Below are positions 1-64,000 of a stretch of DNA of 64,000 bases, in pieces. A program made the translations under genes and the position numbers. Below the pieces are notes generated by a model. It did no database searches. It was not told where the DNA came from and worked only from the letters and a program-made list of their open reading frames with translations. Source of the stretch: Rubrivivax gelatinosus (lineage in GTDB: Bacteria > Pseudomonadota > Gammaproteobacteria > Burkholderiales > Burkholderiaceae_C); NCBI RefSeq assembly GCF_004340905.1, contig NZ_SLXD01000011.1:62001-126000 (forward strand). Reading direction: 5' to 3'. Numbering within the stretch: position 1 is the first letter of the stretch; each line of letters starts with the position of its first letter.

Positions 1-150
<150 letters not shown>

Positions 151-202
151 CGCCTGCCCGCGCCGTATGCTCGGCGGCGTTCCCCCCCTCGCCGACCTCT
201 TC

Positions 203-1477
203 ATGCTCGTTCGCAACATCACCCTGCCCGACGGCCGCAGCGGCCTGGACCTGCTGGTCCAGGACGGCCGCATCGCCGCCCTCGGCCCCGCGCTCTCCGC
301 GCCCGAAGGCACGCCGGTCGTCGACGGCGGCGGCTGGCTCGTCAGCCCGCCTTTCGTCGACGCGCACTTCCACATGGACGCGACGCTCAGCTACGGGCTG
401 CCGCGCATCAACGCCAGCGGCACGCTGCTCGAAGGCATCGCGCTGTGGGGCGAGCTCAAACCGCTGCTGACGCAGGAGGCGCTGGTCGAACGGGCGCTGC
501 AGTACTGCGACTGGGCGGTGGCGCGCGGCCTGCTGGCGATCCGCAGCCACGTCGACGTCTGCGACCCGCGGCTGCTGGCCGTCGAGGCGCTGCTGGAGGT
601 GAAGAAGCGCGTCGCGCCCTATCTGGACCTGCAGCTCGTCGCCTTCCCGCAGGACGGCGTGCTGCGTTCGCCGGGTGCACTCGCCAACCTGGAGCGTGCG
701 CTGGACCTGGGTGTCGACGTCGTCGGCGGCATTCCGCACTTCGAACGCACGATGGCGGACGGGGCGGCGAGCGTGAAGCTGCTGTGCGAGATCGCCGCGC
801 GCCGCGGCCTGCGTGTGGACATGCACTGCGACGAGAGCGACGACCCGCTGTCGCGCCATGTCGAGACGCTGGCTTACGAGACCCAGCGCCTGGGCCTGCA
901 GGGCCGCGTCACCGGCTCGCACCTGACGTCGATGCACTCGATGGACAACTACTACGTCAGCAAGCTGCTGCCGCTGATGGCCGAGGCCGGGCTGCACGCG
1001 GTGGCCAACCCGCTGATCAACATCACGCTGCAGGGCCGCCACGACAGCTATCCGAAGCGCCGCGGCATGACGCGGGTGCCCGAGCTGCTGGCGGCCGGCG
1101 TCAACGTCGGCTTCGGCCACGACTGCGTGCTCGACCCCTGGTATTCGCTCGGCTCGGGCGACATGCTGGACGTGGCGGCGATGGGGCTGCACGTCGCGCA
1201 GATGACCTCACAGGCCGGCATGCGCCAGTGCTTCGACGCGGTGACGGTGAACAACGCGCGCATCCTGGGGCTGGAGGGCTACGGCCTGGAGCCCGGCTGC
1301 CGCGCCGACTTCGTGCTGCTGCAGGCGCGTTCGCCCGCCGAGGCGATCCGGCTGCGCGCCCAGCGCCTGCTGGTGGTGCGTGGCGGCCGGGTGCTGTCGC
1401 GCATGGCGCCGGCCAGCGCCGAGCTGTCGCTGCCGGGGCGGCCCGTGACCGTGGATTTCACGCTACAACGTTCCTAG
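203..1477 (+). CDS. codA: Cytosine deaminase-type amidohydrolase
   Basis: This is a metal-dependent amidohydrolase of about 424 residues, the size of E. coli CodA, which deaminates cytosine to uracil. The H-x-H metal motif is DAHFHMD (His55/His57 from this start). Later come SHVDVCD, the HCDE block and GHDCVLDPW, in the order seen in cytosine deaminases. I start at ATG 203 (MLVRNITLPDG) because the first conserved beta strand begins there; an in-frame ATG at 167 would add 12 unlikely residues. It follows upp directly, which supports cytosine or a related pyrimidine/creatinine-like ring as substrate. Exact substrate is not proven by sequence. Confidence 0.85.
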   Translation: MLVRNITLPDGRSGLDLLVQDGRIAALGPALSAPEGTPVVDGGGWLVSPPFVDAHFHMDATLSYGLPRINASGTLLEGIALWGELKPLLTQEALVERALQYCDWAVARGLLAIRSHVDVCDPRLLAVEALLEVKKRVAPYLDLQLVAFPQDGVLRSPGALANLERALDLGVDVVGGIPHFERTMADGAASVKLLCEIAARRGLRVDMHCDESDDPLSRHVETLAYETQRLGLQGRVTGSHLTSMHSMDNYYVSKLLPLMAEAGLHAVANPLINITLQGRHDSYPKRRGMTRVPELLAAGVNVGFGHDCVLDPWYSLGSGDMLDVAAMGLHVAQMTSQAGMRQCFDAVTVNNARILGLEGYGLEPGCRADFVLLQARSPAEAIRLRAQRLLVVRGGRVLSRMAPASAELSLPGRPVTVDFTLQRS

Positions 1478-1561
1478 GGGCAGGGTGCCCCAGGGGGTTC
1501 AGGGGGGCTTGGCTAGAATCGATCGGCCCTGGCAAGCCCAAAGCTGTAACCCGTTCCCCCC

Positions 1562-2179
1562 ATGAAACTCATCGGTTCGCTCACCAGCCCCTACGTCCGC
1601 AAGGTGCGCGTCGTCATGGCCGAGAAGAAGCTGGACTTCCAGCTCGTGCTGGAAGACGTCTGGGGCACGGACGCCATCCTCAAGTCCAACCCGCTGGGCA
1701 AGGTGCCCTGTCTGGTGATGGAAGGTGGCGAGGCGGTCTTCGACTCGCGCGTGATCGTCGAGTACCTGGAGACGCTGTCGCCGGTCGGCAAGCTGATCCC
1801 GCCGTCGGGCCGCGAACGTGTCGAGGTGCGCACCTGGGAAGCGCTGGCCGACGGCGTGCTGGACGCGCTGATCCTCGCGCGCCTGGAAGCCACCTGGAAC
1901 GGCCGTGCCGAAGGCGAGCGGTCGCAGGCCTGGATCGATCGCCAGATGACCAAGGTGCAGGCCAGCCTGAAGGCGATGAGCCAGGGGCTGGGCGAGCGCG
2001 CCTGGTGCGCCGGCAACCACTACACGCTGGCCGACGTCGCCGTCGGCTGCGCGCTGGGCTACCTGGACTTCCGTTTCCCGGAAGTCGACTGGCGCAGCCC
2101 GTACCCGAACCTCGCCAAGCTGGCCGAGAAGCTCGCCGCACGGCAGAGCTTCATCGACACCGCGCCGCCGCGCGGCTGA
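1562..2179 (+). CDS. Glutathione S-transferase family protein
   Basis: A 205-residue cytosolic GST. The N-terminal thioredoxin-fold domain (about 1-78) begins MKLIGSLTSPYVRKVRV, has the cis-proline segment GKVPCLV and the glutathione-contacting EAVFDSRVIVEYL. The all-helical C-terminal domain includes YTLADVAVGCALGYLD, the N-capping box typical of the fold. It resembles the YibF-like/stringent-starvation-related branch of bacterial GSTs rather than a detoxification-specific class. A TAGAAT -10-like box lies at 1514-1519. It is convergent with eutC, with a gap of only three bases. Substrate unknown. Confidence 0.85.
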   Translation: MKLIGSLTSPYVRKVRVVMAEKKLDFQLVLEDVWGTDAILKSNPLGKVPCLVMEGGEAVFDSRVIVEYLETLSPVGKLIPPSGRERVEVRTWEALADGVLDALILARLEATWNGRAEGERSQAWIDRQMTKVQASLKAMSQGLGERAWCAGNHYTLADVAVGCALGYLDFRFPEVDWRSPYPNLAKLAEKLAARQSFIDTAPPRG

Positions 2180-2182
2180 ACC

Positions 2183-2974
2183 TCAGCCGCCCAGCAGGAA
2201 GCTCGCCTGCAGGTCCAGCGGCGGCACCGGCGGTTCGCTTTCGTCCTTCAGCTCGACGCCGCTCAGGCGGCGGCGGCGCGCTTCGTCCAGCAGCCAGGCC
2301 AGGCGCGACGCCGCGGCCTCGACCGGCAGGCCTTCGGGGCGCACGTTGGAGATGCAGTTGCGCTCGGCGTCGCTGCGACCGGGGCGCGGCGCCCAGGTCA
2401 GGTACAGGCCCAGGCTGTCGGGTGAACTGAGGCCCGGGCGTTCGCCGATCACGATGACGACGATGCGTGCGCCCAGCGCGTGGCCGATCTCGTCGCCGAT
2501 CGCCACACGCGCCTGCTCGACCACCGCCACCGGTGCGAAACGCCAGCCGCGGCGCAAGCTGCCGCGCAGCGCGGCGATCAGGGCCGCGGCGTGGCGTTCG
2601 GCGGCCAGCGTCGACAGCCCGTCGGCGATGACCAGCGCCAGGTCCGGCGGCTGCTCGGGCGCCGGCAGTTCGCGCAGCAGGGCGCACGAGGCCTCGTCCA
2701 GTCGCCGGCCCAGATCAGGGCGTTTCAGGTAGCTCGCGCGGTCGGGCGCGGCGCTGTGCAGGCGCAGCGTCGCCAGGCCCAGCGCGGCGATGCCGGCTTG
2801 GACCGCGTCGGCGTCGAAGGGCCGGTGCACGGCGTCGCGCGCCTCGGCGTGCGCGCGCTGGAAGTCCAGATGCGCGGCGGTCGGCAGGCTGACGCCGGCA
2901 CGGCCCAGGCCGATGCGCGCCGGCGTGTGGCGGGCGAGCGCCCGCCAGGGTTCGGGGGTGACGGCGTCGTTCAT
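2183..2974 (-). CDS. eutC: Ethanolamine ammonia-lyase small subunit
   Basis: The 263-residue small subunit of the adenosylcobalamin-dependent ethanolamine ammonia-lyase, which converts ethanolamine to acetaldehyde and ammonia. Family hallmarks include the run beginning LALVIADGLST, the cobalamin-contacting IGERPGLSSPDSLGLYLTW and CISNVRPEGL. The ATG at 2972-2974 overlaps the eutB stop by four bases (ATGA), so the two subunits are translationally coupled. No microcompartment shell genes, EutE or EutG are present nearby. This is therefore the simple shell-less form, common in Burkholderiales and Pseudomonas, usually used to obtain nitrogen. Confidence 0.95.
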   Translation of the reverse strand: MNDAVTPEPWRALARHTPARIGLGRAGVSLPTAAHLDFQRAHAEARDAVHRPFDADAVQAGIAALGLATLRLHSAAPDRASYLKRPDLGRRLDEASCALLRELPAPEQPPDLALVIADGLSTLAAERHAAALIAALRGSLRRGWRFAPVAVVEQARVAIGDEIGHALGARIVVIVIGERPGLSSPDSLGLYLTWAPRPGRSDAERNCISNVRPEGLPVEAAASRLAWLLDEARRRRLSGVELKDESEPPVPPLDLQASFLLGG

Positions 2975-4368
2975 CCGGCGATCCGGGCGAAAGCCGGCGG
3001 CAGGCCGGCGAGCAATCGGTCGGGCGCGCCGGGTTCGGTGATCTGCATCGCCTCCAGCCAGCGTTCGAACTCGGGCGCGGGCCTCAGGCCCAGCACACGG
3101 CGCAGGTACAGCGCGTCGTGGAAGGACGTGCTCTGGTAGTTCAGCATCACGTCGTCGGCGCCGGGCACGCCCATCACGAAGCTGCAGCCGGCCACGCCCA
3201 GCAGCGTCAGCAGCGTGTCCATGTCGTCCTGGTCGGCTTCGGCGTGGTTGGTGTAGCAGACGTCGCAGCCCATCGGCAGGCCCAGCAGCTTGGCGCAGAA
3301 GTGGTCCTCGAGCCCGGCACGCTGGATCTGCTTGCCGTCGTAGAGGTACTCCGGGCCGATGAAGCCGACGACGCTGTTGACCAGCAGCGGACTGAAGTGG
3401 CGCGCGACGGCGTAGGCGCGCGCCTCGATCGTCTGCTGGTCGCAGCCGTGGTGCGCGCCAGCCGACAGCGCGCTGCCCTGGCCGGTCTCGAAGTACATGA
3501 CGTTGTCGCCGCGGGCGCCGTCGTCGAAGAGCGCGCCGCGCTGCAGCGAGCGCGCCGCCGCCTGCGCCTGGCCGAGCAGCGCGAGGTCGATGCCGAAGCT
3601 GCGGTTGGTCGCCTCGGTGCCGCCGATCGACTGGAACACCAGGTCCACCGGCGCGCCGGCCTCGATGCAGCGCAGCGTGTTCGTCACGTGCGTCAGCACG
3701 CAGCTCTGGGTGGGGATCTGCCAGCGCTGGATCACGGCGTCGAGCATCTGCAGCAGCCGCGTCACCTGGGCGACGTTGTCGCCGGCCGGGTTGATGCCGA
3801 CGACGGCGTCGCCGCTGCCGTGCAGCAGGCCGTCGAGCACGCTGGCGGCGATGCCGGCGGCGTCGTCGGTCGGGTGGTTGGGCTGCAGCCGCGTCGCCAT
3901 GCGCCCGGGCAGGCCGATCGTGTCGCGAAAGCGCGTGTGCACGCGGCACTTGCGCGCCACCAGCACCAGGTCCTGGATGCGCATGATCTTGCTGACCGCG
4001 GCGGCCATCTCCGGCGTCAGCCCGGGCGCCAGCGCGGCGAGCACGGGTTCCGTCGCTGCGTCGCTCAGCAGCCAGTCGCGAAACCCGCCCACCGTCAGGT
4101 GCGCCACCGGCGCGAACGCGGCGGCGTCGTGGGTGTCGACGATCAGCCGCGTGACCTCGTCGTCCTCGTAAGGCACGACGGTTTCGTTGAGGAAGGCCGC
4201 CAGCGGCAGCTCGGCCAGCGCGTGCTGGGCGGCGGCGCGTTCGGCGCGGCTGCTGGCGGCGACGCCGGCCAGCTCGTCGCCGGAGCGTGCCGGCGTCGCA
4301 CGCGCCATCAGCGTGCGCAGGTCCTCGAAGACGTGGCGCGTGCCGCCGACGACGTGCGACCAGCTCAC
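2971..4368 (-). CDS. eutB: Ethanolamine ammonia-lyase large subunit
   Basis: The catalytic TIM-barrel subunit of ethanolamine ammonia-lyase. Conserved blocks include RSGDELAGVAA near the N-terminus, the ATP/B12-associated VGDAVVGINP-like region (GDAVVGINPAGDN), YFETGQGSALSAGA and VVGFIGPEYLYDGKQ. The homologous start falls just before VVGGTRHVFEDL, where there is no ATG. I choose GTG 4366-4368 (about 465 residues). An upstream start at 4449 would add 27 residues unlike the family. No Shine-Dalgarno is obvious at the GTG, so the exact start is uncertain. It forms a two-gene unit with eutC. Confidence 0.93.
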   Translation of the reverse strand: MSWSHVVGGTRHVFEDLRTLMARATPARSGDELAGVAASSRAERAAAQHALAELPLAAFLNETVVPYEDDEVTRLIVDTHDAAAFAPVAHLTVGGFRDWLLSDAATEPVLAALAPGLTPEMAAAVSKIMRIQDLVLVARKCRVHTRFRDTIGLPGRMATRLQPNHPTDDAAGIAASVLDGLLHGSGDAVVGINPAGDNVAQVTRLLQMLDAVIQRWQIPTQSCVLTHVTNTLRCIEAGAPVDLVFQSIGGTEATNRSFGIDLALLGQAQAAARSLQRGALFDDGARGDNVMYFETGQGSALSAGAHHGCDQQTIEARAYAVARHFSPLLVNSVVGFIGPEYLYDGKQIQRAGLEDHFCAKLLGLPMGCDVCYTNHAEADQDDMDTLLTLLGVAGCSFVMGVPGADDVMLNYQSTSFHDALYLRRVLGLRPAPEFERWLEAMQITEPGAPDRLLAGLPPAFARIAG

Positions 4369-4459
4369 GGGGGTGGGCGACGCTGTGCCATGGGCGCAGT
4401 GTGGGCCCCGCGGCCGCTGCCGGCCAAGACCCCGGCCTGAGGTGGGCAAGCGCCGGCCG

Positions 4460-5041
4460 CTAAGGCACGCCGGCCATGTCCGGCAGGCGGTGGGCGATGC
4501 CCTTGTGGCAGTCGATGCAGGTCTTCTCGCCGCGCGCCAGCGGGCCGCTGTGCGCGTTCTGCGCGCGCGGGCTCTGGCGCGTGAAGTCCATGTAGTCGTA
4601 GTCGTGGCAGTTGCGGCACTCGAGCGAGTTGTTCGCCTTCAGCCGCTTCCACTCGTGCTCGGCCAGCGTGCGGCGCATGGCCTCGAACTTCTCCGGCGTG
4701 TCGATGCTGCCGAAGACCTTGCCCCAGACCTCCTTGGAGGCCTGCATCTTGCGCGCCATCTTGTCGGTCCAGTCGTGCGGCACGTGGCAGTCGCTGCACT
4801 TGGCGCGCACGCCGGAGCGGTTGGTGAAGTGGATGGTGTTCTGCAGCTCGGCGTAGACGTTGGTCTTCATCTCGTGGCAGCCGATGCAGAAGCGTTCGGT
4901 GTTGGTGGCTTCCAGCGCCGTGTTGAAGCCGCCCCAGAACAGCACGCCGGCGACGAAGCCGCCGACGGTCAGGAAGCCGAGGCTGTAGTAGGTGCTGGGG
5001 CGTCCCAGCACCTTCCAGTAGCGCTTGAGCAGGCTCAGCAT
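4460..5041 (-). CDS. napC: NapC tetraheme quinol dehydrogenase
   Basis: A 193-residue membrane-anchored cytochrome c of the NapC/NirT family that takes electrons from quinol and passes them to NapAB. One N-terminal transmembrane helix covers about residues 18-38. Four CxxCH heme sites follow: CIGCH (52), CSDCH (82), CRNCH (142) and CIDCH (175). It is the last gene of napEDABC, starting 15 bases after the napB stop. No napG/napH are present, so NapC is the only visible quinol-oxidising route here. Confidence 0.96.
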
Positions 5042-5056
5042 CGTGGCGCGCCCGGG

Positions 5057-5518
5057 TCAGCGCCGCGGTGCCGGCGGGTTCTGCTGGGCGCGCAGCAGCT
5101 GGTCGACGTCGACGAAGCGGTTGTCCACCAGCGGCGGCAGGTTGACCTGCGGCACGTGGCACTGGGTGCAGAAGTAGCGCCGCGGCGCCAGCTCGGCGAG
5201 GTGGTTGCCACGCCGGTCCAGGTAGTGCGTGACGCTGACCATCGGCGCGCCGCTCTCCTGGGTGCGCGTGCGCGCATGGCAGAACATGCAGCGGTTGGCG
5301 TTCTTGTCGAGCTGGTAGTTGTCGATCTTGTGCGGGATCACCGGCGGCTGCATCGCGTAGTTGCGCACGCGGCGGATGTCCGAGTTGTCGGAGTTGACCA
5401 GCGGCGGCGGCGGCGTCGTCTCCTCGATCGGCGCGCCGCGCATCGGGTCGGTGGTGTCGACGGCCTGGGCCAGCGCCGCCGTCAGCGCCAGCGCGGCCAG
5501 CAGCGCGAGGCGCTTCAT
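5057..5518 (-). CDS. napB: NapB diheme electron-transfer subunit
   Basis: The 153-residue periplasmic small subunit of nitrate reductase. A cleavable signal peptide ([19 protein letters not shown]) is followed by the family segment MRGAPIEE. There are two heme c sites, CMFCH at 77 and CTQCH at 117, with the histidine ligands near HKIDNY and VTHYLDRR expected for bis-His ligation. The ATG overlaps the napA stop by four bases. It shuttles electrons from NapC to the Mo/FeS subunit NapA. Confidence 0.96.
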
Positions 5519-8130
5519 ATCGTGCCCCCCTGCGGCGGCATGCCGCCGGCGCGGCGGATGCTGACGGCGCACTTCTTGAAGTCGGTCTGCAGCGAGATCG
5601 GGCAGGTGGCGTCCAGCGTCAGCTTGTTGATCAGCTGGCTGGCGTCGAACCAGGGCACGAACACCAGCCCGCGCGGCGGCTTGTTGCGCCCGCGGGTCTC
5701 GACGCGTGTGCGCATGCTGCCGCGGCGCGACGTGAGCTCGACGATCTCGCCGCGGCGCACGCCCAGTGCACGTGCGTCCTCGGGGTGCAGGTAGCAGACG
5801 GCGTTGGGGAAGGCGCGGTAGAGCTCGGGCACGCGCCGCGTCATCGAGCCCGAGTGCCAGTGCTCGAGCACGCGCCCGGTGCACAGCCAGTACGGGAACT
5901 CCTGGTCGGGCTCCTCGGCCGCCGGCTCGTAGGGCAGGGCGTAGATCACCGCCTTGCCGTCGGGGTGGCCGTAGAAGCGCACGCCCTCGCCGGGCTTGAC
6001 GTAGGGGTCGCTGCCTTCGCGGTAGCGCCACAGCGTCTCCTTGCCGTCGACCACCGGCCAGCGCAGGCCGGGCACCTGGTGGTAGGTGTCGAAGGGCGCG
6101 AGGTCGTGGCCGTGGCCGCGGCCGAAACGCGCGTACTCCTCGAACAGCCCCTTCTGCACGTAGAAGCCGAAGCTGCGCGCGTCGTCGTTGTCGTAGCCGG
6201 CTTCCATCTGCGACAGCGGGAACTTGTCGACCTCGCCGTTGCGGAACAGCAGGTCGAACATCGTCTTGCCGCGCAGCGCCGGCTTGCGCGCCAGCAGCTC
6301 CGCGGGCCAGACCTCTTCCATCCTGAAGCGCTTGCTGAACTCCATCAGCTGCCAGAGGTCCGAACGCGCCTGGCCGGGCGGCTTGACGAGCTGGTGCCAG
6401 AACTGGGTGCGCCGCTCGGCGTTGCCGTAGGCGCCCTCCTTCTCGACCCACATCGCGGTCGGCAGGATCAGGTCGGCGGCCATCGTCGTGACCGTCGGGT
6501 AGGCGTCCGAGACGACGATGAAGTTGGCCGGGTTGCGGTAGCCCGGCAGCGCCTCCTTCATGATGTTCGGCGCGGCCTGCATGTTGTTGTTGACCTGCAC
6601 CCAGTAGGCGTTGAGCTTGCCGTCGCGCAGCATGCGGTTCTGCAGCACCGCGTGATAACCCGGCTTGGCCGGGATCGTGCCGGGCGGCAGCTGCCAGATC
6701 TCCTCGGCCGTCGCGCGGTGCTTGGGGTTGGTCACCACCATGTCGGCCGGCAGCCGGTGGCTGAAGGTGCCGACCTCGCGCGCGGTGCCGCAGGCCGAAG
6801 GCTGGCCGGTCAGCGAGAACGGGCCGCTGCCGGGGCGGCTGATCTTGCCGGTCAGCAGGTGCAGGTTGTAGAGCAGGTTGGAGCACCAGGTGCCGCGTGT
6901 GTGCTGGTTGAAGCCCATCGTGAAGTACGAGGTGAGCTTCAGCTTGGGGTCGGCGTAGAGCTCGGCCAGCGCCAGCAGGCGCTCGCGCGGCACCTTGGAC
7001 AGCTCGGCCGTGTAGTCCAGCGTGTAGGGCGCGACGAAACGCGCGTATTCCTCGAAGCTCGCCGGCCGCGACGCCCCCGGATCCTGCGCGTGGGCGGCCT
7101 TGCGCTGCAGCGGGTGCTCGGGGCGCAGGCCGTAGCCGATGTCGTCGGTGCCGACGACGAAGCGCGTGTGGCGGTCGAGGAAGGCGCGGTCGTAGGCCTT
7201 CTTCTGGATGATGTGGTTGGCGATGTAGTTGAGGATCGCCAGGTCGGTCTGCGGGCGGAAGGTCAGCGTCAGGTCCGACAGCTCGTAGCAGCGGTGCTCG
7301 AAGACCGACAGCGTCGCGACCTTGACGTGCGGCGCCGACAGCCGCCGGTCGGTGATGCGCGTCCAGAGGATCGGGTGCATCTCGGCCATGTTCGAGCCCC
7401 AGAGCACGAAGGCGTCGGCCTGCTCGATGTCGTCGTAGACGCCCATCGGCTCGTCCATGCCGAAGGTGCGCATGAAGCCGGCGACGGCACTGGCCATGCA
7501 GTGGCGCGCGTTCGGGTCGATGTTGTTGCTGCGGAACCCGGCCTTGAACAGCTTGGCCGCGGCGTAGCCTTCCCAGACCGTCCACTGGCCCGAGCCGAAC
7601 ATGCCCACGCCCTCCGGGCCACGCGCCTTCAGCGCGCGCTTGAACTGCTCGGCCATGGTGTCAAAGGCCACGTCCCAGCTGACCGGCTGGAATTCGCCGT
7701 CCTTGGCGTAGCGCCCGTCCTTCATGCGCAGCAGCGGCGTCGTCAGGCGGTCGGCGCCGTACATGATCTTGGAGAGGAAGTAGCCCTTGACGCAGTTGAT
7801 GCCGCGGTTGACCTCGGAGTTCGGGTCGCCGTGGGTGGCGACGACGCGGCCGTCCTTGACGGCGACGCTGACGCCGCAGCCGACGCCGCAGAAGCGGCAC
7901 GGCGCCTTGGACCATTTGAGCTGCGTGCGCGCGGCGTCGGTGACGACGTTCTGCGCGCCGGCCTCCTGCGGCAGCCCGGCGGCCAGCGCCGTCGTCGCGG
8001 CGGCGCTGGCGCGCACGAAGTCGCGGCGCGTCAGCGCCGGGGCCGCCACGGTGGCGGCGGCGTGCGTGGCCGGCGGCGGGCTGGCGAGATCGGCTTCCGG
8101 GGCGATCGGCACGACCATCGGTGCGTTCAC
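5515..8130 (-). CDS. napA: Periplasmic nitrate reductase catalytic subunit
   Basis: An 871-residue Mo-bis-MGD oxidoreductase reducing nitrate to nitrite in the periplasm. The [4Fe-4S] cysteines are C78, C81, C85 and C113 (CRFCGVGCG ... NCVKG). The molybdenum-ligating cysteine is C211 in NARHCMAS. A twin-arginine motif, [10 protein letters not shown] at 34-43, shows Tat export of the folded enzyme. It is preceded by an unusually long 33-residue, Ala/Pro-rich N-terminal extension compared with E. coli NapA. A shorter product could come only from the ATG at codon 5. It sits between napD (the Tat chaperone, four-base overlap) and napB (four-base overlap). Confidence 0.97.
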
Positions 8131-8423
8131 GGCGTGACTCCTTGCTGCAGCGCGGAGCGCGGCTCCGCGTGCTGATAGACCAGGGCGACGTTGAGCACGC
8201 CGGGCAGTTCGCGCAGCGCGTCGAGCACCTGCAGCACCGAGGCGGCGCCGACGCCTTCGACGACGACGGCGATGCGGCCGTCGTCGCCGGCGCCCACCAG
8301 CTCGGTGTCGGCGAGCGCGGTGATGGCCGTGCGCAGCGCGCCGACGGCCTCGGGCCGCGCCTGCACCAGCACGCCGGCGATGTGGATCTCCGGGTCGTCC
8401 GCGGTCTGGGGCGCGGTGCTCAT
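8127..8423 (-). CDS. napD: NapD assembly chaperone
   Basis: A 98-residue ferredoxin-fold chaperone that binds the NapA twin-arginine signal peptide and delays export until cofactors are inserted. The N-terminal strand [14 protein letters not shown] and the segment GRIAVVVEG ... [13 protein letters not shown] match the family. The ATG at 8421-8423 overlaps napE by four bases and the stop overlaps napA by four bases, so the whole napEDAB part is translationally coupled. A longer in-frame version starting at 8540 would run through napE and is rejected. Confidence 0.93.
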
Positions 8424-8614
8424 CGCGGCAGGTTCCCGGTCAGGAGCTGGACCATCCAGACGACGAAGCCCCAGCCGGCGACGATCAGCACCGCCAGCAG
8501 CGGCGCGGTGACGGTCGTCAGGAAGAGGAAGCTGCGCCACTCCTCCTGCCTCGTGGACGGGGCCTCGGGATCGGCAGGATGCACCGGCGCCCCGGGTGGC
8601 GGCTCGGCGTTCAT
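8420..8614 (-). CDS. napE: NapE small membrane protein
   Basis: A 64-residue protein, first gene of napEDABC. A hydrophilic N-terminus (about 1-27) precedes the conserved [19 protein letters not shown], then a single transmembrane helix (about 30-58). NapE is found at the head of nap operons in alpha- and betaproteobacteria, and its role is not defined. Its presence together with NapC but not NapF/G/H places this locus in the napEDABC class. An FNR/Dnr-type site lies about 78 bases upstream of the ATG. Confidence 0.88.
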
Positions 8615-8661
8615 CGTGCCGGGCCCCGCAGGGGCGGGTGAAGGATCGGACTCACGCCCCG

Positions 8662-8699
8662 GTTATCGGCTATCCGCTCGCCGGCATGACCTAGGTCAA
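8662..8699 (-). promoter_or_regulatory. FNR/Dnr-type promoter of napEDABC
   Basis: On the minus strand, 8699-8686 reads TTGACCTAGGTCAT, a near-perfect CRP/FNR-family dyad (TTGAC-N4-GTCAA class). A GATAAC -10-like hexamer follows at 8667-8662. The dyad centre is about 28 bases upstream of the -10 centre, the geometry of a class II FNR-activated promoter (site near -41.5). Family knowledge: FNR, Anr or Dnr proteins control nap genes under oxygen limitation or with nitrogen oxides. The regulator itself is not in the window. Confidence 0.7.
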
Positions 8700-8774
8700 G
8701 TACGGTGACGCGTCGGGCACGGCGGACACCCGCTGCGGCCGGCGACCGCGGGCCGCTGGCCGCGGGCCGCTGGC

Positions 8775-8780
8775 TATACT
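8775..8780 (+). promoter_or_regulatory. Putative -10 box of metX leader
   Basis: TATACT lies about seven bases before the expected 5' end of the SAM-II riboswitch, so transcription would start at about 8787-8789 and the aptamer would form at once. No clear -35 box is visible in the GC-rich sequence upstream. Confidence 0.5.
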
Positions 8781-8789
8781 CCAGTCTCC

Positions 8790-8843
8790 AGCGCCGATTT
8801 GTTTCCTGATTGCGGGCGCTTTAACAAATGCCGCTAAAGAGGA
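8790..8843 (+). promoter_or_regulatory. SAM-II riboswitch aptamer
   Basis: The segment matches the SAM-II (metA-motif) architecture. P1 is formed by AGCGCC (8790-8795) with GGCGCT (8815-8820). The pseudoknot pairs ATTTGTT (8797-8803) with AACAAAT (8823-8829), seven perfect base pairs. The conserved tail CCGCTAAAGAGGA (8831-8843) carries the ribosome-binding purine run that SAM binding normally occludes. S-adenosylmethionine would therefore repress the downstream metX-metW genes. The aptamer is complete, and I saw no base that breaks the pairings. Confidence 0.9.
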
Positions 8844-8850
8844 CACCGAG

Positions 8851-8884
8851 ACCCGGTGCCCGCTGACGGCGGCGCCGGGTTTTT
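8851..8884 (+). terminator. Hairpin with T-run behind the SAM-II aptamer
   Basis: ACCCGGTGCC (8851-8860) pairs with GGCGCCGGGT (8871-8880), ten pairs with one G-U, followed by TTTTT (8880-8884). This has the form of an intrinsic terminator only seven bases after the aptamer and five bases before the metX ATG. It could act as a transcriptional attenuator for the riboswitch. Alternatively it is a hairpin in the metX 5' region with a GTG (8856-8858) inside it. Confidence 0.6.
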
Positions 8885-8888
8885 GCTT

Positions 8889-10043
8889 ATGGCTTCGGTC
8901 GGACGCGTCACTCCCCAGACGATGCACTTCGACGAGCCGCTGCCGCTGCGCAGCGGGGCGTCGCTCCCCTCCTACTCGCTGGTCTACGAGACCTACGGCA
9001 CGCTCAACGCCGAGCGCAGCAACGCGGTGCTGGTGTGCCATGCGCTCAACGCCAGCCACCACGTCGCCGGCGTCGACGAGCGTGGCGCCACCGGCTGGTG
9101 GGACAACCTGGTCGGCCCGGGCAAGCCGCTGGACACCGAGCGTTTCTTCGTCATCGGCGTCAACAACCCGGGCTCGTGTTTCGGCTCGACCGGGCCGACG
9201 CACCTGAACCCGGCCACCGGCAAGGCCTGGGGCGCCGACTTTCCGGTCGTCACCGTCGAGGACTGGGTCGACGCGCAGGTGCGGCTGATCGACCGCCTGG
9301 GCATCACGAAGCTCGCCGCGGTGCTCGGCGGCAGCCTCGGCGGCATGCAGGCGCTGTCCTGGGCGATGCGCCACCCCGAGCGGCTGGAGCACTGCGTCGC
9401 GGTGGCCACCGCGCCCAACCTGTCGGCGCAGAACATCGCCTTCAACGAGGTCGCGCGCCGCGCCATCGTCACCGACCCCGACTTCCACGGCGGCCACTTC
9501 TACGAACACGGTGTCGTGCCCCAGCGCGGCCTGCGCGTGGCGCGCATGATCGGCCACATCACCTACCTGTCCGACGACGCGATGGAGGCCAAGTTCGGCC
9601 GCGAGCTGCGCGCCGCCGAGCTGGGCTACAGCACGCAGGAGATCGAGTTCCAGATCGAGAGCTACCTGCGCCACCAGGGCGACAAGTTCAGCGCCTATTT
9701 CGACGCCAACACCTACCTGCTGATCACGCGCGCGCTGGACTACTTCGACCCGGCGCGCGAACACGGCGGCAAGCTCGCGGCGGCCTTCGCGCCGGCACGC
9801 GACAAACGCTTCCTCGTCGTCAGCTTCACGACCGACTGGCGCTTCTCGCCGGCGCGTTCGCGCGAGATCGTCAAGGCGCTCGTGGACAACCGCATCGCCG
9901 TCAGCTACGCCGAGATCGAGGCCCCGCACGGCCACGACGCCTTCCTGCTCGAGGACCCGCGTTACCACCAGGTGATGCGGGCCTACTTCGAGGGTGTCGC
10001 CGCGCGCGTCGGTGCCGTGACGACGGAGGCCGCCCATGTCTGA
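8889..10043 (+). CDS. metX: Homoserine O-acetyl/succinyltransferase
   Basis: An alpha/beta-hydrolase-fold acyltransferase of about 384 residues that activates homoserine for methionine synthesis. The nucleophile is Ser149 in [11 protein letters not shown]. The remaining triad is in [10 protein letters not shown] (Asp) and [10 protein letters not shown] (His). The family start [10 protein letters not shown] falls at ATG 8889, directly after the hairpin T-run and with no adjacent Shine-Dalgarno. GTG 8856, 12 bases after the riboswitch AGAGGA, is an in-frame alternative adding 11 residues. The stop overlaps metW by eight bases. In many proteobacteria MetX uses succinyl-CoA; the acyl donor cannot be decided here. 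Confidence 0.94.
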
Positions 10044-10620
10044 ACGCCGCGACCTGCAGATCATCGGCGACCTCGTGCCGCACGGTGCCCGCGTGCTCGA
10101 TCTGGGCTGCGGCAATGGCGAGCTGCTGGCCTGGCTGCAGCGCCACAAGGGCTGCAGCGGCTACGGCATCGAGATCGCCGACGCCAACGTGCTCGCCTGC
10201 GTGCAGCGCGGCGTCAACGTCGTGCAGCTCAACCTGGAAGAAGGGCTGGCGCTGTTCGACGACCAGAGTTTCGACGTGGTGCTGCAGATCGAGACCCTGC
10301 AGCATCTGCGCAATGCCGAACGCATGCTGCACGAGACGGTGCGCGTCGGCCGCATCGGCATCGTCAGCTTCCCGAACTTCGCCCACTGGCCGAATCGCGT
10401 GCGCGTCGTCGGCGGCCGCATGCCGGTGACACGCGCCCTGCCCTACGAGTGGTACGACACGCCCAACATCCGCGTCGGCACCTATGCCGACTTCGAGGTG
10501 CTGGCGCGCAAGAACGGGCTGCAGATCCGCGACGCCTTCGGGCTGCAGGACGGGCGTGTCGTGCGCACGCTGCCCAATCTTCGCGCCAGCGTCGCGGTCT
10601 TCAAGTTCGAGCGCGGTTAG
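10036..10620 (+). CDS. metW: Methionine biosynthesis protein MetW
   Basis: A 194-residue class I SAM-methyltransferase-fold protein with the glycine-rich motif [15 protein letters not shown] and the family-specific [13 protein letters not shown]. MetW is found beside metX in proteobacteria and is needed for efficient homoserine acylation, although its own activity is not well defined. It overlaps metX by eight bases and would be under the same SAM-II control. Confidence 0.93.
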
Positions 10621-10699
10621 CGGAGGGCGGGTCGGCACGCGCTCCCGGCGCGGCCGGCCGCGCCTAGACTCGGGCACCCCTTAACACGAGGAGCTGGCC

Positions 10700-11068
10700 G
10701 TGATCGGATACGTCACCCTGGGCACCAACGACCTGCCGCGCGCCGCGGCGTTCTACGACACGCTGCTGGCCGAGATCGGCGCCAAACGCCTGATGGACTT
10801 CGGCCGCGGCTACGCCTGGGGACGCTCGATGGAGCAGCCGATGCTGGGCATCATGAAGCCCTTCGACGGCCAGGCCGCCAGCGTCGGCAACGGCGTGATG
10901 GTCGCCTTCCAGGTCGACAGCCGCGAGGCCGTCGACCGTGTCCACCGCAAGGCGCTGGAGCTGGGCAGCACCGACGAGGGCCCGGCCGGGCCGCGCGGCG
11001 AAGGCTTCTACGCCGGCTACTTCCGGGATCTCGATGGCCACAAGCTCAACGTCTTCTGCATGGGTTGA
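10700..11068 (+). CDS. VOC (glyoxalase/bleomycin-resistance fold) family protein
   Basis: A 122-residue single-domain vicinal-oxygen-chelate protein: MIGYVTLGTNDLPRAAAFYDTLL at the start and the C-terminal strand GYFRDLDGHKLNVFC, both typical. The first metal-binding position holds Thr rather than His, so a metal-dependent glyoxalase activity is doubtful. GTG start at 10700 with AGGAG at 10688-10692 about seven bases upstream, and TAGACT -10-like box at 10665-10670. Its 3' end overlaps the next gene by 35 bases in another frame. Substrate unknown. Confidence 0.8.
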   Translation: MIGYVTLGTNDLPRAAAFYDTLLAEIGAKRLMDFGRGYAWGRSMEQPMLGIMKPFDGQAASVGNGVMVAFQVDSREAVDRVHRKALELGSTDEGPAGPRGEGFYAGYFRDLDGHKLNVFCMG

Positions 11069-12236
11069 CCAGGGCGCCGGCGGCCCGCTCGCCGGGCTCA
11101 AGGTGCTCGAACTCGGCCAGCTGATCGCCGGCCCGTTTGCCGCCAAGACGCTGGCCGACTTCGGCGCCGACGTCATCAAGATCGAGCCGCCCGACGGCGG
11201 CGACCCGCTGCGCCGCTGGCGGCTCTTGAAGGACGGCACCTCGGTCTGGTGGCAGCTGCAGTCGCGCAACAAACGTTCGGTGGCGCTGGACCTGAAAGAC
11301 CCCGAGGCCCAGGCCGTGGTGCGCGAGCTGGCGCTCGAAGCCGACGTGCTGGTCGAGAACTTCCGCCCCGGCGCGCTCGAAGGTTTCGGCCTCGCGCCCG
11401 AGGCGCTGATGGCGGCCAACCCGAAGCTGATCGTGCTGCGTGTCAGTGGCTATGGCCAGACCGGGCCCTACCGCGACAAACCCGGTTTCGGCGTCGTCGC
11501 CGAGGCGATGGGCGGCCTGCGCCACCTGAGCGGCGAGCCCGGTCGCGTGCCGGTGCGTGTCGGTGTCTCGATCGGCGACACGCTGGCGGCGCTGCACGGC
11601 GTCATCGGCGTGCTGATGGCGCTGCACGAGCGCGAGAAGAGCGGGCGCGGCCAGATCATCGACGTCGCGCTCTACGAAGCGGTGTTCAACTGCATGGAAA
11701 GCCTGCTGCCCGAGTACAGCGCCTTCGGCGCCGTGCGCGGCCCGGCCGGCAGCGCCTTGCCGGGCATCGCGCCGACCAATGCCTACGTCTGCCGCGACGG
11801 CCAGGTGCTGGTGGCCGGCAACGGCGACAGCATCTTCCGCCGGCTGATGAAGACCATAGCCCGCGAGGACCTGGCCGCCGACCCCGAACTGGCCGACAAC
11901 ACCGGCCGCGTCGCGCGCGTGGCCGAACTCGACGCCGCGATCGGCGCCTGGACGGCCGAACGCACGGTCGACGAGGTGCTGGCGGCGCTGGACGCGGCCG
12001 CCGTGCCCGGCGGGCGCATCTACACCGCGGCCGACATCGCGCACGACCCGCACTACGCGGCGCGCGAGATGCTGCTGCCGGTGACGCTGGCCGACGGCAG
12101 CACGCTGACGGTGCCCGGCATCGTGCCCAAGCTGTCGCGCACGCCGGGCGGCCACCATCGCAACGCGCCGGCGCTGGGCCAGGACACCGACGAGGTGCTG
12201 GCGCCGCTGCGCGCCAGGCGCGAAGCCGAAGGCTAG
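11034..12236 (+). CDS. CaiB/BaiF-type (family III) CoA-transferase
   Basis: A formyl-CoA-transferase-fold enzyme of 400 residues. It has the N-terminal block GLKVLELGQLIAGPFAAKTLADFG, ENFRPGALEGFGL, and the catalytic aspartate Asp182 in RVGVSIGDTLAALHG, followed by SGRGQIIDVALYEAVF. Family III enzymes move CoA between carboxylic acids through aspartyl-CoA intermediates. I choose ATG 11034; the conserved domain begins about 20 residues later and there is no start codon nearer to it. An earlier start at 10938 would add 32 residues of VOC antisense-frame sequence. It converges with a dienoyl-CoA isomerase-like gene with a four-base overlap. Acid substrate unknown. Confidence 0.85.
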   Translation: MATSSTSSAWVDQGAGGPLAGLKVLELGQLIAGPFAAKTLADFGADVIKIEPPDGGDPLRRWRLLKDGTSVWWQLQSRNKRSVALDLKDPEAQAVVRELALEADVLVENFRPGALEGFGLAPEALMAANPKLIVLRVSGYGQTGPYRDKPGFGVVAEAMGGLRHLSGEPGRVPVRVGVSIGDTLAALHGVIGVLMALHEREKSGRGQIIDVALYEAVFNCMESLLPEYSAFGAVRGPAGSALPGIAPTNAYVCRDGQVLVAGNGDSIFRRLMKTIAREDLAADPELADNTGRVARVAELDAAIGAWTAERTVDEVLAALDAAAVPGGRIYTAADIAHDPHYAAREMLLPVTLADGSTLTVPGIVPKLSRTPGGHHRNAPALGQDTDEVLAPLRARREAEG

Positions 12237-13066
12237 ACGCGCGGCACCGGCGCCAGCGGGTCGAAGCCCGCCGGCTGCTTGCTCTGCCAGGCCTGGATGG
12301 CCTGCGCCATCTCGCCGATGTCGAAGATCGCGCTCTGCAGCAGCGCCATCTGCTCCAGCGCGTCGGCGGTCGGGTGGTCGATGGCGTAGTTCAGCGCCAG
12401 CTTGCTGCCGGCGACGGCCAGCGGCGACTTGGTGGCGATCTCGGCGGCCAGCGTCAGCGCGTGGTCCAGCGTCGCCGCGGCGTCGGGCAGCACGGCGTTG
12501 ACCAGGCCGATGGCCAGCGCACGTTCGGCGCCGATGCGTTCGCCGGTGTAGGCCATCTGGCGCGCGACGCCCGGCGGCACGATCTTCGGCAGGCGCTGCA
12601 GCACGCCCAGGTCGGCGGCCATGCCGATCTGGATCTCCTGCACGGTGAAGAAGGCGTCGGCCGAACACACGCGCAGGTCGCAGGCCGCCGCCAGGTCGAG
12701 CGCGCCGCCGAGGCAGCCGCCCTGGACCGCGGCGATGACCGGGAAACGCGCCGACTCCAGCACGTCGAAGCAGCGCATCAGCTGGCGCAGCGAGTCCTGG
12801 AAGGCCAGCCGCCGGCGCGCGTTGCCGGTGTCCAGCAGCGACAGGTCGCTGGCGAAGACGTCCAGCGCCATGCCGGCGCTGAAGTGCTTGCCGGTCGAGG
12901 AGATCACCAGCACGCGCGTGCGGCCCTCGGCGTTGAGCGACTCGACGACCTCGCGCAGCGCCGGGAAGAAGGCCGGCGTCATCGTGTTCAGCCGCTCGGG
13001 GCGCGCGAGCTGCAGGTGGGCGACGCCGGTGTCGGCGAGCTCGAGGCGGAAGAAGTCGGTCGTCAT
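12233..13066 (-). CDS. Crotonase family, delta3,5-delta2,4-dienoyl-CoA isomerase-like
   Basis: A 277-residue enoyl-CoA hydratase/isomerase-fold protein. The oxyanion-hole segments are SSTGKHFSAGMAL and AAVQGGCLGGALD. Asp124, Glu144 and Asp152 have exactly the relative spacing of Asp176/Glu196/Asp204 of mammalian dienoyl-CoA isomerase, and the context EIQIGMAADLGVLQRLPK is that subfamily's signature. It would let beta-oxidation handle unsaturated fatty acids with double bonds at odd positions. It starts at ATG 13066. The neighbouring CoA-transferase suggests shared acyl-CoA metabolism, but the two genes are convergent. Confidence 0.85.
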   Translation of the reverse strand: MTTDFFRLELADTGVAHLQLARPERLNTMTPAFFPALREVVESLNAEGRTRVLVISSTGKHFSAGMALDVFASDLSLLDTGNARRRLAFQDSLRQLMRCFDVLESARFPVIAAVQGGCLGGALDLAAACDLRVCSADAFFTVQEIQIGMAADLGVLQRLPKIVPPGVARQMAYTGERIGAERALAIGLVNAVLPDAAATLDHALTLAAEIATKSPLAVAGSKLALNYAIDHPTADALEQMALLQSAIFDIGEMAQAIQAWQSKQPAGFDPLAPVPRV

Positions 13067-13137
13067 CGGCCCAGGATAGCGGCGGCCCCCGGCGCTGCGA
13101 AGCCCGGCTTCCCCTCGGGGCGCGGGGGCGGCCGTCC

Positions 13138-13143
13138 TACACT
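13138..13143 (+). promoter_or_regulatory. Putative -10 box of the M20 gene
   Basis: TACACT lies 34 bases before ATG 13177, with a purine-rich GCAGGAG at 13164-13170 as ribosome-binding site. It belongs to the recurring TAnACT boxes seen before many genes of this window. Confidence 0.4.
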
Positions 13144-13176
13144 GGCGGGATCGCCGAACTGAAGCAGGAGCCGCCC

Positions 13177-14625
<1,449 letters not shown>

Positions 14626-14644
14626 ACCGGGGCCGGAGGCCACG

Positions 14645-15604
14645 ATGGACCAGCTGCGCGCGATGAAGGTCTTCGTGCGCGTCGTCGACGAAGGCGGCTT
14701 CGCACGCGCGGCGCGGGCGCTGGACATGGCGCCGCCGGTGGTCACGCGGGTCGTCGCCGAGCTCGAGGCGCACCTGGGCGCACGGCTGCTCAACCGCACC
14801 ACGCGCCGCGTCGCGCTGACCGAGGTCGGCGAGAGCTACCTGGAGCGGGCGCGGCGCATCCTGGCCGAGGTCGACGAGGCCGACGCGCTGGCCGGCGAGG
14901 CGACGCGCGAGCTGAGCGGGCCGCTGCGCCTGCTGTGCCCGTCGGCGCTGGCGGCGCACCAGCTGGTGCGCCATCTGCCGCGATTCGCCGCCCAGCACCC
15001 GCGGCTGGCGCTGGAGCTGGCCGCGCCGGGGCGGGTCGAGACCGTCGACGAGGACTACGACGTCACGTTGCTGACGCTGCGCGACCCGATCGACGGCGAC
15101 TTCGTCGCGCGCCGGCTGGCGCGCTCGGAGGTGCTGCTGTGCGCGTCGCCGGTGTATCTGGCGCGTCAGGGCCGGCCGCGCCATCCGCGCGACCTGGCGC
15201 GCCACGAGCTGCTGTTCCAGCCCGCGGCGCAGCCGCGCGGGCTGGTGTTCTTCCGCGGCGCCGAGGCGGCGTCGGGCGAGGCCACGGAGACCGTGGTGCC
15301 CGAACGTGCGCCGGTGCTGCGCTGCGACGACGTGCAGACGCAGCTCGCCGCGGCGGTCGCCGGGCTGGGCGTCGCGGCATTGCCGACGCTGGTGCTGGAG
15401 CAGGTGCTGGCCGACGGACGGCTCGAGCGCGTGTTGCCGGCCTGGCGCCTGTCGGGCCTGTCGATCTGGGCCGCGATGCCCAGCCGCAAGCACGTGCCGG
15501 CGCGCACGCGTGCGCTGATCGAGTTCCTCATCCAGGCCTTCGGCGGCGAGGACCGCGACCCCTGGCTGGCTGCCTGCGGCGGCTCGCTGGCGCTGGTCGC
15601 CTAG
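14645..15604 (+). CDS. LysR-type transcriptional regulator
   Basis: A 319-residue LysR regulator. The winged HTH is at about 1-60 (MDQLRAMKVFVRVVDEGGF, then RRVALTEVGESYLERARRIL), followed by the periplasmic-binding-protein-like effector domain (about 90-300). It belongs to the group with MDxLxxMxVFVxVxExGSF starts (DsdC/AaeR-like). No divergent partner is present; the upstream M20 gene is the only close neighbour. Its TAG stop lies inside a perfect 17-base inverted repeat. Effector unknown. Confidence 0.9.
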   Translation: MDQLRAMKVFVRVVDEGGFARAARALDMAPPVVTRVVAELEAHLGARLLNRTTRRVALTEVGESYLERARRILAEVDEADALAGEATRELSGPLRLLCPSALAAHQLVRHLPRFAAQHPRLALELAAPGRVETVDEDYDVTLLTLRDPIDGDFVARRLARSEVLLCASPVYLARQGRPRHPRDLARHELLFQPAAQPRGLVFFRGAEAASGEATETVVPERAPVLRCDDVQTQLAAAVAGLGVAALPTLVLEQVLADGRLERVLPAWRLSGLSIWAAMPSRKHVPARTRALIEFLIQAFGGEDRDPWLAACGGSLALVA

Positions 15605-15638
15605 GAGCCTGCGCGGCTTCTGCCGCGCAGGCTCCTAG
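15601..15638 (+). terminator. Perfect inverted repeat spanning the LysR stop codon
   Basis: CTAGGAGCCTGCGCGGC (15601-15617) and GCCGCGCAGGCTCCTAG (15622-15638) are perfect inverted copies with a four-base loop TTCT. The left arm includes the TAG stop. No T-run follows on either strand, so it may be a factor-independent terminator of the GC-only type, an mRNA 3'-end protector, or an element inserted at the end of the gene. Confidence 0.6.
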
Positions 15639-15659
15639 GCGATGGCTCTACGCACGGCT

Positions 15660-15752
15660 CCCGCGAGCCCCCTCCGAGAGGGTGCTCCAGCTCGTTCGAC
15701 GGCTTCCTCCAGCCTCCCTCCGCGAGGGAGGCTCCGGTCAGTTCGACGAGCG
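15660..15752. repeat. Dispersed intergenic repeat, copy 1
   Basis: The stretch contains CCCCCTCC...GAGGG, GCTCGTTCGACGGCT and CCTCCCTCCGCGAGGGAGG. The same blocks occur in the same order at 53285-53385. The last block is an eight-pair hairpin (CCTCCCTC/GAGGGAGG). The copies are non-coding and both lie behind genes, so this looks like a small dispersed, palindromic intergenic element of the genome. Bases 15605-15819 hold this repeat, the inverted repeat at the LysR stop and nothing else that I recognise. Confidence 0.65.
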
Positions 15753-15819
15753 GTTGTGCGCCTCTCGGGCCGCGCCGGGCACCGTCAGGCGCCGCCAGTT
15801 CAGCGCCGTCGCCGGTAGG

Positions 15820-16884
15820 CTAGAAGGTGAAGCCGGTCTCGACGCGGCGGCCCGACAGCGGCTGCAGCAGCGGCAGCAGCGGCTTCAGCGGCGCGTAGCG
15901 CATCGCGACCTTGCTCGCGTAGTCGAAGAAACGCGGCAGGTCCTCGGCGTAGCCCGGCTTGCCGTCGCGGTGCTTGAGGCGGCAGAAGATGCCCAGCACC
16001 TTCAGGTGGCGCTGCAGCCCCATCCATTCGAGCGCCCGCCAGAACTCGCCGAAGTCGTGGCCCATGGTCTCGCCCAGCGGCAGCCCGGCGCGGCGCGCCT
16101 GCTCCCACCAGCGCACCGCCCAGTCGATCTCCTGCGCCTCGTCCCAGGACAGGAAGGCGTCGCGCAGCAGCGAGGCGAGGTCGTAGGTGATCGGCCCGCG
16201 CACCGCGTCCTGGAAGTCCAGGATGCCGGGGTTGGGCTCGGCGACCATCAGGTTGCGCGGCATCCAGTCGCGGTGCACCGCGACCTGGGGCTGCTCCAGC
16301 GCGCTGGCCACCAGCGCGTTGCAGACGCGGTTCCAGGCAGCGTGCTCCTTGTCGCCCCAGGTGACACCGAACTCGCGCTGCACGCACCACTCGGGGAACA
16401 GCGAGAGCTCGCGGCGCAGCAGCGCTTCGTCGTAGGCGGGCAGCGTCGAGGCATCGACATGGCCCTGGAACTGCACCAGCGCACGCAGCGCGTCACGCAT
16501 CAGCGTTTCGGCGTGGCGACCCTCGGTGTCGCGCAGCGCGTCCAGGTACAGCGTGCGGCCCAGGTCGGTGAGCAGCACGAAACCCTGCGTGGCGTCGCAT
16601 TCCAGCACCTTGGGCGCGTGCAGCCCGGCGGCCTCGATCAGGCCGGCGACGTGCACGAAGGGGCGCACGTCCTCCTGCGGTGGCGGCGCGTCCATCACGA
16701 TCAGGCTGGCGCCTGCGGCGTCGACACGCAGGTAGCGGCGAAAGCTCGCGTCGGCCGACGCCGGCGCGAGCGTCGTGCGGTCGATGCGGTGGCGTGCGGC
16801 GATCGAATCGAGCCAGTGCTCGAAGGCGATGCGGCGGTCCTCGTCGGACCACACGACGGCGGCGGTGGGCAGGCTGGGCCTCAT
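15820..16884 (-). CDS. amgK: Aminoglycoside-phosphotransferase-fold sugar kinase (AmgK-like)
   Basis: A 354-residue APH-fold kinase. The catalytic loop is VAVHRDWMPRNLMV and the metal-binding DFQ is in GILDFQDAVRGPITYDLASLLRD. Position is diagnostic: in Pseudomonas and many betaproteobacteria amgK is divergent from lptD. AmgK phosphorylates the anomeric position of MurNAc/GlcNAc in peptidoglycan recycling. Its usual partner murU (the uridylyltransferase) does not follow here, because the 3' side is a repeat and a LysR gene. It must be elsewhere or missing. Only 18 bases separate the ATG from that of lptD. Confidence 0.83.
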   Translation of the reverse strand: MRPSLPTAAVVWSDEDRRIAFEHWLDSIAARHRIDRTTLAPASADASFRRYLRVDAAGASLIVMDAPPPQEDVRPFVHVAGLIEAAGLHAPKVLECDATQGFVLLTDLGRTLYLDALRDTEGRHAETLMRDALRALVQFQGHVDASTLPAYDEALLRRELSLFPEWCVQREFGVTWGDKEHAAWNRVCNALVASALEQPQVAVHRDWMPRNLMVAEPNPGILDFQDAVRGPITYDLASLLRDAFLSWDEAQEIDWAVRWWEQARRAGLPLGETMGHDFGEFWRALEWMGLQRHLKVLGIFCRLKHRDGKPGYAEDLPRFFDYASKVAMRYAPLKPLLPLLQPLSGRRVETGFTF

Positions 16885-16902
16885 GGATAATCGATTCTAC
16901 AA
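16885..16902. promoter_or_regulatory. Overlapping divergent -10 boxes of amgK and lptD
   Basis: The 18-base gap contains GATAAT on the plus strand (16886-16891) and TAGAAT on the minus strand (16899-16894). Each box ends about ten bases from its own start codon. Transcripts from these boxes would start at or just before the ATGs and carry almost no leader, and neither gene shows a Shine-Dalgarno. The two promoters overlap and should compete for polymerase (inference). Confidence 0.5.
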
Positions 16903-19269
16903 ATGCGACTGACACCGCTGGCGCTGGCGGCGGGATTGCTGTTCGTCGGCGCGGGTGTTCGGGCGCAAGCCCTGGACGCCCCGGCCGAAAACGTGCCGCC
17001 GTCCCCGCTGCAGCTGATCCCCGACCGCAAGCTCGATGCCCCGCCCGGCGGCGAGGCCGGCCGCCGCCTGCCGATCGTGCTGCGCGCGCAGGAAGTGCGT
17101 GCGCGCCCGAACCTGGACGCCGTGGCCGAAGGCGACGCCGAGTTCCGCCGCGGCGGCACCGTCATCCAGTCCGACCGCCTGAGCTACGACCAGGCCGAGG
17201 ACCTCGCGGTGGCGCGTGGCCACGTGCGCATCGAACGCGCCGGCGCGATCTACTGGGGCCCCGAGCTGCAGCTGCGCGTGCAGCGCTTCGAGGGCTTCTT
17301 CCTCGAGCCCGAGTTCGAGCTGCTGGAGTTCGGCTCCGGCGGCCGGGCCGACCGCATCGACTTCCTCGACAGCTCGCGTGCGCGCCTGTCCAACGCGCTG
17401 TACACCAGCTGCCCGCGCGACGGCGGCGCCGAGCCCGGCTGGGTGCTCGAGGCACGCAGCGTGCGCCTGGACTTCGACGCCAACGAAGGGGTGGCCGAAG
17501 GCGCGGTGCTGCGTTTCCTGGGCACGCCCATCCTCGGCGGCCCGGCGATCAGCTTCCCGCTGACCGACGAGCGCAAGTCCGGCTGGCTGCCCCCGTCGAT
17601 CGGGCTGGACAGCCGCAGCGGGCTCGAGCTGACGGTGCCCTACTACTGGAACATCGCGCCCAACCGCGACGCCACGATCGCGCCCTGGCTGTCGAGCAAA
17701 CGCGGCGCCGGCGCGCAGACGCAGTTCCGCTACCTCGAGCCTTCGCTGGGCGGCACGCTCGACCTGGACCTGCTGCCCGGCGACCGCGTCGCCGGCCGCT
17801 CGCGCAGTGCCTGGCACTGGGAGCACGACGGCCGCTTCGGCGACTCGGCCACCTACTCCGCCAACCTGCGCCACGTCTCCGACGACGGCTGGTGGAAGGA
17901 TTTCCCCGACTCGCGTCGAAGCCTGACGCCGCGCCTGCTGAGTTCGGACGCCGACGTCGAGCAGCCTTTGCGTCTGGGCGACGCCGAGGGGCTGGCGTAT
18001 CTGCGCATGCAGCGCTGGCAGGTGCTGCAGGACAGCGACCAGCTCGTCACCTCGCCGTACCAGCGCAGCCCGCAGACCGGCCTGCGCCTGGGCGGCGCCG
18101 CCGCCGGTGGGCTGAGCTACCGCGCCGAGACCGAGTTCAACCGCTTCACGCTGCCCGCCGACGAGGACGACGGCACGCGCCTCACCGGCGACCGTGTGCA
18201 CCTGCTGGCGTCGGTCGCGCGGCGTTTCGGCGATCCCGGCTGGTGGCTGGAGCCGCGGCTGGCGTTCAACGCCGCCAGCTACCGCACCGACCAGCGCATG
18301 GCCGACGGCAAGCGCAACGCCTCGCGCTCGGTGCCGACCTTCAGCCTGGACTTCGGCGTCGAGCTCGAACGCGAGACCTCCGGCTTCGGCCGCGCGCTGC
18401 GCCAGACGCTGGAGCCGCGCCTGCTGTACGTGCGCACGCCCTACGAGAAGCAGTCCGACCTGCCGAACTTCGACTCCTTCGGCAAGGACTTCAACTTCCA
18501 GTCGATCTACTCGCCCAACATCTTCTCCGGCGTCGACCGCGTCTCCGACGCGAACCAGCTGACCGCCGGCGTCACCTCGCGTGTCGTCGACGCCGGCAAC
18601 GGCAAGGAGCTGTTCCGCCTGGGCGTCGTGCAGCGCTACCTGTTCTCGGACCAGCGCATCACGTCCCAGGCCGACGGCACGCCCGACGGCGAGCCCTTCG
18701 ACCAGCAGTTCTCCGACGTGCTGCTGCTGGGCTCGACCTCGCTGGTGCCGAGCTGGACGCTGGACGGCACGGTGCAGTACAGCCCCGAGATCTCGCGCAC
18801 CGTGCGCTCGGTGGTCGGCGCGCGTTATTCGCCGGGGCCGTTCCGCACCATCGGCGCCACCTACCGCTTCGCGCGCGGGCTCAGCGAGCAGGTCGAACTC
18901 GGCTGGCAATGGCCCCTGTCCGGCCGGGTGCCGACCTCGGCCGGCCGTGGCGCGCGTTCGGTGGCCGCCGCCGGCGGCTGCAGCGGCACCTGGTACGGCG
19001 TCGGGCGCTTCAACTACAGCATGCGCGACAGCCGCATCACCGACTCGATCCTGGGCGTCGAGTACGACGCCGGCTGCTGGATCGGCCGTTTCGTCGCCGA
19101 GCGCCTGTCCACCGGCCGCAGCGAGGCGACGACGCGGCTGATGTTCCAGCTGGAGCTGGTCGGCCTGTCGCGCCTGGGCTCCAATCCGCTCGGGGTCTTG
19201 AAGGACAATATCCCAGGCTACACCCTGCTGCGCGAAGAACGCCGCGACCCCATCTCTTCCGACGAATGA
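16903..19269 (+). CDS. lptD: LPS-assembly protein LptD
   Basis: A 788-residue outer-membrane protein that inserts lipopolysaccharide into the outer leaflet together with LptE. Signal peptide about 1-22 (ending VRAQA). The N-terminal OstA/jellyroll domain covers about 60-190 (VRARPNLDAVAEGDAEFRR, SDRLSYDQAEDLAVARGHV), and the C-terminal half is the 26-strand barrel, closing with MFQLELVGLSRLGSNPLGVL. Disulfide cysteines: Cys170 in YTSCPRDGG and two near the C-terminus in GGCSGTW and DAGCWIG. The extreme N-terminal cysteine of E. coli LptD is absent. The stop overlaps the surA ATG. Confidence 0.96.
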   Translation: MRLTPLALAAGLLFVGAGVRAQALDAPAENVPPSPLQLIPDRKLDAPPGGEAGRRLPIVLRAQEVRARPNLDAVAEGDAEFRRGGTVIQSDRLSYDQAEDLAVARGHVRIERAGAIYWGPELQLRVQRFEGFFLEPEFELLEFGSGGRADRIDFLDSSRARLSNALYTSCPRDGGAEPGWVLEARSVRLDFDANEGVAEGAVLRFLGTPILGGPAISFPLTDERKSGWLPPSIGLDSRSGLELTVPYYWNIAPNRDATIAPWLSSKRGAGAQTQFRYLEPSLGGTLDLDLLPGDRVAGRSRSAWHWEHDGRFGDSATYSANLRHVSDDGWWKDFPDSRRSLTPRLLSSDADVEQPLRLGDAEGLAYLRMQRWQVLQDSDQLVTSPYQRSPQTGLRLGGAAAGGLSYRAETEFNRFTLPADEDDGTRLTGDRVHLLASVARRFGDPGWWLEPRLAFNAASYRTDQRMADGKRNASRSVPTFSLDFGVELERETSGFGRALRQTLEPRLLYVRTPYEKQSDLPNFDSFGKDFNFQSIYSPNIFSGVDRVSDANQLTAGVTSRVVDAGNGKELFRLGVVQRYLFSDQRITSQADGTPDGEPFDQQFSDVLLLGSTSLVPSWTLDGTVQYSPEISRTVRSVVGARYSPGPFRTIGATYRFARGLSEQVELGWQWPLSGRVPTSAGRGARSVAAAGGCSGTWYGVGRFNYSMRDSRITDSILGVEYDAGCWIGRFVAERLSTGRSEATTRLMFQLELVGLSRLGSNPLGVLKDNIPGYTLLREERRDPISSDE

Positions 19270-20576
19270 CCGATTCCATCAACGTCTGGCGCCGCGCCGC
19301 GCTGGCGCTGGCGCTCGCCGCCGCGGCCGTCACGGCCCCGGCGCAGCAGCGCGAGCGCAACGGCGACTACATCGTCGCCATCGTGAACCAGGAGGCCGTC
19401 ACCGCCGCCGAGGTCGAGGCCCGCGTGCAGCGTGCGCTGCAGGACGCGGCCCGCGCTGGCGAGCGCCTGGCCGAGGACCTGGTGCGCAAGCGCGTGATCG
19501 ACGACCTCGTCGAGGAGCGTGCGATCGTCACCTACGCGCGCGACAGCGGCATGCGCGTCGAGGACCCCGAACTCGACCGTGCGGTGCAGAGCGTGGCGGC
19601 GCAGAACCAGATCAGCGCCGACCAGCTGCGCTCGCGCCTGCAGGCCGAGGGCATCGACTACGCGCGCTTTCGCGCCAACCTGCGCGACCAGATCCTGATC
19701 GAACGCGTGCGCGAGCGCGAGGTCTATCAGCGCATCCGCGTCACCGACGGCGAGGTCGACCGCTACCTGGCGCAGCAGAACATCGCCACCCAGGCCGACG
19801 TCGAACTCAACCTCGCGCAGATCCTGGTCACGGTGCCCGAAGGCGGGGACGACGCCGTGGTCGCCGCCCGCAAGGCACGCGCCGAGCAGGCGCTGGCGCG
19901 CGTGCGCGGCGGCGAGGACTTCGGCGTCGTCGCCCGCGAGATCTCGGAGGACTCCAACAAGGAGCGCGGCGGCGTCATCGGCCTGCGGCCCTCGGCGCGC
20001 CTGCCCGACCTCTTCGTCGAGGCGGTGCGCAGCGTGCCGGCCGGCGAGGTCAGGTCCGAGCTGCTGCGCTCGGGCGCGGGCTTCCACGTGCTGAAGGTCG
20101 TCGAGCGCAAGGAGACGACGGCGGTCAAGGTCACCCAGACGCACGCGCGGCACATCCTGGTGCGCACCTCGCAGCAGGTGTCGGCCGAGGTCGCCGCGCG
20201 CCGGCTGGCCGAGTTCCGGCGCCTGATCCAGTCCGGCCAGCGCCGCTTCGAGGACATCGCGCGCCAGTATTCCGAAGACGGCTCGGCACCGTCGGGCGGC
20301 GACCTCGGCTGGTTCTCGCCCGGCACGATGGTGCCCGAGTTCGAGGCGGCGATGAACCAGCTGCCGGTCGGGGGGGTCTCGCCACCGGTCCAGTCGCGTT
20401 TCGGCGTGCACCTGATCCAGGTTGTCGAGCGCCGCGACGTCGCCGTCGAGGCGCGTCAGGTGCGCGAGCAGGCGCGCAACGTGCTGCGCGAGAGCAAGTT
20501 CGACGACGCCTACAGCGAATGGGCCAAGGACCTGCGCGACCGCTCGTACATCGAGTTCCGCGAACCGCCGGTCTGA
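19266..20576 (+). CDS. surA: Periplasmic chaperone/prolyl isomerase SurA
   Basis: A 436-residue protein with an N-terminal signal (RRAALALALAAAAVTAPAQ). The SurA N-terminal domain (DYIVAIVNQEAVTAAEVE ... VIDDLVEERAI) is followed by two parvulin domains, about 175-275 (LAQILVTVPEG...) and 285-390 (THARHILVRTSQ ... DLGWFSPGTMVPEFE). It chaperones outer-membrane proteins, including LptD, encoded just upstream with a four-base overlap. In E. coli the next genes are pdxA and rsmA; here pdxA is missing and a repeat-rich gap precedes rsmA. Confidence 0.96.
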   Translation: MTDSINVWRRAALALALAAAAVTAPAQQRERNGDYIVAIVNQEAVTAAEVEARVQRALQDAARAGERLAEDLVRKRVIDDLVEERAIVTYARDSGMRVEDPELDRAVQSVAAQNQISADQLRSRLQAEGIDYARFRANLRDQILIERVREREVYQRIRVTDGEVDRYLAQQNIATQADVELNLAQILVTVPEGGDDAVVAARKARAEQALARVRGGEDFGVVAREISEDSNKERGGVIGLRPSARLPDLFVEAVRSVPAGEVRSELLRSGAGFHVLKVVERKETTAVKVTQTHARHILVRTSQQVSAEVAARRLAEFRRLIQSGQRRFEDIARQYSEDGSAPSGGDLGWFSPGTMVPEFEAAMNQLPVGGVSPPVQSRFGVHLIQVVERRDVAVEARQVREQARNVLRESKFDDAYSEWAKDLRDRSYIEFREPPV

Positions 20577-20778
20577 TGGCCCCCCCCCGTAGCGCCTTCG
20601 GCGCGCCTTGCAGGCCGCGCCGGGCCGTTGGCCCGGCCCTGCGGCTGGCGCGCACGGTCCACCGGACCGTGCACGTCCCGCCGCAGCCCCCCCAGGGGGG
20701 CGCCGCCACTGGGCCGGCGAAGCCGGACCCACGGCGGCCGCTTGATCGGGTGGCACCGTTGCGGGCTCGTCGCTCGCA
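20577..20778. repeat. Palindrome-rich intergenic mosaic between surA and rsmA
   Basis: About 200 non-coding bases contain a chain of short palindromes: CGGGCCGTTGGCCCGG, ACGGTCCACCGGACCGT, CCCCCCCAGGGGGG and GCCGGCGAAGCCGG, preceded by a C-run and GTAGCGCCTTCGGCGCG. I see no open frame with coding bias. The style is that of dispersed intergenic repeats in Burkholderiales genomes. It could attenuate or process the lptD-surA-rsmA transcript, and it occupies the place of pdxA. Confidence 0.6.
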
Positions 20779-21543
20779 ATGAAGCACCAGCCGCGCAAAC
20801 GTTTCGGCCAGCACTTCCTGGCCGACGACGCGATCATCGACGCGATCGTCGACGCCATCGACCCGCACCCGGGCGAGGCGATGGTCGAGATCGGCCCGGG
20901 GCTGGGCGCGATGACGATGCCGCTGCTCGAGCGCATCGAGCGCCTGACCGTCGTCGAGCTCGACCGCGACCTCGCCGCCAGGCTGCGCCGCGTTGCCGGG
21001 CTCGAGGTCGTCGAGGCCGACGTGCTGAAGGTGGACTTCGCGGCGCTGGCCGCTGCCGCCGGGCGGCCGCTGCGGGTCGTCGGCAACCTGCCGTACAACA
21101 TCTCGACGCCGATCCTCTTTCATCTGCTGGAGGCGGTCGAGCACGTCGTCGACCAGCACTTCATGCTGCAGAAGGAGGTCGTCGACCGCATGGCCGCCGG
21201 CCCCGGCGGCAAGGACTACGGCCGGCTGTCGGTGATGCTGCAGTGGCGCTACGAGATCGAGTCGGTGCTCGACGTGCCGCCCGAGGCCTTCGACCCGCCG
21301 CCGCGCGTGGACTCGGCGATCGTGCGCATGCTGCCGCTGCCGCCGCCCGAGGGCGTCGACGCGGCGCTGCTGGGCGAGCTGGTGACGGTCGCGTTCTCGC
21401 AGCGGCGCAAGCTGCTGCGCCACACGCTCGGACGCTGGATGGAACAACGCGGCACCGAGGTCGGGTTCGACCTCCAGCGCCGCGCCGAAGAAGTGCCGGT
21501 GGCCGACTACCTGGCGCTTGCGCGCGCGGTGGCCGCCGGTTGA
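20779..21543 (+). CDS. rsmA: 16S rRNA (adenine1518/1519-N6) dimethyltransferase
   Basis: A 254-residue RsmA/KsgA methylase that dimethylates two adjacent adenosines in the 3' hairpin of 16S rRNA. It begins with the family's [16 protein letters not shown]. The SAM-binding motif is [11 protein letters not shown], and the catalytic NLPYNIST and the C-terminal [16 protein letters not shown] block are intact. Starting ATG 20779 has no strong ribosome-binding site. A short GC hairpin (CGCCGCC-GTCA-GGCGGCG, 21552-21569) lies just after the stop. Confidence 0.96.
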
Positions 21544-21559
21544 ACGATCGCCGCCGCCG

Positions 21560-21757
21560 TCAGGCGGCGTTGAGCCAGGCCGCGGTGTCGAACGCGCTGC
21601 ACATCATCGGCATGTTCATGCCGAAGTTGGGGTTCTGACCGTTCTTCGAGACCGTCTTGGCGGCCGGCTTGACCGCGCTCGTGCTCTGGGCCGTTTCAGC
21701 AGCCCGCTCCCATGACCCGTTATCTTGGGAGCGGGCTACTGAAAAGAATAGAAGCAC
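21560..21757 (-). CDS. Small ORF behind barstar, unknown or gene remnant
   Basis: A 65-codon frame starting at GTG 21757 and overlapping the barstar 3' end by 22 bases. I do not recognise the product. Its last 40 or so codons (TAQSTSAVKPAAKTV, then NPNFGMNMPMMCSAFDTAAW) use G or C in nearly every third position, like real genes here, while the first 20 codons do not. GGAGGA lies ten bases before the GTG, inside barstar. It is either a short translationally coupled gene, or the 3' end of an older gene cut off when the barnase/barstar unit arrived. Its stop falls in the loop of a GC hairpin. Confidence 0.4.
   Translation of the reverse strand: MLLFFSVARSQDNGSWERAAETAQSTSAVKPAAKTVSKNGQNPNFGMNMPMMCSAFDTAAWLNAA
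21694..21744 (-). terminator. Large hairpin spanning the barstar stop codon
   Basis: The arms 21694-21712 and 21726-21744 pair over 19 positions (one G-U as minus-strand RNA), core AGCCCGCTCCCA/TGGGAGCGGGCT, with a 13-base loop. The barstar TAG lies in the arm. No T-run follows, so factor-free termination is uncertain. It marks the boundary between the toxin-antitoxin unit and the GC3-rich small ORF. Confidence 0.55.
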
Positions 21758-22131
21758 CTGAACGGTATCCTCCGTTCGCCCCAGAAGTCGGCGGCGTCGC
21801 GGAAGACGTCGAGCAGCTGCTCGCGCGCCTCGCGGTCGAAACGCGGGTTGTCGGGAATCTGCTCAAGCACGACGACGAAGCCCGGTTGCGTGCCGGCCTT
21901 GTGCACGAGGTCGGTCATGCAGTCGTACAGCGCGTCGAGGTTCTTGCCGAAGTGGGCCGGAAACAGGAACGCCGCGGCAATGGCCTCCAGCACCTCCTGC
22001 TTGGACTGCGCCGCCGACAGGTTGGCGTAGAGGAAATGCTGGCCGGCGCTGCCGGCGGCCTGCATCAGGTCATCGACACGGTAGGCCCGTATCGCCTGGA
22101 CGATGTTCGATCGGACGGTCTGCAACTGCAT
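21736..22131 (-). CDS. Barstar-family ribonuclease inhibitor
   Basis: A 131-residue cytoplasmic antitoxin. The core FLYANLSAAQSKQEVLEAIAAAF ... FPAHFGKNLDALYDCMTDL contains the barstar helix and the acidic/aromatic Asn-Leu-Asp-Ala-Leu patch that plugs the barnase active site. It starts at ATG 22131, 35 bases after the barnase stop on the same strand. The N-terminal 30 residues are an extension compared with B. amyloliquefaciens barstar. Together with the upstream gene it forms a complete toxin-antitoxin pair. Confidence 0.88.
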   Translation of the reverse strand: MQLQTVRSNIVQAIRAYRVDDLMQAAGSAGQHFLYANLSAAQSKQEVLEAIAAAFLFPAHFGKNLDALYDCMTDLVHKAGTQPGFVVVLEQIPDNPRFDREAREQLLDVFRDAADFWGERRIPFRCFYSFQ

Positions 22132-22166
22132 GGTCGCGTGCCTCCTTGGGGGTTCAGAAATCGGCG

Positions 22167-22610
22167 TCACCGCGCGCCCGTTTGCGCGATGCGACTGAAG
22201 CTCGCGTAATGGTCGGCGGTGTAGAAACAGGTGTCCGGCGCGGTCGCTTGCTGGCCGCCGCAGACGATGCGGCGGGCGCCCCGGTTGCGTGCGCCCGGTG
22301 TCGGCACGGTGTACTCGCGGTAGTAGCCGCGGGTCTTGGCCGGAAGCAAACGTTCGCGATTGAAGAAAACCGTGCCGTCCTTGGGGTAGGGGAACGGCCC
22401 GCCGGAGCGGATCAGCCGGTAGGTCTTCTGGGCCTGGGCCGGCAGTTCTTCGAGGGTGACGACGCTGGGCGAGTCGGACGGGGGCGCAGCCGGGCGTGCA
22501 TGGACCGCTGCGCCGGACGCCAGGCCTGTGGCCATGACGATCGCGAGAGCCCCTCTGCAAACCGCCTGTCGGAGCGCGCCACTCCTGTCGGCCTGACCGG
22601 ACCAGAACAC
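22167..22610 (-). CDS. Secreted barnase/RNase T1-type guanyl ribonuclease
   Basis: A 147-residue ribonuclease of the microbial N1/T1/barnase group. Residues 20-40 form a signal-like hydrophobic segment (ALAIVMATGLASGAAVHA), so it is probably exported. The core FPYPKDGTVFFNRERLLP, YYREYTV, RRI and FYTADHYASF holds the catalytic Glu99, Arg113/114 and His134, equivalent to Glu73, Arg87 and His102 of barnase. Two cysteines (117 and 128) could form a disulfide. The start is GTG 22610. The barstar gene follows. Use in competition or nutrient RNA degradation is inferred. Confidence 0.88.
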   Translation of the reverse strand: MFWSGQADRSGALRQAVCRGALAIVMATGLASGAAVHARPAAPPSDSPSVVTLEELPAQAQKTYRLIRSGGPFPYPKDGTVFFNRERLLPAKTRGYYREYTVPTPGARNRGARRIVCGGQQATAPDTCFYTADHYASFSRIAQTGAR

Positions 22611-22732
22611 GGGTCAACCCTGAAAGAACAAACCGCGATCGTACCGTCCGGCGGCCGAAAACTCAAGGTTCTGCCTCAAAAGAGGGCAAGCGGCAGCCCA
22701 TGTGAGTATGCGCCCACATGTTTTCTGTGGCG

Positions 22733-22764
22733 CTCCAGAAGCGCCCGCGAGGGGGCTTCTGGAG
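22733..22764 (-). terminator. Hairpin behind maeB
   Basis: CTCCAGAAGC (22733-22742) and GCTTCTGGAG (22755-22764) are perfect inverted copies with a 12-base GC loop. The hairpin lies nine bases after the maeB stop in its reading direction and faces the barnase promoter side. No T-run follows, so it may stop maeB transcription with help or simply end the mRNA. The rest of 22611-22732 holds the barnase upstream region. Confidence 0.55.
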
Positions 22765-22772
22765 GCGATTTC

Positions 22773-25067
<2,295 letters not shown>

Positions 25068-25102
25068 CCCGGTCTCCTGTTGGCGTCGCGAGGGGCCCGG
25101 GG

Positions 25103-25152
25103 ATTCTAGGCAGCCGGGTCCGGCCCTGCCGCGATGCGCAAAACTGCGTAGC
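25103..25152 (-). promoter_or_regulatory. maeB promoter with upstream palindrome
   Basis: On the minus strand a TAGAAT -10 candidate lies at 25108-25103. An imperfect palindrome, TACGCA-GTTT-TGCGCA (about 25150-25135), would be centred near -47. That is a usual place for a FixJ/NarL-type activator to bind. The cognate regulator could be the response regulator encoded divergently (inference). Confidence 0.4.
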
Positions 25153-25201
25153 GCGCCCGCCCGCCCGGCGCCGATACTGCGCGCTCCGAATCCCTGCCCC
25201 G

Positions 25202-27262
25202 ATGACCGACTCCGAAGATCCCGTCCGCGTGCCGCGGCTGCGGCGCTGGCTGCCGTGGATCGCGCTCGTGCTGCTGCTACTGGTGGCGCAGTCGCTGCTC
25301 GTGTGGCTGACGCTGCGCCACGAGTCCACGCGCGCGCAGGAGGAAGCCGACGCGATCGCCACCGAGACCGCGGCCGAGGTCAAGCGCGACCTGCTGGCCG
25401 CGATGCGTTCGCTGCAGGCCCTGAACTGGGGCGACCCGCCACCGCAGGCCTGGCGGGCCGACGCGTCGGCGCTGCTGCGCGGCCAGCGCCTGATGCTGCG
25501 CATCGAACGCCGCGACGCGGCGCTGCAGGTGCTCGACGCCGCCGATGGCCCGTTCGCGCTGCCGCTGTTCTCGGCGATGCCCCGCGCCGCGCTTGACGTC
25601 GAGGCCGGCATCGCCTGCACCGCCGCGCGCCACATGGCCGCGCCGGCGTTCTCGCGCAGCTACTTCGTGCCCGGCGAAGACGGCGTCGGCCAGGAGGTCG
25701 TCGACGTCTGCATCCCGCTGCAGCGCGGCGGCCGCGACGCGGGTTACCTGATCGGCACCATCGGGCTGCCGCAGCTGCTGGAGGCCGCGCTCGGCCCGCG
25801 CCAGGCGCGGCGCCACGAACTGAGCTTCGTCGAGGGCGACGGCACCCGGCTGGCGCGGGCCGGGCTGGTGCGCGGCGCCGGGCTGTACCAGGCCGAGCGG
25901 CTCATCGACGTGCCCGGCGCGGCGCTGCAGCTGCGCGCCGACAGCGCCGCCGGCCGGCCCAGCCTGATCCCCAACGTCGCCACCGCGCTGGTGCTGGGGC
26001 TGTCGCTGGCGCTGTTCGCCGTCGTGCTGCTGCTGGCGCGCGACGTGCGTCGGCGTGCGCGTGTCGAACGTGCGCTCGGCGAGGCGCTCGCGTTCCGCAA
26101 GGCGATGGAGGATTCGCTGGTCACCGGCTTGCGCGCGCGCGACCTGCAGGGCCGCATCACCTATGTCAACCCGGCGTTCTGCGCGATGGTCGGCTTCAGC
26201 GAGGAAGAGATGCGCCAGCCGCTGCCGCCGTACTGGCCGCCGGAGTTCGTCGAGGTCTACGCCGAGCGCCAGCGCGGCCGGCTGGTCGGCGCCGGGCGCC
26301 CGGCGCGCGAGGCGCGGGAGGGTTTCGAGACCGTCTTCATGCGCAAGAACGGCGAACGTTTCCCGGTGATGATCTACGAGGCCGCGCTGGTCGACGGCCA
26401 GGGCCGGCAGAGCGGCTGGATGAGCACCGTGCTCGACGTCAGCGCCCAGCGCCGCATCGAGGAGCTGTCGCGCCAGCAGCAGGACCGGCTGCAGGCCAGC
26501 GCGCGGCTGGCGACCGTCGGCGAGATGGCCTCGCTGCTGAGCCACGAGCTGAACCAGCCGCTGGCGGCCATCGCCAGCTACTCCAGCGGCTCGCTGAACC
26601 TGCTGGAGGACGCCGAGCGCGAAGGCACGCCGCCGGGCCCGGTCGACGCGATGCTGCGCCAGGCGCTGGAGCGCATCGCCGAGCAGGCCGAACGTGCCGG
26701 CCGCATCATCAAGAGCGTGCACCACTTCGTGCGCCGGCGCGTGCAGCAGCGCGAGACGCTGGGCGCCGACCAGCTGATCGACGCCGTGCTGCCGCTGGTG
26801 CGGCTGCAGGCGCGCAAGAGCGGCACGCGCATCGAGCTGGACATCCCCAAACGCGCGCCGCGCCTGGAGTGCGACCGCACGATGCTCGAGCAGGTGCTGC
26901 TGAACCTGACGCGCAACGGCATCCAGGCGATGGAGAACGACACGCCGCTGGAGGAGCGGGTGCTGGCGCTGCGCGTGCGCCAGGCCTCGCCGCAGCGCAT
27001 CGAGATCGTCGTCGCCGACCGCGGCCCGGGCATCCCGGCCGAGGTCGCCGAGAAGCTCTTCACGCCCTTCTACACGACGCGCACCGAGGGCATGGGCCTG
27101 GGCCTGAGCCTGTGCCGCACGGTCGTCGAGCAGCACGGCGGCACGCTGGAGTTCGGCCCCGGCGCCGATGGCCGCGGCAGCGAGTTCCGCTTCACGCTGC
27201 CGGCCGCGCGCACGCCGGTGCCGCCCGGCGGCCAGCCGCGCCAGGAGGTGGCCGACGGCTGA
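25202..27262 (+). CDS. PAS-containing sensor histidine kinase (FixL/DctB-like)
   Basis: A 686-residue membrane kinase. Transmembrane helices at about 18-38 and 258-280 enclose a periplasmic sensor region of about 220 residues. A PAS domain follows (about 300-415; ITYVNPAFCAMVGFSEEE), then the HisKA box with His448 in LLSHELNQPLAAI, and HATPase_c with NLTRNGIQAM, DRGPGIP and GMGLGLSLCRTVV. The SHELNQPL box is of the FixL/DctB/TodS type, which partners FixJ-class regulators such as the next gene, 19 bases downstream. The divergent maeB suggests sensing of a C4-dicarboxylate or related signal, but this is inference. Confidence 0.9.
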   Translation: MTDSEDPVRVPRLRRWLPWIALVLLLLVAQSLLVWLTLRHESTRAQEEADAIATETAAEVKRDLLAAMRSLQALNWGDPPPQAWRADASALLRGQRLMLRIERRDAALQVLDAADGPFALPLFSAMPRAALDVEAGIACTAARHMAAPAFSRSYFVPGEDGVGQEVVDVCIPLQRGGRDAGYLIGTIGLPQLLEAALGPRQARRHELSFVEGDGTRLARAGLVRGAGLYQAERLIDVPGAALQLRADSAAGRPSLIPNVATALVLGLSLALFAVVLLLARDVRRRARVERALGEALAFRKAMEDSLVTGLRARDLQGRITYVNPAFCAMVGFSEEEMRQPLPPYWPPEFVEVYAERQRGRLVGAGRPAREAREGFETVFMRKNGERFPVMIYEAALVDGQGRQSGWMSTVLDVSAQRRIEELSRQQQDRLQASARLATVGEMASLLSHELNQPLAAIASYSSGSLNLLEDAEREGTPPGPVDAMLRQALERIAEQAERAGRIIKSVHHFVRRRVQQRETLGADQLIDAVLPLVRLQARKSGTRIELDIPKRAPRLECDRTMLEQVLLNLTRNGIQAMENDTPLEERVLALRVRQASPQRIEIVVADRGPGIPAEVAEKLFTPFYTTRTEGMGLGLSLCRTVVEQHGGTLEFGPGADGRGSEFRFTLPAARTPVPPGGQPRQEVADG

Positions 27263-27281
27263 GCGGCGATACTCGCGTCCG

Positions 27282-27929
27282 ATGCGCCCCGACCCCGCCC
27301 TCGGCATTCCCGTCGTCTACCTCGTCGACGACGAGGACGTCGTGCGCGACGCGCTCGCCTGGCTGCTGCGCTCGCGCCGCCTGCTGTCCGAGGGTTTCGC
27401 CAGCGCCGAGGCCTTCGAGGCCTTCCGCGCCGGCCGCCGCGCGCCCTGGCCCGACGCGCCCTCGTGCCTGCTGCTGGACGTTCGCATGCCCGGCCAGTCG
27501 GGCCTCGCGCTGTTCGAGCAGCTCGCCGAATGCGGGCTCACCGAGACGCTGCCGGTGATCTTCCTCACCGGCCACGGCGACGTGCCGACCGCGGTGGCGG
27601 CGGTCAAACGCGGCGCCTTCGACTTCGTCGAGAAGCCGTTCTCCAACAACACGCTGGTCGACCGCGTCGAGCAGGCGCTGCTGGCCAGTGCCGAGGCTCT
27701 CGCGCGCCGGCGGGCCGCCGAGGCCGTGCGGCGCTCGCTGGCCGACCTGACCGAGCGCGAGCGCGAAGTCATGCAGCTGGTCGTCGAAGGCCGGCCGAAC
27801 AAGGGCATCGCCGACCAGCTGGCGATCAGCGTGCGCACCGTCGAGGTCCACCGCGCGCGCGTGTTCGAGAAGATGAACGTCAAGTCGGCGATCGAGCTCG
27901 CGAACCTGCTGCGAGAATCCGGCGCCTGA
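27282..27929 (+). CDS. FixJ/NarL-type response regulator
   Basis: A 215-residue regulator with a receiver domain (about 8-125; acidic pocket DDED, phosphoacceptor Asp66 in LLLDVRMPG, Lys in FVEKPF). The LuxR-type HTH covers about 148-212 (LTEREREVMQLVVEGRPNKGIA, ISVRTVEVHRARVFEKM). It sits directly behind its cognate kinase. A GATACT box lies only nine bases before the ATG, which could drive a leaderless extra transcript. Likely targets are this operon and divergent maeB (inference). Confidence 0.92.
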   Translation: MRPDPALGIPVVYLVDDEDVVRDALAWLLRSRRLLSEGFASAEAFEAFRAGRRAPWPDAPSCLLLDVRMPGQSGLALFEQLAECGLTETLPVIFLTGHGDVPTAVAAVKRGAFDFVEKPFSNNTLVDRVEQALLASAEALARRRAAEAVRRSLADLTEREREVMQLVVEGRPNKGIADQLAISVRTVEVHRARVFEKMNVKSAIELANLLRESGA

Positions 27930-27970
27930 GGCACGGCCTGCCCTCTGAGGCCGCCAGCATCCTGTCGACC

Positions 27971-28921
27971 ATGGGCGAATTCGAACTCATCGAGAAGTAC
28001 TTCGGCCGCACGCCGCGGCGCGCCGCGCTGGGCGTCGGCGACGACTGCGCGCTGCTGGACGTCGAGCCGGGCATGCGCCTGGCCGTCTCCAGCGACCTGC
28101 TGGTCGAGGGACGGCACTTCCTGTCCACCGTCGCCCCGGAGCGTCTGGGCCACAAGGCGCTGGCGGTGAACCTGTCGGACCTGGCGGCCTGCGGCGCCGA
28201 GCCGCTGGCCTTCACGCTGGCGATCTCGATGCCGCGTGTCGACGAGAGTTTTCTCGCCGGCTTCTCGCGCGGCCTGTTCGCGCTGGCCGAGCGCCACGGC
28301 ATCGAGCTCGTCGGCGGCGACACGACCGCCGGCCCGCTGTCGATCTGCATCACCGTCTTCGGCCAGGTGCCGCCCGATCAGGCGCTGCTGCGCAGCGGCG
28401 CCCGCCCCGGCCACGACCTCTGGGTCAGCGGCCGTCTCGGCGACGCGCGCCTGGCGCTGGAGGTCTTCCGCGGCACGGCGATGCTGCCCGGCAGCGCCTT
28501 CGAGGAAGTGCGCCGGGCGATGGAATGCCCCGAGCCGCGCGTGCCGCTGGGCATCGCGCTGCGCGGGGTTGCCACCAGCGCGATCGACCTCAGCGACGGC
28601 CTGGCCGGCGACCTGGGCCACGTGATGCGGCTGTCGGGCGTCGGCGCGACGGTCGACTTCGACGCCATCCCGCGCAGCACCATGCTGGCGATGCAGCCGG
28701 CCGCGCTGCAGCACGAATGCCTGCTCGCCGGCGGCGACGACTACGAGCTGCTGTTCACCGCGCCGCCGTCGCGCCGCGACGCGGTGCTGGCGGCGGCCGC
28801 CGAAGCCCAGGTGGCGGTGACCTGCATCGGCGGCATCGACGCCGAGGACGAGCTGCGTGTCCTCGACGGCCAGGGCCGGCCGCTGGGCGTCGCGCCACGC
28901 GGTTTCGACCACTTCGCCTGA
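27971..28921 (+). CDS. thiL: Thiamine-monophosphate kinase
   Basis: A 316-residue PurM-fold ATP-dependent kinase converting thiamine phosphate to thiamine diphosphate. It begins GEFELIEKYF, has the metal-binding GVGDDCALLD, then SSDLLVEGRHF, VNLSDLAACGAEP, the conserved GGDTTAGP and the late SAIDLSDGLAGDL and LLAGGDDYELLFT. The TGA overlaps the pgpA ATG (TGATG). The thiL-pgpA-pncC order is standard in proteobacteria. Confidence 0.95.
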   Translation: MGEFELIEKYFGRTPRRAALGVGDDCALLDVEPGMRLAVSSDLLVEGRHFLSTVAPERLGHKALAVNLSDLAACGAEPLAFTLAISMPRVDESFLAGFSRGLFALAERHGIELVGGDTTAGPLSICITVFGQVPPDQALLRSGARPGHDLWVSGRLGDARLALEVFRGTAMLPGSAFEEVRRAMECPEPRVPLGIALRGVATSAIDLSDGLAGDLGHVMRLSGVGATVDFDAIPRSTMLAMQPAALQHECLLAGGDDYELLFTAPPSRRDAVLAAAAEAQVAVTCIGGIDAEDELRVLDGQGRPLGVAPRGFDHFA

Positions 28922-29442
28922 TGGCCGCCTCGGGTGCCAGCACGGCGTTCATGCTGCGCCACCCGGCGCACTGTGTCGCACTCGGTTTCGGCAGCGGCCT
29001 CGCCCCCAAGGCGCCGGGCACCTTCGGCACGCTCTGGGCCTGGGGCGCGTTCTGGCTGCTCGACCCCTGGCTGGGCGCGGCCGGCTGGGCCCTGCTCATC
29101 GGGGCCGGGCTGCTGATCGCGCCGTGGGTCTGCGCCGTCACCGCGCGCCACCTGGGTGTCGGCGACCCGTCCGCGGTGGTCTGGGACGAGGTGGTGGCGT
29201 TCTGGATCGTGCTCTGGCTGGTGACGCCGGCCGGCTTCGTGATGCAGGCCATCGCGTTCGCGCTGTTCCGTTTCTTCGACGCCGCCAAACCCGGCCCGGT
29301 GGGCTGGGCCGACCGGCGTTTCAAGCCCCGGTCCGACGGCACGATCGGCTGGCGCGAAGGCTTCGGCATCGTCTTCGACGACCTGGTGGCTGCCGGCTGC
29401 ACGCTGCTGGTCATCGCGCTCTGGGTCACGCTGTGGCGCTGA
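28921..29442 (+). CDS. pgpA: Phosphatidylglycerophosphatase A
   Basis: A 173-residue inner-membrane enzyme that dephosphorylates phosphatidylglycerol phosphate. Family signatures are GFGSGLAPKAPGTFGTLW, DEVVAFW and FRFFDAAKPGPVGWADRR. About four hydrophobic helices are visible. It overlaps thiL by one base and pncC by ten bases, so the three are coupled. Confidence 0.93.
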   Translation: MAASGASTAFMLRHPAHCVALGFGSGLAPKAPGTFGTLWAWGAFWLLDPWLGAAGWALLIGAGLLIAPWVCAVTARHLGVGDPSAVVWDEVVAFWIVLWLVTPAGFVMQAIAFALFRFFDAAKPGPVGWADRRFKPRSDGTIGWREGFGIVFDDLVAAGCTLLVIALWVTLWR

Positions 29443-29921
29443 CGCGTTTCGAGCCGGCGGTGCTGGCGCTGGCCGACGCGCTGCGGGCGCGCCGCTGGCG
29501 CATCGCCTGCGCCGAGAGCTGCACCGGCGGCCTGCTGGCCGCGGCCTGCACCGCGGTCGCAGGCTCCAGCGACTGGTTCGAGCGCGGCGTCGTCAGCTAC
29601 AGCAACGAAGCCAAGACCGGGCTGCTGGGCGTGCCGGCGGCGCTGATCGCCGCGCACGGCGCGGTCAGCGAGGAAGTCGCGCGCGCGATGGCCGAAGGGC
29701 TGCTGGCGCGCTCGCCGGTCGAGCTGACGATGGCCGTCACCGGCATCGCCGGCCCCGGCGGCGCGGTGCCCGGCAAGCCGGTCGGCACGGTCTGGATCGC
29801 CTGGGCCGTGGCCGGGCGCACCGAGGCGCGGCTGCTGCAACTCGGCGGCGACCGCGCCGCGGTGCGCGAATCGACGGTGGACGCGGCGCTGGCCACGCTG
29901 GCGGCGGCGGCGCGTCCATGA
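29433..29921 (+). CDS. pncC: Nicotinamide-nucleotide amidohydrolase (CinA C-terminal type)
   Basis: A 162-residue PncC that deamidates NMN to nicotinate mononucleotide in NAD salvage. The family motifs are ACAESCTGGLLAA (with the catalytic Ser/Thr region), WFERGVVSYSNEAK and MAVTGIAGPGGA. I start at GTG 29433, which overlaps the pgpA stop; no ATG lies near the family start. The N-terminal CinA domain found in longer homologues is absent, as is usual in Burkholderiales. The stop overlaps the next ATG by four bases. Confidence 0.92.
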   Translation: MALTRFEPAVLALADALRARRWRIACAESCTGGLLAAACTAVAGSSDWFERGVVSYSNEAKTGLLGVPAALIAAHGAVSEEVARAMAEGLLARSPVELTMAVTGIAGPGGAVPGKPVGTVWIAWAVAGRTEARLLQLGGDRAAVRESTVDAALATLAAAARP

Positions 29922-30784
29922 AGGTCCGCCTCGCCGGCGAGATCGACGCGCGCTGGCGGCACGAGCTCGCCGCCGCGCTGCCCGAAGCACGCTGGTGCGA
30001 CGACGGTGATGCCGAGGTCGCCGTCGTCGCCAACCCGCCGCCCGGCGCGCTGGCCGGCATGCCTTCGCTGGCGCTGGTGCAGTCCTTGTGGGCCGGCGTC
30101 GACCGCCTGCTCGCCGACCCGACGCTGCCGCCCGGCGTGCCGGTGGCGCGCATGGTCGACCCGGCGATGGGCGCCGCGATGGCCGAGACCGCGCTGTGGG
30201 CCGTGCTGGCGCTGCACCGCGGCTTCTTCGACTACGCCGCGCGCCAGCGCGAAGGCCTGTGGCGGCCGCATGCGCAGCGCCGCGCCGACGAGGTGCCGGT
30301 GCTGGTGCTGGGCCGCGGCGAGATGGGCGGCACGGTCGGCGCGCGCCTGGCGGCGCTGGGCTACCGCGTCGAACACTGGCACCGCGGCCGCGAGCTGGCG
30401 CCGTTGCTGGCCGGTGCCGACATCGTCGTCAACCTGCTGCCGCTGACACCCGCCACGCGCGAGCTGATCGACGCGCGTTTCCTGGCCGCGCTGCCCGCGG
30501 GTGCCTCGCTGGTGAACCTGGGCCGCGGCGCCCACGTCGTCGAGGCCGACCTGCTCGCGGCGCTGGACGGCGGCCGGCTGCGCCACGCGGTGCTCGACGT
30601 CTTCCGCCACGAGCCGCTGCCGCCGGGCCATGGGTTCTGGGCCCATCCGCGTGTCACCGTGCTGCCGCACGCGGCGGCAGCGACCGATGCGCGCAGCGCC
30701 AGCGCCGTCGTCGCCGCCAACCTGCGCGCCTGGCGCGACGGCCGGCCCGTCGCGCATCTGGTCGATCGCGGGCGCGGTTACTGA
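29918..30784 (+). CDS. D-isomer 2-hydroxyacid dehydrogenase (GhrA-like)
   Basis: A 288-residue NAD(P)H-dependent dehydrogenase resembling glyoxylate/hydroxypyruvate reductase A. It has SLWAGVDRLL, the Rossmann motif VLGRGEMGGTVGARLAALGY, NLLPLTPATRELI, LVNLGRGAHVVEADLL, and the catalytic Glu/His region DVFRHEPLPPGHGFW ... VLPHAAAAT. It overlaps pncC by four bases. The usual GxGxxG appears as GRGEMG, which the GhrA group tolerates. It converges on holA with a one-base gap. Confidence 0.87.
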   Translation: MKVRLAGEIDARWRHELAAALPEARWCDDGDAEVAVVANPPPGALAGMPSLALVQSLWAGVDRLLADPTLPPGVPVARMVDPAMGAAMAETALWAVLALHRGFFDYAARQREGLWRPHAQRRADEVPVLVLGRGEMGGTVGARLAALGYRVEHWHRGRELAPLLAGADIVVNLLPLTPATRELIDARFLAALPAGASLVNLGRGAHVVEADLLAALDGGRLRHAVLDVFRHEPLPPGHGFWAHPRVTVLPHAAAATDARSASAVVAANLRAWRDGRPVAHLVDRGRGY

Positions 30785-30785
30785 A

Positions 30786-31886
30786 TCAGGCGTGGAGGGC
30801 CAGAGCGCGGGGCATGCTGGCGCGTGTGCCACGCGTCGGCGTGCCGGCCGCGGCGGCGGCCTCGACGGTCATCAGCACCAGGCGGCGCAGCGCGTCCCAG
30901 GGCTCGGCCGGCCAGTCGGGGTGGCGCAGGCCCTTGACGATGCCGTCGACGATGCTCGCCGCCTGCACCAGGTGCTGCGTCTGGTGGCTGGCCAGCGCCG
31001 GCAGCACGCGTTCGTAGAGCTTTTCCTTCGTGCCCCAGACCCGCGCCTCGCGCAGCGCCAGCGGCAGCGGTTTGCCGTCGTCGACGGCGGCGCGCACACG
31101 CGCCAGCGCACGCAGGTCCTCGGCCAGCGTCCAGTGCACCAGCACCGCGGCCTCGCCTTCGGCGCGCAGGCCGTCGAGCATGCGCAGCGCACGCGCCACC
31201 TGGCCGGCGAGCACCGCCTCGCCGAGCTTGAAGACGTCGTAGCGCGCGACGTCGAGCACCGCGGCCTCGACCTGCTCGAAACTCAGTTCGCCCGGCGGGT
31301 ACAGCAGCGCGAGCTTCTGCAGCTCCTGGTGCGCGGCCAGCAGGTTGCCTTCGACACGGTCGGCGAAGAAGGCCAGCGTCTGCTGTCCGGCTTCGCCGCT
31401 GGCCACACGCTGGCCCTGGCGGCCCAGGCGCTGCGCCAGCCAGGCCGGCAGCGCCTTGCGTTCCACCGGCTCGACCTTCAGCGTCACGCCGGCGCCGTCG
31501 AGCGCGGTGAACCAGGCCGACTTCTGCTGCTGGAAGTCGAGCCTGGGTAGCGTCACCAGCGTCAGCACGTCGGGCGAGAGCTGCTGGCAGTAGCGCTGCA
31601 GCGCCTCCGAGCCGTCCTTGCCGGGTTTGCCGTTGGGGATGCGGATCTCGATCAGCTGGCGGTCGGCGAACAGCGACAGCGCCTGCGCCGCGCCGAGCAG
31701 CGCGCTCCAGTCGAAGTGCTGGCCGACGGTGAAGACCTGGCGCTCGACGAAGCCGGCGGCGCGCGCCGCGGCGCGGATCGTGTCGCCCGCCTCCTGGGCC
31801 AGCAGCGGCTCGTCGCCGTGGATCGTGTAGAGCGTGTCGAGCCCGCGCTGCAGGCGCTGCTCGAGATGTTCCGGACGCAGTTGCAT
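30786..31886 (-). CDS. holA: DNA polymerase III delta subunit
   Basis: The 366-residue delta subunit of the clamp loader, which opens the beta clamp. It starts MQLRPEHLEQRLQRGLDTLYTIHGDEPLLAQEAGD-like (the HGDEPLL block is the family's start) and contains the degenerate AAA+ domain. The helical collar domain is at the C-terminus. It follows lptE with no gap, the usual leuS-lptE-holA order of betaproteobacteria. Confidence 0.94.
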   Translation of the reverse strand: MQLRPEHLEQRLQRGLDTLYTIHGDEPLLAQEAGDTIRAAARAAGFVERQVFTVGQHFDWSALLGAAQALSLFADRQLIEIRIPNGKPGKDGSEALQRYCQQLSPDVLTLVTLPRLDFQQQKSAWFTALDGAGVTLKVEPVERKALPAWLAQRLGRQGQRVASGEAGQQTLAFFADRVEGNLLAAHQELQKLALLYPPGELSFEQVEAAVLDVARYDVFKLGEAVLAGQVARALRMLDGLRAEGEAAVLVHWTLAEDLRALARVRAAVDDGKPLPLALREARVWGTKEKLYERVLPALASHQTQHLVQAASIVDGIVKGLRHPDWPAEPWDALRRLVLMTVEAAAAAGTPTRGTRASMPRALALHA

Positions 31887-32387
31887 TTACAGGCGGATCG
31901 CCGCCAGGCGTCGCATCACCTGGATCACGATGTCGTTTTCCATGTCGCGGTACAGGTCGGCCTCCTCGAACTGCTTGGCCAGTGCCGCGCTCTCGCTGTA
32001 GCTCAGGTCTTCCTCGCGCAGCAGCTCGGTCGGAGCGATCAGCTCGCGCCCGTCGGGCGTGCGCGCGCTGAAGTGCAGGCGCACGCGGATCTCGAACTCG
32101 CGCACCTGGGCGGCGGAGGTCGACGCGACGACGCTCTTCTCGCGTTTGTCCTCGGTGATCTCCAGGATCACCTGGGCGGCGGCGGGCACGTCGACGATGC
32201 GAACGTCGGGTGCGAGTGCACGGCGCAGCGCCGCGCCGACCGTCGACTTCGGCTTGAAGCCGACCAGCGCGATGCGCTCGAAGCTCGGCTTCTGCGGCCG
32301 GCGCAGCTGAAAGCCGCAGCCGCCGAGCGCGAACGCGCCCAGCGCGGCGATCGCGCCGAGCGCGCGGCGGCGGTCAGACGACGACAT
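31887..32387 (-). CDS. lptE: LPS-assembly lipoprotein LptE
   Basis: A 166-residue lipoprotein that plugs the LptD barrel. The signal ends in the lipobox FALGGC with Cys24, followed by [17 protein letters not shown]. Start ATG 32387 overlaps the leuS stop by 14 bases. A longer frame from 32549 runs through leuS and is rejected. It is encoded about 13 kb from its partner lptD in this window. Confidence 0.93.
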
Positions 32388-34998
32388 TGACGAGCCGGCC
32401 CGGCACGACGATGACCTTCTTCGCCGCCTTGCCGTCGCTGAACTTGGCGAACTCGGGCGAGGCCAGCGCCGCGGCCTCGATCGCCTTGCGGTCGGCGTCG
32501 GCGGGGATGCGCACGCTGCCGCGGGTCTTGCCGGCGATCTGCAGCACAAGCTCGATCTCCGAACGTTCGAGCGCGGCTTCCTCGACCTGCGGCCAGGGCG
32601 CGTCCATCAGATCGCCCAGCGTGGCGACGAAACCGAGCTCGCCCCACAGCGCGTGCGCGACGTGCGGCGCCGCCGGGTACAGCGCGCGCAGCAGGATGCC
32701 GACGCCTTCGCGCAGCGTCGCGTCGTCGGCCGCGCCGGCGCCGTCTTCGAGCGCGTTCAGCAGCTTCATCGTGCCGGAGACGACGGTGTTGTACTGCAGC
32801 CGGTCGTAGTCGGCGCCGATCTGCCTGAGCAGCGTGTGCACCTCGTAGCGCAGCGGGTTCGTGCCCTGCGGCGCGGCGCCGGCGGCGGCCACGCGCGGCG
32901 CGACCTTGACGCCGAAGCTCCAGAGCCGGCGCAGGAAGCGGAACACGCCTTCGGCGCCCGAGTCCGACCACGCGGCGCTCTGGTCCGGCGGGCCGGCGAA
33001 CATCGTGAAGGTGCGCGCGGTGTCGGCGCCGAACCTGGCGATGATGTCGCGCGGCTCGACGACGTTGTTCTTGCTCTTGGACATCTTCTCGATGCCGCCG
33101 AGCTGCACCGGCTGGCCGTCGGCCTTGGCCACGGCGCCCACCGGCTGGCCGCGCTCGTCGAACTTCACGTCGACTTCGCTCGGGTAGAACCAGCGTTTCT
33201 TGCCCGACGCGTCCTCGCGGTAGTAGGACTCGTTGAGCAGCATGCCCTGCGTGAACAGCTTCGTGAACGGCTCGCTGAAGCTCACCAGGCCGATGTCGCG
33301 CATCGCCTTGGTCCAGAAACGCGCGTACAGCAGGTGCAGCACCGCGTGCTCGATGCCGCCGATGTACTGGTCCATCGGCATCCAGTACTCGTTGCGCGCG
33401 TCGACCATCGCGCCCTCGCTGTCCGGGCAGCAGTAGCGCATGTAGTACCAGGACGAGTCGACGAAGGTGTCCATCGTGTCCGTCTCGCGCCGCGCGGGCT
33501 TGCCGCACTTGGGGCAGGCGACGTTCAGGAAGGACTCGCACTTGTTCAGCGGGTTGCCGCTGCCGTCCGGCACCAGATCCTCGGGCAGCACGACCGGCAG
33601 GTCCTTCTCGGGCACCGGCACGTCGCCGCAGTGCGGGCAGTGGATGATCGGGATCGGCGTGCCCCAGTAGCGCTGGCGGCTGATGCCCCAGTCGCGCAGG
33701 CGCCAGGTGGTCTTCTTCTCGCCCAGGCCCTTGGCCTGCAGCGCGGCGGCCACGGCGTCGACGGCCTGCTTGTACGCCAGGCCGCTGTAGTTGCCGGAGT
33801 TGATCGTCACGCCGCGCGTCTTGTCGGCGTACCAGTCCTGCCAGCGCTCGTAGTCGTAGTGCTCGCCGTCGACGTGCACCACCTGGACGATGTTCAGGCC
33901 GTACTTCTTGGCGAAGGCGAAGTCACGCTCGTCGTGCGCCGGCACGCCCATCACCGCGCCGTCGCCGTAGCTCATCAGCACGTAGTTGCCGACCCAGACC
34001 GGCACCTGTTCGCCGGTCAGCGGGTGGGTGACGAAGAGGCCGGTCGGGCGGCCTTCCTTCTCCTTGAGCGCCAGCTCGGCCTCGGTCGTGCCGCCCTTCT
34101 TGCACTGCTCGATGAAGGCCGCCAGCTCGGGCTTGCCTTGCGCGGCGTGCTGCGCCAGCGGGTGCTCGGCGGCGACGGCGCAGAAGGTGACGCCCTTGAT
34201 CGTGTCGGGGCGCGTCGTGAAGACGTACATGCGCCCGCCCTGGATCAGCTCGCCGTCGGCGCCGCGGATGTCGTGCGTGAACGCGAAGCGCACGCCCTCG
34301 CTCTTGCCGATCCAGTGCTCCTGCATCAGGCGCACGCGTTCCGGCCAGCCTTCGAGGTAGTGGGCGCTGGTGCTGTCGTTGACGCCGGCCAGCAGCTCGT
34401 CGGCGTACTGCGTGATCGCCAGGTAGTAGCCGGGGATCTCGCGCTTCTCGACGATCGCGCCGGAGCGCCAGCCGCGGCCGTCGACGACCTGCTCGTTGGC
34501 CAGCACCGTCTGGTCGATCGGGTCCCAGTTGACGACCTGGGTCTTCTTGTAGGCGATGCCCTTCTCGAGCATCTTCAGGAAGAACCACTGGTTCCACTTG
34601 TAGTAGCCGGCGTCGCAGGTGGCGACCTCGCGGCTCCAGTCGAAGGCCAGGCCCAGCGGCTGCATCTGGCTCTTCATCTCGGCGATGTTGGCGCGCGTCC
34701 ACTTGGCCGGCGCGACGCCGTTGTCGATGGCCGCGTTCTCCGCCGGCAGGCCGAAGGCGTCCCAGCCCATCGGCATCAGGACGTTCATGCCCTTCATGCG
34801 CAGGTAGCGCGCCATCATGTCGTTGATGGTGTAGTTGCGCACGTGCCCCATGTGCAGCTTGCCGCTGGGGTAGGGCAGCATCGAGCAGGCGTAGAACTTG
34901 GGCCGGTCCGGGTCCTCGACGACCTTGAACGCACCGGTGGCGTTCCAGTGCGCCTGGGCGGCGGCTTCGACTTCGGCGGGGACGTACTTTTCGTTCAT
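32374..34998 (-). CDS. leuS: Leucyl-tRNA synthetase
   Basis: An 874-residue class I synthetase. The HIGH-type signature is LHMGH (His49/His52) and the KMSKS loop is [12 protein letters not shown]1 editing domain lies between ([11 protein letters not shown]). A zinc-like CPxC pair in the insert reads HCPHCGD and ACPKCGK, so the Zn ribbon is complete. The anticodon-binding domain and the C-terminal [10 protein letters not shown] tail are intact. ExbD lies 18 bases upstream on the same strand. Confidence 0.97.
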
Positions 34999-35016
34999 CC
35001 CCCGGATTGTAGGGAG

Positions 35017-35439
35017 CTACCTGGGGGCGGCAGGCTCGGTGACGAAGCCGATGCGTGTCAGGCCCGCCTGCTGGGCGGCGTCGATCAGCTCGGCGACGCG
35101 GCCGTAGGGCACGGCGCGGTCGGCGCGCAGCCGCACCTCGGTCTGCGGGTCGCGTGCGCCGGCCTCGCGCAGCGCGCGTTCGACCTCCCCGGCAGCGGCG
35201 CGCTGCTCGCCCAGGTAGAGCTGGCCGTCGGCGTCGATCGCGACGGCGACGAATCCCGGCGTGTCCGACGGCGTCGAGGCGCCGGCCTCGGGCAACTGGA
35301 GCTTCAGGCTCGACGCCAGCAGCGGCGCGGTGACGATGAAGATCACCAGCAGCACGAGCATGACGTCGATCAGCGGCGTCATGTTGATCTCGCTGATCGG
35401 CGGCGGCGGGCTCGAGCGGTCCAGGCGTCCGAAGGCCAT
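35017..35439 (-). CDS. ExbD/TolR-family biopolymer transport protein
   Basis: A 140-residue inner-membrane protein with one transmembrane helix (about 22-44). The conserved proton-path aspartate is in NMTPLIDVMLVLLVIFIV, followed by a periplasmic ferredoxin-like domain. It partners the ExbB/TolQ homologue immediately upstream in the operon. The pair energises a TonB or TolA. No tonB or tol genes follow, so which outer-membrane system it powers is unknown. A TonB-like C-terminal protein is encoded at 52759-53241. Confidence 0.9.
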   Translation of the reverse strand: MAFGRLDRSSPPPPISEINMTPLIDVMLVLLVIFIVTAPLLASSLKLQLPEAGASTPSDTPGFVAVAIDADGQLYLGEQRAAAGEVERALREAGARDPQTEVRLRADRAVPYGRVAELIDAAQQAGLTRIGFVTEPAAPR

Positions 35440-35449
35440 CGCCGGGGCC

Positions 35450-36103
35450 TCAGTCGCGCGCCGAGTCCAGCACCATGCGGCGCAGGTCGTGGGCGAAACC
35501 TTCGAGTTCGGCCTCGCAGGCGGCGACCAGCTTGCCGAAGGCGTTGTAGGCCAGCACCGCCGGCACGGCGACGGCGATGCCCGCTGCCGTCATCACCAGC
35601 GCCTCGCCGACCGGGCCGGCGACACGCTCGATCGTCAGCGTGCCCGCCTCGCCGATGCCGGTGAGCGCATGGTGGATGGCCCAGACGGTGCCGAACAGGC
35701 CGACGAAGGGCGCGGTGCTGCCGATCGAGGCCAGGATCACCTGGCCGAACTGCAGGTGCGCCAGGCCGCGGTGCAGCGCGTCGCGCAGGCGACGCGTGAG
35801 CCGTGCGTCCAGCGCCGCGGCGCCTTCGAGCGTGCCACCGGCGGCCGGTGCGACGGTGGCGTCGACGAGCGGCAGCAGCACGCCTTCGCGGTCCAGCGCC
35901 TGCACGCGGCTGCGGCCGTCGCTGACCGAGGCGGCGTCCCAGAAGGCCGGCACCGCGCGCCGGATGTCGGCGCCGGCGCGACGCAGCAGCAGGCCCTTCC
36001 AGACGATCAGCAGCCAGGCCGCGACCGACATCGTGAACAGCAGCAGCGCGACGATGCGGCCGACCGTGTCGGCCTCGCCCCAGAAGTGTTCCAGGCCCTG
36101 CAT
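35450..36103 (-). CDS. ExbB/TolQ/MotA-family proton channel
   Basis: A 217-residue membrane protein with three helices: about 17-38, then about 115-140 (LASIGSTAPFVGLFGTVWAIHHAL) and about 155-180 (GPVGEALVMTAAGIAVAVPAVLAYN). The family-defining blocks APFVGLFGTV and EALVMTAAGIAVAVPA hold the conserved Thr/Pro residues of the proton channel. It is followed by ExbD after ten bases and preceded by dapB with a 14-base gap. Confidence 0.9.
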   Translation of the reverse strand: MQGLEHFWGEADTVGRIVALLLFTMSVAAWLLIVWKGLLLRRAGADIRRAVPAFWDAASVSDGRSRVQALDREGVLLPLVDATVAPAAGGTLEGAAALDARLTRRLRDALHRGLAHLQFGQVILASIGSTAPFVGLFGTVWAIHHALTGIGEAGTLTIERVAGPVGEALVMTAAGIAVAVPAVLAYNAFGKLVAACEAELEGFAHDLRRMVLDSARD

Positions 36104-36117
36104 CGGCGGCAGCCGGG

Positions 36118-36921
36118 CTACAGGCCCAGCACGTCGGCCATGCCGTACAGCCCGGGGCCGTGCTCGACGAGGAAACGCGCCGCGCGCACGCTGCCGGCGG
36201 CGTAGTTCGCGCGGCTGTTGCTGCGGTGGCTGATCTCGATGCGCTCGCCGGTGCCGGCGAACAGCACCGTGTGGTCGCCGACGATGTCGCCGCCGCGGAT
36301 CGTCGCGAAGCCGATCGTGCCGGGCTGGCGTTCGCCGGTGTGGCCTTCGCGCGCGAAGACGGCCTGCTCGGCCAGGTCCTGGCCGAGCGCGCGCGCCACC
36401 GCCTCGCCCATCGCCAGTGCGGTGCCGCTCGGGGCGTCGACCTTGTGGCGGTGGTGGGCCTCGACGATCTCGATGTCGTAGCCGTCGGCCAGCGCCTTGG
36501 CCGCGGTTTCCAGCAGCTTGAGCACGACGTTGACGCCGACGCTCATGTTGGGCGCGAAGACGACGCCGACGTGCTGCGCGGCGGCGGCGATCTCGGCCTT
36601 CTGCTGCGGGGTGAAGCCGGTGGTGCCGATGACCATGCGCACGCCGAGTTCGCGGCACAGCGCCAGGTGTGCCAGCGTGCCTTCGGGGCGGGTGAAGTCG
36701 ATCAGCACGTCGGCACCGGCGAGGCCGGCGCGCAGGTCGGCGGTGACGGCGACGCCGGTCGTGCGGCCGAGGAAGGCGCCAGCGTCCTGGCCGAGCGCGG
36801 GGCTGCCCGGCAGGTCGAGCGCGCCGCTGAGGCGGCAGCCCTGGCTGCCGAGCACCGCCTCGACCAGCATGCGGCCCATGCGCCCGGAGGCGCCGGCCAC
36901 CGCGATCGAGACCAGGCTCAC
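36118..36921 (-). CDS. dapB: 4-hydroxy-tetrahydrodipicolinate reductase
   Basis: A 267-residue lysine/diaminopimelate pathway enzyme. It has the NAD(P)-binding [14 protein letters not shown], the conserved [11 protein letters not shown], the catalytic [16 protein letters not shown] and the C-terminal [18 protein letters not shown]. The start is GTG 36921 ([10 protein letters not shown]), which overlaps the bamE stop by four bases; no ATG is available at the family start. DAP made here feeds peptidoglycan and lysine synthesis. Confidence 0.95.
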
Positions 36922-37451
36922 GAAGCCTCCAGCGGCGGGTAGCGGCGCGCCGCGCCTTGCGGCTCGGCTTCGGGCGCTGCCTCCTCGCGCCTGGGCGGGC
37001 GCGGCAGCGCCAGGCGCTCGGCCTCGGTCAGCTCGAGCTTGGGCACCTTGGGCTTCTCGTCCTTCTGGCGCGTGATCGAGTCGACGAACTCGCGCTCGCT
37101 CGGCAGGTCCTCCGGCGCCTCGACGGCGGCAACGACGCCGGCGGCGTCGAAACGCACGACCATGCTGCGCCGCTGGGGCTCGGTGCCGGGACGGCGGATC
37201 GTGAAGATGTAGTCCCAGCGCTCGGCGTGGAACGGATCGGTGACCAGCGGCGTGCCGAGCACGTTGCGCACCTGTTCGCGCGACATGCCGATCTTCAGCG
37301 CCTGCAGCTGCTCGCGCGTGACGACGTTGCCCTGCACGATGTCGATGCGGTACGGCGTGATGAAACCGAGGAAGCTGGGGCCGGACGACGGCGTCGAGGA
37401 GCATGCGCCCAGCAACAGCGAGCCGGACAGCAGGGCCAGGATGCGAAGCAT
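36918..37451 (-). CDS. bamE: Outer-membrane assembly lipoprotein BamE
   Basis: A 177-residue SmpA/OmlA-type lipoprotein of the BAM complex. The signal ends in the lipobox LLLGAC with Cys17. The core [37 protein letters not shown] is the family signature. A proline- and charge-rich C-terminal tail (from about 130) is longer than in E. coli BamE. ATG 37451 is preferred over an upstream ATG at 37511, because the signal peptide then starts correctly. It is divergent from fur, as in many betaproteobacteria. Confidence 0.94.
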
Positions 37452-37555
37452 GAGGGGATTCCTGCGCGGCCGCAGAGAACGGCGCGATAGGCTGGCTATG
37501 ATGGCCGGCATTCTAGCCGGCGACCGTGCAGTGCCGGCCCTCGAGGATTTCCGAC

Positions 37556-37987
37556 ATGTCCAATGCCGAAGAACTGAAGAGCAGCGGCCTGAAGGCCACG
37601 CTGCCGCGCATCAAGATCCTGGAGGTGTTCCAGAGCGCCGAGCGCCGCCACATGACGGCCGAGGACGTCTTCAAGGCCCTGCTCAACGAAGGTGCCGACA
37701 TCGGCCTGGCCACCGTCTACCGCGTGCTGATGCAGTTCGAGCAGGCGGGGTTGCTGTCGCGCAGCAACTTCGAGTCCGGCAAGTCGGTCTTCGAGCTCAA
37801 CGAAGGCCAGCACCACGACCACCTGGTCTGCATGGACTGCGGCCGTGTCGAGGAGTTCTACGACCCGGAGATCGAGGTCCGCCAGCGCGCCATCGCCTCG
37901 CAGCGCGGCTTCGAGCTGCAGGACCACGCGCTGGCGCTGTACGCGCGCTGCACGCGCCCGGACTGCAAGCACCGCCACGGCAAGTGA
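37556..37987 (+). CDS. fur: Ferric uptake regulator
   Basis: A 143-residue Fur repressor with an N-terminal winged HTH (LPRIKILEVFQ ... GLATVYRVLMQFEQAGLL) and the His-rich metal motif QHHDHLVCMDCG. The structural zinc cysteines are Cys92/Cys95 plus Cys132/Cys137. It represses iron-uptake genes with Fe(II). Start ATG 37556 (MSNAEELK) is preferred; a start at 37526 would add ten residues. The bamE-fur gap (37452-37555) contains a GCCGGCATTCTAGCCGGC palindrome at about 37504-37521. I see no clear 19-base Fur box. Confidence 0.96.
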   Translation: MSNAEELKSSGLKATLPRIKILEVFQSAERRHMTAEDVFKALLNEGADIGLATVYRVLMQFEQAGLLSRSNFESGKSVFELNEGQHHDHLVCMDCGRVEEFYDPEIEVRQRAIASQRGFELQDHALALYARCTRPDCKHRHGK

Positions 37988-38020
37988 GCGCCGCGCGCGT
38001 CCTGCGCGCGCGTTCTGGCG

Positions 38021-38974
38021 TCAGCCCTGGCCGCGCTCCATCGCGCGCTGGTGGCGCTCGATGAACTCCTGGTAGGTGTCGATGCCGCGCAGCTGCAGCA
38101 CCGTGTTGCGCACCGCGGCCTCGACCAGCACCGCGAGGTTGCGCCCGGCGTCCACCGCGATCACCACCTTGCGCACCGGGATGCCGAGGATCTCCTCGTA
38201 CAGCGGCTCGTAGGGCAGGCGCTCGAATTCGCGCTCCATCGTCTCCTTGCGCACCAGGTGCACGATGAGGCGCAGGCGCATCTTGCGCCGCACCGCGGTC
38301 TCGCCGAAGATCGCCTTGATGTCCAGCAGGCCGATGCCGCGCACCTCGAGCAGGTTCATCAGCAGCTCGGGGCAGCGGCCTTCGAGCGCGGTCTGCGAGG
38401 TGCGGTACAGGTCGACGGCGTCGTCGGCCACCAGCCCGTGGCCGCGCGAGATCAGCTCCAGCCCGAGTTCGCTCTTGCCCAGGCCGGACTCGCCGGTCAG
38501 CAGCACGCCCAGGCCGAGGATGTCCATGAACACGCCGTGGCGCGTCGTGCGCTCGGCGAACAGGTGCGCCAGGTAGGCGCGCACGACGTCGATGACGTGG
38601 CCGGCGGATTCGCGCGTGATGAACAGCGGGATCTCGGCGCGGTCGCACATCGCCACCAGCCGGTCCGGCGGCACCTGCTCGTCGGCGACGATGAGCACCG
38701 GCGGCTCGAGCGTGACGATGCGCGCGATGCGGCGTTCCTGGTCCTCGGGCGCGCTGGCGACGAGGTAGGCGATCTCGCGCCGGCCGACGATCTGGACGCG
38801 GTACGGGTGGATGTAGTTCAGGTAGCCGACGAGGTCGGCCGCGGAGCGCGCGTCGCGCACCGCGCTGTCGTCGAAGCGCCGCTCGGGGTGCGCGTGGCCG
38901 GCGATCCACTCCCAGCGCAGCGCCGCGCGGTGGGCCTCGAACAGCGCCTCGGCGCTGATCGAAGTCGGCTTCAT
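38021..38974 (-). CDS. hprK: HPr kinase/phosphorylase
   Basis: A 317-residue bifunctional enzyme that phosphorylates and dephosphorylates a serine of HPr. The Walker A is [10 protein letters not shown] (161-170), preceded by the catalytic His146 ([15 protein letters not shown]). The HprK-specific VRGIGLLDI and the [19 protein letters not shown] block are complete. In betaproteobacteria it stands next to ptsN in the nitrogen-type PTS. It follows ptsN after 13 bases. Confidence 0.95.
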
Positions 38975-38987
38975 CGCGGGCTCGCCG

Positions 38988-39458
38988 TCATGCGACGGAC
39001 TTCAGCGGTTCCCAGTCGTGGATCAGCTTGTGCACCGCGGCCGCGTCGGCCTCGGTCTTGAGCCGCTCGCGCAGTTCGCGGTCGGACAGCATCTCGGCGA
39101 TCTCGGAGAGGATCTCCAGATGCCGCTGCGTCGCCGCCTCGGGCACGAGCAGGAAGATCAGCAGCGAGACCGGTTCGTCGTCCGGGGCGTCGAAGGGGAT
39201 CGGCTGCTGCACCCGCAGCACGCCGGCCAGCGGGTTCTTCAGGCCCTTGATGCGGCCGTGCGGGATCGCGACGGCGTGGCCCAGGCCGGTGGAGCCCAGG
39301 CGTTCGCGCGCGAACAGGTTGTCGGTGACGAGGCCACGGGCGATGGCGTGCTGGTTTTCGAACAGCAACCCTGCCTGTTCGAAGACGCGCTTCTTGCTCG
39401 TCGCTTCGACGTTCACCAGCACGTTGCTGGCAGGCAGGATGGCGGCGAGTCGGTTCAT
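38988..39458 (-). CDS. ptsN: PTS IIA-like nitrogen-regulatory protein PtsN
   Basis: A 156-residue EIIA-Ntr. The phosphorylated histidine is His67 in [16 protein letters not shown], and [29 protein letters not shown] is typical of the fold. It relays phosphate from NPr but does not import sugar. It regulates potassium transport, stress and nitrogen responses in other bacteria. It lies between hpf and hprK on one strand; the 246-base gap to hpf contains a terminator and possibly the ptsN promoter. Confidence 0.94.
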
Positions 39459-39660
39459 GGGGACTTCCCCTCGCGGGCCGCGTTTCTGCTGCGCTGCTGC
39501 CGCGTCGTGTTGCTAGACGAAGGATGATAGCAATCGGGGTTCCGACCGGCTCGCAAGCGGGCCACCCGATGCAGGGGAACCGCGAATTCTTGCGGCTACA
39601 TCACAACATCTGTTTGCGGCAGATGAAAAACCCTGGACGATTCGCGCCGGAGTCCCAACA

Positions 39661-39681
39661 AAAACGGCCCCTCAGGGCCGT
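39661..39681 (-). terminator. Intrinsic terminator behind hpf
   Basis: On the minus strand ACGGCCC-TGAG-GGGCCGT (39681-39664) is followed by TTTTG. This is a classic factor-independent terminator 24 bases after the hpf stop. It separates hpf from ptsN-hprK, which must therefore have read-through or their own promoter in 39459-39660. Apart from this terminator and a short AT-rich stretch (about 39590-39640), I see nothing in that gap. Confidence 0.85.
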
Positions 39682-39704
39682 CGACGATGCCGGGTGGCGA
39701 CTGC

Positions 39705-40046
39705 TCAGCCGGCGTTGGTCTCCAGGCGCTTGGCCGTCGCGTGGTGATGGTCCTGCACCTTGTCCTTGTGGCGCACGACCTGGCGGTCGAGCTTGTCCAT
39801 CAGCTGGTCGATCGCCGCGTACAGATCCTCGTGGGCCTGCTCGACGAAGATGTCGCGGCCTTTCACGCGCAGCGTCACCTCGGCCTTCTGGCGCCGTTCC
39901 TTTTCCTTCAGCTTCTCGACGGTGAGCAGCACCGTGACGTCCACGACCTGGTCGAAGTGTCGCGTCACCCGATCCAGCTTGGTGAGCACGTACTCACGGA
40001 GGGCCGGTGTGACTTCGAGGTGGTGGCCGCTGATCGTCAGGTTCAT
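39705..40046 (-). CDS. hpf: Ribosome hibernation-promoting factor, short form
   Basis: A 113-residue HPF/YfiA-family protein that inactivates ribosomes in stationary phase. It starts [20 protein letters not shown], has the beta-alpha-beta-beta-beta-alpha core ([35 protein letters not shown]) and lacks the C-terminal dimerisation domain of long HPF. A strong AGGAGG lies about seven bases before ATG 40046. Normally it follows rpoN; here no rpoN is present and a sensor kinase lies upstream. Confidence 0.94.
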
Positions 40047-40356
40047 CTATGCCTCCTAGGAGAGGGGTGGGAACGTGCCTTGCCCTGCAATGCGTACGGG
40101 CTCGGCTGGGGAAAGCGCTGGGTCGCGACGAGGGTTCAGAGGGGTCTGTAGCGGGTTCGGGAGAGGGCTTTTCGAGGGCCGTCCGGGCCAGTGTGCACCC
40201 GTTGCACAACGATGACAAGCAGACTCCGGAGCGGTCGCGAGGGCGTTGCGGACGGCTGTTTCAGAGCCCTTGACGGCGCGCAGAAACACACGATTCGCAA
40301 GCTCCGCGCGGCGTTGCGGCAAGGCATGATGGGCAGTTGGGCGGCGCTTCGTGCCC
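40047..40356. other. Non-coding gap upstream of hpf
   Basis: This 310-base stretch has no frame with the GC3 bias of real genes. It contains the hpf ribosome-binding site (about 40054-40059 on the minus strand) and a perfect inverted repeat TGTGCA-CCCGT-TGCACA at 40192-40208, a possible regulator site or promoter element for hpf. No rpoN remnant is visible. Confidence 0.5.
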
Positions 40357-42789
40357 TCAGACCACCGTGTCGGCGAAGCCTCGCGCCGGCACCGAGATCG
40401 TGAAGCGGCTGCCGCCGCCGTCGGCGTTCTCGGCCAGGATGCGGCCGCCATGCGCCTCGACGATCTTGCGGCAGATGGCCAGCCCCAGGCCGGTGCCGCC
40501 CGAACCGTCCTTCGTCTTGCTCGACTGCACGAAGGCCTCGAAGATCGTCTCCAGTTCCGCCGGCGGGATGCCGGGGCCCTGGTCGCGCACGGTGATCACG
40601 ATCTGGTTCTTCGCGTCGATGTCGCCGCGCAGCTCGATCGTCGCGCCGTCGGGCGAGAAGCGCACCGCGTTGGCGAGCACGTTGCGCACCACCTGCTGGA
40701 AGCGCAGCGGGTCGACCTTGGCGACGAGCTGCCCGTCGCTGAGCACGAGGTCCAGGTGCAGCCGGCGGCGCACCAGCAGCGGGTCGATCTCGCGCGCGAC
40801 CTCGCGCACCAGCGGCCTCAGGTCGGTGCGCTCGAGGTGGAAGGTGCCCACCGTGCTCTCGATCTTGGAGACGTCCAGCAGGTCGTTGACGAGCGCCAGC
40901 ATGCGCTGGCCGGCGGCGTGGATGTCGCCGAACATCGACGCCAGGCGCTCGTGGGCGCGCCCGCGTACCATGCCCAGCTCGGAGAAGCCGATGATCGCCT
41001 GCAGCGGCGTGCGCAGTTCGTGGCTGATGTTGGCGATGAACTCCGATTTCGCGCGCGAGGCCTCCTCGGCGATGTCGCGCGCCTCGCGCATCGCGCGGTC
41101 GGCTTCGCGGAACTCGCTGATGTCGGTCAGCGTCGCCAGCAGGCCTCGCGAGCGGCCGTCGGCGTCGCAGACGGCCGCCTTGGTGACAGCCATCGTGCGC
41201 CGCGAGCCGTCGGGCAGCGAGACCTCGGACTCGTAGCGCAGCGTGCCTCCGTGCGCCAGCACCTGGAGGTTGTGGCGCTCGTGCACCTCGGCCTCGGCCG
41301 GCAGCAGGTAGTCGCGCACGCGTTTGCCCACCAGTTCGTCCTGGTCCATGCCGGCCTGGGTCGCCCAGGCGAGGTTGACGGTGATGTAGCGGGCCTCGTG
41401 GTCCATCAGCGCCACCGGCAGCGGCATCGTGTCGAGCATCTGGGACCACAGCGCGAGCTGCTCCTGCAGTTCGCGCCGGGCGGTGCAGCACTCGGTGACG
41501 TCGACGGCGCTGCCGGCGTGGCCGACGACACGTTCGCCTTCCATCAGCGGCGAGACGGCGAAGTCGAACTGGCGCTCGCCGGCACCGGCAAAGCGCACCG
41601 GCGACGCGCGCAAGGCCGACGCCCCCGGCGCCAGCAGCGCGGCGACCGCCGCGCGCGACTCGGGGTGGACGAGCTCGAGCAGCCGGCGGCCGAGCAGCGC
41701 GTCGGCCGGCTCGCCGGTGGCCGCCTGCCAGCGCGTGTTGACGAAGGTGAGCCGGCCCTCGGCGTCGGTGCGGAAGATCATCTCCTGCACGCTCTTGACG
41801 ATGACGCTCAGCTCGCGTTCGCGCATCGCCACCGCGAGCTGCGCCGCGTCGCGCTGGCGCCGGGCGGCCTCGCGTGCGCGCACGCTGCGTTCGGCGATGA
41901 AGGTCATCGCCGCGATCACGGCGGCCGCGGCGGCGGCACCGACGAGCAGCCAGGCCACCAGGTGGCGCCACGCCGCCAGGCCGACGTCGAGGTCACGGGT
42001 GACGACGACCGCCAGCTCCGGCCGCGACGCCAGCACCTGCGTCGCGACGACCAGCCGCGAGGCCTGGGCGAACGCGGCGCTGCCGTCACCCGGAGCCGCC
42101 AGGCGCGCGCCGGCCGCGGCGATCGCGTCGGGAGTCGCGCTGAGCACCTGGCCGTCGCGGCGCACGAGCATCGCGCTGGTGCCGGGATCCTCGCGCGCAT
42201 GGCGCAGGAACGCCGCGAGTTCGGAGCTGTCCAGCAGCGCCACCAGCGTCATCGGGCGGCCGTCGGCGCCGAGGCTGCCGCGCAGGATCGGCACGGTGTC
42301 GCGGCCGGGCAGCAGCGGCCCGGCGTCGGCGAGGTAGCTGCCGCAGGCCTGCTGGCCGGCGGCCGGGATCGGCGCCAGCCGGGCGATGTCCAGCCTGCTC
42401 CCGCGCGCGGCGGGCACGCTCGACGCGACGATCGTTCCGCTTTCGTCCACCAGTGCGGTGGCGGCCACCAGCGGCTGGCTGGCCGCGGCCCGGGCGAACG
42501 CCGCGTCCAGCTCGGCCAGCCGCTGCGGCGGCGTGCGCTGCACCGCCTCGGCCGCCACCGCGAGCACGCGGGCGGCATCGTCGAGTGCATGCGACGCGTG
42601 TTCCTCGACCATGCGCGCCAGCAGTTGCGCGCGGTCCTGCTGCACCAGCCGGGCTTCTTCGTGTTCGTAGACCGCGATGCCCGCGGTGGCTGCCGCCAGC
42701 AGCAGGATCAGCACCGAGCCGCCGGCGATCACCAGGCGCGCCGTCAAGGGGCGCCGTCGTCGCCGGTGCGAGTCGCCAGCCGGTTTCAT
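40357..42789 (-). CDS. Membrane sensor histidine kinase with two PAS domains
   Basis: An 810-residue kinase. A transmembrane helix at about 18-40, a periplasmic Cache-like region (about 45-272) and a second helix (about 273-298) are followed by PAS domains at about 328-435 and 450-560. HisKA holds His590 in FIANISHELRTPLQAI, and HATPase_c has NVLANAVRFSPDG, DQGPGIP and GGTGLGLAICRKIVEAHGG. It has no receiver of its own, so it needs a partner. Candidates are the receiver proteins at 43670-45024. It overlaps the HD-GYP gene by four bases, coupling it to cyclic-di-GMP turnover. Signal unknown. Confidence 0.9.
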   Translation of the reverse strand: MKPAGDSHRRRRRPLTARLVIAGGSVLILLLAAATAGIAVYEHEEARLVQQDRAQLLARMVEEHASHALDDAARVLAVAAEAVQRTPPQRLAELDAAFARAAASQPLVAATALVDESGTIVASSVPAARGSRLDIARLAPIPAAGQQACGSYLADAGPLLPGRDTVPILRGSLGADGRPMTLVALLDSSELAAFLRHAREDPGTSAMLVRRDGQVLSATPDAIAAAGARLAAPGDGSAAFAQASRLVVATQVLASRPELAVVVTRDLDVGLAAWRHLVAWLLVGAAAAAAVIAAMTFIAERSVRAREAARRQRDAAQLAVAMRERELSVIVKSVQEMIFRTDAEGRLTFVNTRWQAATGEPADALLGRRLLELVHPESRAAVAALLAPGASALRASPVRFAGAGERQFDFAVSPLMEGERVVGHAGSAVDVTECCTARRELQEQLALWSQMLDTMPLPVALMDHEARYITVNLAWATQAGMDQDELVGKRVRDYLLPAEAEVHERHNLQVLAHGGTLRYESEVSLPDGSRRTMAVTKAAVCDADGRSRGLLATLTDISEFREADRAMREARDIAEEASRAKSEFIANISHELRTPLQAIIGFSELGMVRGRAHERLASMFGDIHAAGQRMLALVNDLLDVSKIESTVGTFHLERTDLRPLVREVAREIDPLLVRRRLHLDLVLSDGQLVAKVDPLRFQQVVRNVLANAVRFSPDGATIELRGDIDAKNQIVITVRDQGPGIPPAELETIFEAFVQSSKTKDGSGGTGLGLAICRKIVEAHGGRILAENADGGGSRFTISVPARGFADTVV

Positions 42790-43565
42790 GGCGCCAGCGC
42801 CTCGGGTGGCGTCGGGCCGTCGACGAGGTCAGCGAAGCTGGGCTTGCGCCGGTTGATCGCGTCGCGCAGCGCCAGCAGCCGCGGCGCCAGGGCCAGGAAG
42901 ACCGAGGTGATCTCGGGATCGAAGGCACGACCGCTCTGCTCGCGAAGCATCTGCAGGGCCTGCGCGTCCGGGAAGGCCTTGCGGTAGCAGCGGTCCATCG
43001 TCAGGGCATCGAAGAAGTCGACGACCGCGACGATACGCCCCGACAGCGGAATCGCGGCGCCCTCGAGCCCCGCCGGGTAGCCCGTGCCGTCCCAGCGCTC
43101 GTGGTGCGACAGCGCCACTTCCGCGGCCATGTGGAACAGCGGGATGCGCGACTGACCGAGGATCTCCGCGCCGATGCGTGCGTGCTCGTTCATCGTCGCG
43201 CGCTCCTCGCGGTCCAGCGCGCCGGGCTTGCGCAACACCTTGTCGGGGATGCCGATCTTGCCGACGTCGTGCATCGGCGCGGCCTTGCGCAGCATGGCCG
43301 CCCAGCGGTCCGAGCGTCCCAGCGCCAGCGCCAGCGCCTCGCACAGGAAGCCCATGCGGATGATGTGCTCGCCGGTATCGCTGTCGCGGTACTCGGCGGC
43401 CAGCGCCAGGCGGAACAGCGCCTCGTGGTGCGCGCGTGCGACCTCCTGGTACATCTCGCCGAAGTCGCGCAGGAAACACTCCATCTGCGCATGCGCGGCG
43501 GCGTCGAAGCGGTTCGGGGAAGCGCTTGCCTCCAGGCGGTCATCGCTGGCCGGCAGGGCGTCCAT
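42786..43565 (-). CDS. HD-GYP cyclic-di-GMP phosphodiesterase
   Basis: A 259-residue single-domain HD-GYP protein. The metal-binding HD is at 99-100 in MHDVGKIGIPDKVLRKPG, then HHERWDGTGYPAGL at 154-167 with an intact GYP. An active phosphodiesterase hydrolysing c-di-GMP is therefore expected. There is no receiver domain attached, unlike most HD-GYP response regulators, and only about 45 N-terminal residues precede the HD fold. It is first in an operon with a sensor kinase (four-base overlap) and divergent from the HTH-receiver gene. Confidence 0.9.
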   Translation of the reverse strand: MDALPASDDRLEASASPNRFDAAAHAQMECFLRDFGEMYQEVARAHHEALFRLALAAEYRDSDTGEHIIRMGFLCEALALALGRSDRWAAMLRKAAPMHDVGKIGIPDKVLRKPGALDREERATMNEHARIGAEILGQSRIPLFHMAAEVALSHHERWDGTGYPAGLEGAAIPLSGRIVAVVDFFDALTMDRCYRKAFPDAQALQMLREQSGRAFDPEITSVFLALAPRLLALRDAINRRKPSFADLVDGPTPPEALAP

Positions 43566-43581
43566 CGACGGGAACTCCTCT

Positions 43582-43625
43582 CATTCGAATCGACGAATTA
43601 TCAACAATGTTGCTTTTAGCAGTTT
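43582..43625. promoter_or_regulatory. AT-rich divergent promoter region with palindromes
   Basis: Between the HD-GYP gene and the HTH-receiver gene the sequence becomes AT-rich. It contains the inverted repeats ATTCG-N6-CGAAT (about 43583-43598) and CAACA-A-TGTTG (43602-43612). These are operator candidates; the excisionase-type HTH protein encoded at 43670 is an obvious candidate to bind them (inference). Confidence 0.4.
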
Positions 43626-43669
43626 AGGTGTGCGTCGCCGGCGGCGTGGAAATTCGGCAGAATTACTCG

Positions 43670-44293
43670 ATGGCCGAAATCCCTATGTCCGAAGACGCAC
43701 GCGATACCTACAGCACGCTGGAGGTCGCCCGTTTGCTCGGCATGGCGGTGCGCTCGGTGCAGATGATGGTCGACCGCGGTGAGCTGGAGGCCTGGAAGAC
43801 ACCGGGCGGGCACCGTCGCATCTCGCGCGACTCGGTCGAGCGCTGGCGCGAAGGCCGGCGCTCCGGCCCGGCGCGCTCGCAGCCCATACCGCGGCCCGCC
43901 TCGGCGGCGCGGCGCGTGCTGCTCATCGAGGACTCGACGCACTACCAGAACCTCGTCTCGTTGCTCGTCAAGCAGCACCTGCCCGGCGTCGAGCTGCACG
44001 TCGCCGACGACGGCATCGCCGGGCTCGCGCTGGCCGGCCAGCTGCAGCCCGACGTGCTCATCGTCGACATCCTGCTGCCCGGCATCGACGGCGCGACGCT
44101 GATCACCAGCCTGCGCTCGCACCCTCAGTTCAGCCGCAGCCGGCTGGTCGTCGTGACCTCGCTCGACGAGGCCGGGCGGGCGCCTTACGCCTTCGCCCTC
44201 GAAGGCGTTCCCGTCGTGCACAAGCCCCAGCTCGTGGCGCAGCTGCCCGGGCTGCTGAAGGCCGCGCTGGACGCGACCGCGACGCCGGCATGA
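43670..44293 (+). CDS. Excisionase/MerR-type HTH fused to a receiver domain
   Basis: A 207-residue protein of unusual layout. Residues 12-62 form an excisionase-family winged HTH (STLEVARLLGMAVRSVQMMVDRG ... WKTPGGHRRISRDSVERW), and residues 80-200 form a receiver with phosphoacceptor Asp133 in LIVDILLPGIDG. Here the DNA-binding part precedes the receiver, the reverse of most response regulators. ATG 43670 or 43685 may be used. The downstream REC-Hpt gene overlaps by four bases. The partner kinase may be the divergent one (inference). Confidence 0.85.
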   Translation: MAEIPMSEDARDTYSTLEVARLLGMAVRSVQMMVDRGELEAWKTPGGHRRISRDSVERWREGRRSGPARSQPIPRPASAARRVLLIEDSTHYQNLVSLLVKQHLPGVELHVADDGIAGLALAGQLQPDVLIVDILLPGIDGATLITSLRSHPQFSRSRLVVVTSLDEAGRAPYAFALEGVPVVHKPQLVAQLPGLLKAALDATATPA

Positions 44294-45024
44294 ACGCGCA
44301 GCCCGTGGGCGACGTCACGGCGTCGTTGCCGCGGGTGCTGCTCGTCGAGGACGACCCCTCGATCCGCCGCTTCGTGCAGATCGCGCTGGAGGAGCTGGCG
44401 ATCGACTTCGTCGAGGCCGGCTCGCTGGCCGAGGCGCGTGCGGTGCTCGACAGCGGCCCGGTCCGCCTCGTGATCTGCGACCTGATGCTGCCCGACGGCA
44501 GCGGCGTGGACCTGCTGCACGAGCTGGCCGCGGGGCGCGCCACGGCGCGGCTGCCGCGCCTGGTCGCCTTCAGTGCCGGGATTTCGGCCGAGCGGCGTTC
44601 GCAGCTCGAGGGGCTGGGCGTCGACGAGGTGCTGGCCAAACCGGTGCCGCTGGACGAACTCGAGGCCTGCGCCCGGCGTGCGCTGGACGACGCGCCGGCC
44701 GCCGCGCCGGCGCCCGCGTCCGGTGCCGTGACCCAGTACTTCGCCGGCGACGCCGGCCTCTACCAGGCCTACCGCGCGAGCTGCCTGCCGCAGTTCCTGC
44801 GCGACGTGCGCCAGGGCGACGCGGCGCTGGACGCCGGCGACCTGGGCGCGCTGCGCCGCCTGGCGCACAGCCTGAAGTCGGTGCTGCTGACGCTGGGCTA
44901 CGGCGACGACAGCGAGCGTGCGGCGGCACTCGACCGCGCTGCCGCGGCGGGCGACGTGGCCGTGGCCCGCGAGGGCTGGTCGACGCTGCGCGCGTCGCTG
45001 CTGGCGATCGTCGAAGCCGGGTAA
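44290..45024 (+). CDS. Receiver-Hpt phosphorelay protein
   Basis: A 244-residue protein: receiver domain about 14-132 (acidic pocket EDD at 20-22, Asp64 in LVICDLMLPDG, Lys in VLAKPVP), an Ala/Pro linker, and a histidine-phosphotransfer domain about 145-240 with His193 in LRRLAHSLKSVLLTLG. It has no DNA-binding or enzymatic output. It would accept phosphate and hand it on to another receiver, as part of a multi-step relay with the neighbouring kinase and HTH-receiver protein (inference). Confidence 0.87.
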   Translation: MNAQPVGDVTASLPRVLLVEDDPSIRRFVQIALEELAIDFVEAGSLAEARAVLDSGPVRLVICDLMLPDGSGVDLLHELAAGRATARLPRLVAFSAGISAERRSQLEGLGVDEVLAKPVPLDELEACARRALDDAPAAAPAPASGAVTQYFAGDAGLYQAYRASCLPQFLRDVRQGDAALDAGDLGALRRLAHSLKSVLLTLGYGDDSERAAALDRAAAAGDVAVAREGWSTLRASLLAIVEAG

Positions 45025-45034
45025 GCGCCGCCGC

Positions 45035-47188
45035 TCAGCGCGCGCTGCCGGTGGCCTGCCAGCGCAGGAAGGCGTAGATGTCGGTGATCTCGGCGGCCTG
45101 CTGGGCGCGTGTCGCGCCCCCGCCGTGGCCGCCGTCGTAGTCCAGGCGCAACAGCACCGGCTTGCCGCTGGCCGTGGCCTGGCGCAGCCGCGCCGCCATC
45201 TTCAGGCTCTGCCAGACCTCGACGCGTGCGTCGTTGATGCCGTGCGTCAGCAGCACCGCCGGGTAGCGCACGCCGTCGCGCACCTGGTGGTAGCTGCTCA
45301 TCGCCAGCAGCGCGCGAAAGCCCTGCTCGGTGGCCACGCTGCCGAACTCGGGGATGTTGGGCGGGCCGTTGGGCTCGAGTTCGGCGCGCACCATGTCCAG
45401 CGCACCGACCGAGATCACGGCGGCGCCGAACAGGTCGGGGCGCTCGGTGATCGCGCGGCCGACGAGCACGCCGCCGGCACTGCCACCCCAGGCGCTGAGC
45501 CGCGCCGGCGAGGTGTAGTGCTGGGCGATCAGGTACTCGCCGGCGGCGATGAAGTCCTTCCAGCTGTTGGGCTTGGTCTCGCGCAGCCCGGCGCGGTACC
45601 AGTCCTCGCCGAAGGCCCCCGAGCCGCGCGGGTTGGCGACGGCGAAGACGCCGCCCTTCTCCAGCCAGGCCAGGCGCGTCGCCGAGTACCAGGGTTCGTC
45701 GGTCATGCCGTAGCTGGCGTAGCCCCAGAGCAGCGTCGGCGCGCTGCCGTCCGGCTTCAGGTCGGCGCGGTGCACGATGGCCAGCGGCACCTTGGCGCCG
45801 TCGTGGCCGGGCACGAGCACCTCGCGCACGACGTAGCGCCCGGCGCCCGGGACACGTCCGGGGCGCAGCAGCTGGGTGTCGGTGACGGCGACGGTGCCGT
45901 CGGCGCCCGGCTTCACCGACCACAGGCGCTCGGGCTCGGTCCAGCCCTGCAGCGCCAGCATCACGCCGGGCAGGCGCGGGTCGGCGCCTTCCATCTCGAA
46001 GGCGCCGCGCACCGGCAGGGCGACTTCCTCGGGCCGGCCGTCGCTGGCCAGCGGCAGACGCAGCAGCGACGAGGCGCTGCCGTCGCGGCGGCGCAGGTAC
46101 AGCGCGTCGGCGCCGCGCGCCAGGCCGGTCAGCACGCCCTCGCCTTCGGGCACCCGCACGCGGGCCGCGTCCAGGCCGGCCGTGACCGTGGTCTCGAGCA
46201 GCCGGTAGCGCGGCGCGTCGCGGTGGCTCAGCAGGAACAGGCGTTCGCCGACGGTCTGCAGGGCGGTGACGCCGGCTTCGCGGCCGAACAGCGGCTTCCA
46301 GCGTGCCGTGCCGGCGGCAGCGTCGGCCAGCGGCGCGACCCAGGCCGCCAGCTCGTGGTCGGTGCCGTGGCTGACCAGCGCCAGCGCCCAGCCGGTGCCC
46401 GGCACGGGCATCACGCCGGGGGCGTCCTGGGCCTCGTCGATCACGACGCCGGGCGTCTCGAAGGACAGCGCCACCGGCGCCTTCTCCGGGTCGCGGCCCA
46501 GGCGAACGAAGACCGCACGCGCGCCGGCGTACTTGGCCGCCGGCGGGGCGTCGGCCGCGGTTGCGCGCAGCCGGGTGAAGAAGAAGCCGCTTTCGTCATC
46601 GAGCCAGGCGACGTTGCCGTATTGCGCGCGGGACACCGGGCCGAGCACGCGCCGGCCGGTGGCGGCGTCGACGACGTACAGCTGCGCGTCCTCCGAGCCG
46701 CCGGCCGACAGGCCGTAGGCGACGTAGCGCCCGCCCGGCGAGGCCTCGAAGTAGTCGATCGCATGCGGCGTGCCGCGCGGCGCTGCGGCCAGCGGATCCA
46801 CCAGCAGGCGCTCGCGTGCGCCGTCGCGCACGTAGAGCCGGAACTGGTCGTCGCGGGCGCCGCGCTTCTCGTAGAACAGGCGCTCGCCCGGGCGGCGCTG
46901 GACCGTGCCCAGGCGGGTGCCGGCCTCGGCCATCAGCTGCGTGACGCGGCGCGCCATCGCCGGGCGGCCGGGGATCGTGTCGAGCGTGCGCCGCGCCTCG
47001 CGCGCACGAGCCTTCATCCAGGCCGCGACGGCGGGGTCGCGCACGTTCTCGAGTTGGCGGTACGGGTCGTCGACCTGGACGCCGTGGAACAGGTCGGACG
47101 TCGGCGCAGGGGCGCCGACGTCTCGCGGCGCGGCGGTGGCCGCGGCGGCCAGCAGCAGCGACGCGGCGATGAAGGGCAGGCGGATCAC
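45035..47188 (-). CDS. Prolyl oligopeptidase (S9) family serine peptidase, exported
   Basis: A 717-residue S9A-type peptidase. A signal peptide (IRLPFIAASLLLAAAATAA) indicates periplasmic or secreted location. The N-terminal beta-propeller covers about 60-430 (DLFHGVQVDDPYRQLEN at its start is the family signature). The catalytic alpha/beta-hydrolase domain has Ser570 in WGGSAGG, Asp653 in INDARV and His688 in DGGHGGG. The start is GTG 47188; a much longer frame extends upstream through other genes and is rejected. It cleaves short proline-containing peptides. It lies between two signalling blocks without an evident link. Confidence 0.92.
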   Translation of the reverse strand: MIRLPFIAASLLLAAAATAAPRDVGAPAPTSDLFHGVQVDDPYRQLENVRDPAVAAWMKARAREARRTLDTIPGRPAMARRVTQLMAEAGTRLGTVQRRPGERLFYEKRGARDDQFRLYVRDGARERLLVDPLAAAPRGTPHAIDYFEASPGGRYVAYGLSAGGSEDAQLYVVDAATGRRVLGPVSRAQYGNVAWLDDESGFFFTRLRATAADAPPAAKYAGARAVFVRLGRDPEKAPVALSFETPGVVIDEAQDAPGVMPVPGTGWALALVSHGTDHELAAWVAPLADAAAGTARWKPLFGREAGVTALQTVGERLFLLSHRDAPRYRLLETTVTAGLDAARVRVPEGEGVLTGLARGADALYLRRRDGSASSLLRLPLASDGRPEEVALPVRGAFEMEGADPRLPGVMLALQGWTEPERLWSVKPGADGTVAVTDTQLLRPGRVPGAGRYVVREVLVPGHDGAKVPLAIVHRADLKPDGSAPTLLWGYASYGMTDEPWYSATRLAWLEKGGVFAVANPRGSGAFGEDWYRAGLRETKPNSWKDFIAAGEYLIAQHYTSPARLSAWGGSAGGVLVGRAITERPDLFGAAVISVGALDMVRAELEPNGPPNIPEFGSVATEQGFRALLAMSSYHQVRDGVRYPAVLLTHGINDARVEVWQSLKMAARLRQATASGKPVLLRLDYDGGHGGGATRAQQAAEITDIYAFLRWQATGSAR

Positions 47189-47300
47189 GGCTTGGGGCCT
47201 CGGCGACGGATGGAGGGCCTGGAGGATAGCCGCTGCGCCGACGGCACACCGCGCGGCCGTCTGCGAGGTTTTGCGCGACGGATCGTGACCGATTGCCGAT

Positions 47301-47327
47301 TGCAAAAATGCTAAAGATGCAAAATGC
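47301..47327 (+). repeat. AT-rich direct repeat before the kinase-like gene
   Basis: TGCAAAAATGC (47301-47311) and TGCAAAATGC (47318-47327) are direct repeats about 17 bases apart in an otherwise GC-rich gap. They are candidates for a regulator-binding site. The upstream candidate ATG of the next gene lies in the second copy. Confidence 0.4.
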
Positions 47328-47350
47328 GATTCACAGGGACGAACGCTGCC

Positions 47351-48463
47351 ATGCACTCCTCGCTGACCGAGCTGCTCGAAAACATGAAGTCGGGCCTGTT
47401 GTGGGTCCACCGCGACGCGACGGTGCGCTACGCCAACAGCGATGCCTGCCTCCGCACCGGCCTCGCGCCGGGGCACAAGCTCTTCGACCCGGACATGGCT
47501 GCCGCCGTGTCCGCCGCGGTGACCCAGCAGGCCGCCAGAAAGCTCGTCTCGGTCGGCGTGGCCAGCGCTCCCGGCCTGCCGCCGCCGGACCTGCGGTGCC
47601 GGGTGATCCCGGGCCTGTCGCGCGAGGACGCCTTCGTGCTGATCGCGCCCGACGCGTCGGAGGACGCCGGCTCGGCCTTCGACAACCTGATGCAGGTGAT
47701 CCGCACCGACCTGCGCGACCCGCTGACCGAGGCGAACGACGCCATCGTGCTGGCGCGCGAGCACGGCGGCGGCCCCGAGCTCGACGCCCTGGTCGACGGC
47801 GTGCACGATCTCGTGCGTGTGCTCGACAAGCTCGTCGATCTGGCCGAACTGTGGGGCAGCGGCGCGCTGTTCGCCAACGATCGCATCGAACTGTGGTCGC
47901 TGCTGCAGGGTGTCTGGGCCGAGGTCGAGCCGCTCGCGCTCGCGCGCCAGATCAAGGTGCGCTTTCGCGCCCAGACCGACACCGCCAGCCTGGCGACGCT
48001 GTACGGCAGCGAGCACTGGCTGCGTCGCGTCTTCCTGGAGTGCCTGGAGGCGGCGCTGCGCAGCTCGCCCGGCGGCGCGGTGCTCGACATCGAGCACCGC
48101 CAGATGGGGCCGCGCGCGGTCATCGTGTTCCGCGACTGCGGCATGTTCGCCCCGCGCGCAGCCGACGAAGTCGACCTGCCGCGCAGCGAGCCCGCCGGCA
48201 GCCGCCCGCCGCCGGCCCAGCGCGACGCCCGCGACCAGATCGGCTTCAAGCTGTGCCAGCACATCGTCTCGCTGCACGGCGGCCAGTTGCGCGAGGAGGA
48301 CGACGACGGCATGCGCAACTTCGTCATCGACCTGCCGACCGGCGCCCCGTACCGCAACGACCAGTCCCAGCTGGACATCGTGCAGGCGCAGCAATACGCC
48401 CGCGACCTCGCTGCGCTGATGGCGCGCGCACGCCAGCGTGGCGCCGACCCGGCGCCACGCTGA
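47351..48463 (+). CDS. Degenerate histidine-kinase-like protein
   Basis: About 370 residues. A PAS-like start (ENMKSGLLWVHRDATVRYANSDACL) is followed by a HisKA-like helix VIRTDLRDPLTEAND in which the phosphorylated His is Thr119. The ATP-binding part is eroded: the N box reads CLEAALRSS instead of LxNAxKYS, and the DxGxG box is DCGMF. Only the G2-like GFKLCQHIVSLHGG remains. It is therefore probably a non-catalytic relative that binds a partner kinase or receiver. ATG 47351 with AGGGA is preferred; 47324 would add nine residues. A receiver and a full kinase follow. Confidence 0.75.
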   Translation: MHSSLTELLENMKSGLLWVHRDATVRYANSDACLRTGLAPGHKLFDPDMAAAVSAAVTQQAARKLVSVGVASAPGLPPPDLRCRVIPGLSREDAFVLIAPDASEDAGSAFDNLMQVIRTDLRDPLTEANDAIVLAREHGGGPELDALVDGVHDLVRVLDKLVDLAELWGSGALFANDRIELWSLLQGVWAEVEPLALARQIKVRFRAQTDTASLATLYGSEHWLRRVFLECLEAALRSSPGGAVLDIEHRQMGPRAVIVFRDCGMFAPRAADEVDLPRSEPAGSRPPPAQRDARDQIGFKLCQHIVSLHGGQLREEDDDGMRNFVIDLPTGAPYRNDQSQLDIVQAQQYARDLAALMARARQRGADPAPR

Positions 48464-48492
48464 TCCGACACAAGGCATCACCAGGAGCCGCC

Positions 48493-48864
48493 ATGAAACG
48501 CGTCCTCATCGTCGAAGACCAGGCCGACATCCGCAAGCTGATCCGCATGACGCTGGAGTTCGAGTCCTACGAGATCCATGAAGCCGCCGACGGCGCCTAC
48601 GGCCTGCGCCTGGCGCAGGCGGTGCGCCCCGACCTGGTGCTGCTGGACGTCATGATGCCGGGCGAGATCGACGGCCTGCAGGTCTGCCAGCGCCTGAAGA
48701 ACGACCCGGCGACGCGGGCGATGAAGATCGTGCTGCTGACCGCGCGCGGCCAGGCGCGCGACCGCGAGGCCGGCCAGGCCGCCGGCGCCGACGAGTACCT
48801 CGTCAAGCCCTTCAGCCCGCTGCAGCTCATCGACACCATCGAGCGCCTGCTGGAGACCGCCTGA
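48493..48864 (+). CDS. Single-domain response regulator (receiver only)
   Basis: A 123-residue CheY-like receiver: VLIVEDQADIRKLIRMTLE, phosphoacceptor in VLLDVMMPGEIDG, conserved Thr in VLLTARG and Lys in YLVKPFSPLQL. No output domain. Well-placed AGGAG at 48483-48487. The stop overlaps the next kinase ATG by one base (TGATG), so it is likely the target or relay partner of that kinase. It carries an extra residue in the phosphorylation loop (PGEIDG). Confidence 0.92.
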   Translation: MKRVLIVEDQADIRKLIRMTLEFESYEIHEAADGAYGLRLAQAVRPDLVLLDVMMPGEIDGLQVCQRLKNDPATRAMKIVLLTARGQARDREAGQAAGADEYLVKPFSPLQLIDTIERLLETA

Positions 48865-51488
48865 TGTCGGCGCGGCCGTGGCGCGTGCCCGGGTGGCCGC
48901 GGCGGCTGCGCCACCAGCTGCTCGCGCTGCTCGTCGTCAGCACCGTGCTGGCGATGGCGCTGCTGTACCGCGTCTCGGCTTCGCGCCTGGACGAGGTCGC
49001 GGTCGACACCAGCCGGCGCTGGGCCGAGTCGATCGTCGCCGGCGCCTCGGCGGCCGCGGCCTCGGCGCTGGAGGCCGGCGACGCCGCCGATACCGAGGCG
49101 CTGCTGCGCAGCTTCGCCGGGATGCCCGGCGTCGAACGCCTGGAGCTCGTCGACGCCCGCGGCGTCCAGCTGCTGTCGCTGCGCCAGTCGCGCGAAGGCC
49201 TGGTCGTGCGCGAGACGCCGAGCGCGGCGCCGGCGCGGGGCGTGCCGGCGCCGGCGGCACGCATGGGTTTCGTCGGTGCCGACGCGGTCCAGGTCTGGGC
49301 CCCCGCGGGCCCCGGGGGAAGGCTCGGCAGCTTCGGGCTCACCTATTCGCTGGGCGCCGAGCGTGCCCGGCTGGGCGCCTTGTCCTACGAGGCGGTGCTC
49401 GCGATCGCACTCGTCAGCCTGCTGACGATCGTCATCACCTACGGCTTCATCCAGCGCGCGCTGGCGCCGCTGCAGCGCCTGGTGCGCTTCTCGGCCGAAA
49501 TCGGGCGCAACGCCGGCGCCCGCATCGAACTCGGCGGCGGCAGCCGGGAGTTCCGTGAGCTCGCCGACGCGCTCAACGGCACCTCCGGCCGGCTGCGCGA
49601 GCAGATGGAGGCGATCGTGCACGCCGAGTCGCGCAACGAGGCCATCCTGCAGGCCGTGCCCGACGTCATCCTCGGCCTGGACGCCGCCGGCCGGGTCCGT
49701 GTCGTCAACCCCGGCGTCAGCAGCGTCTTCGGGCTGCAGGCCGAGGAGGCGCTCGGCCGGCCGGTGTCGGACCTGCTGCCGGGGCTGAGCTGCGGCGAAG
49801 CCGAGCAGCGCACGCTGGCCGGGCTGTACATGCGCTCCAGCGCCACCCACGTCGCGCGTTTCGAGATCGAGGCCAGCCGCCGCGGCGGCACGCCCTTCCC
49901 GGCCGAGGTGTCGCTGTCGCGCACCGAGACCGACGACGGCCTGCGCTACGCCGCGGTGGTGCGCGACATGACCGAGCAGCGCATGACCTTCTCGATGCTC
50001 AAGCTGTACAGCCGGGCGCTGGAGTGCACCAACAACGGCGTCATCATCTGCGACATGTCGCTGCCGGGGTTCCCGATCTTCTACGCCAACCCGGCATTCA
50101 GTCGCATCACCGGCTACGCCAGCGACGAGACGATCGGCCGCGGCTGCGGCTTCCTGCAGGGCGAGGACCGCGAGCAGCCGCAGCTCGCCGAGCTGGCGCA
50201 GGCCATCCGGCAGGGCCGTTCGACCCAGGTCGTGCTGCGCAACTACCGCAAGGACGGCGCGCTGTTCTTCAACGAGCTGACGGTCTCGCCGGTGCCCAAT
50301 GCCGAGGGCGCGCCGCAGCACTACGTCGGCGTGCTCAACGACGTCACCGAACGCGAACGGGCGCGCATGGCGATCGCCGAGCGCAGCGCGCGGCTGAACG
50401 CGGTCTTCGACCTGTCGCCCGACGGCTTCGTCGTCTTCGACGGTGCCGACGGCGGCCAGCTCGTCTACTGCAACCCGGCCTTCCTCGTGATGTCGGGCTG
50501 GGACGCGGCCAGCGCCGAGGCCGGCATCGGCGTCGACGAGTTCGACCGCCGTTTCCTCCGGCAGTGCGACCCGGCGACCCCGTACGCGCCGGTGTCGCTG
50601 GCGCTGGCCGCGGATGAGCGCAGCGAGGGCCCGGACATGCTGCAGCTGCTGCGTCCCGAACGCCGCGTGCTCGCGCGCATGGCGCGCCGCGCCGGCGACG
50701 GCCATCACGAGACGATCCTGTTCTTTCGCGACGTCACGCGCGAGACCGAGGTCGACCGCATGAAGAGCGAGTTCCTGAGCACCGCCGCGCACGAGCTGCG
50801 AACGCCGATGGTCAGCGTCTTCGGCTTCACCGAGCTGCTGCTGCGCCGCCCGGTCTCCGAGGAGCGCCGTCGCGACATGCTGGAGACCATCCATCGCCAG
50901 GCCTCGCTGCTGATCAACATGGTCAACGAGTTGCTGGACCTGGCGCGCATCGAGGCGCGCCAGGGCAAGGACCTGAAGCGCGAGCCCTGCCGCCTGGACA
51001 GCCTGATCACGCAGGCGGTGGGCCCGCTGCTGATCGCCGGCGGCGCACACGACCTGCAGATCGACGTCGCCCACCCCGACTGCGTGCTCGACGTCGACCC
51101 CGAGAAGACGAACCGCGCGCTGACCAACGTGCTGTCCAACGCGGTGAAGTACTCGCCCGAGGGCGGCGCGATCCTCGTCACGACGCAGTCCGGCGAGCTG
51201 CGCGGCGAGCCCGCGGTGGGCGTGCGGGTCACCGACCACGGCATCGGCATGGCACCCGAGCAGCTGGCCCGCATCTTCGAGCGCTTCTACCGGGCCGACC
51301 CGTCGGGCAGCATCCCCGGCACCGGGCTGGGCATGAGCCTGGTCAAGGAGATCGTCGAGCTGCAGGGCGGCCGCGTGGACCTGTCGAGCACGCCCGGGCG
51401 CGGCACGACGGTGACGCTGTGGCTGCCGTTGTCGCGTGCCGGCGGCACGCCCGGCCGTCATGCCGATGCCGCGGGTGCGATGCAATAA
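48864..51488 (+). CDS. Membrane histidine kinase with HAMP and three PAS domains, one LOV-like
   Basis: An 874-residue kinase: helices at about 17-37 and 176-198 around a small periplasmic region, HAMP about 199-250, PAS1 about 256-372, PAS2 about 382-497, PAS3 about 508-625. HisKA has His643 (STAAHELRTPMVSVFGF) and HATPase_c has NVLSNAVKYSPEGG and GTGLGMSLVKEIV. PAS2 looks like a LOV domain: NPAFSRITGY, GRGCGFLQG with Cys428, LRNYRKDG (Asn460) and FFNELTVSPV (Asn470). The canonical Asn-Cys-Arg is Gly-Cys-Gly, and the signalling Gln is Leu491, so photochemistry is doubtful. It forms an operon with the receiver upstream. Confidence 0.9.
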   Translation: MSARPWRVPGWPRRLRHQLLALLVVSTVLAMALLYRVSASRLDEVAVDTSRRWAESIVAGASAAAASALEAGDAADTEALLRSFAGMPGVERLELVDARGVQLLSLRQSREGLVVRETPSAAPARGVPAPAARMGFVGADAVQVWAPAGPGGRLGSFGLTYSLGAERARLGALSYEAVLAIALVSLLTIVITYGFIQRALAPLQRLVRFSAEIGRNAGARIELGGGSREFRELADALNGTSGRLREQMEAIVHAESRNEAILQAVPDVILGLDAAGRVRVVNPGVSSVFGLQAEEALGRPVSDLLPGLSCGEAEQRTLAGLYMRSSATHVARFEIEASRRGGTPFPAEVSLSRTETDDGLRYAAVVRDMTEQRMTFSMLKLYSRALECTNNGVIICDMSLPGFPIFYANPAFSRITGYASDETIGRGCGFLQGEDREQPQLAELAQAIRQGRSTQVVLRNYRKDGALFFNELTVSPVPNAEGAPQHYVGVLNDVTERERARMAIAERSARLNAVFDLSPDGFVVFDGADGGQLVYCNPAFLVMSGWDAASAEAGIGVDEFDRRFLRQCDPATPYAPVSLALAADERSEGPDMLQLLRPERRVLARMARRAGDGHHETILFFRDVTRETEVDRMKSEFLSTAAHELRTPMVSVFGFTELLLRRPVSEERRRDMLETIHRQASLLINMVNELLDLARIEARQGKDLKREPCRLDSLITQAVGPLLIAGGAHDLQIDVAHPDCVLDVDPEKTNRALTNVLSNAVKYSPEGGAILVTTQSGELRGEPAVGVRVTDHGIGMAPEQLARIFERFYRADPSGSIPGTGLGMSLVKEIVELQGGRVDLSSTPGRGTTVTLWLPLSRAGGTPGRHADAAGAMQ

Positions 51489-51519
51489 TTCCAGCTTCCC
51501 CGTTGAGCGGGACCACCCC

Positions 51520-51543
51520 ATGGAACAGCCACCTAGTCGCTGA
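51520..51543 (+). promoter_or_regulatory. Possible leader peptide upstream of corA
   Basis: A seven-codon frame, ATG to TGA (MEQPPSR), lies in the 169-base gap before corA. Two adjacent proline codons are reminiscent of proline-containing leader peptides that control Mg2+ transporter genes in enterobacteria (mgtL, corL). The following sequence is GC-rich and could fold, but I cannot show alternative structures by eye. This is inference only. Confidence 0.25.
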
Positions 51544-51657
51544 CCGTCGGCTCCGGCATCGAACTGGAGCGCGGCGGTCTCCCCCAGCCCCTTCAGACCA
51601 TCGACCGCGCCGGGCCGCTCCGCGGGGGGCGTCGTGGCGCGATGCCGAGATACCGCG

Positions 51658-52635
51658 ATGCTCAACGTCTTCACGCTGGCCAACGGCCGGCTGTTCCAGG
51701 AAGAGATCGACAACCCCACGGCGCTGGCCGGCGTGCAGCCGGTGTGGGTCGATCTGGAAGCTCCCACCGCCGAGGAAAAAGGCTGGGTCCGCGCCCGTTT
51801 CGGCCTCGCCATCCCCGAGGACGTGGTCGACGAGGACCTCGAGGAGTCCGCCCGCTTCTACGAGGAGGACAACGGCGAGCTGCACATCCGCTCGGACTTC
51901 CTGATCGACGCCGACAGCGGCCCCGACGGGCAGGGCTCGCGCAACGTGCGCGTGGCCTTCATCCTCTACGAGAAGGTGCTGTTCTCGGTGCATGCCGAGG
52001 ACCTGCCGGTGTTCCGGCTGCTGCGCCTGCGCGCACGCCGCATCCCGGCGCTGATCGAGGACGCCAAGGACGTGCTGCTCAAGCTCTACGACGCCGACGC
52101 CGAGTACTCGGCCGACGCGCTCGAGGGCGTCTACGACAACCTGGAGAAGGTCAGCGCACGCGTGCTGACGCAGGACGTCGACGACCGCAGCGCCGGCGAG
52201 GCGCTGGCGGCGATCGCGCGCGAGGAAGACCTGAACGGCCGCATCCGCCGCAACATGATGGACACGCGGCGCGCTTTGAGCTTCCTGATGCGCAGCCGCA
52301 TGCTCAACGCCGAGCAGTTCGAGGAGGCGCGCCAGATCCTGCGCGACATCGACTCGCTGGACTCGCACACCGCCTTCCTGTTCGACAAGATCAACTTCCT
52401 GATGGACGCCACCGTCGGCTTCATCAACATCAACCAGAACAAGATCATCAAGATCTTCTCGGTCGCCTCGGTCGGGCTGCTGCCGCCGACGCTGATCGCG
52501 AGCATCTATGGCATGAACTTCCGCCTCATGCCCGAGCTGAACTGGGACTACGGCTACCCCTTCGCGATCGGGCTGATGGTGGCCTCGGTCGCCGCGCCCT
52601 TCCTGTACTTCCGCCGAAAAGGCTGGTTGCGTTAG
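51658..52635 (+). CDS. corA: CorA-type magnesium/cobalt transporter
   Basis: A 325-residue CorA channel. The long cytoplasmic N-terminal domain is about 1-262. It is followed by two helices with the filter motif YGMNF in LIASIYGMNFRLMPEL, then the C-terminal basic tail FRRKGWLR. Long amphipathic stalk helix DTRRALSFLMRSRMLNAEQFEEARQ. I choose ATG 51658 (MLNVFTLANG), the family's start; an upstream start at 51634 adds eight residues. It moves Mg2+ (also Co2+, Ni2+) into the cell. A possible leader lies upstream. Confidence 0.95.
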   Translation: MLNVFTLANGRLFQEEIDNPTALAGVQPVWVDLEAPTAEEKGWVRARFGLAIPEDVVDEDLEESARFYEEDNGELHIRSDFLIDADSGPDGQGSRNVRVAFILYEKVLFSVHAEDLPVFRLLRLRARRIPALIEDAKDVLLKLYDADAEYSADALEGVYDNLEKVSARVLTQDVDDRSAGEALAAIAREEDLNGRIRRNMMDTRRALSFLMRSRMLNAEQFEEARQILRDIDSLDSHTAFLFDKINFLMDATVGFININQNKIIKIFSVASVGLLPPTLIASIYGMNFRLMPELNWDYGYPFAIGLMVASVAAPFLYFRRKGWLR

Positions 52636-52758
52636 TTCCTGCTCGGCCATTGCGGCGGCGGCCCGTGGGCCTCAGCATGGCCGGCCACCGACCATCGTGT
52701 AGTCTCTCGTCGCGGCCGCGCTTGCCGGCCGCGCCTCCACGATTCGGACGCAGGACCC

Positions 52759-53241
52759 ATGAATCGACTCCCGCCCCTGACCGCGAGTGCCCGCCTGCGC
52801 CACGCCGCCGCGGTGGCCGTGCTGGCGGCCCTGGCGTTCGCCGGCCCGGCACGCGCGCAGTTCGCCTCCGTGCCCGCGCCGGTGCTCGACCAGCCGCCGG
52901 CGGCATCGGCCGCCGAGCACGAGAAGCAGTACCGCGTCGACGCCGCCCGGCACGTCTACGCGGCCTATCCGGCGCGCATCTACAAGGGCCGGCTGCCACC
53001 GCTGCTGTATTCGGTGATGGTCGTCGAGACCGAGATCGACGCGATGGGCCAGGTCGCCGGCGTGCAGGTCGTGCGCAAGCCGGCGGCCGACGAGGTCGCG
53101 CCCTGGGTCGTCGCGATGATCAAGCGCGCCGCGCCCTATCCGGCGCCGGCGCGCCTGGGTGTCGCGCGTTTCACCGAGATCTGGCTCGTCGACAAGAGCG
53201 GGCGCTTCCAGGTCGATGCGCTGACCGAAGGTCAGCGTTAG
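52759..53241 (+). CDS. Exported protein with TonB C-terminal-like domain
   Basis: A 160-residue protein with a signal peptide (LRHAAAVAVLAALAFAGPARA, cleavage after ARAQ). The rest resembles the TonB C-terminal fold: LYSVMVVETEIDAMGQVAGVQVVRKPA, APWVVAMIKRAAPYPAPA and FTEIWLVDKSGRFQVDAL, matching the family pattern of a variable-residue strand, a helix with Ala-Ala-Pro-Tyr-Pro and a closing strand. It lacks the membrane anchor and proline-rich linker of true TonB, so it is a free periplasmic domain of unknown partner. A TAGTCT -10-like box lies at about 52698. Confidence 0.75.
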   Translation: MNRLPPLTASARLRHAAAVAVLAALAFAGPARAQFASVPAPVLDQPPAASAAEHEKQYRVDAARHVYAAYPARIYKGRLPPLLYSVMVVETEIDAMGQVAGVQVVRKPAADEVAPWVVAMIKRAAPYPAPARLGVARFTEIWLVDKSGRFQVDALTEGQR

Positions 53242-53284
53242 CAGTCCGGGCGGCGTCGCTGCCCGGACTGCTGCCGCTGTCGCT

Positions 53285-53385
53285 GAACGTTGGGCTCCCC
53301 GCGGCCCCCTCCAGGAGGGGGCTCCGGCTCGTTCGACGGCTCCCTCCAGCCTCCCTCCGTGAGGGAGGCTCCAGACGGTTTGACG
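53285..53385. repeat. Dispersed intergenic repeat, copy 2
   Basis: It shares the order of blocks with 15660-15752: GGCCCCCTCC, GCTCGTTCGACGGCT, CCTCCAGCCTCCCTCCG and GAGGGAGGCTCC. The arms CCTCCCTC/GAGGGAGG form a hairpin here too. It lies between two convergent genes and could serve as terminator for both. Nothing else is visible in 53242-53422. Confidence 0.65.
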
Positions 53386-53422
53386 ATGGGCGGCGTGCGC
53401 GCGAGCGAGGCACGCCCCGCGA

Positions 53423-53863
53423 TCAGCTCGACGCGCGGCGCTTGAGCCAGCGCATCGCGGCGCCGACGGCGGGCAGCTTCTCGTACAGCTCCTCGGCGGC
53501 GTCCCAGTAGTCGCGGTGCAGCGCGACGCGGCCGTCGGCGGCAAAGCGCAGGTGCGTGGCGCCGCGGATCGTCTGCTCGCCGCGCACGAAACGTTTCATG
53601 CGGTAGTGCATGTCCCAGGTCAGGAAACACTGGTCGCCCGCGGCCACCGCCTCGTGCACGACGAAACGCGGTGCCTCCAGGGTGCGGAACATGTGCTCGA
53701 AGATCGCCGCGATCGCCGGCACGCCGCGCACCTCGTTGAACGGGTCCTTGAACACGGCCTCGGCGGCGTAGACCTCGCCCAGCCCCGCCAGCGCGGCCGG
53801 CGACAGCGTCTCGAAGGCCTCGACGAGGCGCTGCACGCGCGGATCGGGATGCGGGCTCTTCAT
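53423..53863 (-). CDS. NTF2/SnoaL-like protein
   Basis: A 146-residue cone-fold protein: RVQRLVEAFETLSPAALAGLGEVYAAEAVFKDPFNEVRG, then CFLTWDMHYRMKRF and IRGATHLRFAADGRVALHRDYWDAAEELYEKLP. This is the NTF2-like protein that accompanies SDR, FAD-oxidoreductase, DUF1365 and Cfa-type genes in many proteobacteria. Activity unknown. It is the last gene of the operon, two bases after the SDR stop, and starts at ATG 53863. An upstream frame to 53938 is antisense-type noise. Confidence 0.87.
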   Translation of the reverse strand: MKSPHPDPRVQRLVEAFETLSPAALAGLGEVYAAEAVFKDPFNEVRGVPAIAAIFEHMFRTLEAPRFVVHEAVAAGDQCFLTWDMHYRMKRFVRGEQTIRGATHLRFAADGRVALHRDYWDAAEELYEKLPAVGAAMRWLKRRASS

Positions 53864-53865
53864 CG

Positions 53866-54651
53866 TCACAGCCCGGTGGAGCGCCGCACCGCGGCGAAGT
53901 ACGGCCCGTAGCCGACGTGGCGCAGCGCCTTCAGCCACAGCGTGAATCGGCGCGGGAAGTGGATCTCGAAGTCGCCGCGCGCCCAGCCGCGCAGCATGGC
54001 CTCGGCGGCTTCGTCGGGGGTCAGCAGCGCCGGCATGCGGAAACCGTTCTTGGCCGTCAGCGGCGTCTCGACGAAACCCGGGTTGACGATGGACACGCCG
54101 ACGCTGGCCGGGTGCAGGTCCAGGTACAGCGTCTCGGCGAGGTTGATCAGCGCCGCCTTCGTCGGCCCGTAGGCCAGCGACTGCGGCAGGCCGCGATAGC
54201 CGGCGACGCTGCCGACCAGGCTCAGGTGCGCGCCCTGGCCCGCGGCGGCGCGGGCACGCATCGCCGGCAGCAGCGCGTCCAGCCAGTGCAGCGCGCCGAC
54301 GTAGTTGACCTGCACGTGGTGCAGCGCGAGGTCCAGGTCGAAGGCGGTGGCGCGCATCGGCGTGTAGGTGCCGGCACAGTACAGCGCCAGGTCCGGCGTG
54401 CCGCTCTGTGCGATCACCTGCCTGGCGGCGGCCTGCACCGCGGCGCGGTCGGTCACGTTCAGCGGCAGGGCGACACTGCCCGGATGGGCGGCGACGAAAC
54501 GCGCCAGCGCGTCGGCGTCGCGCGCCGAGACGGTGACACGCGCACCCAGCGCGTGCAGCCGCGAGGCCGTGGCGCGGCCGATGCCGGTGGAGGCGCCGAC
54601 CAGCCAGGCGCTGCGGCCCTGCCAGTCGCGCAGCGGAGGGTTCAGGGGCAT
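53866..54651 (-). CDS. Short-chain dehydrogenase/reductase
   Basis: A 261-residue classical SDR: cofactor motif LVGASTGIGRATASRL, the NAG-like motif as LYCAGTYTP, catalytic Ser in LVGSVAGYRG, Tyr-x-x-x-Lys as YGPTKAALINLAE, and IVNPGFVETPLT. The Arg at the end of strand 2 (VSARD) favours NADP(H). It is the conserved SDR of fatty-acid modification clusters, and its substrate is unknown. It follows the DUF3833 gene after five bases. Confidence 0.9.
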   Translation of the reverse strand: MPLNPPLRDWQGRSAWLVGASTGIGRATASRLHALGARVTVSARDADALARFVAAHPGSVALPLNVTDRAAVQAAARQVIAQSGTPDLALYCAGTYTPMRATAFDLDLALHHVQVNYVGALHWLDALLPAMRARAAAGQGAHLSLVGSVAGYRGLPQSLAYGPTKAALINLAETLYLDLHPASVGVSIVNPGFVETPLTAKNGFRMPALLTPDEAAEAMLRGWARGDFEIHFPRRFTLWLKALRHVGYGPYFAAVRRSTGL

Positions 54652-54656
54652 GGTGT

Positions 54657-55184
54657 TCAGCGTTTGTGGAAGGCGAGCGTGACCTCGCCCAGGCGCACGC
54701 CGAACTTGCTCATCTCGGCCTTGTTCAGCATGACCTTGTCGTCCATCTGGAACATCCAGTCGTCGAACTGGACCTCGTAGACGCTGCCGTCGACCGGCAG
54801 CTTCAGCGTGTAGCGCCAGTTCAGCGCGTTGCCGGCGGCCGTGCCCTGGGCGACGCCGACGACGTCGTCGGCGCGGCCCTCGTAGCGCCCGCCGCCCAGC
54901 GACTTGAGCTTCCAGACGCGGCGCTCGGTCTTGCCGTCGCTGTAGGTGAAACGTTCGTCGAGCACGCCGTCGTCGCCGGTCCAGGTGCCGGTCATCTGCA
55001 CCGTGAAGCGGCGCACGACCTTGCCCGAACGGTCGCTGAAGATGCCGTGCGCCGTCATCTCGCCGTCGAAGAAGGTCTTCAGGTCGAGCTTCGGGGTCTC
55101 GGCGGCGTAGTCGGCGGGCGTCGGGCCGGCGCAGCCGGCCAGTGCCGCCGCGGCGGCCAGCCCGAGCAGCAGGCGTCGGTTCAT
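54657..55184 (-). CDS. DUF3833 lipoprotein
   Basis: A 175-residue lipoprotein: signal MNRRLLLGLAAAAALAGC with lipobox Cys18, then YAAETPKLDLKTFFDGEMTAHGIF, DRSGKVVRRFTVQMTGTW and NWRYTLKLPVDGSVYEVQFDDWMF, as in DUF3833 (lipocalin-like). These proteins occur beside Cfa-type methyltransferases and may bind a lipid product. Start ATG 55184 overlaps the MFS stop by four bases. Confidence 0.87.
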   Translation of the reverse strand: MNRRLLLGLAAAAALAGCAGPTPADYAAETPKLDLKTFFDGEMTAHGIFSDRSGKVVRRFTVQMTGTWTGDDGVLDERFTYSDGKTERRVWKLKSLGGGRYEGRADDVVGVAQGTAAGNALNWRYTLKLPVDGSVYEVQFDDWMFQMDDKVMLNKAEMSKFGVRLGEVTLAFHKR

Positions 55185-56479
55185 CGTGGGTTCTCCTCGT
55201 CGAGTCGGTGCCGCCAGCGCCACAGCAGCACGGCGGCGGCGGTCTTCAGCACACAGGGCAGCAGGCAGTAGGCGGCGGTGAGCGCCGCCAGCGCCTGGGG
55301 TTCACGGGCGCCGGGCGCGTAGCCCAGCAGCCCGAGCAGCGGCAGCGCCAGCCCGGCGGCCAGCGCCAGGTTGAGCTTGGTGGCCAGGTTCCACCAGCCG
55401 AAGTACGCGCCTTCGCCGCCGCCGTGCCCGGCGCGGCGCACGATGCCGGCGAGCAGCGCGCCGGGCAGCGCCAGGTCGGCGCCGAGCGCCACGCCGCTGG
55501 CGATGCAGACCGCGGCGAAGCCGGCGGTGTCGCCCTCGCCCAGCGTCGCCGCCCAGACGAAGGCCGCGACGGCCAGCGCCATGCCGGCCAGCCAGGCGCC
55601 GGCCAGGCCCAGACGCGGCACGAGCCGCACCCACAGCGGCATCGCCAGCGCCCCGGCGGCGAAGTAGGCGGCCAGGAACACCGGCTCCCAGGCCGGTGCC
55701 TGCAGCCGGTCGCGCACGAAGAACAGCACCAGCGTCGCCGGCACCGCGCTGGCGATGCCGTTGACGAGGAAGACGGCGAGCAGGCGGCGGAAGGCCGGTG
55801 TCGCCAGCGGGGCGCGCCACTCGACCCGGGCCGCGGCCGGCGTCGCCTCGGCGCGCGGCGCGCCGGCCAGCAGCACGAGGCCGACCACCAGCGTGACGGC
55901 GAAGACGGCGCTGGTGGCCGGCAGCCCGGCCGTCGACGGCAGCACGCTGGCCACCAGCACGCCGGCCAGCGCCAGGCCTTCGCGCCAGGAGACGATGCGC
56001 GCGCGCACCGCGGCGTCGCCGCCCAGCCGCGCACCCCAGGCCTGGTGCAGCACCGAGAGCAGGCTGTAGGCCAGGTAGGCGGCGACGAGCAGTGCCGCGC
56101 ACCAGGCCAGCAGCGCCGTGCCGCCGGTCACCGGCGGGAAGAACAGGCCGTGGAAGGCCGCCGCCAGCAGCACCGCCGCTGCCGAGGCGACGGCCAGCAG
56201 CCGCGCCGGCGAGCCGGTGAACAAACGGTCGACGAGGCGGCCCAGCGCCGGGTCGATGACGGCGTCGAGCCCGCGCACGGCCAGAAGCAGCGCCCCCAGC
56301 GTCGCCAGCGGCACGCCGTACGTGGCAGCGTAGTGCGGCGGCAGCAGCACGTACAGCGGCAGCGCGACGAAGGCCAGCGGCAGGCCCAGCGCGCCATAAC
56401 GCAGGCCGTCGCCGAGGCCGCCGCGCCAGCGCGGCGCCGCGGCTCCGGGCCCGCGTGCGTCCAGGCCCGCAGTGTTCAT
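55181..56479 (-). CDS. MFS transporter, GPH (sugar:cation symporter)-like
   Basis: A 432-residue protein with about 12 hydrophobic segments. The start RYGALGLPLAFVALPLYVLLPPHYA and the segments DAVIDPALGRLVDR and SWREGLALAGVLVASVLP are those of the glycoside-pentoside-hexuronide branch. This transporter regularly sits in Cfa/DUF3833 clusters, so a lipid-related cargo is more likely than a sugar (inference). ATG 56479 overlaps the chalcone-isomerase-like gene by four bases. Confidence 0.87.
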   Translation of the reverse strand: MNTAGLDARGPGAAAPRWRGGLGDGLRYGALGLPLAFVALPLYVLLPPHYAATYGVPLATLGALLLAVRGLDAVIDPALGRLVDRLFTGSPARLLAVASAAAVLLAAAFHGLFFPPVTGGTALLAWCAALLVAAYLAYSLLSVLHQAWGARLGGDAAVRARIVSWREGLALAGVLVASVLPSTAGLPATSAVFAVTLVVGLVLLAGAPRAEATPAAARVEWRAPLATPAFRRLLAVFLVNGIASAVPATLVLFFVRDRLQAPAWEPVFLAAYFAAGALAMPLWVRLVPRLGLAGAWLAGMALAVAAFVWAATLGEGDTAGFAAVCIASGVALGADLALPGALLAGIVRRAGHGGGEGAYFGWWNLATKLNLALAAGLALPLLGLLGYAPGAREPQALAALTAAYCLLPCVLKTAAAVLLWRWRHRLDEENPR

Positions 56480-57015
56480 GCCGTCTGCCCGAACAGTCGC
56501 GCGCGCAGCGTCGGCTGCGAGGTCTGCGGTGCCAGCCAGATGCCGAAGAAGCGGCGGCCGAACTCGGTGTCGTCGACCTCGCCCAGGCGGCGGCCGTTGG
56601 CGTAGAAACGCGTGCCGCCGTCGGTGCGGCGCACGCCGACCAGGCGGTCGCCGGGCTTCACGTCGGGGAACAGTGCCGCCATCGCCTGGCGCCAGCGCTG
56701 CGCCTGCGGCTCGGGCAGTTCGCCCTGGCGGCGCATTTCGTCCAGTGAGCGGGCGGCGATGTCCGAACCCTCGAAGGCGCGGGCGTAGCGGATCTCCAGC
56801 GCCAGCGGCGCGTCGGCCCAGCGTTCGGGCGTGAAGCCTTCGCCGACCCACAGCCGGGCGTCGTAGACGGCAAAACCCAGCACGCGCAGCCGGCCTTCGC
56901 CCTGCAGTGCCAGCGGCGCGTAGGCGGCAAGCTCGGGCGGCGCCGGCGTCCGGCCCGCGGCCGCGTACGCCGGGACCAGCGCGGCGGCGAGCAGGGCACG
57001 GCGGGCGTGGTCCAT
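56476..57015 (-). CDS. Exported chalcone-isomerase-like protein
   Basis: A 179-residue protein with a hydrophobic leader (ALLAAALVPAYAAAG). The core LRVLGFAVYDARLWVGEGF, LALEIRYARAFEGSDIAARSLDEMRRQG and DRLVGVRRTDGGTRFYANGRRLGEV ... FGRRFFGIWLAP matches the chalcone-isomerase-like family. The FFGIWL ending is diagnostic. Bacterial members bind fatty acids or lipids rather than flavonoids. It starts immediately after the cfa stop. Confidence 0.83.
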   Translation of the reverse strand: MDHARRALLAAALVPAYAAAGRTPAPPELAAYAPLALQGEGRLRVLGFAVYDARLWVGEGFTPERWADAPLALEIRYARAFEGSDIAARSLDEMRRQGELPEPQAQRWRQAMAALFPDVKPGDRLVGVRRTDGGTRFYANGRRLGEVDDTEFGRRFFGIWLAPQTSQPTLRARLFGQTA

Positions 57016-58239
57016 TCAGGCACGGCGCAGCGTGAACTGCACGACGTCGGTGTTGCCGGTGGCGAAGGCCGCCTCGCAGTACGCGAGGTAGAACTCCCAG
57101 ATGCGCACGAAACGCGTGTCGAAGCCCTGGCCGCGCACCGCGTTCTCGTTGGCCAGGAAGGCGACGCGCCAGCGGCGCAGCGTCTCGGCATAGTCGGCAC
57201 CGAAGGCGAGTTCGCCGACGACCTCCAGCCCCGCCTTGCGCGCCTCGGCGCGGAAGGCCGACGCGCTGGGCAGCAGGCCGCCGGGGAAGACGTACTGCTG
57301 GATGAAGTCGGTGGAACGCAGGTAACGCGCGAACAGGTCGTCGCGGATCGTGATCGACTGGATGCAGGCGCGGCCGCCGGGCTTGAGCCGGTCGCGCACG
57401 GTGCGGAAGTAGCTGCCCCAGTACTCGCGGCCGACGGCCTCGAACATCTCGATCGAGACCACGGCGTCGAAGGGGCCGTCCTGGATGTCGCGGTAGTCCT
57501 GCAGCCGCAGGTCGGCCCGGGTGCCCAGGCCCAGGCGCGTCAGGCGCTCGCGGGCATAGGCCAGCTGCTCGGTCGACAGCGTGACGCCGGTGACGCGGGC
57601 GCCGAACTCGTTGGTCGCGGCCTCGGCCACCGCGCCCCAGCCACAGCCGATCTCGAGCACGCGGTCGCCGGCACGCACGCCGCACTCGCGCAGCGCGCGC
57701 CGCACCTTGGCGCGCTGGGCCTCGGGCATGGGCTTGGCGGTGTCGCCGTCGAACCAGGCGCTCGAGTAGTTCATCGTCTCGTCGAGCCAGAGACGGTAGA
57801 ACGGGTTGCCCAGGTCGTAGTGGGCGTGGATGTTCTTGCGGCTGCCGCGGCGCGAGTTGCGGTTCAGCAGGTGCTTCAGGCGGTGCGCCAGCGAACCCCA
57901 CCAGCGGCCGTAGATCGCGTCCTCGACCGCGTCGCGGTTGGCGATGAACAGCCGCAGCAGCGCGACCACGTCGGGCGAGGTCCACTGGCCGTCGATGTAG
58001 GCTTCGGCGAAGCCGATGTCGCCGCTCTTCAGCGTCGCCGAGCAGACGTTCCAGTCGAGCAAACGCATCGACGCGCGCGGCTCGCCGTCGCGGCCGGTGC
58101 CGAAGTGGGCCAGGCTGCCGTCGGGCAGCTGCACGTCCAGCTGCCCGACGGCCAGCCGGCGCAGCAGGCGGAATACGGTGCGGGCCGCCGCGGGGGCGGA
58201 TTCGGGCAGGGCGAAGGCGTTGGCGGTCGTCGTCGTCAT
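57016..58239 (-). CDS. cfa: Cyclopropane/furan-type fatty-acid SAM methyltransferase
   Basis: A 407-residue CFAS-family enzyme that adds a methyl(ene) group from SAM to phospholipid acyl chains. SAM motif LEIGCGWGAVAEAA, the family's HYDLGNPFYRLWLDETMNYSSAWF, then SIEMFEAVGREYW and FIQQYVFPGGLLPS. The active-site cysteine region and C-terminal Tyr/Glu residues are present (VRIWEFYLAYCEAAF). Whether the product is a cyclopropane or a methylated precursor of furan fatty acids cannot be told from sequence. The FAD oxidoreductase and DUF1365 neighbours occur with both. It starts at ATG 58239. Confidence 0.93.
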   Translation of the reverse strand: MTTTTANAFALPESAPAAARTVFRLLRRLAVGQLDVQLPDGSLAHFGTGRDGEPRASMRLLDWNVCSATLKSGDIGFAEAYIDGQWTSPDVVALLRLFIANRDAVEDAIYGRWWGSLAHRLKHLLNRNSRRGSRKNIHAHYDLGNPFYRLWLDETMNYSSAWFDGDTAKPMPEAQRAKVRRALRECGVRAGDRVLEIGCGWGAVAEAATNEFGARVTGVTLSTEQLAYARERLTRLGLGTRADLRLQDYRDIQDGPFDAVVSIEMFEAVGREYWGSYFRTVRDRLKPGGRACIQSITIRDDLFARYLRSTDFIQQYVFPGGLLPSASAFRAEARKAGLEVVGELAFGADYAETLRRWRVAFLANENAVRGQGFDTRFVRIWEFYLAYCEAAFATGNTDVVQFTLRRA

Positions 58240-58253
58240 GGCGGTTCCTGGAA

Positions 58254-59015
58254 TCAGCGGGTCGTGAAGGCCCGGGGCGGCTCGGGCTTGCTGATGAACG
58301 GCACGCGCTTGAGCCACAGCTGCAGCGCCTGCCAGTGGATGCGCACGATGACGCCCAGGGACATCATCGGCATGCCGAAGAAGGCCGCGCGGGCGGCCTT
58401 CGCGGTCAGCGGGGCGAGGCGGCCGCTGACGCTCGTCAGCAGCAGCGGGCCCTCGTCGTCGTCGTGGTCGACACGCGCCACCGTGCGCTCGGCGGTGCGC
58501 AGGAAGCGGAAGCGGTAGCGGCCCTCGACACGGCAGAACGGCGAGACGTGGAAGACCTTGCGCGCGACGAGCTCGCGGCCCCAGCGCAGGTCCTCGCCGG
58601 CGAGCAGGTAGCAGTGGCGCTCGCCGAAGGTGTTGTTGACCTCGGCGACGATCGCCGCCAGCGAGCCGTCGCGGCGCTCGCAGTACCAGAAGCTCACCGG
58701 CTTGAAGACGTAGCCCAGCACGCGCGGGTAGGTGTGCAGCCAGATCTCGCCGTCGGCGTCGGCGATGCCTTCGGCGGCGAGCAGCTCCTCCAGCCAGGCG
58801 AGCGAGTCGGCGCGGCCGTCGCCGTGGTCGGCGTCGTGGAAGGCGACGAGGCCGAAGCGGTTGCGCCGCACCGCGGCCTCGGGCTGCGCCCGCAGCCGGC
58901 GCATCGGCAGCAGCATGAAGTAGGTCGGGTACTCGAAGGTGTGCCCGGCCGGCTTCAGGCGCCGGTGGCGCACGACACCGGTGCCCAGCAAGGCCTGCGG
59001 GGTGGCGCCGTCCAT
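58254..59015 (-). CDS. DUF1365 protein
   Basis: A 253-residue protein of the DUF1365 family: GVVRHRRLKPAGHTFEYPTYFMLLP, WLHTYPRVLGYVFKPVSFWYCERRDGS, EVNNTFGERHCYLL and KVFHVSPFCRVEGRYRFRF. DUF1365 always goes with the preceding FAD-protein and the Cfa-type methyltransferase and is thought to help modify acyl chains; its reaction is unknown. The ATG overlaps the FAD gene stop (ATGA) and cfa follows after 14 bases. Confidence 0.92.
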   Translation of the reverse strand: MDGATPQALLGTGVVRHRRLKPAGHTFEYPTYFMLLPMRRLRAQPEAAVRRNRFGLVAFHDADHGDGRADSLAWLEELLAAEGIADADGEIWLHTYPRVLGYVFKPVSFWYCERRDGSLAAIVAEVNNTFGERHCYLLAGEDLRWGRELVARKVFHVSPFCRVEGRYRFRFLRTAERTVARVDHDDDEGPLLLTSVSGRLAPLTAKAARAAFFGMPMMSLGVIVRIHWQALQLWLKRVPFISKPEPPRAFTTR

Positions 59016-60307
59016 CACGCCGCCTCTTGCAGCGCCGGGCGGCCGGCCTGCCAGTGCGCACGCAGCGAGCGCACCACGTCCAGCGCCGAGGCCAGGCCGT
59101 CCTCGTGGAAGCCGTAGCGTGTCCAGGCGCCGCAGAACCAGGTGCGGGCGCGGCCCTGCAGCGCCGGCACGCGGCGCTGGGCCTCGATCGCGGCGAGGTC
59201 GAACACCGGGTGCGCGTACTCGATCTCGCGGAACACGGTGCCCGGCGCGGGCTCGGTGACGGGGTTCAGCGAGACGATGACCGGCGTCGTCCAGGGCAGC
59301 GGCTGCAGCCGGTTGAGCAGGTAGTGCAGGCAGACACCGGCCTGTTCGCGGCCGCGGTCGGGCGAGCGCACGTAGTTCCACGAGGCCCAGGCCAGCTTGC
59401 GCCTGGGCAGCGCGGTGGCGTCGGCGTGCACGACGGCGCGGTTGGGCTGGTAGCGGATCGCGCCGAGCACGGCGCGCTCGTCGTCGCTGGCGTCGGCCAG
59501 CAGCGCCAGCGCCTGGTCGCTGTGGCAGGCGAGCACGACCTCGTCGAAACGCTCGGTGCCCGCCGGCGACGTGACGGCCACGCCCTCGGCGTCGCGACGG
59601 ATCGCGGACACCGGGCTCGAGATGCGCGCGTCGGCGATGCGCGGCAGCATCTTCTCGACGTAGTTCCGGGCGCCGCCCTTGACCGTGTGCCACTGCGGAC
59701 GGTCGTTCACCTGGATGAGCCCGTGGTTGTGGCAGAAGCGGATCATCGTCGCCACCGGGAAACGCAGCATCTGGTCGGTCGGGCAGGACCAGATGCAGCC
59801 GATCATCGGCAGGAAGTACCAGTCGCGGAAGTCGTTGCCGAAGCCGTGGCGGTCCAGGAACTCGCCGATCGGCTCGGCCAGCGCGTCCTCGGCCGCCGCC
59901 TCCGCGATCGCGGTCGCCAGGCGGTTGAAGCGCACGATCTCCGCGAGCATCTTCAGGAAACGCGGGCGCAGCAGGTTGCGGCGCTGGGCGAAGACCGTGT
60001 TCAGGTCCGAGCCGCTCCACTCGAGGTCGTGCTCGCGCGCCTGCACAGAGAACGACATGTCCGACGGCGCGGTCTCGACACCGAGCTCGGCGAACAGGCG
60101 CAGCAGGTTCGGGTAGGTGCGGTGGTTGAAGACCAGGAAGCCGGTGTCCACGCCGTGCGTGACGCCGTCGATGCGCAGGTCGATGGTGTTGGTGTGGCCA
60201 CCGAAGTAGTCGCCCGCCTCGAACAGCGTGACGCGCGCATCGGAGGACAGTTCGTAGGCTGCGGCCAGACCGGAGATCCCGGAGCCGACGACGGCGACGC
60301 GGCGCAT
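59015..60307 (-). CDS. FAD/NAD-binding oxidoreductase (amine-oxidase-like)
   Basis: A 430-residue flavoprotein with the dinucleotide motif VAVVGSGISGLAAAYEL ... LFEAGDYFGGHTNTIDL at the N-terminus, the NHRTYPNLLRLFAELG block and PIGEFLDRHGFGNDFRDWYFLPM. It belongs to the flavoprotein group that is always linked with DUF1365 and Cfa-type enzymes. Oxidation or desaturation of the acyl chain is inferred. Its ATG overlaps the TGA of the small upstream ORF (TGATG). Confidence 0.91.
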   Translation of the reverse strand: MRRVAVVGSGISGLAAAYELSSDARVTLFEAGDYFGGHTNTIDLRIDGVTHGVDTGFLVFNHRTYPNLLRLFAELGVETAPSDMSFSVQAREHDLEWSGSDLNTVFAQRRNLLRPRFLKMLAEIVRFNRLATAIAEAAAEDALAEPIGEFLDRHGFGNDFRDWYFLPMIGCIWSCPTDQMLRFPVATMIRFCHNHGLIQVNDRPQWHTVKGGARNYVEKMLPRIADARISSPVSAIRRDAEGVAVTSPAGTERFDEVVLACHSDQALALLADASDDERAVLGAIRYQPNRAVVHADATALPRRKLAWASWNYVRSPDRGREQAGVCLHYLLNRLQPLPWTTPVIVSLNPVTEPAPGTVFREIEYAHPVFDLAAIEAQRRVPALQGRARTWFCGAWTRYGFHEDGLASALDVVRSLRAHWQAGRPALQEAA

Positions 60308-60621
60308 CAGCGGCTCCCCACCGCGCCAGGCGCGTTCAGCGGGGCCTGGCCCCGGAGGGCCGGCGTACCGCGCGGGGCGGTACGTCGGGAAAGAAAGGCC
60401 GTCGTGCGGCGGCGCTGAGCGAACGAGGGAGGGAGGGAGGAGGAGGAGAAACGCTCAGGCTTGGCAGACAGGGAACCCGTGAGTCCGCACGACAGGAAAA
60501 CCGTGGCCGCGCTGGCGGCCTTCTTGCCCGCTGTGACCGGCGCCAGGGCGCAAAGTTCCGCAGCCGCGGCCTGCGGTGCTGGGCAGGAAACGATCCTGGG
60601 GATCGGCAAGGGCTTCGACAT
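60307..60621 (-). CDS. Small ORF at the head of the fatty-acid operon, unknown
   Basis: A 104-codon frame beginning at ATG 60621, preceded by GAGAGG at eight bases. It ends TGATG, overlapping the FAD gene start by one base, so it is placed for translational coupling. I do not recognise the product (MSKPLPIPRIVSCPAPQ, Ser/Pro/Arg-rich, no clear domain). Codon use is less GC3-biased than in its neighbours. It may be a real small protein, a leader frame that helps translate the FAD gene, or a chance frame. Confidence 0.4.
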   Translation of the reverse strand: MSKPLPIPRIVSCPAPQAAAAELCALAPVTAGKKAASAATVFLSCGLTGSLSAKPERFSSSSLPPSFAQRRRTTAFLSRRTAPRGTPALRGQAPLNAPGAVGSR

Positions 60622-60794
60622 CGTGTGAACCTCTCGGTATGCAACGCGACTATACAGTCATCTTTCGATGTCTGCAGTTCATCTCTTGGCTTTGACGAAG
60701 ACATGTCCTGTTCAAAACCGCGACTTGGACCTATATTAGGGCAGATTCAGAGAATTGGCATGTTTGTGTCCAGGACAAATACAAGGCGAGTGCG
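60622..60794. promoter_or_regulatory. Divergent promoter and operator region of CarH-like regulator and fatty-acid operon
   Basis: An AT-rich gap. Minus-strand promoter for the operon: TATAGT (60654-60649), 28 bases before ATG 60621. Plus-strand promoter for the regulator: TATATT (60732-60737). Two related boxes are TGTCCTGTTCA (60704-60714) and the perfect palindrome TGTCC-A-GGACA (60767-60777), 8 of 11 positions alike and 63 bases apart. The first lies about where the plus-strand -35 should be. They are the natural candidates for binding by the MerR-type protein encoded at 60795. Confidence 0.55.
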
Positions 60795-61733
60795 ATGAAT
60801 GACCGCAGTTCGGCCGACAAGCTGACGCTGTCCATCGCGGCTGTCGAGCGTGACACCGGCCTGAGCAAGGACACGCTGCGTGTGTGGGAGCGGCGTTACG
60901 GCTTCCCTTCGCCGGCGCGGGACTCGCAGGGCGAACGCGCCTACCCGCTGGAGCAGGTGGAGAAGCTCCGTCTCATCAAGCGCCTGCTCGATGCCGGCCA
61001 TCGGCCGGGCCGCATCGTCCCGATGCCGGCGAGCGAGCTCAACGAGCTCACCGCGTCCACCGTCGACCAGCCGCAGCGCAGTGCCGGGAACCCGGTGGTG
61101 GCGGCCGATCTGGAGCGTGCGCTGGACCTGTTGCGCAGCCACGATCCGGCCGGCCTGCGGCGCGAGCTCGGCCGCATGCTGGTGCGCCACGGCATCTCGC
61201 GTTTCGTCATCGATGTCGTCGCGCCGCTGAACACCGCGGTCGGCGACGCCTGGCTGCGCGGCCAGGTCGAGGTCTACGAGGAGCATCTCTACACCGAGAC
61301 CGTGCAGAGCCTGCTGCGCCAGGCGATCGCCTCGGTGCCGGAGCCGCTCGGCGGCGGTGCGCCGGCGGTGCTGCTGACCACCTTTCCCGGCGAGCCGCAC
61401 GGCCTGGGGCTGCTGATGTGCGAGACCCTGATGGCGATGGACGGCTGCCGCTGCGTCGCGCTGGGCACGCAGACGCCGCTGTGGGACGTGGTGCTCGCGG
61501 CGCGCAGCTACCGCGCCGACATCGTGGCGCTCAGCTTCTCCGGCTGCATGAGCCCCAACCAGGTGGTCGACGGCCTGAGCGAACTGCGCGAGAAGCTGCC
61601 CGCCGCCACCGAGCTGTGGGTGGGCGGCAGCGCGCCGGTGCTCTTCCGTCGCCGTGTCGACGGCGTGCTGCCGATCGAGGCGCTGGAGCACATCGGCATC
61701 GAACTGCGGCGCTGGCGCGACGCACGCGGCTGA
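60795..61733 (+). CDS. CarH/LitR-type MerR regulator with B12-binding domain
   Basis: A 312-residue light-sensor-type repressor. Residues 10-75 form a MerR HTH (LSIAAVERDTGLSKDTLRVWERRYG). Then come a helical bundle and a B12-binding Rossmann domain (about 188-305). Trp153, Glu163 and His164 form W-x9-EH, exactly as Trp131/Glu141/His142 of Thermus CarH. His202 in PGEPHGLGLLM is the lower cobalt ligand position, and the TPLWD and SFSGCMSP loops follow. AdoB12-loaded CarH tetramers repress in the dark and fall apart in light. Divergent from the fatty-acid operon, which is its likely target. ATG 60795. Confidence 0.88.
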   Translation: MNDRSSADKLTLSIAAVERDTGLSKDTLRVWERRYGFPSPARDSQGERAYPLEQVEKLRLIKRLLDAGHRPGRIVPMPASELNELTASTVDQPQRSAGNPVVAADLERALDLLRSHDPAGLRRELGRMLVRHGISRFVIDVVAPLNTAVGDAWLRGQVEVYEEHLYTETVQSLLRQAIASVPEPLGGGAPAVLLTTFPGEPHGLGLLMCETLMAMDGCRCVALGTQTPLWDVVLAARSYRADIVALSFSGCMSPNQVVDGLSELREKLPAATELWVGGSAPVLFRRRVDGVLPIEALEHIGIELRRWRDARG

Positions 61734-61768
61734 ACACCCCGCTGCGCACGCGGGAGGTCGGCGCTGCC

Positions 61769-61774
61769 TAGACT
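61769..61774 (+). promoter_or_regulatory. Putative -10 box of ferritin-like gene
   Basis: TAGACT lies 27 bases before ATG 61802, in the 68-base gap after the CarH-like gene. It suggests that the next gene has its own promoter. Confidence 0.35.
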
Positions 61775-61801
61775 GGGGCGTCCCGACACCTTTGGCCCGT
61801 C

Positions 61802-62641
61802 ATGCTGTATCCCGAACTCTTCAAGCAGCTCGAAGCCGTGCGCTGGAATCTCGACACGGACATCCCGTGGCAGAGCTTCGACGCCGCCTGCCTCAGCGAC
61901 GAGCAGGCGCAGACCATCAAGATGAACGCCATCACCGAGTGGGCGGCGCTGCCGGCCACCGAGATGTTCCTGCGCGACAACCGCGGCGACAGCGACTTCT
62001 CGGCCTTCATCAGCGTCTGGTTCTTCGAGGAGCAGAAACATTCGCTGGTGCTGATGGAGTACCTGCGGCGCTTCCGCCCCGAGCTCGTGCCGACCGAGGA
62101 CGAGCTGCACGCGGTGCGCTTCGAGTTCGACCCGGCGCCGGCGCTGGAGACGCTGATGCTGCACTTCTGCGGCGAGATCCGGCTCAACCACTGGTACCGC
62201 CGCGCCGCCGAATGGCACACCGAGCCGGTCATCAAGGCGATCTACGAGACGCTGGCGCGCGACGAGGCGCGCCACGGCGGCGCCTACCTGCGCTACATGA
62301 AGCGGGCGCTCGTGCGCTGCGGCGACGAGGCGCGCACGGCCTTCGCCAAGGTCGGCGTGCTGATGGCCAGCGCACGCCGCACCGCGCAGGCGCTGCACCC
62401 GACCAACCTGCACGTCAACGCCAGCCTGTTCCCCAACGACACGGTGCAGAGCCGCCTGCCCGACCCGGCCTGGCTCGAAGCCTGGCTGGACCGCCAGATC
62501 CGCTTCGACGCCGACTGGGAAGGCCGCGTCGTCGAACGCATCCTGCACAACCTCGGCCTGCTGTTCGGACGCAGCTTCGCCAACGTCCAGGACCTCAACC
62601 GCTACCGCAAGGAACTGGGGCGCGGCGCCCAGCCGGCCTGA
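61802..62641 (+). CDS. Ferritin-like di-iron protein
   Basis: A 279-residue mostly helical protein. Carboxylate/histidine motifs occur in ferritin-like order: EWAALPATEMF (Glu), WFFEEQKHSLVLMEYL (EExxH), FCGEIRLNHWY (Glu) and LARDEARHGGAYLRYM (DExxH). They recall the EENRH/DEKRH ligands of acyl-ACP desaturases, so a di-iron oxidase or desaturase on acyl chains is possible. Its place behind the CarH-like gene is compatible with this. The family name usually given is ferritin-like or unknown. ATG 61802. Confidence 0.7.
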   Translation: MLYPELFKQLEAVRWNLDTDIPWQSFDAACLSDEQAQTIKMNAITEWAALPATEMFLRDNRGDSDFSAFISVWFFEEQKHSLVLMEYLRRFRPELVPTEDELHAVRFEFDPAPALETLMLHFCGEIRLNHWYRRAAEWHTEPVIKAIYETLARDEARHGGAYLRYMKRALVRCGDEARTAFAKVGVLMASARRTAQALHPTNLHVNASLFPNDTVQSRLPDPAWLEAWLDRQIRFDADWEGRVVERILHNLGLLFGRSFANVQDLNRYRKELGRGAQPA

Positions 62642-62668
62642 ATCCCGGCCCGGCCGCCACGCGGGCGT

Positions 62669-63568
62669 TCAGCCGCGGTTGACCAGCGCGATCCCGGCGC
62701 ACACGGCCGCCAGCGCGACCAGCAGCTGCGCCGTCGCCGGCTCGCCGAGGATGAGCACGCCGGCGACCAGCCCGAAGACCGGCGTCAGCAGCGTGAACGC
62801 CGACAGCCGCGTCGCCGGGTAGTGGCGCAGCAGCCAGAACCAGGCGAGGTAGCTGGCGAAGGTCACGACGACGATCTGGAAGGCCAGCGGCCACAGCGCG
62901 CCCGGCCCCGGGGTCATCACCAGCGTCTCGCCGCCGGCCCAGGACGCGGCGGCCAGCGCGACGGCCGACACCGCGAGCTGCCACAGCAGCGTCTTCTCGG
63001 GCGCCGCGCGGGCCAGCCGGCTGCCGCGCAGCGTCAGCGTCGTCAGCCCCCAGATCACCGCCGCGGCGACGCCCAGCGCGTCGCCCAGCCATTGCCGCTC
63101 GCCGGCCGTCGGCGCGTGCAGCCCCTCGGCGAAGGCCCAGACGACGCCGCCGAAGGCCGCCGCCAGCCCGGCCAGCTGTGCCGGGCGCAGGCGTTCGTCG
63201 CGCGCGACGAAGGGCATGCCCAGCGCGACGACGAAGGGCGCGAGGTAGATGAAGACCACCATGCGCGACGCGGCGGTGTGCTGCAGGCCGATGAAGATGC
63301 AGCCGAACTCGAGCGCGAACAGCAGCCCCATCGCCAGCCCGGCGCGGGCCGTGCCGTCAGCCTCGAACAGCCGGATGCCGCGCCAGCGCGCCCAGGCCGC
63401 GACCAGCAGCGCGGCGCCGGCCGAGCGCATCGCGGCCTGCATCAGCGGCGGGATCTCGGCCAGCGCGAGCTTGGTCGCGACCTGGTTCAGGCCCCACAGC
63501 GCGCAGCAGACGACGACGAGCACGACGGCGCGGCCGTCCAGCCGCGCGCGGCGGTCGGTCGGGGACAT
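62669..63568 (-). CDS. EamA/DMT-family transporter
   Basis: A 299-residue integral membrane protein of ten helices with two EamA repeats. First repeat VVCCALWGLNQVATKLALAEIPPLMQAAMRS, second ALGVAAAVIWGLTTLTLRGSRL. Family members export amino acids or other metabolites such as homoserine/threonine or drugs. Substrate cannot be inferred. Convergent with the ferritin-like gene and eight bases after the glnE stop on the same strand as glnE. Confidence 0.88.
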   Translation of the reverse strand: MSPTDRRARLDGRAVVLVVVCCALWGLNQVATKLALAEIPPLMQAAMRSAGAALLVAAWARWRGIRLFEADGTARAGLAMGLLFALEFGCIFIGLQHTAASRMVVFIYLAPFVVALGMPFVARDERLRPAQLAGLAAAFGGVVWAFAEGLHAPTAGERQWLGDALGVAAAVIWGLTTLTLRGSRLARAAPEKTLLWQLAVSAVALAAASWAGGETLVMTPGPGALWPLAFQIVVVTFASYLAWFWLLRHYPATRLSAFTLLTPVFGLVAGVLILGEPATAQLLVALAAVCAGIALVNRG

Positions 63569-63576
63569 CGGGCGGG

Positions 63577-64000
63577 TCAGCCTGCGCCGAAGACGGCGCG
63601 CCAGAGCGCCAGCACCGCGTCGCGCTGCGGCGCCAGCCCTTCGGGCTCGAACTGCGTCGGCTGTTCGTCCAGGCGCGCGGTGTGCTGCGCGCGGCGCAGC
63701 TCGCGGTAGGCGTCGGCGGCGGCGCGGCCGACGCCGGCCGGCAGCAGGCCGCCGTCCTCGGCGATGTGCAGCAGCGCGATGTTGCCGAGGTTGCCGATCA
63801 GCGCCGGGTGGGTGCGCGAATGCGCCAGCACCAGGTACTGGACGGCGAACTCGACGTCCATCATGCCGCCCGGCGAGTGCTTGACGTCGTAGCGCCCGGC
63901 ACGCACCGGATGCGCGTCGCGCACCTTGCGGCGCATCGCGCCGATCTCCTCGCGCAGCGCCTGCGGGTCGCGTTCGGCCACCAGCACCGCGCGCCGCGTG
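63577..64000 (-). CDS. glnE: Glutamine synthetase adenylyltransferase, C-terminal fragment
   Basis: Only the C-terminal 140 or so residues are present; the frame is open to the window edge. VKHSPGGMMDVEFAVQYLVLAHS is the signature of the second nucleotidyltransferase half of GlnE, followed by the helical GlnD-binding tail to VLALWRAVFGAG. The complete enzyme (about 900-950 residues) adds AMP to glutamine synthetase and removes it in response to PII. It ends just before the DMT gene. Confidence 0.93.
   Translation of the reverse strand, partial: TRRAVLVAERDPQALREEIGAMRRKVRDAHPVRAGRYDVKHSPGGMMDVEFAVQYLVLAHSRTHPALIGNLGNIALLHIAEDGGLLPAGVGRAAADAYRELRRAQHTARLDEQPTQFEPEGLAPQRDAVLALWRAVFGAG

Follow-up and report, generated by a model that had tools for sequence, protein, structure and literature searches.

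A LitR/CarH-type regulator gene, a putative operator pair and a divergent ufaD-ufaO-ufaM-like operon in Rubrivivax gelatinosus: a candidate light switch for membrane lipids

Known B12 photoreceptors and furan fatty acid genes

To my knowledge, the role of furan fatty acids in bacteria and the normal trigger of their synthesis are still open. In Rhodobacter, the furan fatty acid 9M5-FuFA is the product of RSP1091 (UfaD), RSP1090 (the DUF1365 protein UfaO) and RSP2144 (UfaM); the Rhodopseudomonas homologues RPA2571-2570-2569, which stand in UfaD-UfaO-UfaM order, make furan fatty acid as well, and deletion of chrR in R. sphaeroides leads to more furan fatty acid (PMC7380195). A blue-light response with MerR, ChrR and CFA synthase has been described in Vibrio (PMC5241685).

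LitR/CarH receptors that use adenosylcobalamin (AdoB12) are already known, as is a light-induced ufaM under a class II LitR (PMC9758184). A signature of the four elements GxxW, EH, GxxH and GxxxP has been proposed for light-responsive cobalamin domains (PMC11796333). Here I analyse a 64,000-nucleotide stretch of R. gelatinosus DNA, hereafter the window, in which the regulator gene litR lies divergent from an operon that begins with ufaD-, ufaO- and ufaM-like genes (Table 1).

Table 1. Features of the litR locus in window coordinates.
Feature	Coordinates	Strand	Remarks
SnoaL-like protein	53423..53869	-	final gene of the conserved run
Short-chain dehydrogenase (SDR)	53866..54651	-	
DUF3833 protein	54657..55184	-	
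MFS_2 transporter	55181..56479	-	searched as 55181-56476, one codon short of ATG
Chalcone-isomerase-like protein	56476..57015	-	
ufaM/CFA-synthase-like SAM-dependent methylase	57016..58257	-	as searched; first ATG at 58239
ufaO-like DUF1365 protein	58254..59018	-	
ufaD-like FAD-dependent protein (amine-oxidase family)	59015..60307	-	operon gene 1
Dyad pair	60626..60659		TGAACCTCTCGGT ... ACTATACAGTC; possible TetR-type site, operon side
O2, degenerate second copy	60701..60717		TGTCCTGTTCAAA; 14.9 bits; overlaps putative litR -35
Putative litR promoter	60709..60737	+	TGTTCA (3/6) -N17- TATATT (5/6); below simple-scan threshold
Putative operon promoter	60733..60761	-	ATGCCA (4/6) -N17- TAATAT (4/6); shares -10 region with litR promoter
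O1, operator-like palindrome	60764..60780		around TGTCCAGGACA; 21.7 bits; midpoint 23 bp upstream of litR start codon
litR, class-I-type LitR/CarH regulator	60795..61733	+	312 aa; ATG start; ORF confirmed
litR domains	residues 13-73; 106-175; 192-283		MerR HTH; B12-binding_2; B12-binding
litR signature residues	W153, L154, E163, H164, H202, G224xxxP228		
Conserved protein 3' of litR	61802..62641	+	weak FA_desaturase_2/AurF/ferritin-like matches; unit membership uncertain

The LitR protein and its divergent operon

An earlier reading of the sequence alone (the sequence-only reading) had taken the host for Rubrivivax-like, which agrees with LitR identities of 89% to Rubrivivax benzoatilyticus JA2 and 87% to R. 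gelatinosus. It had also assigned the litR reading frame to a CarH/LitR-type B12 photoreceptor, and W153, E163, H164 and H202 were found exactly at the positions it had claimed. The motif W-x9-EH occurred a single time in LitR and aligned to that of Thermus thermophilus CarH (TtCarH), and GEPHGLG made up residues 199-205. Over 282 aligned columns, LitR and TtCarH were 33% identical; W153, E163, H164 and H202 aligned to TtCarH W131, E141, H142 and H177, and all four SignatureFinder elements (GxxW153, E163-H164, GxxH202, and GxxxP228) were present in alignment with TtCarH. Across 81 aligned LitR homologues, the window's included, W153, E163 and H202 were kept in every sequence and H164 in 80, and G199, the glycine of GxxH, was retained in just 44.

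The MerR_1 (2.7e-13) and B12-binding_2 (PF02607, 2e-7) domains both scored over their Pfam cut-offs, and B12-binding (PF02310, 8.5e-6) reached 26.0 bits, below the cut-off of 32.1 bits. TtCarH was the best solved relative (3whp, 2.9e-26; 5c8d, 3.6e-26). An AF2 model built on the 81 sequences, with a mean pLDDT of 88.5, had DNA-bound TtCarH as its top PDB match (5c8e, E 3.3e-18), and its B12-binding domain taken alone gave a target-normalised TM of 0.84 to 5c8a. The best full-length chains reached a TM of only 0.54 (query) and 0.60-0.62 (target), which probably reflects a different placement of the HTH and B12 domains. With the signature complete, MerR_1 and B12-binding_2 over their cut-offs and TtCarH as the best structural match, the CarH/LitR-type identity was borne out; by sequence and predicted fold, LitR would be a B12 photoreceptor of this type and looks like a member of class I (AdoB12). 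LitR and Thermus CarH are not close orthologues, since the NCBIfam CarH equivalog NF052513 scored 123.3 bits, far under its 400-bit cut-off.

His132 of TtCarH, which caps the cobalt after illumination, aligned with Leu154 in LitR. None of the 81 sequences had His at this position (Met in 34, Ala in 17, Leu in 16, Ile in 9, Val in 2, Thr in 2, and Ser in 1), which sets LitR apart from CarH of the Thermus type, and the bis-His light state of Thermus is therefore unavailable to LitR. Because the light signature is complete, AdoB12 photochemistry would be expected of the protein; the Thermus light state would not. The TtCarH variant H132A is photolysed, yet it stays undissociated in light (PMC10442372). 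This lends weight to a different reading, in which LitR senses the level of AdoB12 or redox and not light, or else needs a LOV partner as class II proteins do; class II LitR is described as being inactivated by a LOV partner that acts on the HTH domain (PMC9758184). However, CtMerR, with Arg at the 132 position, is photolysed and its tetramers in solution fall apart into monomers (PMC11796333), and the B12-contact residues are conserved in LitR, unlike in class II, which is set apart by having no working B12-binding domain. I regard this reading as improbable.

To return to a light-sensing LitR, the monomerisation of CtMerR without His132 means that another dissociation route is possible. Light-driven tetramer dissociation, as foreseen by the sequence-only reading, can therefore not be assumed to follow the Thermus way and may follow another, as in CtMerR. 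Receptors without His132 are known singly (CtMerR); its systematic absence from the aligned sequences offers a natural experiment on whether B12 photoswitching requires the bis-His state. A supply of AdoB12 is plausible in the host, because its genome contains five cobalamin riboswitches and an AdoCbl adenosyltransferase that scored over cut-off. Two of the riboswitches, in opposite orientations, adjoin the adenosyltransferase gene (G000 C11:165140-167054), on the contig that also carries litR and ~43 kb away from it.

On Pfam domains and gene order, UfaD-, UfaO- and UfaM-like genes stand together at the start of the operon, with the same domains in the same order as RPA2571-2570-2569, to which they were compared by description. 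The methylase scored below every NCBIfam CFA cut-off, which fits UfaM without proving it. Judged from its domains and gene order, the operon probably makes furan fatty acids that protect the membrane. A light-induced operon for acyl-chain modification had been proposed from the sequence alone; its divergence from litR and its probable control by LitR found support, and the proposal can be sharpened to ufaD-ufaO-ufaM homologues with a LitR-associated operator pair. Homologues of the protein encoded 3' of litR lay directly after litR in 42 of 80 loci, and in 13 they were placed past the operon's distal end; they were 77-98% identical, in most cases a stronger conservation than that of the other members of the unit. 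A glutathione peroxidase gene was seen upstream of ufaD in 5 of 8 protein-scanned stretches without LitR (L166, L167, L173, L174, and L175), in line with a lipid-peroxide role.

The arrangement was found to be widespread. Among 80 named loci, three were unassessable (left flank <2 kb); a divergent ufaD adjoined litR in 74 of the other 77 and was missing in three, and all three ufa homologues were seen at 69 of the 80. A sample of 150 genomes of the family had DUF1365 in 111, LitR in 64 (of 83 with a match, 19 being excluded for a best match <50 bits) and ChrR in 14 (of 49 with any match, counted only over the curated cut-off). LitR and DUF1365 lay within 12 kb of each other in 51 genomes and were divergent in all 51, and ChrR lay within 12 kb of DUF1365 in 12 of its 14. 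A divergent TetR gene stood at most 12 kb from DUF1365 in 13 of the 48 genomes that carried DUF1365 and had neither LitR nor ChrR nearby, and in none of the 150 did two of these three regulators occur within 12 kb of DUF1365. The exclusivity of LitR and ChrR holds only at this limit: both were present somewhere in four genomes, and G097 had ChrR beside DUF1365 and LitR at ~13 kb.

A link to photosynthetic pigments, also suggested by the sequence-only reading, was weakened. The host has two adjacent Photo_RC genes, and LitR was enriched in the 26 of 150 genomes with Photo_RC (19 of 26 versus 45 of 124; Fisher p 8.5e-4, uncorrected for kinship). The link is not general, as 45 of the 64 LitR genomes lacked reaction-centre genes; photopigments are therefore not the general reason for LitR, and LitR as a general mark of phototrophs was rejected on this count.

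Outside Burkholderiales, plasmid pAZKH of Azoarcus sp. KH32C (L131) carried litR divergent from the same eight gene kinds; it was typed as mobilizable, and the litR-operon unit may thus move between lineages. Plasmids of Comamonas endophytica (L130) and Eleftheria terrae (L132) had litR without the ufa operon and with strong operator-like sites. One of these genes lay between methyl-accepting chemotaxis genes, near a BLUF-domain gene, the other was divergent from a fasciclin-domain gene, and both LitR may have other light-controlled targets. Two Burkholderia plasmid homologues matched LitR at residues 27-93 only.

Operator-like sites, promoters and a possible TetR-type input

The stretch 60622-60794, which the sequence-only reading had named for a DNA-binding test of LitR, does contain the operator-like sites O1 and O2. 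These palindromes (TTTGTCCWGGACAAA) have their centres 63 bp apart and bracket two putative overlapping promoters. Counts of gapped words in 81 intergenic regions gave TGTC-N3-GACA in 60 and TGTC-N5-CAAA in 64, versus 2 and 3, respectively, in one Markov-shuffled set. A 17-bp site matrix, trained on the same 81 regions that gave these first counts, found no site of at least 13 bits in the whole 64 kb besides O1 and O2. Pairs of sites (>9 bits) 62-65 bp apart were present in 38 of the 81 regions, and the other 7-bp bins tested held at most 4. A genome-wide search with TTTGTCCWGGACAAA, allowing up to two mismatches, returned two palindromic places, O1 and C12:125525; the latter is not claimed as a regulon site, as a reversed control pattern gave equally many matches.

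Held-out loci were drawn from 20 of the 64 LitR genomes, 10 of the 12 ChrR-linked ones and 10 of the 48 with neither regulator; the held-out LitR shared 45-52% identity with that of the window, as against 52-89% for the training loci, with overlap between the sets unchecked by name. A site of at least 16 bits was found in 17 of 20 LitR-linked loci, and in none of the 10 ChrR-linked or the 10 neither-regulator stretches, these controls being longer than the LitR-linked stretches; one neither-regulator stretch reached 13 bits. The pair, at 60-66 bp, recurred in only 6 of the 20 held-out LitR loci, and three had no site. Sites also preceded the plasmid-borne litR genes of Comamonas (20.1 and 17.4 bits), Azoarcus (22.9 and 20.8 bits, 74 bp apart) and Eleftheria (23.7 and 23.7 bits, 62 bp apart), and the best site of a Caballeronia homologue scored just 11.9 bits. 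The site goes with LitR and not with the operon, and is a putative operator. This association, and ligand residues that are invariant at 52-89% identity, argue for selection and against litR as a relic that is linked by descent and no longer light-responsive or regulatory, a reading to which I give very little credence.

A sigma-70 consensus scan of 60250-60850 that needed 9 of 12 matches found no promoter, and both putative promoters in the window score 8/12. The two nearest relatives (L046 and L047) had their best minus-strand hexamers elsewhere than in the window. Among the 38 paired regions, 26 had a -10-like hexamer pointing to litR that began 23-25 bp from the centre of O2, in most cases with a -35-like hexamer 17 bp away within O2. 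On the opposite strand, an overlapping -10-like hexamer was the best one in 22 of the 38, and TTGACN stood 17-18 bp from the opposite-strand -10, beside O1 and directed toward the operon, in 11. Taking the best hexamers per region, mean promoter scores were 8.2 and 7.8 of 12 versus 6.4 each after single-base shuffling of the DNA that separates the sites.

Since the site is tied to LitR and is present without the operon, before litR genes that adjoin no ufa genes, autoregulation alone could explain it. LitR would then, as a B12 photoreceptor, repress no promoter but that of litR; the operon would be under a TetR-type repressor acting in trans from the dyads on the operon side, and the linkage would reflect a stress role common to both. 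The TetR genes divergent from DUF1365 in the 13 genomes above favour such an arrangement, as does a host TetR homologue that is 58% identical and not linked to the operon (G000 C13:166679-167269). The dyad pair adds to this: in a looser pattern it occurred in 20 of 81 LitR-side intergenic regions versus a mean of 0.35 in shuffles, and the dyads, with up to one mismatch, were present in 5 of 10 neither-regulator stretches, 0 of 10 ChrR-linked ones and 2 of 20 held-out LitR-linked ones. The window's dyads (TGAACY-N4-RGT) resemble those before operons without LitR, with L172:1599-2240 among the places concerned, and a strict regular expression found the pair on the operon side of 1 of 81 regions, that of the window. 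However, in 22 of the 38 paired regions the O2-O1 pair with its overlapping -10 is directed at both promoters, and strict divergence, seen in all 51 linked cases, usually marks a local regulator. LitR and TetR could also act on the operon together, and from the dyads a TetR-type regulator may be a second input to it. Control of litR alone appears rather unlikely to me, and somewhat more credible than a LitR that senses AdoB12 level or redox or needs a LOV partner.

Proposed light switch and known systems

The explanation I favour, and consider likely, is dark repression of both litR and ufaDOM by AdoB12-bound, class-I-type LitR/CarH through O1 and O2, with release in light, so that light probably turns the lipid pathway on. 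In the dark, AdoB12 would be held through His202, its adenosyl group packed by Trp153 and Glu163, and the loaded LitR would occupy O2 and O1, which lie about six helical turns apart. This spacing would suit bridging or cooperative filling by LitR, and most likely the AdoB12-loaded oligomer does one or the other, possibly with looping of the DNA between the sites. Occupancy would close two overlapping divergent promoters, one serving litR itself and the other the ufaD-ufaO-ufaM operon. The Co-C bond would then be broken by UV, blue or green light, as in CarH proteins already described; once the adenosyl group was gone, the LitR oligomer would loosen without a bis-His state (Leu154), the operators would open, and the opened operon would yield furan or methylated fatty acyl chains and thereby membrane protection. 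It counts against this explanation that both O1 and O2 are closer to litR than to the operon.

In 51 of 150 genomes of the family the pathway has a photoreceptor gene as its neighbour, and most LitR carriers have no reaction centres; the cue that this predicts is light itself. The O1-O2 pair could be put to use in Proteobacteria as a small light-controlled switch. Among the papers listed in an open-licence library, the only CarH/LitR-furan link was ufaM in the Pseudomonas class II regulon, and I found there no LitR of the B12 type connected with a complete ufaDOM operon, no such operator pair and no lineage-fixed absence of His132. A wider proposal, tentative and on balance slightly doubtful, is that these receptors form a betaproteobacterial AdoB12 lineage without the bis-His state, which switches by adenosyl loss and directly controls furan fatty acid synthesis via a six-turn operator of two palindromes over overlapping promoters, with the operon passing, from lineage to lineage, among a light sensor (LitR), a sensor of photooxidative stress (ChrR) and a TetR repressor.

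A class III LitR of Burkholderia multivorans reportedly has a light-induced cfaB operon, photolyase and litS genes nearby. It is also betaproteobacterial, and its C-terminus is described as having no similarity to the functional domain (PMC9758184). The class II LitR of Pseudomonas (PplR and PmlR2) repress light-induced genes, including ufaM in P. putida, are thought not to bind B12 and act through a short LOV protein; their site is TRTACA-N12-TGTAYA, and the sites in P. mendocina, of another sequence than those found here, lie on the -35 and between TSS and ATG, a precedent for the layout proposed here (PMC9758184). The RSP1087-1091 operon of Rhodobacter sphaeroides has the same ufaD and ufaO genes as the operon here (PMC7380195), whereas its control differs: the Rubrivivax host genome had no ChrR match at E 0.001, and ufa control in R. 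sphaeroides is by the RpoE-ChrR sigma/anti-sigma pair.

CtMerR (8jbs) has the same signature as LitR and is a weaker match to it (4.9e-9) than TtCarH is, with Arg at the 132 position in contrast to the mostly hydrophobic residue here. TtCarH (5c8d/5c8e) has in common with LitR the MerR HTH and the two-part B12 region, the equivalents of W131, E141, H142 and H177, and the predicted fold. Its operator is described as three tandem 11-bp direct repeats (PMC8156234), whereas the sites predicted here are palindromes 63 bp apart, and TtCarH is linked to carotenoid genes, whereas LitR here is linked to a lipid operon.
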